Position numbers and translations under genes: made by a program. Shown one piece after another: positions 1 through 32,963 of a stretch of DNA of 32,963 nt. The stretch spans positions 1-32,963 of the forward strand of contig JAESTF010000358.1 of NCBI GenBank assembly GCA_016763795.1, given 5' to 3'. Origin of the DNA: Flavobacteriales bacterium. GTDB lineage: Bacteria; Bacteroidota; Bacteroidia; Flavobacteriales_E; Vicingaceae. The notes beneath the pieces are model-generated. The model did not search any database. It was not told the DNA's origin and was given only the letters and a program-made list of their open reading frames with translations. Within the stretch, counting starts at the first letter, position 1. Every line of letters starts with the position of its first letter.

Positions 1-2418
1 AAAGTAGAGAAGAAAGCTTTTGAAGATAAACTGAAAACAGATGCTAGTCTACAGAAAGAAGTAGAGATTCAAAGAGATGTAATCAAGGGAATAGAAAGAG
101 TTGGAGCAAAGCAATCTATCCAAAAAGCTTATAAGAAATACAAATTAGGTAAGTCTGGCTTCAATTTAGGATTGGGAACTATCATTTTGGTTGCTGTGGT
201 TTCTGCTTTCTTGTGGTATTCAGATAGTAATAAGGCTAAAGCAGATGTTTTACCGCAGTTTAATGAAAATGGAGAAGAAGTTTGGGTTGATGCAGATAAG
301 TATTTGGAATCACAAAAATTTACTGTTAATACATCCAAGGATACCGTGATAGAAACTGAGGGAGGAATAGTGATGTATATTCCATCGGGAAGTTTCTTAG
401 ATGATAATGGGAACGAAGTAAAAGGCGAAGTTGAGTTTGAGGTAAAAGAAGCGTTAAACACATCTCAAATCATTCAAGCGGGATTAAGTAGTAAGTCTGG
501 TGATAGATTATTAGAAAGTGCTGGAATGTTTTATGTGAACGCACGAAAAGATGGTAAAACGGTTCAGATAAATCCAGATAAAGGAATCTACACAGAAGTT
601 CCAGCTGATGACGTTAATCCAAATATGCAGTTGTTTGATGGGAAGAGAATGGCTGATGGTTCTATTGATTGGGTTGACCCAAAACCATTGGATAAATTCT
701 TAACACCTGTAGATATTAATTCTTTGAATTTCTATCCACCTAAATACGAGCCAAAATTGGCTGAGTTGGGTAGAGATGCTTCTAAATCCAACAAGGAATA
801 CAAAGATAGTTTGTATTATTCATTCAGTTGGGAAATAAATAACGCAAACATGGAAGAAGGAGAACGTTTGTTTTTTGCAAGTTGTATTGCTTGTCATTCT
901 ATTGGAGGTGGAAAAGTAATTGGTTCAGACTTGTATAATGTGTCCCAACGACATACAGCAGAATGGCTGTCAAGAGCAATCAAGAACTATGGAGCATTAG
1001 TAAAATCTGGAGACAATGAAGCCGTTAGAATTTTCAATTTATATAACAAATCTATTATGCCACCACAACCGATAAATGATGATGAAATGGTTAATTTATT
1101 AGCTTACATTAAACAAATGTCTGCTGCGAAATTTGCAGAAGATGAAGCCGAAAGAATGGTTCAAGAGATGTTTAATGGTTTAGAAGAAGAAATGGCTGAT
1201 ACTACGTCTGATTTGTTTGCTGACATAGAAGCTGCAGTTGATAGTAGTTCCTCAGATAGTGAGTTAGTTCCCTCGGTCTTAAGGAATAACGGAATTAATC
1301 CAGCGAAAATAAAAGCAATTTGGAGTAATGAGTTTAACAATACTTTAATTTCTACCAGAGAATTTGAAGAACGATTAAAAACCATATTCGGAACATGTAA
1401 TGACGCTGTATTGGACTTATACATAAACAACATGAACTTAAACCTATATGAAATAGATGAGATGGCAGCGTCAATGACTTCTGGAGAGAGCAAAACTAAG
1501 TTCATGGAGTTTGCATCACGTAAAGATGGTAAAGTGGAAATTGATGATAAGCGAGTTAAAAAACTACAGAAGCATTATGAGAGAAAGCAAAAAATGATTG
1601 CGGCAGCAGTTGCTAAAACCAAGAAGAAGTTTAATGGTAAACAAAGAAGGTTGGATGGTGAAATTCAAAAAGAAAGAAAAGAGCATAGTGAATCTGAGGT
1701 TAAGAGGAAGTCAGATAATTATGTGGAAGAATTTAATCTAAATTTAAAGGATGCATACAGACAATTGGGAATGAAAAAACCTAAACGATTGGATGCGGAA
1801 GGGATATATAAATTAACTCTAAAAACTGGAGGTTGGAAGAACGTTGATGCTTATGTGATGAAAAGCCTTAATAATAGAGAAACATTAGATTATACTGACC
1901 CAACAACAGGAAAGAAAGCAGTTATTAAGTATGAACCAATATCTGTTACTGTAGTGGATGAAGCTAAATATGATAGAGTATTGGTTTATATACTTCCAGA
2001 CAAGCTGAATAGCTTCATGAGAATGAAAAAGGGAGATGATAGATACACTGAGAATCTAAATGAGTTAATGAAAAACAGTGTAATTTGTTTAGCCTATATC
2101 GGAGAACAAGCATATTTCTATTCGGATGATGATGTTTCTCCAAAAGAACATAACATTGAGTTGGTTAAGATGTCGCAAGCAGAATTAAAAGGTAAGTTGA
2201 ATAGGTATGACAGTAAGCAGCGTAAAAATCTTTTGAAGGAAATTGATTATCAGTTTGTTGAGGTAATGGAGAGTGAAAGGCAAGATGTTTTGGTAAAAAG
2301 AAGACACCTTAGAGAAGAGATTGAAAAGGTAATATTTCCTTGTTCAATACCTTTGCCATCACATATTGTTCAAAATATTACTGAAGAAGCGATTGAAGTT
2401 GTTGACTGGGAAGAATAA
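1..2418 (+). CDS. Membrane-anchored c-type cytochrome domain protein with anti-sigma-like N-terminus (5' truncated by window edge)
   Basis: Frame 1 is open from base 1 (KVEKKAFEDKLKTDASLQKEVEIQRDVIKGIERVGAKQ...) through the track's TTG 'start' at 172; one TM segment (LGLGTIILVAVVSAFLWY); heme-binding CIACH plus a distal IMPPQP Met region; stop at 2416-2418. Confidence 0.75.
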   Translation, partial: KVEKKAFEDKLKTDASLQKEVEIQRDVIKGIERVGAKQSIQKAYKKYKLGKSGFNLGLGTIILVAVVSAFLWYSDSNKAKADVLPQFNENGEEVWVDADKYLESQKFTVNTSKDTVIETEGGIVMYIPSGSFLDDNGNEVKGEVEFEVKEALNTSQIIQAGLSSKSGDRLLESAGMFYVNARKDGKTVQINPDKGIYTEVPADDVNPNMQLFDGKRMADGSIDWVDPKPLDKFLTPVDINSLNFYPPKYEPKLAELGRDASKSNKEYKDSLYYSFSWEINNANMEEGERLFFASCIACHSIGGGKVIGSDLYNVSQRHTAEWLSRAIKNYGALVKSGDNEAVRIFNLYNKSIMPPQPINDDEMVNLLAYIKQMSAAKFAEDEAERMVQEMFNGLEEEMADTTSDLFADIEAAVDSSSSDSELVPSVLRNNGINPAKIKAIWSNEFNNTLISTREFEERLKTIFGTCNDAVLDLYINNMNLNLYEIDEMAASMTSGESKTKFMEFASRKDGKVEIDDKRVKKLQKHYERKQKMIAAAVAKTKKKFNGKQRRLDGEIQKERKEHSESEVKRKSDNYVEEFNLNLKDAYRQLGMKKPKRLDAEGIYKLTLKTGGWKNVDAYVMKSLNNRETLDYTDPTTGKKAVIKYEPISVTVVDEAKYDRVLVYILPDKLNSFMRMKKGDDRYTENLNELMKNSVICLAYIGEQAYFYSDDDVSPKEHNIELVKMSQAELKGKLNRYDSKQRKNLLKEIDYQFVEVMESERQDVLVKRRHLREEIEKVIFPCSIPLPSHIVQNITEEAIEVVDWEE

Positions 2419-2646
2419 AAGGAGTGGGGAATAGAGTGGGGAGTGTAGCATAAAATAGCGTAATTTAGCCAAAAATTAAAAATAACAAAAGTTGTTGTAA
2501 CTACTGTTGTTGCTGAATTTGTAGAGGTTTATGGTTGAGGTTGTTATCTAACAATCCACATTCATAACCCAGAGGTCAAGAATTTAAATCTCTTTTTTAT
2601 GAGATGGAAGGGTACAAAAAGTTTTAAATGCTAAATAAGTACGAGT

Positions 2647-3387
2647 ATGAGTGAAGATAAAATAGCTAGAATAAATGAAGTGATAGCGGATTATTTTAAG
2701 AATAATCCCAAAGTAGAATGGATACTAGTAAAGGAAATAATGCCAGCATTAATAGAAGTAGGCGTTTTTTATAAAGATGAAAAGAGAGGGCTGCCTTTTC
2801 GATTAGTGTTGAGAAAATTAGATGTAGAAAAATCTTTGGATAAAATTCCTTCTGTTCATGCTGAAAGAAAAGGAATAGATACTTATTGGTATTTAGTAAG
2901 AGAAGGAGCTAAGTATGTTACAAAAGATAAGGTTCTTCCAGTATCAAGAAAACAACAATCAGTTCAAAAAAGAGAAAATAGTGATGAATATTACTTAGTT
3001 GGTTTGTGTAATGAGCTGTTAAATGAAAAGGCATTTCATCAGCATACGTTTAAGTTTCTATTAGGGGATTTTCATAGAGACGGTATAAGAAGAACAGCAT
3101 TGCCTGTAGATGCTTATTATGCTAAATTAAATATGGTAATTGAGTTGTTTGAAAAAGAGGATTTAACCTCACTTGAAGAAGAGAAAAAAACAATAAGTGG
3201 AGTAACAAGGAGTGAACAACGTAAAAAATATGCCGAACGAAAAAGAGAGGTGCTAAAGGAAAAAAGCATCGATTTAATAGAGATGGATTATGATGAATTT
3301 GAGTGTGATAAATCGAATAAATTAATCCGGAATAAAGAAGCGGACCTTAAAATTTTGAAAGATATTTTAAAGGATGTTTTGAAATAG
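2647..3387 (+). CDS. Hypothetical protein, possible PD-(D/E)xK / DUF559-like nuclease fold in C-terminal half
   Basis: 246-aa ATG ORF; LPVDAYYAKLNMVIEL...RSEQRKKYAERKREVLKEKSIDLIEMDYDEF resembles the VDxYxxxLxLVIE...R...L...GI.L.... layout of DUF559/Vsr-like nucleases. Confidence 0.5.
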   Translation: MSEDKIARINEVIADYFKNNPKVEWILVKEIMPALIEVGVFYKDEKRGLPFRLVLRKLDVEKSLDKIPSVHAERKGIDTYWYLVREGAKYVTKDKVLPVSRKQQSVQKRENSDEYYLVGLCNELLNEKAFHQHTFKFLLGDFHRDGIRRTALPVDAYYAKLNMVIELFEKEDLTSLEEEKKTISGVTRSEQRKKYAERKREVLKEKSIDLIEMDYDEFECDKSNKLIRNKEADLKILKDILKDVLK

Positions 3388-3616
3388 AAATTAAGTACTT
3401 ACAAAAATAGCTGTTTTCATGTACTGGAGTGGAGAAGATTAAATATTTGATAACTCTATTTTTTTGCTGAAAATCAAAAATATTTGAACAGTAAAATTAC
3501 CAACTTCCTTTTATTATTTCTTATTCAAATCCATAGATCCCGGTAAATAGCGAAAATGATATGATGAGAAGCTTATCATTCTACCTAATTAACGAATATT
3601 CTCAACTCTTCATATT

Positions 3617-4138
3617 TTGAGTACTTTTAGGTTTGTGAGTAAAAACAAAACATATTCTTCAGAATCAATTCACCATTTAGCAAAAGTTATAGATGGTGAA
3701 GATGAATCTTATGATTGGTTAAATAGTAATCAGTTTAAAGAACTAGCAGCATTTCATGATGTATTTGTGAATCAGAATAAAACAGCATTAGCTTGGCTTA
3801 AAAAGTATGACTTCGATTATTTAATAAATTTTTATTTTACACTTATTGGAAATATGGACGCACAACAGCATTTAATTAATTATTCAGAAAAAGAGTGGTA
3901 TTTTACTGTTGCTGCGTCAGTTGGAGAACATAAAGCGTTTGATTGGTTAATCGATAATGAATTTAAACATTTTGGGTTTTTGGCTATGATTTTAAATAAA
4001 GAATTTAGTAGCAGCTTTAATACTTTAGGGGCTATTGGTGGATTTGGAGGGTCAATAGGATCAACAGGAGGGAGTGGAGGATTCGGAGGATTTGGTGGAG
4101 GAAGTTTTGGTGGTGGCGGAGCAGGAGGGAGTTGGTAA
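3617..4138 (+). CDS. Hypothetical protein with Gly-rich C-terminal tail ending GGAGGSW
   Basis: 173-aa ORF with TTG start; tail GGFGGSIGSTGGSGGFGGFGGGSFGGGGAGGSW. Confidence 0.6.
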   Translation: MSTFRFVSKNKTYSSESIHHLAKVIDGEDESYDWLNSNQFKELAAFHDVFVNQNKTALAWLKKYDFDYLINFYFTLIGNMDAQQHLINYSEKEWYFTVAASVGEHKAFDWLIDNEFKHFGFLAMILNKEFSSSFNTLGAIGGFGGSIGSTGGSGGFGGFGGGSFGGGGAGGSW

Positions 4139-4309
4139 AATAGCTGCTTTTTTTGTTTTTGGAGTTGGAAAGGTAATTTACAATTACAAAATTTTACTGT
4201 TATTCTTTCTTAAAAAAAGAAACCCACTTTGTAAATCTTTTAATAATGATTTTGGGTTAACTATTAAAATGATATATTTACTTTCAGATTAATTTATCAA
4301 GATATAGTT

Positions 4310-6060
4310 ATGATTAAAATATTATCAGATTTTTATTACCACCAATTAAATAATAACCCTAAAATAGATGCTTTCACCCAAAAAGAGGATGGAAAGTGGG
4401 TTTCTCTTTCATCAGAAGCATTTATAAATAAAGCCAAAAAATTTAGCATAGGGCTATTAGAGTTGGGTCTTAAGAAAGGGGATAAAGTAGCGGTAATTTC
4501 TAATAATAGAACAGAATGGCATTTAACCGATTTAGCGGTTCAGCAAGTAGGTATTGTAAATGCGCCATTATATCCAAATATAACAGAAGCAGATTATGAG
4601 TACATTTTAAACGATAGTGGAGCTAAAGTTGTTTTTATTTCGGATGAAGAAATTTTAGCTAAAATTTTAAATATAAAAGATAAAGTATCAACTTTAGAAC
4701 ATATTTATATGTTTAATAAGGTTGCAGGACAAAAACATTATACAGAGCTGTTAAGTGATAAAATTAATGAAGAAGCACTTGAGGCTGCAAAGAATACAAT
4801 TGATGAAGATGATTTAGCAACATTAATTTACACTTCAGGTACAACAGGAAACCCTAAAGGAGTGATGCTAACACATAGAAATTTAGTAAGTAATGTTTTG
4901 GGTGAAGAAGATCGTTTGCCAGTTGGTGAAAATCATAAAGCATTAAGTTTTTTACCCCTTTGTCATGTTTTTGAACGAATGTTAGATTACTTATATATTT
5001 ATAAAAGTGTATCAATTTATTATGCAGAATCGATAGAGAAAATTGGAGATAATTTAAAAGAAGTGAAACCACAATTTTTTGCTACAGTACCAAGATTGTT
5101 AGAAAAAGTGTATGATAAAATTGTAGCAAAAGGAACAGATTTAACAGGGATTAAAAAAGGGTTATTCTTTTGGGCATTAGAGTTAGGATTAAAATATGAT
5201 CCTATGGTTAGTGGTGGAGCAATGTATAACTTTAAATTAAAAATTGCGAATAAATTAATTTTTAGTAAATGGAGAGAAGCCTTAGGTGGAGAAATTATCG
5301 CAATAGTTTCAGGAGGAGCAGCCTTACAAGCCAGGTTAGCAAGAGTATTTACTTCAGCTCAAATTCCGGTGTTAGAAGGTTATGGCTTAACAGAAACCTC
5401 TCCAGTAATTGGTGTAAATAGCTTATTGCCAGGCGGAACAATGATTGGCAGTGTTGGAAAAGTGTTGGAAAATTTAGATGTAAAAATTGCAGAAGATGGA
5501 GAGATAATAGTAAAAGGTCCGAGTATTATGAAAGGATATTACAATCAACCAGAATTAACTAAAGAAGTAATTGATGAACAAGGATATTTCATACAGGTGA
5601 TATAGGTGTTTTAGTTGATGGTAAGTATTTGAAAATTACTGACAGGAAAAAAGAAATTTTTAAAACCTCTGGGGGTAAATATATCGCACCACAAGTGATG
5701 GAGAACAAGTTTAAAGAATCTCGATTTATTGAGCAAATAATGGTGATAGGTGAAGGACAGAAAATGGCAGGAGCTTTTATTCAACCAGATTTTTTATTTT
5801 TAAAAGGGTGGTGTGAAAGAAAGAAAATTAGTTATACATCTGATGCTGAAATAGTGAAAAATGAAACAGTTATTGCTAGGTTTGAAAAAGAGATGGTTGC
5901 CTTAAATACAGACTTCTCTAATTATGAGCAAATAAAAAAGTTTGAACTAATTGGAGCAGCTTGGAGTATTGATAATGGAGAGCTAACCCCAACATTAAAA
6001 CTAAAGCGTAAAAACATTTTAGCAAGAAACCAAGAGCTATTCAATAAAATATATAGTTAA
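4310..6060 (+). pseudogene. Long-chain acyl-CoA synthetase (AMP-binding), split by one apparent -1 nt frameshift near 5587-5590
   Basis: ORF 4310-5605 has the AMP-binding motif LIYTSGTTGNPKGVMLTHRN and GYGLTETSP; ORF 5629-6060 continues with ITDRKKEIFKTSGGKYIAPQ; adding one T to tatTTc restores GYFHTGDIGVLVDGKYLKITDRKKE. Confidence 0.85.
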
Positions 6061-6142
6061 GACGGTATTTTCTATTTTGAAATTTCATTTTAGAAATGCA
6101 TTCATAAGGTGGAATAGAATAGAATTAGCCTTCTTTTTTACA

Positions 6143-6150
6143 TATATTTG
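6143..6150 (+). promoter_or_regulatory. Bacteroidota-type -7 element TATATTTG upstream of DUF1573 lipoprotein
   Basis: Exact TAnnTTTG match 19 nt before ATG 6170. Confidence 0.5.
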
Positions 6151-6169
6151 CATCCTCAAAATTATAAAT

Positions 6170-6637
6170 ATGAAAAAGATATTACTTCCAATTGCTGTGG
6201 GAATAGCATTGTTAGCTTCTTGCGGAGAAAATGCTCAAGAAGAAACATTAAATACAGATATTATTGACAACCCTATTTCTGCAGAAAGCTCAGCTGAGGA
6301 TGAAGGTAAACGCCCTTTCTTTGAATTTGTAGAAGAAATAAAGGAATTCGGAACAATTACACAAGGAGAGACTGTCTCCATGACATTTCGTTTCCGTAAT
6401 GTTGGTCAATCTAATTTAATAATATCTTCTGCCCAAGGAAGTTGTGGATGTACTGTTCCTGAATGGCCAAAAGAACCAATTAAACCAGGAGAAGAAGGTA
6501 AAATTAACATAATCTTTAATTCAACAGGTAAGCAAGGTTTACAAAATAAGACAATTACATTAATTGCCAATACAATCCCTAATACTAAGGTAATTGCAAT
6601 AAAAGGAGAAGTTTTGGTGCCAAATACAAATCAATAA
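6170..6637 (+). CDS. DUF1573 domain lipoprotein
   Basis: MKKILLPIAVGIALLASCGEN lipobox; FGTITQGETVSMTFRFRNVGQSNLIISSAQGSCGCTVPEWPKEPIKPGE is the DUF1573 signature; start revised from 6077. Confidence 0.85.
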   Translation: MKKILLPIAVGIALLASCGENAQEETLNTDIIDNPISAESSAEDEGKRPFFEFVEEIKEFGTITQGETVSMTFRFRNVGQSNLIISSAQGSCGCTVPEWPKEPIKPGEEGKINIIFNSTGKQGLQNKTITLIANTIPNTKVIAIKGEVLVPNTNQ

Positions 6638-6665
6638 TTTATAGAAATAACTTAATAGAAAAGAA

Positions 6666-7000
6666 ATGAAAGGAATAGGTATTTTATTACAAGCTCAAAC
6701 AGATGGAGCAACAGGTGGTGGATTTGGAATGGAGCAAATATTAATGTTTGGAGCCATTGGTTTAGTGTTTTATTTTTTTATGATAAGACCACAAATGAAA
6801 AAACAAAAAGAAGCCAAGAAATTTAAAGAAGTTTAGTGAAAGGAACTAAAATAGTTACCATTGGAGGAATTCACGGAAAGATTGTTGAATTAAAGGATGA
6901 TACCGTTATGATAGAAATAGAAGGAGGGAATAGGTTGAAGTTAGAAAAAACAGCAATTTCTAAAGAATTTGCTGCTGAAGAGATGGAACAAAAAAAATAG
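6666..7000 (+). pseudogene. yajC: Preprotein translocase subunit YajC, interrupted by one apparent -1 nt frameshift near 6827-6831
   Basis: MKGIGILLQAQTDGATGGGFGMEQILMFGAIGLVFYFFMIRPQMKKQKEAKKFKEV* then, -1 frame, VKGTKIVTIGGIHGKIVELKDDTVMIEIEGGNRLKLEKTAISKEFAAEEMEQKK*; inserting one A (gaagtt to gaaagtt) gives KESLVKGTKIVTIGG. Confidence 0.85.
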
Positions 7001-7035
7001 GATTAAATTAGAATAATTTAACTTTAAAAATAATT

Positions 7036-7064
7036 GTAAAGCTTCCCTTTTGAGGAAGCTTTAC
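7036..7064 (+). terminator. Perfect 11-bp stem hairpin between yajC and coaE (terminator-like)
   Basis: GTAAAGCTTCC-CTTTTGA-GGAAGCTTTAC followed by GTGTTTTATAT. Confidence 0.5.
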
Positions 7065-7075
7065 GTGTTTTATAT

Positions 7076-7666
7076 ATGATGAGGAAACCGTTATTAGTTG
7101 GATTGACAGGAGGTATTGGTAGTGGAAAATCTACCATTGCTAAAGTTTTTAAAGCTTTAGGTGTCCCTGTTTTTAATTCGGATGCTATTGCAAAAGATAT
7201 TATTAATAATAACAGGGAAGTTGTAAAACAAATTTCTGCTGAGTTTGGGGCAATTTATAGTAATGGAAAGCTAGATAAAGTAAAACTTTCAGGAATTGTG
7301 TTTAATGATAAAACAGCACTAGAAAAACTCAATAAGATTATTCATCCTAAAGTGTCTGAATATTTTGAGGCATGGATTGATGAAAATAAAAAAGCTTCAA
7401 TTCTAATAAAAGAAGCTGCTATTTTAATTGAGAGTGGAGCGTATCAACAAATGGATGAAATCATTTTAGTAACTGCTTCTGAAATGATAAGAATACAACG
7501 TGTAATACAGCGAGATAATACTTCAGAACAAAAAGTGAAAGATAGAATTAAAATGCAGTTATCGGATAAAGAAAAAATGACTTATGTTGATTTCACCATT
7601 ATTAATGATGGTGAAAAATTGGTAATACCACAAGTATTAGAGGTCTATAAAAGATTGAAAAGATAA
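7076..7666 (+). CDS. coaE: Dephospho-CoA kinase
   Basis: LVGLTGGIGSGKSTIAKVFKALGVPVFNSDAIAK P-loop and CoaE signature; ATG at 7076 or 7079. Confidence 0.95.
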   Translation: MMRKPLLVGLTGGIGSGKSTIAKVFKALGVPVFNSDAIAKDIINNNREVVKQISAEFGAIYSNGKLDKVKLSGIVFNDKTALEKLNKIIHPKVSEYFEAWIDENKKASILIKEAAILIESGAYQQMDEIILVTASEMIRIQRVIQRDNTSEQKVKDRIKMQLSDKEKMTYVDFTIINDGEKLVIPQVLEVYKRLKR

Positions 7667-7821
7667 CTCTTTTTCCGCCCTTATTCGGGTAAGCGTAGAA
7701 TTGAAAGATGGTGTTTTTTTGATGTACTTAGAATCTAATAAAATCATAAGATTTTCATTATCAGATAGATATCTAGATTACATAGATTCTCAGTCAAGCT
7801 GTAGATAACAATTATAAGTAT

Positions 7822-7860
7822 AAAAAAAAGTCCGAAAACTCATGTTCTCAGACTTTTTTA
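7822..7860. terminator. Bidirectional intrinsic terminator between convergent coaE and THX genes
   Basis: A-tract + GTCCGAAAAC-TCAT-GTTCTCAGAC + T-tract; on the minus strand all ten pairs form with two G-U wobbles. Confidence 0.75.
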
Positions 7861-7891
7861 AACCCTCACCTTAGTGGGGATATATGTTGTT

Positions 7892-8119
7892 TTATTTTTT
7901 TACAGCAGTTTTTTTCACTGGAGCTTTCTTTGCAGTAGTTTTTTTCGCTGGAGCTTTTTTAACAGCTTCTTTAGCTGGAACTTCTTCCTCTTTTTTAGGT
8001 TCAGCTTCCTTAGTATTTGGCTTAGCAACAAAAGTTACAGCCTTTTTCTTTTTTCTAGTTACACCGTAAGAACCAGAAAAAATTTTCCCTTTTTTCGTTT
8101 TTTTATCGCCTTTTCCCAT
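7892..8119 (-). CDS. 30S ribosomal protein THX family with Lys/Ala-rich C-terminal extension
   Basis: MGKGDKKTKKGKIFSGSYGVTRKKKK matches the THX N-terminus; tail KKAPAKKTTAKKAPVKKTAVKK. Confidence 0.85.
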   Translation of the reverse strand: MGKGDKKTKKGKIFSGSYGVTRKKKKAVTFVAKPNTKEAEPKKEEEVPAKEAVKKAPAKKTTAKKAPVKKTAVKK

Positions 8120-8153
8120 CTATATTTTTATTTTTTATAATTATCAATTTCAA

Positions 8154-8161
8154 CAAAGATA
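8154..8161 (-). promoter_or_regulatory. -7 element TATCTTTG for the THX gene
   Basis: Minus strand TATCTTTG is an exact TAnnTTTG match about 35 nt upstream of the THX ATG. Confidence 0.5.
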
Positions 8162-8229
8162 GATAAAAAGCACTTTTAAAAAAAGGAATAATTGCTTAAC
8201 TTCGCAAGACTTCAAAAAATAAAATAGGG

Positions 8230-10644
8230 ATGAGCAACGATACGGTAGAAAAAACAAACACTAAAATTTCTAAAGATAAATTCAAAGAATCAATTCTGGA
8301 AGACTATCGATTGGTTTACATGAGTAGAGAAACTTCTTATTTAGGAAGACGAGAAGTACTTACTGGTAAAGCTAAATTCGGAATTTTTGGTGATGGTAAA
8401 GAGTTGCCACAATTAGCATTATCTAAACAATTTAAAGAAGGAGACTTTAGATCTGGTTATTATCGTGATCAAACCTTAATGATGGCAATTGGGCAATTGA
8501 CTGTTCAAGAGTTTTTCGCTCAATTATATGCTCATACCGATGTTAGTGCCGAACCATCTTCTGGTGGACGTTCTATGAATGGACATTTCGGAACAAGAAG
8601 CTTAAATGAAGATGGGAGTTGGAAAGATTTAACAAAGATGAAAAATTCATCGTCAGATATTTCGCCAACAGCAGGGCAGATGGCAAGATTGTTAGGCTTA
8701 GGGCAAGCTTCTAAAGTTTACAGAAACAATAAAGACTTGGCTTCTTTTACTAAATTTTCGAATAAAGGAAATGAAGTTGCTTTTGGAACAATTGGCGATG
8801 CCAGTACTTCAGAAGGTCCATTTTGGGAGGCGATAAACGCAATGGGAGTTTTACAAGTTCCAATTGTAATGTCGGTTTGGGATGATGGACAAGGAATTTC
8901 TGTTCCTAAAAAATACCAAACAACTAAAGAGAGTATTTCTGAAATATTAAGTGGATTTCAAAGAGAAGAAGGAACAAATGGTTTTGAAATTTTCAAGGTA
9001 AAAGCATGGGATTACCCTGCTTTAATGGACACTTACGAAAAAGCAGTAAAAATTGCAAGAGAAGAACATTGCCCCGTTTTAGTACATGTTGAAGAAGTAA
9101 CACAACCACAAGGACATTCAACTTCAGGTTCTCACGAAAGGTATAAATCTAAAGAAAGATTAGAATGGGAATTAGAGTATTGTTGTGTAAAAAAGTTTAA
9201 AGAATTTATTTTAGAAAATAAATTAGCAACAGAAGAAGAGTTAGAAACCATAGAAAAAGAAGGAAAGAAAGAGGTCTCAACACAAAAGCGTGCTGCTTGG
9301 GCGGCTTACCTCAATCCGATTAAAGAAGAACAAACAACTGTTGTAGATTTATTAGAAAAAGTAGCAGAAGGAAGTGAGAATGCAGCTTTTATTACTCCAC
9401 TAATTACTACTTTAAAAGGAAATACAGAGCCAATTAGAAAAGATATTGTTTCTACAGTTAGAAAAGTGCTACGAATTACAAGAAAAGAACACATTGCTTT
9501 AAAGCAAGAATTAATAACATGGTTAAGCACTGCTAAAATAGCAAATCATGATAGATTTAATTCTTCGTTATATTCTGAGTTTGAAACTTCACCAATGAAA
9601 GTTGAAGAAATAAAGCCAGTATTAACCGACAAAATGGATGATGGTAGAATTATTTTAAGAGATAATTTTATTAAAATATTTGAAAAATATCCAGAAGTTC
9701 TGACTTTTGGAGAAGATACAGGTAAAATAGGAGGTGTGAACCAAAGTTTAGAAGGTTTACAAGAACAATTTGGAGAGTTAAGAGTTTCTGATACAGGAAT
9801 TAGAGAAAACACCATTATTGGACAAGGAATAGGTATGGCTTTAAGGGGATTAAGACCAATCGCTGAAATTCAATATTTAGATTACTTATTATATTGTATT
9901 CAGGTATTGAGTGATGATCTATCAACGTTGCAATACAGAACAAAAGGTGGACAAAAAGCACCATTAATTATTCGTACACGTGGGCATCGTTTAGAAGGAA
10001 TTTGGCATTCAGGTTCGCCAATGGGAATGATTATTAATTCGTTAAGAGGGATGCATGTTTGTGTTCCACGAAATTTAACAGATGCAGCTGGTTTTTATAA
10101 TACTTTATTAAAGGGAGATGATCCTGCATTGGTAATTGAACCATTGAATGGTTACCGTACTAAAGAAAAAATGCCAAGTAATTTAGGCGAATTTACTACA
10201 CCTTTAGGAATTCCAAATATAGTAACCGAAGGAACTGATATTACAATAGTCTCTTATGGTTCTACGTGTAACATTGCAGAACAAGCAGTAAAACAACTGC
10301 AAGAAGTTGGCATTTCTGCAGAGCTAATTGATGTAAGAACGTTATTGCCTTTTGATATTAATTATATGATTGCAGAATCATTAAAGAAAACTAATCGTTT
10401 ATTAGTGGTTGATGAAGATGTGCCTGGAGGAGCTTCAGCATATATCTTAGATAAAATATTAGTTGAACAAAAAGGATATTATCAGTTAGATTCAGAACCC
10501 GTTACATTAGCTTCTAAAGCTCATCGACCAGCATATGGTACCGATGGAGATTATTTTTCGAAACCAAGTGTAGATGATGTGTTTGATGCAGTTTATTCAA
10601 TTATGAATGGAGTGGATGAAGAAGAATTTCCTGAGATGTATTAA
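8230..10644 (+). CDS. 2-oxoacid (branched-chain type) dehydrogenase E1, fused alpha and beta subunits
   Basis: E1-alpha ThDP region GTIGDASTSEGPFWEAINAMGVLQVPIVMSVWDDGQGISVP; E1-beta region FGEDTGKIGGVNQSLEGLQEQFGELRVSDTGIRENTIIGQGIGMALRGLRPIAEIQY. Confidence 0.92.
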   Translation: MSNDTVEKTNTKISKDKFKESILEDYRLVYMSRETSYLGRREVLTGKAKFGIFGDGKELPQLALSKQFKEGDFRSGYYRDQTLMMAIGQLTVQEFFAQLYAHTDVSAEPSSGGRSMNGHFGTRSLNEDGSWKDLTKMKNSSSDISPTAGQMARLLGLGQASKVYRNNKDLASFTKFSNKGNEVAFGTIGDASTSEGPFWEAINAMGVLQVPIVMSVWDDGQGISVPKKYQTTKESISEILSGFQREEGTNGFEIFKVKAWDYPALMDTYEKAVKIAREEHCPVLVHVEEVTQPQGHSTSGSHERYKSKERLEWELEYCCVKKFKEFILENKLATEEELETIEKEGKKEVSTQKRAAWAAYLNPIKEEQTTVVDLLEKVAEGSENAAFITPLITTLKGNTEPIRKDIVSTVRKVLRITRKEHIALKQELITWLSTAKIANHDRFNSSLYSEFETSPMKVEEIKPVLTDKMDDGRIILRDNFIKIFEKYPEVLTFGEDTGKIGGVNQSLEGLQEQFGELRVSDTGIRENTIIGQGIGMALRGLRPIAEIQYLDYLLYCIQVLSDDLSTLQYRTKGGQKAPLIIRTRGHRLEGIWHSGSPMGMIINSLRGMHVCVPRNLTDAAGFYNTLLKGDDPALVIEPLNGYRTKEKMPSNLGEFTTPLGIPNIVTEGTDITIVSYGSTCNIAEQAVKQLQEVGISAELIDVRTLLPFDINYMIAESLKKTNRLLVVDEDVPGGASAYILDKILVEQKGYYQLDSEPVTLASKAHRPAYGTDGDYFSKPSVDDVFDAVYSIMNGVDEEEFPEMY

Positions 10645-10683
10645 AAGTTTTTCAAAAAATAGTTTTTCATTTTAAATAATTGA

Positions 10684-10691
10684 TACCTTTG
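10684..10691 (+). promoter_or_regulatory. -7 element TACCTTTG about 200 nt upstream of the PAS-PP2C gene
   Basis: Exact TAnnTTTG match; next ORF starts at 10894. Confidence 0.4.
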
Positions 10692-10893
10692 CCTCATATT
10701 CTTAAAAGGATGTTGAGAGTCAAAACAAATATTACCATTTTTATTTTTAGCAATTGCTGTAAGCATTTAGCTAATAGGGTTCATTATATGTAGAATTCTA
10801 TGTGGATTTTAAGATAATTTTAAGTCCAAACTCAACAAACTTCAATTAATATTTTCTTGAATTACAACGTTAAGGCGTTCAAATCTAATAAAA

Positions 10894-12060
10894 ATGGAAC
10901 AGGTTTTTAATACAATAATAGAACGATTAAATAATTTAATTATAGTAGCAAATCCGGAAGGATCAGTAGAATACGTAAGCCCTTCTGTTAAAAATATGCT
11001 TGGTTATAATCCATCTGAACTAATGGGAGATGGATGGTGGGAAAACACGAGGAGTGATGAACATGAATCAATTATGTTTAAAGATTTCATTAAAAAACAA
11101 TTTGAACTAAACCAAACTGCAGGTTTAACAGAAGTGAGTTATGAGCGGCAATTAAAAACGGCAAATGGTATAGAGAAATGGATATTATGGAACATGTCTT
11201 TAGGGCCAGATAACTCTGTAATTAGTATAGGTTCTGATATTACTAAACGTAAAAAAGCAGAAAAACTACTAGAAGAAAAGAATAGAATTCTACAACAAAA
11301 AAATGAAGATATTGTTGATAGTATTCAATATGCTAGAAAAATACAAGAAGCTATTTTACCAAGTATAAGTGTTATTGCTAAAAGTGTTGTTGATGCATTT
11401 GTTTTGTATTTGCCAAAAGATGTGGTGAGTGGAGATTTTTATTGGTATTACAAAAATGAAAATAAAATATTTATTGCTGCAGTTGATTGTACAGGGCACG
11501 GAGTTCCTGGGGCATTAATGTCAGTTGTTGGGAATTCTATTTTAAAAGATGTTATTGTAAAGCGAAAAATAGAAGACCCAAGTAAAATTTTAAGAGCATT
11601 AGATAACGATATAAATAATCTATTTCAGAAGGAAAATTCTTACGATGTAATGAGCGATGGGATGGATATCGTAATGGTTGTAATCGATTTAGAAACTAAT
11701 CTTTTGAGTTTTTCAGGAGCAATGCGTCCTTTATGGATTGTTAGAAATAATGAAATAATAGAAATTAAAGGAGATCGTTTCCCAATAGGATATTTTTATG
11801 GTGTAGAAAAAACATTTACAACACAAAAGATTCAGTTAAAAAGAGATGATCAACTGTATTTATTTTCTGACGGATATGCAGATCAATTTGGAGGAGAAAA
11901 AAATAAGAAGTTTAACCGTAAAAAAATGAAAGAATTATTAATTTCAATTAACGCTATGAATGTTGAGGAACAGCGAAGTTTCTTGGAATACGCGTTAAAA
12001 AACTGGCGACAAGAAATTGAGCAAACGGATGATGTGTTAGTTATCGGTTTAAGAATTTGA
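10894..12060 (+). CDS. PAS domain SpoIIE/RsbU-type PP2C serine phosphatase
   Basis: PAS: NLIIVANPEGSVEYVSPSVKNMLGYNPSELMG; SpoIIE: SIQYARKIQEAILPS, VSGDFYWYYKNENKIFIAAVDCTGHGVPGALMSVVGNSIL, LYLFSDGYADQFGG. Confidence 0.9.
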   Translation: MEQVFNTIIERLNNLIIVANPEGSVEYVSPSVKNMLGYNPSELMGDGWWENTRSDEHESIMFKDFIKKQFELNQTAGLTEVSYERQLKTANGIEKWILWNMSLGPDNSVISIGSDITKRKKAEKLLEEKNRILQQKNEDIVDSIQYARKIQEAILPSISVIAKSVVDAFVLYLPKDVVSGDFYWYYKNENKIFIAAVDCTGHGVPGALMSVVGNSILKDVIVKRKIEDPSKILRALDNDINNLFQKENSYDVMSDGMDIVMVVIDLETNLLSFSGAMRPLWIVRNNEIIEIKGDRFPIGYFYGVEKTFTTQKIQLKRDDQLYLFSDGYADQFGGEKNKKFNRKKMKELLISINAMNVEEQRSFLEYALKNWRQEIEQTDDVLVIGLRI

Positions 12061-12219
12061 TTAAATCAAATAATAAAAATCAGGTAAGAACATTCTCAAC
12101 TTAATAGAGTATTTTGATAATAGAATTTAAAATTTAAAAGGGTCTTGAATTTTACAAAAGAGCTGAGCAATAAATATCCAATTAATACGTAATTTAGCCT
12201 ATTAATGCATGATTTTTTG

Positions 12220-13350
12220 ATGAGGAAGTTAATTTTCATTTTTTTATTATTCAGTACACTTATTAGTAACGCTCAAATTGGCGGAACAAATACGTATGAA
12301 TTTTTAAATATCCCTATTTCTGCACGAGTTGCAGCTTTGGGAGGAAGTGTAATAGCTGTGTATGATAATGACCCTACATTAGCTTTAGGAAACCCATCAC
12401 TGTTAAATTCTGAGATGAATGGAATGGTGACTTTTTCTTATCTCAATTATTTTGCAGATATCAATCATGGTTTTTTCTCTTATGTAAAAGATTTTAAAAA
12501 AGCAGGAACATTTTCAGCAGGTATTCGATATTTAGATTACGGAACATTTTTAGAAACAGATGAAGGAGGAAATGAATTAGGAAGTTTTACTGCTGCAGAG
12601 TATGCTTTTGTTCTAGGTTGGGGAAAAAAAATTGATTCTAATTTTTCGGTAGGAGTAAATCTAAAACCAATTTATTCTAGCCTATACATTTATAATTCGG
12701 CAGGTATTGCGATGGATTTTTCGGGAACGTATTTTAATAAACAGAAAGGCTTTACAGCGTCTTTAGTGTTTAAAAATGTAGGAGCACAGCTAAGTCCTTA
12801 TGTTGAGGGAGGAAAAAAAGAACCAATTCCTTTTGAGATTCAAGCAGGGATTTCAAAGAAATTTAAACACACGCCATTTAGACTGTCTATAGATGCTATT
12901 CAATTACAAAATTGGAATTTATCATATAATGATTCAATAGTTGCAACAAATAATAACAGTAAGTTAACTGAAGATGAAAAATCAGAAAGGAATAGAACTG
13001 GTTTATTAAATGAAACATTTAAACATCTAGTTATAGGAGGAGAATTTGTCCCATCTAAAAGTTTTATGTTGCGATTTGGTTATAGCTTTAAAAGAAGGTC
13101 AGAATTAGCTCACGATAATAAACCAGGCCTAATAGGGTTTAGTTGGGGGGTTGGTTTTAGGATTAAGAAAATTCATATCAGTTATGGAAGTGCAAAATAT
13201 CATTTAGCAGGACCGTCAAATCATTTTACGATAACAACCAATTTATCAGAATATTATAGAAGAAGTGGTGCAGCAAAACTTCCTAAAGAGAAAAAAATAA
13301 AAACAAAGAAAGTAAAAGAAAAGAGACGAAAGAAAAAAGAAGAGACTTAA
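12220..13350 (+). CDS. porQ: Type IX secretion system protein PorQ
   Basis: MRKLIFIFLLFSTLISNAQIGGTNTYEFLNIPISARVAALGGSVIAVYDNDPTLALGNPSLL; adjacency to cmk is typical; start revised from 12205. Confidence 0.88.
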   Translation: MRKLIFIFLLFSTLISNAQIGGTNTYEFLNIPISARVAALGGSVIAVYDNDPTLALGNPSLLNSEMNGMVTFSYLNYFADINHGFFSYVKDFKKAGTFSAGIRYLDYGTFLETDEGGNELGSFTAAEYAFVLGWGKKIDSNFSVGVNLKPIYSSLYIYNSAGIAMDFSGTYFNKQKGFTASLVFKNVGAQLSPYVEGGKKEPIPFEIQAGISKKFKHTPFRLSIDAIQLQNWNLSYNDSIVATNNNSKLTEDEKSERNRTGLLNETFKHLVIGGEFVPSKSFMLRFGYSFKRRSELAHDNKPGLIGFSWGVGFRIKKIHISYGSAKYHLAGPSNHFTITTNLSEYYRRSGAAKLPKEKKIKTKKVKEKRRKKKEET

Positions 13351-13369
13351 TAGCTAGGTGCCAGTTCAA

Positions 13370-13425
13370 TCGAAATTCTGTAAGAATTTTGACTAGTTGA
13401 TACTGAGTGAATTCGAAGTGAGAAT
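13370..13425. repeat. Intergenic hairpin plus REP-like fragment between porQ and cmk
   Basis: TCGAAATTCT-GTA-AGAATTTTGA stem (one G-U) followed by CTGAGTGAATTCGAAGTGAGA. Confidence 0.35.
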
Positions 13426-13451
13426 AGTTTCCATATATAAAACAAGAAAAA

Positions 13452-14141
13452 ATGAATCGAATTATTATTGCAATTGATGGTTACTCTTCTTGTGGGAAAA
13501 GCACGATGGCAAAGGAGATTGCCAACCAATTAAACTATGTTTATATAGATACAGGAGCAATGTATCGTGCAATAACTTTGTATGCACTTCGTAATGATTT
13601 GGTATCTGATAATCATTTTGATAGGGAGCAGTTAATTAATTCGTTAACAAAAATGCATGTTTCATTTTCTTGTAGTTCAGATTTAAACCGTTCGGAAACG
13701 TATTTAAATAGCGAAAATATTGAGCAAGAAATTCGAGGGATTGAAGTTTCCAATCATGTAAGTAAAATTGCTCAAGTAAAAGAGGTTAGAGCTAAGTTAG
13801 TTCAAATTCAAAGACAGTTAGGTAAAGGTAAAGGATTGGTAATGGATGGGAGAGATATTGGTTCTGTGGTGTTTCCTAATGCCGAACTAAAAATATTTAT
13901 GACTGCAGACTATAGAATCCGTGCACAGCGTAGATTTGATGAATTACAAGCAAAAGGAGATGTGATTTCGTTTGATGAAGTGTTAAATAATATTATCTCT
14001 CGCGATAATGATGATACTAGTAGAAGTGAAAACCCGTTAATACAGTCTGAGGATGCAGTAGTGATAGATAATTCTGAAATAACTAAAGATGAACAACTTA
14101 AATTAGCACTACAATTGGCTGATGACAGAATAAGGCAATAA
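13452..14141 (+). CDS. cmk: Cytidylate kinase
   Basis: IAIDGYSSCGKSTMAKEIANQLNYVYIDTGAMYRA; MDGRDIGSVVFPNAELKIFMTADYRIRAQRR. Confidence 0.95.
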   Translation: MNRIIIAIDGYSSCGKSTMAKEIANQLNYVYIDTGAMYRAITLYALRNDLVSDNHFDREQLINSLTKMHVSFSCSSDLNRSETYLNSENIEQEIRGIEVSNHVSKIAQVKEVRAKLVQIQRQLGKGKGLVMDGRDIGSVVFPNAELKIFMTADYRIRAQRRFDELQAKGDVISFDEVLNNIISRDNDDTSRSENPLIQSEDAVVIDNSEITKDEQLKLALQLADDRIRQ

Positions 14142-14176
14142 TTGATTTTTTTTGATTACAATCATTAGCCATAGCC

Positions 14177-14184
14177 TATATTTG
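14177..14184 (+). promoter_or_regulatory. -7 element TATATTTG upstream of ilvE
   Basis: Exact TAnnTTTG match; TTTG at 14151-14154 is 22 nt further upstream. Confidence 0.5.
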
Positions 14185-14221
14185 TAGAAAATACACCAAT
14201 AATAATTGCTATCTTTATAAA

Positions 14222-15313
14222 ATGATAGAAGGAGAAGATAATACAATGGATATAGTAAGAAATATTAAGATAGAAAAATCAGAAGGATCAAAATTAGCTT
14301 TTATTGATTTTGAGAATATAACCTTTGGAAAGCAATTTTCTGACCATATGTTTACGGCATCTTATAAAGATGGGGAATGGAGGGATTTAAAAATCACACC
14401 ATACGCACCAATTACTTTAAGTCCAGCTTGTGCAGCAATTCATTATGGACAATCTGTTTTTGAAGGGATGAAGGCCTACAAAAATGAAGCTGGAGAAATT
14501 TTCCTTTTTAGACCAGAAGAAAATGCTAAAAGAATAAATAAATCAGCCTCAAGGTTATGTATGCCAGAGGTTCCCGAAGAATTATTTATGGAAGCAATTA
14601 AGCAGTTAATTACATTAGATTCTGATTGGGTTCCTGCAGTAGAAGGGTGTTCATTATACATTAGACCGTATATTTTTGCTAGTGAAGAATTACTTGGAGT
14701 TAGACCTGCAACGGAATATAAATTTATGATTTTCACATCTCCAGTAGGAGGTTATTATCAAGATGAAATTCATGTAAAAATTGAAACAGAATACTCTAGA
14801 GCTTGTGAAGGTGGAGTAGGTTATGCTAAGGCTGCAGGGAATTATGCAGCAGCATTATATCCTGCAAAATTAGGAGAAGAACAAGGTTTTAGACAACTTA
14901 TTTGGACAGATGCAAAGGAGCATAAGTACATAGAAGAATCAGGAACAATGAACATTATGTTCCATATAGGAGATAAGTTGATTACACCCAATTTAGATTT
15001 AAAAACTACTTTAGCGGGAATTACAAGGGATAGTGTTTTAACATTAGCTAGAGAATTAGGTGTTAAAGTAGAGGAACGTAAAGTTTCTGTTGATGAGGTG
15101 ATTGAAGCGGCTAAAGATGGTTCCTTAAAAGATGTTTTTGGAACAGGAACAGCTGCAACACTTGCACAAATATCTTCTATTACCTATAAAGATGTAAAGT
15201 ATGAGTTGCCTGCGTTAGAAAGCAGAACATTATCTAATGAAATAGGACAGATTATACAAGATCTTAAAAGAGGTAGAGCAGAAGATACTCACAATTGGAT
15301 TTATAAACTATAA
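14222..15313 (+). CDS. ilvE: Branched-chain amino acid aminotransferase
   Basis: SPACAAIHYGQSVFEGMKAY, RPYIFASEELLGVRP, AKAAGNYAAALYPAKLGEEQGFRQLIWTDA; start could be 14249 (MDIVRNIKIEKSEGS). Confidence 0.93.
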   Translation: MIEGEDNTMDIVRNIKIEKSEGSKLAFIDFENITFGKQFSDHMFTASYKDGEWRDLKITPYAPITLSPACAAIHYGQSVFEGMKAYKNEAGEIFLFRPEENAKRINKSASRLCMPEVPEELFMEAIKQLITLDSDWVPAVEGCSLYIRPYIFASEELLGVRPATEYKFMIFTSPVGGYYQDEIHVKIETEYSRACEGGVGYAKAAGNYAAALYPAKLGEEQGFRQLIWTDAKEHKYIEESGTMNIMFHIGDKLITPNLDLKTTLAGITRDSVLTLARELGVKVEERKVSVDEVIEAAKDGSLKDVFGTGTAATLAQISSITYKDVKYELPALESRTLSNEIGQIIQDLKRGRAEDTHNWIYKL

Positions 15314-15346
15314 ATTAGTAGAGCAACTTTATAGTTTATTAACAAG

Positions 15347-15526
<180 letters not shown>

Positions 15527-15614
15527 TCACTTACTTTTTTTGAGATTTCTTTTTTAAGAAAAAAAATAACAACATAGAACTTATAGTGAGGTAGAGAGTT
15601 TTTTCAAGGATTTT

Positions 15615-15690
15615 GTTTAACGTTCAAGCCAAATATTCATATTTGCAAGCGAAGCGAAAATATGGGATTTAGGTGTTGCTGGCAGTAGTT
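15615..15690. repeat. Hairpin-forming intergenic element (nested palindromes)
   Basis: CAAATAT-TC-ATATTTG (15630-15645); CATATTT (15638-15644) also pairs with AAATATG (15658-15664) around GCAAGCGAAGCGA; outer CAAGCCAAAT / ATTTAGGTGTTG partly complementary. Confidence 0.45.
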
Positions 15691-15691
15691 A

Positions 15692-17185
15692 TTATTTCAT
15701 TTCTACTTCAATTATTCCTTGTCCGTTTTCTTCTAAATATTTCAGTAAAACTTCTTGAAAAGCTTCAGTCCCATTGTCGCTATTAGTGAAAATTATAAGG
15801 CCTTGTTTTGTCTTTGGAAGCATAAAAGCAATTGTATGTACACCAATGTCATCACCTCCATGCACTAAAGTAATATCACCATTTTTATTAATGTTTTCAT
15901 CAATCCAGAAACCTAAACCCCAATATTTAGAAGAATTAATTCTTACTTGTTCTTCTGACATCTCTTTTTGAAGCGATTCTGAAAGCTCTGCCCCATTAAT
16001 TATATACAATATAAACTTAGTGTAATCTTCTATGGTAGTCAATAAATCGTCCGCTGCAGAAACGTTATTATTTTTATAGGTATCATATAGTTCACCACCC
16101 GCAGTGTGCCATTTAGCAAATCTAGATTCGTCCATTTTTTTGTTCCAATAAAACCGAGTATCTTTCATTTTCAGAGGTTTGAAAATTAAGGAGTCAGCTA
16201 ATTTCTCAAGTGAAATTTTGAATTTGTTTTCAAGAGCTTTTTTTAGATATTCATATCCTTCTCCTGAATATTGATAATTTGTACCAGGGTTAAAATGGAA
16301 TGTCAATTTGTTTTCTGATTCTTTATCAAACCAACGCCAATTAGAAAATCCTGTTTGATGGCTTAATATGTGTCTAGTAGTAAGAGTTTTGTACCTATCA
16401 TCATTTTTTACATCCGGATCAATCCAATAATGATAAATAGGTTCGTCTAAACTCCAGTTACCATTACTTACTAATTTCAAAGTAATCAAAGTAACAATTG
16501 GTTTAGTTAATGAAGCTACATTCCAAATTGTGTTCTTCGGTGCTTTCCTCCCTTTTTCTAATTCACCAAAAACATTAATTTGCTTAATTTTTCCATCTTC
16601 AATATATCCAATTCCCAATGCAGGAATATTCTTTTGTTTTAACCACTTTTCTGTTTCGTCCTTGTCTTTGAATAATAACTCTTGGTTAATTGGTTTGTCG
16701 AAATCTTTATGGTCATAACTTAAACCTTTACTCAATTTCCATTTTCCATTTTCTAGGATCCATACATGAGTAAACTTTGCGATACTTGTTAGGTATTCTT
16801 TGGAGTTTTCCTCCAAAGAATAAAAGCTATGGACACCATTTTGAATAGCTCCATAAAGTACCGTATTGTTATGTAAAGGGTAAATTTCTGTTTTTGTTGA
16901 ATCTAATTTTCTTATGGCTTTATATTCAATGTTACAAACACTACTTTTAATATTGGAAATAAACTCGGATTTAGATTTTACAATCCCTGCTTTGTCGTGA
17001 TAAAACTTAAAACTTTCACTAACTAAATTTTCAAATTGATTCATATCACATTTGTTAAATCCAAGGTTAAAAAGAAGACTGTCTTTTGCTTTTATAGATT
17101 TGTATAGTTCAGATGATTTTTCAACTTGTGCAGTTGCTAGTACTGTAAGAAATAATAAATTAATTAATAGAAAATGGATTTTCAT
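15692..17185 (-). CDS. Serine hydrolase (beta-lactamase/class C type) with N-terminal DUF4440/SnoaL-like domain and signal peptide
   Basis: NVASLTKPIVTLITLKLV (SxxK), YQYSGEGYEYL, VHGGDDIGVHT; N-terminal LVSESFKFYHDKAGIVKSKSEF...THVWILENGKWKLSKGLSYDHKDF; start revised from 17218. Confidence 0.85.
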   Translation of the reverse strand: MKIHFLLINLLFLTVLATAQVEKSSELYKSIKAKDSLLFNLGFNKCDMNQFENLVSESFKFYHDKAGIVKSKSEFISNIKSSVCNIEYKAIRKLDSTKTEIYPLHNNTVLYGAIQNGVHSFYSLEENSKEYLTSIAKFTHVWILENGKWKLSKGLSYDHKDFDKPINQELLFKDKDETEKWLKQKNIPALGIGYIEDGKIKQINVFGELEKGRKAPKNTIWNVASLTKPIVTLITLKLVSNGNWSLDEPIYHYWIDPDVKNDDRYKTLTTRHILSHQTGFSNWRWFDKESENKLTFHFNPGTNYQYSGEGYEYLKKALENKFKISLEKLADSLIFKPLKMKDTRFYWNKKMDESRFAKWHTAGGELYDTYKNNNVSAADDLLTTIEDYTKFILYIINGAELSESLQKEMSEEQVRINSSKYWGLGFWIDENINKNGDITLVHGGDDIGVHTIAFMLPKTKQGLIIFTNSDNGTEAFQEVLLKYLEENGQGIIEVEMK

Positions 17186-17248
17186 TGTTTGAATTTTATC
17201 GTTTGAGGCAAAATTCATTTATATTAAATAAATTTATCGCTAAAATAA

Positions 17249-17267
17249 CCCGACAAATTCCCGACAA
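17249..17267. promoter_or_regulatory. Two CCCGACAA direct repeats, 11-bp period (candidate operator)
   Basis: CCCGACAAATTCCCGACAA in the XRE-to-serine-hydrolase intergenic region. Confidence 0.4.
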
Positions 17268-17280
17268 TAAATTGGCGTGT

Positions 17281-17820
17281 CTATAAAAAACTGAAATTCA
17301 GATTAATGTATAGCTTACTGGCTTTCTCAATTTCTATTGTATTTCTAAGGATAATATATAGGTTTATTATTACTAATAGAAGCATTGTTAGTGGAACTAT
17401 CTGATTACTTAAAGAAAGCCATTTACCCAAAAAGATAACTATTAACAAAATGACTGGAAATGATAAAGTCCATAATATTTGAATAGAAACAATTTGTTTT
17501 GTTACAGTATTTATTTCCTTTTTCCAACGCATAATAATTAATGGTATTATAATACTCCCGAAAGGAATTATTAATAATAATATGGAGGATAAATTAATAT
17601 ATTTGATGAGTTTTTTGTTGTCTTTTACTGATTCAACTTTTTCTTTTAGTAAATCATCTTTACTTATCTCTAAAGCCTTCGACAAGGCATTTAAAGTATA
17701 ACCTTTAGGTCTTATTCCAGATTCTACCCTTTGAATAGTCCTTACAGACACGCCTGATTTAGCAGCCAATTCTTCTTGTGTTAAGTTCAATTTTTCTCTG
17801 TACTCTAAAAGTTGTGACAT
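17281..17820 (-). CDS. XRE-family HTH regulator with C-terminal transmembrane segments
   Basis: LLEYREKLNLTQEELAAKSGVSVRTIQRVESGIRPKGYTLNALSKALEI followed by hydrophobic helices. Confidence 0.85.
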   Translation of the reverse strand: MSQLLEYREKLNLTQEELAAKSGVSVRTIQRVESGIRPKGYTLNALSKALEISKDDLLKEKVESVKDNKKLIKYINLSSILLLIIPFGSIIIPLIIMRWKKEINTVTKQIVSIQILWTLSFPVILLIVIFLGKWLSLSNQIVPLTMLLLVIINLYIILRNTIEIEKASKLYINLNFSFL

Positions 17821-17916
17821 TATTCAAGTTTAAGTTTTATAGTTTGAGTATTTTTAAATTACTACCAATGTACTTGTTGCTCGTGTTTTAATGCGATTTA
17901 CATTTTACGGAGAAAA

Positions 17917-19095
17917 TCAAATGCACTTTAATATCACCTCCCCAGCTTCTCTAATTTCTTTTTCAGTAATAGAAAGAGGAGGAGATAGCCTGAAAGCAGT
18001 TGGAGTAGATAAAAACCAAAAGCCAATAATTCCGTTTTCTAAGCACTTTTCAACTACTTGAGCTACTTTTTTTTGCGAACCTAAATCTACGGCTAAAAAC
18101 AAACCAGCTCTGCGTATTTCTTTTACTTGGTCTGATTTAGAAAGTATATCTTCTAAAATCTGTCCTTTTCGTTCTGCTTCAATTATCCAGTTTTCTTCTT
18201 TTAGTACATTAATACAAGCATTGGCAGCAGTACAATTAATAGGGTGACCACCAAAAGTAGTAATGTGTCCTAACATTGGATTATGTGTTAAACTGTGCAT
18301 AATTTCAGTAGAAGAAATGAAAGCACCAATTGGCATTCCGCCACCTAAAGCTTTACCTAAAGTTAAAATATCAGGGATAACATTGTAATGTTCAAAAGCA
18401 AAGAATTTACCTGTTCGTCCCATACCAACTTGTACTTCATCAAAAATTGATAAGGTACCAGTCACAGTGCATTTGTCCCTTAAAGCAGATATAAACTCTT
18501 GAGTTGGTTTAATTAAACCAGCATCACCTTGTATGGTTTCTATAATTACACAAGCAGAGTCTTCAGTGATGAGATTTAATGAATCAACATCATTGAACGT
18601 TATAAATTTAATATTAGGTAATAAAGGCTTAAAGCTTGATTGTTTTTCTTCATTTCCAGTAACACTTAAAGAACCATGAGTACTTCCGTGATAAGAATTT
18701 TTACAAGAAATTATTTCTTGTCTTCCTGTATATCGTTTAGCTAATTTAATAGCTGCCTCGTTTGCTTCTGTACCAGAGTTTACAATGTAAGAGCAATTTA
18801 AATTATCGGGTAGGATAGAAGCTAAGCTTTTTGCTAAATCCAATTGAGTATCTTGAATGTATTCGCCATACACCATTACGTGTAAATGTTTGTCCAATTG
18901 ATTTTGTATGGCTTCTATTACTTTCGGATGGCGATGTCCAATATTGTTTACAGCAACACCAGCAATCATATCTATATATTTCTTTCCAGATTTATCCCAA
19001 ATGTAAACTCCTTCAGCTTTATCAACATCAATTAAGTAAGGAGATTGATTGGTTTGACCCTGTAGATTTAAAAAGGTATTTAATCGATTACTCAT
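17917..19095 (-). CDS. Class-III PLP aminotransferase (acetylornithine/ornithine aminotransferase-like)
   Basis: VNNIGHRHPKVIEAI, SGTEANEAAIKLAKRYTGR, FDEVQVGMGRTGKFFAFEHYNVIPDILTLGKALGGGMPIGA. Confidence 0.9.
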   Translation of the reverse strand: MSNRLNTFLNLQGQTNQSPYLIDVDKAEGVYIWDKSGKKYIDMIAGVAVNNIGHRHPKVIEAIQNQLDKHLHVMVYGEYIQDTQLDLAKSLASILPDNLNCSYIVNSGTEANEAAIKLAKRYTGRQEIISCKNSYHGSTHGSLSVTGNEEKQSSFKPLLPNIKFITFNDVDSLNLITEDSACVIIETIQGDAGLIKPTQEFISALRDKCTVTGTLSIFDEVQVGMGRTGKFFAFEHYNVIPDILTLGKALGGGMPIGAFISSTEIMHSLTHNPMLGHITTFGGHPINCTAANACINVLKEENWIIEAERKGQILEDILSKSDQVKEIRRAGLFLAVDLGSQKKVAQVVEKCLENGIIGFWFLSTPTAFRLSPPLSITEKEIREAGEVILKCI

Positions 19096-19123
19096 TTGTA
19101 ATTTGATTTTTAGGATTTGTAAT

Positions 19124-19414
19124 TTACAGTTTCACTAAACTGTTCAGACTCCAAGCTTCTGCCTTTTCTATAAATAATGGCTTTGTTTTTGCCCATACAT
19201 TTTTAAATAAATCAGAATGGCGGTATTTTTCTAAATATTCTTCAGATTTCCAGATACTGTAGGTAAAATAAATGTTCGTGTGTGTGTTGTTGTTAAGTAA
19301 TTCCAAATGCTCAACACCTTCAAAACTTCTTATTTTATCTTTAACCTGATTAAAGTTATTTAAAAATTCATCCACTTTAGTTGGATCAAAAGTCATTTTA
19401 ACGATTCTAATCAT
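19124..19414 (-). CDS. Antibiotic biosynthesis monooxygenase (ABM) domain protein
   Basis: MIRIVKMTFDPTKVDEFLNNFNQVKDKIRSFEGVEHLELLNN...YFTYSIWKSEEYLEKYRHSDLF; start revised from 19423. Confidence 0.8.
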   Translation of the reverse strand: MIRIVKMTFDPTKVDEFLNNFNQVKDKIRSFEGVEHLELLNNNTHTNIYFTYSIWKSEEYLEKYRHSDLFKNVWAKTKPLFIEKAEAWSLNSLVKL

Positions 19415-20189
19415 AAAATTCAATTCTTATAATATCTCCTTGGTTAATTCCAAATAATTTATTGGCATTAGCCTTATTAATGGCGATTTCAATATAACCT
19501 GTAGAACTAAATAGTGCAACACGTTCACCTTCTACCACAGAAGAGTATGCAAGGCTAATCTCATCGATTTCATACTCTGCACTTCTAAAAAGTATTTTGA
19601 ATGACCGTCCGTTGCCATATTCTTTAAATAATTTTTCACTAATATTAGTAATTACGTTTCCATAGTGGTCAATATAAGTGGCAATGCCTTTTATAATGTT
19701 GTTTTCTGAAACAGCTCTAAACATTGTTCTAACGGAAAGTTCATGTTTAGCAGTACCAATAACTTCTAAAGTCCCTCCACGAGCAATGTGGCAAGCAGCT
19801 TTAACAAAAACATCTTTTGTAGGGAAAGTAATTCTATCCGTATCTTGAGAAATTGTTAATTCTACTACTTTTTCAGGAGGGTTATCAAAGATTAGTGAAA
19901 AGATACCATTGTCTGCACCAATAAAATAATGACCATTTGCGTAAAGTGCTACATGTGGTATATTCACATCAGCTTCTGAGTTTACACCAATAATATGAAC
20001 TGTTCCTTCAGGAAAATCTTGATAACAGTTTCTTAAAATAAAAGCAGATTTTTGAAGGTCAAAAGAAGGGACTTCATGGGTAATATCAACAATTGTAATT
20101 TCAGGAGTTTCTTTTAAAATGGCACCTTTAACAGAAGCTACGTAGTTATCTACAAGTCCTAAATCTGTTGTTAAAGTAATAACTGCCAT
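19407..20189 (-). CDS. SAM hydroxide adenosyltransferase (DUF62 / chlorinase-fluorinase superfamily)
   Basis: MAVITLTTDLGLVDNYVASVKGAILKETPEITIVDITHEVPSFDLQKSAFILRNCYQDFPEGTVHIIGV; ADNGIFSLIF; YIDHYGNVITNI. Confidence 0.92.
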   Translation of the reverse strand: MAVITLTTDLGLVDNYVASVKGAILKETPEITIVDITHEVPSFDLQKSAFILRNCYQDFPEGTVHIIGVNSEADVNIPHVALYANGHYFIGADNGIFSLIFDNPPEKVVELTISQDTDRITFPTKDVFVKAACHIARGGTLEVIGTAKHELSVRTMFRAVSENNIIKGIATYIDHYGNVITNISEKLFKEYGNGRSFKILFRSAEYEIDEISLAYSSVVEGERVALFSSTGYIEIAINKANANKLFGINQGDIIRIEFYD

Positions 20190-20242
20190 TAAAAATAGTT
20201 AATAAGTTATGTCTGTCTTTATTAATTTATTGTATCTAAATA

Positions 20243-21250
20243 TTGAAATTTAACGTACAAATTAAGAAGATTCAAAGTTATAAATTAAAAACAAATTATT
20301 TGAGCGAAAAAAATATTGAAATTTCAGGCGTAAATCCAGTAGAATTCTATGGGGTTAACGAAAGTAAATTAGGTGTAATAAGAAGTTATTTTCCGAAACT
20401 AAAAATAATTGCGAGAGGAGATGTTATAAAAGCCATTGGCGATGGTAATGAGATTTCAGTTTTTGAACAAAAAATAGGATTGCTAATACGCCACCTAACT
20501 AAATATAAACAACTCACAGAAAACAATATTGAACGACTAATGGATGAAGATGAATCGGAAGAGAAAAGTAAAACTTTAAAACACGATGCAGATGCTTTAG
20601 TCTTTGGTAATGGAGGTTTAGTTATAAAAGCACGAACAGCTAATCAACGAAAGTTAGTTAGTGAATCGGAAAATAATGATATGGTTTTTGCTATTGGACC
20701 CGCAGGTACAGGGAAAACGTATACAGCAGTAGCTTTAGCTGTTAGAGCACTTAAAAACAAAGAAGTTAAACGAATTATTTTAACTCGACCAGCAGTTGAA
20801 TCTGGAGAAAACTTAGGTTTTTTGCCAGGAGATTTAAAAGAAAAATTAGATCCTTACATGCAACCATTGTATGATGGATTAAGAGACATGATTCCTGCGG
20901 AAAAATTAGCAGAGATGCTAGAATCTGGCATTATACAAATTGCGCCATTGGCTTTTATGAGAGGTAGAACACTAGATAAGTCCTTTGTTATTCTAGATGA
21001 AGCCCAGAATGCTACAGAAAGCCAGTTTAAAATGTTTTTAACCCGTATGGGTAAATCTGCTAAATTTATTATTACAGGAGATCCAACTCAAGTAGATTTA
21101 CCAAAAAGACAACCTTCTGGGCTGTCGCAAGGATGGACTGTATTAAAAGATGTTAAAGGTATTGCTGTAATTACTTTTGATGAGAATGATGTTGTAAGAC
21201 ACAAATTGGTAAAAGCTATTATTGGAGCATATAAAAAGTTAGAGGAGTAA
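20243..21250 (+). CDS. PhoH family ATPase
   Basis: VFAIGPAGTGKTYTAVALAVRALKNKEVKRIILTRPAVESGENLGFLPGDLKEKLDPYMQPLYDGL; FVILDEAQNAT; no ATG start, TTG at 20243 or 20300. Confidence 0.93.
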   Translation: MKFNVQIKKIQSYKLKTNYLSEKNIEISGVNPVEFYGVNESKLGVIRSYFPKLKIIARGDVIKAIGDGNEISVFEQKIGLLIRHLTKYKQLTENNIERLMDEDESEEKSKTLKHDADALVFGNGGLVIKARTANQRKLVSESENNDMVFAIGPAGTGKTYTAVALAVRALKNKEVKRIILTRPAVESGENLGFLPGDLKEKLDPYMQPLYDGLRDMIPAEKLAEMLESGIIQIAPLAFMRGRTLDKSFVILDEAQNATESQFKMFLTRMGKSAKFIITGDPTQVDLPKRQPSGLSQGWTVLKDVKGIAVITFDENDVVRHKLVKAIIGAYKKLEE

Positions 21251-21288
21251 AATCTAAATTACAAATAGGTAAATTAGCTCAGATTATA

Positions 21289-21296
21289 TATATTTG
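21289..21296 (+). promoter_or_regulatory. -7 element TATATTTG upstream of the STAS gene
   Basis: Exact TAnnTTTG match 22 nt before ATG 21319. Confidence 0.45.
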
Positions 21297-21318
21297 TTTC
21301 ATTACAAAATAGAGAGCC

Positions 21319-21690
21319 ATGAGTTTTAAAACTGATCAACAAGATAATTATACCTTAATTAAATTTAGTACTGATAAATTGGATGCAATTGTAGCACCAG
21401 ATTTAAAAGCAGAATTGGTTTTAATTAGTAAACAAGGTGCTAATACAATTTTAGTTGATTTAGAAAGCGTAAGATATTGCGATTCATCAGGGTTAAGTGC
21501 ATTACTGATTGGACATAGAATTTGTAAAGAAACAAAAGGTTCTTTTATTTTGAGCGGATTACAACCTGCAGTAGAGAAACTAATTACTATTTCGCAACTT
21601 GATACTATTTTGAATATAAAAAAAACGGCTAAAGAAGCAATAGATTTAGCTTTTGTAGATGATATAGAACGGAATTTAGGTACTGAATAA
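21319..21690 (+). CDS. STAS domain protein (anti-sigma factor antagonist-like)
   Basis: TILVDLESVRYCDSSGLSALLIGHRICKETKGSFILSGLQPAVEKLITISQLDTIL contains the DSSGLS phosphoacceptor motif. Confidence 0.88.
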   Translation: MSFKTDQQDNYTLIKFSTDKLDAIVAPDLKAELVLISKQGANTILVDLESVRYCDSSGLSALLIGHRICKETKGSFILSGLQPAVEKLITISQLDTILNIKKTAKEAIDLAFVDDIERNLGTE

Positions 21691-21695
21691 TTTAG

Positions 21696-22622
21696 ATGTC
21701 TAAATTTAGTGTACTTATATTGGGGAATGCTTCTGCCTCACCAACTTTAACAAGAAGTAATACTTCACAACTTATTAATATAGATGAGCAGTATTACTTA
21801 ATGGATTGTGGTGAAGGAACCCAACTTAAATTACGAGAGCACAAGATAAAACTCCAACGAATTAGCCATATTTTTATCAGTCATTTGCATGGAGATCATT
21901 ATTTAGGTTTAATAGGCTTGTTGCAAACCATGCACTTAATGGGACGAGAGTCTGAATTAACCATATATTGTCCTGGAAATATTAAAGAAGTAATAGACGT
22001 GCATTTAAAAGCTTCGGAAAGCCAATTGAGGTATCTGCTTCTCTATAAAACCGTAAATAATACTACATCAGAATTAGTTTTTGAAAATGATAAAATTGAA
22101 GTAGTATCTATTCCTTTAAAACATAGAATACCTTGTTCGGGTTACCTTTTTAAAGAAAAGGCAAAGCAAAGAAGAATTAATCCAAAAGCCATTAAAGCTT
22201 ATAACGTTCCTAAATATGAAATAAATAAGCTGAAAATAGGGGATGATTACGTTTTAGAAACAGGAGAAATAATCGAAAATAGTAGACTAACAATGGATGC
22301 TCTGCCATCTTTCTCTTATGCTTTTTGTTCAGATACTAAATATTATGAACCTATTTCGGATATAATTAAAGGGGTTGATCTGCTTTATCATGAGGCTACT
22401 TTTATTGAAGAACACATTGATAGAGCTAAGAAAACGTATCATTCAACCGCAAAACAAGCGGCTCAAATCGCATTTAAATCAGAAGCTAAAAGATTGATTA
22501 TCGGGCACTTCTCTAATCGTTATCCAGATTTGAATGTGCTTTTATCAGAATCTAAAACAGTTTTTAAGAATACCGAATTGGCAATTCAAGGAGAAGTGTT
22601 TAAAGTTGATGTTTCCCTTTGA
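21696..22622 (+). CDS. rnz: Ribonuclease Z
   Basis: LMDCGEGTQLKLREHKIKLQRISHIFISHLHGDHYLGLIGLLQTM; YHEATF; TAKQAAQIA. Confidence 0.95.
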   Translation: MSKFSVLILGNASASPTLTRSNTSQLINIDEQYYLMDCGEGTQLKLREHKIKLQRISHIFISHLHGDHYLGLIGLLQTMHLMGRESELTIYCPGNIKEVIDVHLKASESQLRYLLLYKTVNNTTSELVFENDKIEVVSIPLKHRIPCSGYLFKEKAKQRRINPKAIKAYNVPKYEINKLKIGDDYVLETGEIIENSRLTMDALPSFSYAFCSDTKYYEPISDIIKGVDLLYHEATFIEEHIDRAKKTYHSTAKQAAQIAFKSEAKRLIIGHFSNRYPDLNVLLSESKTVFKNTELAIQGEVFKVDVSL

Positions 22623-22686
22623 TAACAATGTTAATAGCATGTTAATAACTATTGAAGCTTATATTGTAAAGGTCTTGTAAATCCCC

Positions 22687-22694
22687 TAAATTTG
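22687..22694 (+). promoter_or_regulatory. -7 element TAAATTTG upstream of the HU gene
   Basis: Exact TAnnTTTG with a TTG 20 nt upstream. Confidence 0.45.
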
Positions 22695-22729
22695 ATTACA
22701 TATTTATTAACAATTTAAAAATTAAAATT

Positions 22730-23002
22730 ATGAACAAAGGAGAATTAGTTGATGCAATTGCAAAAGATGCAGGATTATCAAAAGTTGACGCAGGAAATGC
22801 TTTAAATGCATTTGTATCTAACGTAACAAAATCTTTAAAAGGTGGTAACAGTGTACAGTTAATCGGATTTGGAACTTTTTCTATTTCTGCAAGAGCTGCA
22901 AGAACTGGTAGAAACCCACAAACTGGAGCTACTATTCAAATTAAAGCAAAAAAAGTTGCTAAATTTAAAGCTGGAAAAGCATTAGCTGATACAGTAAAAT
23001 AA
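22730..23002 (+). CDS. HU family DNA-binding protein
   Basis: [66 protein letters not shown]. Confidence 0.96.
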
Positions 23003-23022
23003 TTTAGATATATATCTAGAAG

Positions 23023-23057
23023 AAAGGTCCTAACGGTTTCGTTAGGACCTTTTTTTT
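23023..23057 (+). terminator. Intrinsic terminator of the HU gene
   Basis: AAAGGTCCTAACG-GTTT-CGTTAGGACCTTT, perfect 13-bp stem plus T-tract. Confidence 0.93.
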
Positions 23058-23162
23058 ATATCTATTTTGAGAATGTTACTCTTTTGAGGGGAAGGGATAT
23101 TGTACGCTTAAAAGTCCTCATAAGAGTCGTTAAGGTTGTTTCTTCAGGGTTTTAACTCACTA

Positions 23163-23195
23163 AAAAAACCACAAACAAATTGCTTGTGGTTTTTT
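23163..23195. terminator. Bidirectional intrinsic terminator
   Basis: AAAAAACCACAA-ACAAATTGC-TTGTGGTTTTTT. Confidence 0.85.
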
Positions 23196-23213
23196 ATTGA
23201 CTAAATTCTTTAA

Positions 23214-23435
23214 TTAAGAGTTCGGTGGCGGATTTAAATTATCATCACCACTTTTATAAATTACCGAGAATATAAATAAAATAATTGCCGAAGAAATAAA
23301 GATAATGAAGATCGAGTATAATGATTTCCATGCAATATTTTTAACATCTATAATTTCCCAAATACCTAAAATTGCCAATATGGTAAAAAACAATGTAAGT
23401 GTTGCTAATAAAATTGAGATTCCTTTTCTGAACAT
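23214..23435 (-). CDS. Small two-TM membrane protein, unknown function
   Basis: 73 aa, two hydrophobic helices, followed by a terminator on the minus strand. Confidence 0.65.
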   Translation of the reverse strand: MFRKGISILLATLTLFFTILAILGIWEIIDVKNIAWKSLYSIFIIFISSAIILFIFSVIYKSGDDNLNPPPNS

Positions 23436-23557
23436 AATTTTAAGTTTTATGGTTTAGCCAAATTTAGGTATAAACTATCTAAGTGGCTTAATTTTAACTG
23501 TTAAGGATTGTTAATTTTTTTGTTTGAAAATTGAAGTTTATGGTAATGAGTTTAATT

Positions 23558-26086
23558 TTAAAATTCAAAATGAAATTTTAAATTGAGTTGGCGAGAGGTA
23601 AGGTAATTAGGTACGGCATAAGTTCTGTTTGTAACATCTTTAATCCATAAGTAAGAAATTACATTGTTTATTTGTAATAGATTAAATACTTCGGCACTTA
23701 CCCAAATATTTTTAAACCCTTTTATGAGTTTGCTTTTATGTTCTTTATTAGCATCTTTTAATAGGTAAGAAAAACCTAAATCTACTCTTCGGTAAGGAGG
23801 TATTCTTAGCGTAGCTTTATATCTATCATGGTTGTCTGGTGGTCCAAAAGGAAGCCCTGTAGCATAATAGAGTGCTATGTGCATTTTTAAACTTGGTAAC
23901 CCAGGTATATAATCTTGAAAATAGAGTGCAAAATTTACTCGTTGGTCAGTTGGTCTAGGAATCCATCCTGGTTCAGTAATAAAACTATCTACGGCAATAG
24001 CATTTGTTGTAAACCCAGCAACAATAGTTTCTCCATCGCTATTTAAATAAGTAGTAAAAGAATCATCGGTTAAATTTTCTTGAGCTTTCATAATGGACAT
24101 GCTAAACCATGATTCTACACCCTTAACAAATTCTCCATTTATTTTAAAATCGATTCCAGCAGCGTAGGCGTTTGCATTATTGGTAGCAAAGTATCTAATC
24201 CTAACATTATCTACTTCATAAGGAATTACATTTTCCATGTGTTTATAATAGATTTCTGTAGTAAACTTAAAAGGTCTTCCCCAAGCTTCAAAATTATAGT
24301 CAGAACCTAAAACAGCTTGGTAAGAACGTTGAGATTTAATGTTTTTATTAATGTCCCCCTCAAAATCTCGCATTTCTCTATAAAAAGGAGGTTGGTAGTA
24401 AACACCTCCCGCTAGTCTAAATAAATAATCTTTTTTCCAATTTGGTTCAAAAGAAAAAGCAACTCGAGGACTAATTATTAACTCTTGGTTTAAATCCCAA
24501 AAAGCACTTCTAATACCAGCATTAAAGGTGTAGTTTATGCTATCGTGCTCCCAAACCCAAGAACGTTGTAAATAGGCACTATATCTATTACTATTTAAGG
24601 TTACTCTCGATTTTAAAACTTCATTAAGTTCTAATAACTCTTCTCCCTGCACCGATGGAGTTGTGTATCCAATAGAATCAGTAGTTGCACTTGGAATAAA
24701 AAATCCTGTAGAATCAATAAATCCCCATTCACTTAGTTTATCATCAATAAATTCGTGTTGGTATTTTACGCCCCAAAATGTAGTATGATTTTTTGTAATC
24801 TTTTTCCCTTTATGTTCAGCATTTAAAACATAAGCATCTAAGGTGTTCCTTGCATGGTCAAAAAAAGTTCCAACACCTCTATTAAATTTAACATCACCAA
24901 AATTATCGCTACTTAAATCTCTTTCTAATTCATCAATTCTATAAGCACCTTCAATATCAAATTTTTCATCTTCCAATGTACTAAATGCAGAAGTAATAAA
25001 TTTTAATTCTACCCCTTCTTTAGGGGTGAAAGTATTACTGATTGCTCCAAAGTAGGTTTGGAATTGGTCAACTTCTTGTCCTTCAAAAAATACTGTTAAT
25101 TGTAATGACTCATTAATAGTACCGAAATCAGTTTCTCTTGTTTCGGGTATGAACTTATATTTATTTTGAGCGATATTTCCTAAGAAACCAATCTCCCATT
25201 TTTCATTAATATCATAAGTAATAAAAGTTTGAACATCGAAGAAAGAAGGACGGTAGCTTCCATCAGTATCTAAACTTTGTAATATATATTGATTGGTTTT
25301 AAATCTAACTCCAGTTAAATAAGTTAATCGATGATTCTTACTTGCACCTTCAATATGCATTGCAGCACCTTGGAGGCTAGCTGTAAAAGATCCTGCAAAC
25401 TCTTCAGGCTCTTTATAGGTAACATCTAAAACAGATGACATTTTATCGCCATACCTTGCACCAAAACCACCAGCAGAAAACTTGATGTCAGAAACCAAGT
25501 TAGAATTAATAAAGCTTAGTCCTTCTTGTCTTCCAGATCGAGTTAAAAAAGGACGATAAATTTCTATATCATTTACATAAACTAAATTTTCATCAAAATT
25601 ACCACCTCTAACGGAGTATTGAGAACTTAATTCATTATTAGAGGAAACTCCAGGTAATGTTTTTAAAATGGCCTCAAAGCTACCCGAAGCGCTAGTGAAA
25701 TTTGAAGCAAGTTTTGGTTCAATTTTAACCATAGGATCACCACGATTTCCTTCTACTTCATGTCTATACTCATCTATGTTATGAGATTTTTGTTTCATTT
25801 TAAGAGAAAAACTTGCAGTTTCATTTGGTTTTAGGTTAAATGTTTTGATAATGGTTGAATATCCTATATAAGTTATACCTATCTGAATATCTTGGTTAGC
25901 AGGGATTTGTATAGAAAATTTTCCGTTTTTATCAGACTTAGTACCAGATGCACCAAGAATTGCAATGTTAGCATTTTCTAACGCTTTCCCTTTGGAGTCT
26001 ATTAAAAATCCAGAAACAGTTGCTTTCTGAGCATAAGACCCAATAGAAAGGAACATTAAAATGATGATATAAAGTGCTTTATTCAA
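23558..26086 (-). CDS. TonB-dependent receptor with N-terminal carboxypeptidase-regulatory-like domain
   Basis: Signal peptide; ATVSGFLIDSKGKALENANIAILGASGTKSDKNGKFSIQIP; plug LKTLPGVSSNNELSSQYSVRGGNFDENLVYVNDIEIYRPF; terminal aromatic LNLKFHFEF. Confidence 0.93.
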   Translation of the reverse strand: MNKALYIIILMFLSIGSYAQKATVSGFLIDSKGKALENANIAILGASGTKSDKNGKFSIQIPANQDIQIGITYIGYSTIIKTFNLKPNETASFSLKMKQKSHNIDEYRHEVEGNRGDPMVKIEPKLASNFTSASGSFEAILKTLPGVSSNNELSSQYSVRGGNFDENLVYVNDIEIYRPFLTRSGRQEGLSFINSNLVSDIKFSAGGFGARYGDKMSSVLDVTYKEPEEFAGSFTASLQGAAMHIEGASKNHRLTYLTGVRFKTNQYILQSLDTDGSYRPSFFDVQTFITYDINEKWEIGFLGNIAQNKYKFIPETRETDFGTINESLQLTVFFEGQEVDQFQTYFGAISNTFTPKEGVELKFITSAFSTLEDEKFDIEGAYRIDELERDLSSDNFGDVKFNRGVGTFFDHARNTLDAYVLNAEHKGKKITKNHTTFWGVKYQHEFIDDKLSEWGFIDSTGFFIPSATTDSIGYTTPSVQGEELLELNEVLKSRVTLNSNRYSAYLQRSWVWEHDSINYTFNAGIRSAFWDLNQELIISPRVAFSFEPNWKKDYLFRLAGGVYYQPPFYREMRDFEGDINKNIKSQRSYQAVLGSDYNFEAWGRPFKFTTEIYYKHMENVIPYEVDNVRIRYFATNNANAYAAGIDFKINGEFVKGVESWFSMSIMKAQENLTDDSFTTYLNSDGETIVAGFTTNAIAVDSFITEPGWIPRPTDQRVNFALYFQDYIPGLPSLKMHIALYYATGLPFGPPDNHDRYKATLRIPPYRRVDLGFSYLLKDANKEHKSKLIKGFKNIWVSAEVFNLLQINNVISYLWIKDVTNRTYAVPNYLTSRQLNLKFHFEF

Positions 26087-26115
26087 AGTTAAACAGCCAA
26101 AAAAATATTGGGTTT

Positions 26116-26123
26116 CAAAAGTA
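26116..26123 (-). promoter_or_regulatory. -7 element TACTTTTG for the TonB receptor gene
   Basis: Minus-strand exact TAnnTTTG match 29 nt upstream of the ATG. Confidence 0.45.
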
Positions 26124-26263
26124 ACTAAAAATGTTACAATATATTGTATAGAGTTTAGAATGAAAATGAATGATTAAAGAATATTATACTCATCGTTTTT
26201 AACTTATAACCGAACATTAAGGAACCATTTGTATTAATATTTTACCACTTATGTATTTAGTTA

Positions 26264-26294
26264 TTTGTTAGCTGTTTTATAATTGTTAGTTTCG
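26264..26294 (+). promoter_or_regulatory. Promoter of M16 operon: TTTG-19 nt-TAGTTTCG
   Basis: -33-like TTTG (26264-26267) and near-consensus -7 (26287-26294) 30 nt before ATG 26325. Confidence 0.45.
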
Positions 26295-26324
26295 CATATA
26301 TAAACCATTAGAAAATAAAAAGGT

Positions 26325-27644
26325 ATGAAAAGAATTTTAATAGCGGCTAGTTTATGTGTTTCGATTTTAGGAGCAAATGCACAGTCAAAAATAGAGTTTG
26401 AGCAATACAAACTTAAAAATGGAATGAATGTCATTTTACATGAAGATCATTCTACACCTATTGTTGCAGTAACTATTTTATATCATGTAGGATCTAAAAA
26501 TGAAGTGAAAACAAGGACTGGTTTTGCTCACTTTTTTGAACATTTGATGTTTGAAGGATCAGAAAATATTGGTAGAGGAGAATACATGAAAACAGTTTCT
26601 TCTAATGGAGGAATTTTAAATGCAAATACTTCTTTTGATAGAACTTTTTACTTTGAAATTTTACCATCAAATCAATTAGAATTGGGTTTGTGGATGGAAT
26701 CGGAAAGATTATTACATTTAAAAGTAGATTCAATTGGAGTACAAACGCAACGAGAAGTTGTTAAGGAAGAGTACAGACAATCGGATAATCAACCTTATGG
26801 TTCTTTTTTAAGAGAAATGTTTAGTAGAGCTTTTGAAAAACATTCATACAATTGGGTGCCAATAGGTTCTTTAGACCATTTAAATGAAGCAACAATAGAA
26901 GAGTTTGTAGAATTTTATAAAACGTATTACGTACCAAATAATGCAACATTATCTATTGCAGGAGATTTTGACAAAAAACAACTAAAAAAATGGATTAACA
27001 CTTATTTTTCTACTATTCCGAAAGGGACAAAGAAAATGTTAAGACCAACAATTAAAGAGCCTATTAAAAACAAGGAAGTTAGAGATACAGTTTTTGATAA
27101 CATTCAATTACCTGCTGTTATGATGGGGTTTCATACTCCAGAACAAGGAACTCCGGATGCTTATGCAGTAGATATGTTAGCACAGGTGTTATCCCAAGGA
27201 AATAGTTCAAGACTTCAAAAGAGTATTGTTGATGAGCAAGAAAAGGCATTGTTTGTAGGAGCATTTCCTTTCCCATCAGAAGATCCAGGTTTATCATTAA
27301 TGTTTGGTATACCTAATGTAGGAGTTGAATTATTAGATTTAGAAGCAGCAATTGATTTAGAAGTAGAAAAGTTGCAAAATGAATTAATTTCTGAGAATGA
27401 ATTTCAAAAATTAAAGAATCAAATAGAGAACGATATGATTTCGCAAAATTCTAAAATAGAAGGTATTGCTGAAAGCTTAGCGAATTACTTTGTTTATTAT
27501 GGTGATGCAAATCTTATTAATACAGAGATTGATAGATATATGAAAGTTACCAGAGAGGATATCCAACGAGTAGCTAAAGAGTATTTTAGAAAAGATAATA
27601 GAGTAGTGTTACATTACTTGCCAAAACCAAAAGAGGAAAAATAG
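26325..27644 (+). CDS. M16 family zinc metallopeptidase (catalytic, HxxEH)
   Basis: Signal peptide; GFAHFFEHLMFEGSENIGRGEY has HFFEH. Confidence 0.92.
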   Translation: MKRILIAASLCVSILGANAQSKIEFEQYKLKNGMNVILHEDHSTPIVAVTILYHVGSKNEVKTRTGFAHFFEHLMFEGSENIGRGEYMKTVSSNGGILNANTSFDRTFYFEILPSNQLELGLWMESERLLHLKVDSIGVQTQREVVKEEYRQSDNQPYGSFLREMFSRAFEKHSYNWVPIGSLDHLNEATIEEFVEFYKTYYVPNNATLSIAGDFDKKQLKKWINTYFSTIPKGTKKMLRPTIKEPIKNKEVRDTVFDNIQLPAVMMGFHTPEQGTPDAYAVDMLAQVLSQGNSSRLQKSIVDEQEKALFVGAFPFPSEDPGLSLMFGIPNVGVELLDLEAAIDLEVEKLQNELISENEFQKLKNQIENDMISQNSKIEGIAESLANYFVYYGDANLINTEIDRYMKVTREDIQRVAKEYFRKDNRVVLHYLPKPKEEK

Positions 27645-27701
27645 ATTATAAGACTTTGAGACATTAGACTTTTAGACTTTAAAAACTTATAAATTATAGA
27701 C

Positions 27702-29807
27702 ATGAAAAAAATAGTATCAATAATATGTGCATTAACACTTGTCACAGGTGTATTTGCTCAAAAATTAGATAGAAGTAAAAGACCTGTTGCAGGAGCAGCT
27801 CCAGAAATTAAATTAGGTAAAATAGAATCATTTACGTTAGCAAATGGATTAAAGGTATTTGTAGTAGAGAATCATAAGTTACCTAAAGTAGCTTATTCAT
27901 TAACCTTAGATGTAGATCCTGTAATGGAAGGAGATATGGCAGGTTATATAAGTACTACAGGCGAATTACTAGGAAGAGGAACAACAAATAGAACCAAGCA
28001 GAAAATTGATGAAGAAATTGATTTTATTGGAGCTACATTGAGTACTCGTGCAGGTGGAGCTTATGGATCGTCATTAAAAAAACATCAAGATAAGTTATTA
28101 GCAATTATGTCTGATGTAATTATGAATGCTAAGTTTACGCAAGAAGAGTTAGATAAAATTAAGAAACAAACTATTTCTGGTTTAGCAAGTGCAAAAGATA
28201 ATCCAGATGCAATTGCGACTAATGTAAAATCTGTTTTATTGTATGGAAATAAACATCCTTATGGAGAAATTACAACGGGAAAAACAGTTGAGAAAATTAC
28301 ATTAGAAAAATGTAAAGAATATTATACTACTTATTTTAGACCAAATGTTTCATACATGGCAGTTGTAGGAGATATTACTGTTGAAGAAGCAAAAAAGAAT
28401 GTAGAAAAGTATTTTGGATCATGGGAAAAAGGAGATGTTCCTACACACAAATACAGAACTCCTCAAGCACCTGCTAAAACAACAGTAGCATTTGTACATA
28501 AAGAAGGTTCTACACAATCGGTAATTAACATTACTTACCCAATTAACTTAAAGCACAATAGTCCAGATGTAATTAAAGCCAAAATAATGAACTCTATTTT
28601 AGGAGGAAGTGCAACAGCTCGTTTATTTATGAATTTAAGAGAAGGACATGGATTTACTTATGGTGCATATTCTAGAATAAGAGCTAGCCAATTGGTAGGA
28701 AACTTTAATGCAAATGCAAAAGTTAGAAACGAAGTAACAGATAGCTCTTTAGTAGAATTTATGGTAGAGTTAAATAGAATTGTTAATGAAAAAGTAACTG
28801 AAGAAGATTTACAAAATGTGAAAAATTACATGACAGGAACTTTCGCATATTCGTTACAAGACCCTCAAACAATTGCTCGTTTTGCAATTAATACCGAACG
28901 TTACAATTTATCTGCAGATTACTACGCTACGTATTTAAAGCAAGTAGCAGCAGTTACTGTTGATGATATACAAGCAATGGCTAAAAAATACATTAAGCCA
29001 GAAAATGCATTAATTTTAATTATTGGAGATAAAGAGGTGGCAGATAAAGCAGCACCGTTTAGTGCTGATAAAAAAGTTAGTTTTTATGATAATGGAGGAA
29101 ATGACTATGTAGAAGCATTAAAAGCTGCTCCAGAAGGAATGACTGCCGAAAAAATATTAGATAAAGCTATCGTGGCTAAATACGGATTACCAGTAGGAAA
29201 AGCCTTGGATAAGAAGTTAAAGAAAATTAAAGATGTTACGATTAAAATGGACGCATCTATGCAAGGGCAAACAATTAACTTTACGCGTTATGCAAAAGCA
29301 CCTAACAAATTTGCGTTAGCAATTACTATGGGGGCAATGGTTATTCAAAAACAAACTTTTGATGGTACTGAAGGTAAAACTACTGGTATGCAAGGAAATA
29401 AAGATATTGAAGGAGATGAATTAGCAGAGTTGAAAGAAAATTCTGTAATGTTTTCAGATATTAAATATGCTACATCAAGTAATAAGTACGCTTTATTAGG
29501 TGTTGAGCCAATTAATGATAAAGATGCTTACAAAATTGAAGTAACGAATACAGCTGGAGATAAATCTTCTGAATGGTATGATGTTGCTACAGGAATGCAA
29601 GTTAAGGCAATGAAAATTTCTGAAATGCCAGAGGAGGCAGGTGGTGGAACAATGACTTCTACTACTATGTATTATGATTACAAAATGGTAAATGGGATTA
29701 ATTATGCTCATAAAATAAATCAAGCGTCAGGACCACAGGTTTTTGATATGAATGTTACTTCTGTAGAACACAATACTAAATTAGGTGATGATGTTTTTGA
29801 ACAGTAG
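27702..29807 (+). CDS. M16 family protein lacking HxxEH, with about 240-aa C-terminal extension
   Basis: GYISTTGELLGRGTTNRTKQKIDEEIDFIGATLS replaces the HxxEH region; LREGHGFTYGAYSRIRASQLVG retains the R/Y substrate-binding motif. Confidence 0.9.
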   Translation: MKKIVSIICALTLVTGVFAQKLDRSKRPVAGAAPEIKLGKIESFTLANGLKVFVVENHKLPKVAYSLTLDVDPVMEGDMAGYISTTGELLGRGTTNRTKQKIDEEIDFIGATLSTRAGGAYGSSLKKHQDKLLAIMSDVIMNAKFTQEELDKIKKQTISGLASAKDNPDAIATNVKSVLLYGNKHPYGEITTGKTVEKITLEKCKEYYTTYFRPNVSYMAVVGDITVEEAKKNVEKYFGSWEKGDVPTHKYRTPQAPAKTTVAFVHKEGSTQSVINITYPINLKHNSPDVIKAKIMNSILGGSATARLFMNLREGHGFTYGAYSRIRASQLVGNFNANAKVRNEVTDSSLVEFMVELNRIVNEKVTEEDLQNVKNYMTGTFAYSLQDPQTIARFAINTERYNLSADYYATYLKQVAAVTVDDIQAMAKKYIKPENALILIIGDKEVADKAAPFSADKKVSFYDNGGNDYVEALKAAPEGMTAEKILDKAIVAKYGLPVGKALDKKLKKIKDVTIKMDASMQGQTINFTRYAKAPNKFALAITMGAMVIQKQTFDGTEGKTTGMQGNKDIEGDELAELKENSVMFSDIKYATSSNKYALLGVEPINDKDAYKIEVTNTAGDKSSEWYDVATGMQVKAMKISEMPEEAGGGTMTSTTMYYDYKMVNGINYAHKINQASGPQVFDMNVTSVEHNTKLGDDVFEQ

Positions 29808-29822
29808 TCAAAACAGCAATTA

Positions 29823-29854
29823 AAAAAATCCCACTCGAGAGAGTGGGATTTTTT
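29823..29854. terminator. Bidirectional intrinsic terminator between convergent M16 and GDPD-like genes
   Basis: AAAAAATCCCACTC-GAGA-GAGTGGGATTTTTT, perfect 14-bp stem. Confidence 0.93.
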
Positions 29855-29907
29855 GTTGAAATTATAAATTACTAAAATTGGGTACACTTTTAGTAATTTA
29901 TTTAAAC

Positions 29908-30729
29908 CTACTTTACGATATTTAATAGATTTTTAATTTTATCAGTTTGTATAAAATCAGGGAACTTATCTACTCCTATTTTATTATCACTTTTTGATTT
30001 TACTTCCCAAATAGTAATAAAAATATTATTATCATGAGCAATAGAAACTTGCTCTTTAGTAATGTTTTTTGTAGAATTAGAAATTCCATAAAGATTGAAA
30101 TCTTGAGCAATTTTCATGCCTTTATTAAAATCATCACGATTAATAAATAACTTATAATTGCTATTTTCTAGCTGTAATAGTTTTAAAAAATTAATGTCTT
30201 GAGATTCGATAAAAGAATTACCTAAACTATATTTATTAATAGTAGAATTAAGAGCATTAACATAATCGTTATAGTACTTTGTTTTATCAGCATTTTTAGG
30301 GTATAATTTACAATCAAATGTAAAAATATAAGAGTGTAAGTTTTTTATATTGGAAAAAAGCTGGTCAAGCGAAATGATACTGTAATTAGAATATAGAGGC
30401 TTACTGTATCTTCCATATTTGATTTCTGACCAATTTAAAGACCTTACTAATCCTCTGATATTTGTACTTGTAGATAAATCATGATCATGAAAAGCAATTA
30501 GAACATTATCTTTAGTTAGTTGAATATCCAATTCTGTGCCATCGGAACCTAAATTTAAAGATTTTAGTAACGATTCGAATGAGTTACGGGGGTAGATGTT
30601 TATATTTCCCATACCAGAATGGCCAAAAGCAGAAACTTTATTTCCATTAAGATTCTTTACTTTAACCTTTTCAGACTTACTACATGATAATGATATTACT
30701 AAAATGATATATATACTTGTTTTTTTCAT
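29908..30729 (-). CDS. Glycerophosphodiester phosphodiesterase-like lipoprotein (paralog 1)
   Basis: Lipobox IILVISLSCSKS; GHSGMG...SDGTELDIQLTKDNVLIAFHDHDL GDPD core. Confidence 0.8.
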   Translation of the reverse strand: MKKTSIYIILVISLSCSKSEKVKVKNLNGNKVSAFGHSGMGNINIYPRNSFESLLKSLNLGSDGTELDIQLTKDNVLIAFHDHDLSTSTNIRGLVRSLNWSEIKYGRYSKPLYSNYSIISLDQLFSNIKNLHSYIFTFDCKLYPKNADKTKYYNDYVNALNSTINKYSLGNSFIESQDINFLKLLQLENSNYKLFINRDDFNKGMKIAQDFNLYGISNSTKNITKEQVSIAHDNNIFITIWEVKSKSDNKIGVDKFPDFIQTDKIKNLLNIVK

Positions 30730-30738
30730 CTTTATAAC

Positions 30739-31251
30739 TTAAAAAGCATAACCCACAGAAACCCCTCCCCAGTGACGATAATCGCTATAAAATTCGATTA
30801 TTGGAGTATAGTTTAATCTAAACATAAAGCCCCCTTTCTTTTTCTGGTAACGGTAACCAATAGTGAAATTTGTGTGAACATTAAAAACACGTTCAGGTTT
30901 ATAATTTTTTTTACTCGCTTGTACTATATTAGAGATTACTTGTCCCGCACCTAACTCTAAATTATGCTTATTACCATAAAGTGCATTAATTGAAATTGGA
31001 ATAATTATATCCGGATTAAACTTAGTGGTATAATCAGTAAAGTTTAAGGTACTAATTCCTGCACGTACACCAACTCTAATGGAACTGAAATTAAAAATAG
31101 TTCTCTCATAATTTAAAGAACCATAACCTCCAATACCTAAAATATCTAATGAAACAGAGTTGTTTGCAGTTGTGACTGTTGAGTCAGTTTGTGCAAAAGA
31201 AACGGAGTAGCTGAATAAAAATAAGATGAGGATGTAAATGTTGTATATCAT
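30739..31251 (-). CDS. Small outer-membrane beta-barrel-like protein, unknown function
   Basis: Signal peptide then alternating beta pattern, ends GGVSVGYAF; start revised from TTG 31266 to ATG 31251. Confidence 0.65.
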   Translation of the reverse strand: MIYNIYILILFLFSYSVSFAQTDSTVTTANNSVSLDILGIGGYGSLNYERTIFNFSSIRVGVRAGISTLNFTDYTTKFNPDIIIPISINALYGNKHNLELGAGQVISNIVQASKKNYKPERVFNVHTNFTIGYRYQKKKGGFMFRLNYTPIIEFYSDYRHWGGVSVGYAF

Positions 31252-31258
31252 AATAAAT

Positions 31259-32098
31259 TTAATCAACTAAATGTATTAAGTTTTTAATTTTATCAGACTG
31301 AATAAAATCAGGATTTTTTCTAATCCCATCTTTATTAGCACTTGTTGAATGTATTCCCCAAATAGTTACAAATAAGTTGTTGTCATGAGCAATTCTAATT
31401 TGTTCTTTAGTAATATCTTCGGTAGAAATAGTTATACCAAATAAATTAAGTCGGATGGCAGTTTCTAATCCATTATCAAAAGATGAAGGGTATATAAAAA
31501 GCTTATAGTTACTATTTTTTAATTGTAATAATTTTAAAAAATCTTCATCTTGAGATTCTATATAGGAATTATTTAATAAATTGTATTTAGTTATTATTTT
31601 AGATAATTCATTAACAAAAGAGTTCAAATATTTATTCATGTTAGATGAACTCGAATTTAATTTAATATCGAACGTATATTTATAGGTATTTAGGTTTTCT
31701 ACATTTGCAAAAAAGTGATCCAACGTAATAATATTATAATTTGTATAGATAGGATTTTTATATACTGCTTTTTGTATTTCAGCCCAAGTTAATGAATGAA
31801 TTAAACCATTAATTGTTGTGTTTTCTGATAAATCAATATCATGAAAAGCAACTAAAATATTATCTTTTGTTAGTTGTACATCAAGCTCTGTACCATCAGC
31901 ACCAAAATTTAAGCATTTAAGTAACGATTCATAACAATTGAGCGGGTAGGTACTTCTATTACCCATTCCTGCGTGCCCATAAGCGTCAATTTTATTACCA
32001 TTTAAGTTATTGATAGTGAAGTTTTCATCTTTACTACAAGAAACAATAGTAATAGTTAATAAAATAAATGTTTTATAAATGATTGGTTTTAGTTTCAT
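31259..32098 (-). CDS. Glycerophosphodiester phosphodiesterase-like lipoprotein (paralog 2)
   Basis: Lipobox LLTITIVSCSKD; GHAGMG...ADGTELDVQLTKDNILVAFHDIDL; colinear with the 29908-30729 protein. Confidence 0.8.
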   Translation of the reverse strand: MKLKPIIYKTFILLTITIVSCSKDENFTINNLNGNKIDAYGHAGMGNRSTYPLNCYESLLKCLNFGADGTELDVQLTKDNILVAFHDIDLSENTTINGLIHSLTWAEIQKAVYKNPIYTNYNIITLDHFFANVENLNTYKYTFDIKLNSSSSNMNKYLNSFVNELSKIITKYNLLNNSYIESQDEDFLKLLQLKNSNYKLFIYPSSFDNGLETAIRLNLFGITISTEDITKEQIRIAHDNNLFVTIWGIHSTSANKDGIRKNPDFIQSDKIKNLIHLVD

Positions 32099-32137
32099 AG
32101 CTGTAGTTACTTATGTAATAAAGTAAGTTAACAAATT

Positions 32138-32145
32138 CAAAGCTA
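32138..32145 (-). promoter_or_regulatory. -7 element TAGCTTTG for the GDPD/OMP operon
   Basis: Minus-strand exact TAnnTTTG match about 40 nt upstream of the GDPD-like ATG. Confidence 0.45.
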
Positions 32146-32286
32146 ATGGTTATTATTGATACAATAGTAAATCTGTATGACCTTAATAATTGATTTACTT
32201 TATTACGACATTTAGCCATTTTAATCTTATTATGAATGGGCTTTTTTTGTTTTATGGAATTGAGAATAAACTTACATCTATAAGAC

Positions 32287-32963
32287 ATGATATATAAAAT
32301 ACAGGAAATAATAGTAGGTATAATCTTGTTTAGTTTAATTGTTGGAACAACAAATAAAAAGTCTTTTTCAGAAGATAAAGTTGAATCAATTAATATTGTA
32401 ACAGGAGATATAAGTTTTATAAATAAGTTTGGAAAAAAGCCAATTTTAGAAACAAGTGAGACCTTGAGGCTAAAAACTCATTTGGAATATGTAGAGTTAT
32501 TATTAAGAAAAAAAAATGTTAAGGGTTTTTCTGAAAACAGGATAAAACAGAGAACTCATACACTAGATTTATTACATGATTATTGGGTTGCAGGAGTATT
32601 TCCTAAGAATTATGAATCTAAAGGAAAACGGTTGCCTTGTTTTATTGATAAGGATAGAAAAATCTGTGCAGTAGGTTACTTAATTGAAAAAACAGCAGGA
32701 AGGCAACTTTCAGAAAAAATTAATTTAACATACAAGTATGAGTATGTATTTAATATGAATGATAAAACTATTGATGATTGGATGCTAGCTAATGGTTTAA
32801 CAAAATTGGAGTACGCTATGATACAACCCACTTACGGTTTTGATAATTCAATAATTATTAAAGTATGGGATGGGAATGGAAAACATAAGAAGTACAATAA
32901 AATAAGATTATTAGTTGAGGAAGGTACGTTTAAGGATTACAAATTAATGAATGGAAAAAAATA
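32287..32963 (+). CDS. Hypothetical exported protein, 3' truncated by window edge
   Basis: Open from ATG 32287 to window end: MIYKIQEIIVGIILFSLIVGTTNKKSFSEDK...LLHDYWVAGVFPKNYESKGKRLPCFIDKDRKICAVGYLIEKTAGRQL...IDDWMLANGLTKLEYAMIQPTYG; absent from the ORF track. Confidence 0.75.
   Translation, partial: MIYKIQEIIVGIILFSLIVGTTNKKSFSEDKVESINIVTGDISFINKFGKKPILETSETLRLKTHLEYVELLLRKKNVKGFSENRIKQRTHTLDLLHDYWVAGVFPKNYESKGKRLPCFIDKDRKICAVGYLIEKTAGRQLSEKINLTYKYEYVFNMNDKTIDDWMLANGLTKLEYAMIQPTYGFDNSIIIKVWDGNGKHKKYNKIRLLVEEGTFKDYKLMNGKK

Follow-up and report, generated by a model that had tools for sequence, protein, structure and literature searches.

The main finding of this analysis, which rests on sequence comparison, is that two paralogous lipoproteins of a Bacteroidota bacterium belong to a variant of the glycerophosphodiester phosphodiesterase (GDPD) fold in which a catalytic change is real and extends across the whole subfamily, and which recurrently has a small barrel-like gene as its neighbour. 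The window, that is, the whole stretch of 32,963 nucleotides that was analysed, comes from a metagenome-type assembly (G000; 377 contigs, 75% complete) and contains three minus-strand genes in a row with gaps of no more than 9 bases, at exactly the coordinates of the first-pass annotation. GDPD_A (31259..32098) encodes a 279-aa GDPD-like lipoprotein with lipobox Cys21, then CSKDEN. It is followed by the barrel gene (30739..31266; 175 aa, with a signal peptide and 8-9 predicted strands, ending in Phe) and, after 9 bases, by GDPD_C (29908..30729), whose 273-aa product has its lipobox Cys at position 16 and is 57% identical to GDPD_A over its length (E 1e-111). The TTG start of the barrel gene at 31266 overlaps GDPD_A, and an alternative ATG at 31251, which would give a protein of 170 aa, lies 7 bases past it. 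By its spacing, this gene packing is operon-like. A hairpin recognised by eye at 29823..29855 (unstranded; ATCCCACTC-GAGA-GAGTGGGAT, with approximate arms and with A- and T-runs on its flanks) sits between GDPD_C and a convergent M16 peptidase gene and is likely to be a terminator common to both; the terminator scanner reported none, and the terminator and promoter scans gave no excess over shuffled sequences. The neighbours of the operon in the window are M16 peptidases and an unknown gene, which offer no clue to the substrate. At 32287-32963 a partial divergent gene with a RLPCFIDKDRKICAVGYLI stretch is cut by the contig end, and it has no Pfam match.

Both lipoproteins are, by profile and by predicted fold, members of the broad GDPD-fold family PF03009. 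Their matches to this profile (E 9.7e-22 and 6.7e-22; 78.7 and 79.2 bits) are far above the curated cut-off of 23.6 bits, and the GDPD model (pLDDT 70.3, with its N-terminal 53 residues unreliable) has the canonical enzyme 2pz0 as its top structural match (E about 1e-15, TM 0.80 on the target). Reading of the motifs (GHAGMG...YPLNC...ELDVQLTKD...FHD in GDPD_A and GHSGMG...YPRNS...ELDIQLTKD...FHD in GDPD_C) bore out the initial observation that the HRG and PENT signatures are replaced in both proteins while the ELD and FHD segments are kept; HRG reads HAG and HSG, and PEN(T/S) reads PLN and PRN, respectively. The lipoprotein nature proposed for both agrees with the lipobox Cys found in each. 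In GDPD_A the first catalytic histidine is retained in H42-A43-G44 (31967..31975, minus strand, as are all the residues that follow), with Ala in place of the HRG arginine, and the second, essential one is H86 (31841..31843). In GDPD_C the counterparts are H37-S38-G39 (30613..30621), with Ser in place of the arginine, and H81 (30487..30489).

The first-pass annotation had also counted the glutamate of PEN among the metal ligands, so that a ligand appeared to be lost. This part did not hold. The metal ligands in solved GDPD structures are E44, D46 and E119 (E111 in pfGDPD), and the PEN glutamate is not among them (PMC4926365, PMC5095149); loss of a metal ligand was therefore rejected. Because the alignments place E71, D73 and D144 of GDPD_A on E44, D46 and E119 of 2pz0, the metal site is read as intact, with Asp instead of Glu as the third ligand. 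Two of these ligands lie in E71-L72-D73 (31880..31888) and the third in D144-I145-K146 (31661..31669), in which the phosphate-side K146 aligns to K121 of 2pz0. The equivalent residues of GDPD_C in the same alignment are E66 and D68 (E66-L67-D68, 30526..30534) and D139 (D139-C140-K141, 30307..30315, aligned to E119/K121). Docking places H17, R18, H59, E111 and K113 in contact with the substrate (PMC4926365; PMC5095149), and by alignment the arginine is the sole catalytic or substrate-contacting residue missing from the window proteins. Compared with canonical GDPDs (T. tengcongensis ttGDPD 2pz0, P. furiosus pfGDPD, GlpQ/UgpQ), the window proteins share the PF03009 TIM-barrel, the ELD ligands, both histidines, the Lys after the third ligand and an insertion of normal length (58 residues between H86 and D144 here, 60 between H59 and E119 in 2pz0). 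They differ in that the arginine is changed to G, A or S in their subfamily, the PEN glutamate is mostly lost, the third ligand is Asp and not Glu, and the proteins are lipoproteins with an NLN leader and about 22% identity.

The change is not peculiar to the window proteins. A contig-level scan for relatives gave only three (a Flavobacteriales, a Saprospiraceae and a Bacteroidetes MAG), and whole-genome searches were therefore used. Searches of relatives and of 395 Bacteroidia genomes gave many homologues, and conservation was counted over 33 full-length members of this HxG subfamily, which diverge down to about 27-30% identity. The predicted loss of the phosphate-contacting arginine was confirmed throughout, residue 43 being G in 25 members, A in 6, S in 2 and R in none. 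The other catalytic positions are nearly fixed: H42 in 31, E71 in 32, D73 and H86 in all 33, and D144 in 31 (Glu in the other 2), with K (23) or R (10) at residue 146. The PEN glutamate is dropped in 29 of the 33 and retained in 4. Where a genome also has an HRG GDPD, as the window genome does (G000:C20), a maximum-likelihood tree places it apart from the Arg-less sequences. Such ordinary HRG GDPDs were found in five of the seven genomes searched (G000, G026, G024, G009 and G112), and the Arg-less subfamily is therefore not their housekeeping enzyme. In G026, which belongs to the same genus, there are two tandem genes, one grouping with GDPD_A and the other with GDPD_C (support of 100 for the C pair). 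This indicates that the duplication is older than the split between the two genomes; gene order has changed since then, being A-barrel-C in the window and barrel-C-A in G026. The Arg-less branch is widespread and apparently undescribed: among the open-access titles and abstracts listed, none described a pair of an Arg-less GDPD lipoprotein and a barrel.

Several members depart from the common pattern. The first catalytic histidine is Asn in L033 (5995-6849; GNAGMG) and Asp in L053 (6254-7120; GDGGIG), with the second histidine and the metal ligands retained in both. In locus L187 (686-3450, minus strand) a 163-aa barrel follows the end of a TonB-dependent-receptor-like protein and precedes a GDPD-like lipoprotein (GHAGSG) in which D-x-K reads N-x-Q, possibly a degenerate member. 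Two further cases may be intermediates between the HRG and HxG forms: a lipoprotein with GHKGSG (L143, 133-1011) and, in L108 (4569-5117), a truncated form with GHRGMG that comes after a 234-aa barrel-like protein. A third subfamily group (L044, L045, L046, L047 and L048) has longer HxG-to-P loops (GHGGLGF..W.PF) and adjoins translation-GTPase (BipA-like) or other genes; there is no barrel there.

One way to read these data is that the proteins are ordinary periplasmic glycerophosphodiester phosphodiesterases engaged in phosphorus scavenging, for which the arginine is simply dispensable. The PF03009 score above the curated cut-off, the retention of all the remaining catalytic residues and the closeness of the fold to 2pz0 speak for it. 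It is nevertheless considered unlikely, given that the arginine is lost in 33 of 33 members while the rest is retained, that the PEN glutamate is also gone in 29, that HRG GDPDs coexist in most of the genomes examined, that the pairing with a barrel recurs and that no phosphate-scavenging neighbours were seen. The first-pass annotation had suggested instead a changed substrate or a binding role. The former is plausible. The latter, in which the proteins would be pseudoenzymes or lipid-phosphate binding lipoproteins with the barrel as a membrane partner, could draw on the loss of an arginine that contacts the substrate in canonical enzymes (docking, PMC4926365), on the loss of the first histidine in L033 and L053 and on that of the third ligand in L187. 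However, ExD, the second histidine and D-x-K/R are almost invariant among 33 sequences as divergent as about 27-30% identity, which would be hard to maintain without catalysis, and a pure binding role is thus regarded as improbable.

On the strength of this near invariance across the 33 relatives, the window GDPDs are probably active enzymes and not binding proteins. A precedent is S. aureus LpgD, a lysophosphatidylglycerol phospholipase D (8ghh), in which LPG hydrolysis depends strictly on the second histidine and the metal site, the first histidine only accelerates the rate and the reaction passes through a cyclic phosphate (PMC10404611). The same hierarchy appears in the subfamily, where H86 is invariant and H42 is lost in two members; conservation of this kind is therefore taken to reflect selection for catalysis. 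The GDPD fold is common to both, and action on membrane lipids through two-histidine/metal cyclic-phosphate chemistry would be too. Unlike the window proteins, LpgD has canonical active-site residues, and the window proteins score 35.7 bits against its equivalog cut-off of 450. The catalytic losses in L033 (Asn for the first His), L053 (Asp for the first His) and L187 (N-x-Q for D-x-K) run counter to this reading.

A second comparison concerns the GDPD-like SMaseD/PLD enzymes of arthropods and actinobacteria. In spider PLD the phosphate is held by Mg and by Lys93 of an Asp91-x-Lys93 pair, and lipids are cleaved (PMC6299612, PMC13079978). The window proteins have the corresponding Asp-x-Lys pair, D144-I-K146 in GDPD_A and D139-C-K141 in GDPD_C (Asp91/Lys93 there, D144/K146 here; PMC6299612), as well as the two histidines, and they may likewise hold phosphate through Mg and Lys and use lipid substrates. 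Loss of the arginine with retention of D-x-K thus suggests a lipid substrate for the Arg-less GDPDs. In the SMaseD/PLD enzymes the long beta-alpha-1 loop is shortened and the GDPD insertion deleted, whereas the window proteins retain both. The His-to-Glu and His-to-Asp distances are 29 and 58 residues here, 27 and 60 in ttGDPD and, by the residue numbers in PMC6299612, 20 and 44 in SMaseD/PLD. Membership of the SMaseD/PLD lineage was rejected on account of these loop and insertion lengths, which are near those of ttGDPD.

The preferred explanation, to which about an even chance is given, is that the locus encodes two paralogous, outer-membrane-anchored, metal-dependent phosphodiesterases that act on a lipid phosphodiester, together with a small outer-membrane barrel. 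On this view, phosphate binding would fall to the metal and Lys146 alone, and the reaction typical of the GDPD fold, which takes two steps through a cyclic phosphate, would use the two histidines as acid and base. In the absence of the arginine pocket, the substrate would be a larger membrane-lipid phosphodiester and not free glycerophosphodiesters. The barrel may serve to present the enzyme at the outer membrane or to stabilise it there; alternatively, it may be a second lipid-handling component. Anchoring of the lipoproteins in the outer membrane is predicted as likely. The surface-export signal of Capnocytophaga is C-X-K-(D/E)2-X (PMC5080379); it fits GDPD_A (CSKDEN) and both G026 proteins but not GDPD_C (CSKSEK), and these three are the only fits among the 33 members.

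The barrel protein has no Pfam or NCBIfam match. Its AlphaFold model, built from two sequences and of low confidence (pLDDT 57), shows 8-9 antiparallel strands and has OmpX, OmpA, Ail and PagL as top structural matches (E 0.003-0.02). When its co-conservation with the GDPDs was checked, the expected pairing was partially recovered. In 16 of the 31 loci examined, the Arg-less GDPD gene has a small barrel-like gene immediately upstream on the same strand, mostly overlapping it; these barrels divide equally, eight each, between the window type and a second type. Since no barrel adjoins the GDPD in the remaining 15 loci, it is not obligatory. No relation between the two barrel families was detectable, hhalign aligning only their signal peptides. 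Among the 395 genomes, the best 7 matches to the window-type barrel all adjoin an Arg-less GDPD, unlike the 23 examined after them; the second type gave 6 strong matches, all adjoining, plus a weak adjoining match in L187. It is possible, if doubtful, that the barrel is a generic OmpX/OmpA-like neighbour kept by operon inheritance and with no functional tie, which would be compatible with any of the other readings. The wider window-type family is present in 99 of the 395 genomes, in most cases not beside a GDPD, and the order of the genes varies between the window and G026. Against this stand the seven best window-type matches, all beside an HxG GDPD, and the second, unrelated family, which is found almost only beside GDPDs. 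The strength of this counter-evidence is overstated: the barrel profiles contain GDPD-linked sequences, which makes the adjacency counts partly circular, and L187 alone is independent.

Further, the neighbours of a second clade of the subfamily point to a class of lipid. In L041 (4840-8289), L043 (3700-7207) and L053 (4991-8451) a block of four genes encodes a PAP2_3 protein, a second-type barrel, an Arg-less GDPD lipoprotein and myo-inositol-1-phosphate synthase (MIPS). Pfam was run on the PAP2_3 protein of L041 and the synthase of L043, and the other genes of the block were read from near-identical sequences. The block spans two genera of the window's family, and its PAP2_3 protein is AUR1/IPC-synthase-like. 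A further synthase copy is found elsewhere in G024 and G009, and the window genome has its MIPS gene on another contig (C348). The inositol-lipid cluster of Bacteroides includes the AUR1-like BT_1522 and the MIPS BT_1526 (PMC9246714). The resemblance lies in the position of the second-clade relatives between PAP2_3 and MIPS genes; the differences are that no GDPD or barrel was found in the passages of PMC9246714 on that cluster and that the window operon is not beside such genes. By analogy, these neighbours tie the second clade, and not directly the window operon, to inositol phospholipids; the substrate of this clade would be an inositol phospholipid or inositol phosphoceramide. The lipid specificity proposed for the subfamily thus draws on analogy and on neighbours found only in the second clade. 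In L034 (7700-9919; G026:C28), which belongs to the closest relative, a 739-aa patatin-domain membrane protein is encoded directly upstream of the barrel-GDPD-GDPD operon, another possible lipid link. The most specific proposal is an outer-membrane lipid-remodelling module of Bacteroidota. In it an Arg-less GDPD-fold lipoprotein would cleave inositol phospholipids or inositol phosphoceramides, with cyclic phosphates as possible products, and would have a barrel of its own as partner, drawn from two unrelated families. As a whole this proposal is speculative and distinctly improbable.

By convention, the motif that defines GDPDs includes the HRG arginine. A branch that always lacks it and keeps the other catalytic residues is a natural test of the role of that arginine, and also of whether lipids become the substrates when it is lost, which has been proposed for GDPD-like phospholipases D. 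Profile annotation would name the Arg-less proteins just glycerophosphodiester phosphodiesterase, a label that may be wrong. In conclusion, the pairing with a barrel, together with the inositol-lipid genes present in some genomes, provides a handle on how the phosphodiesters of inositol lipids and sphingolipids may be processed at the Bacteroidota outer membrane.
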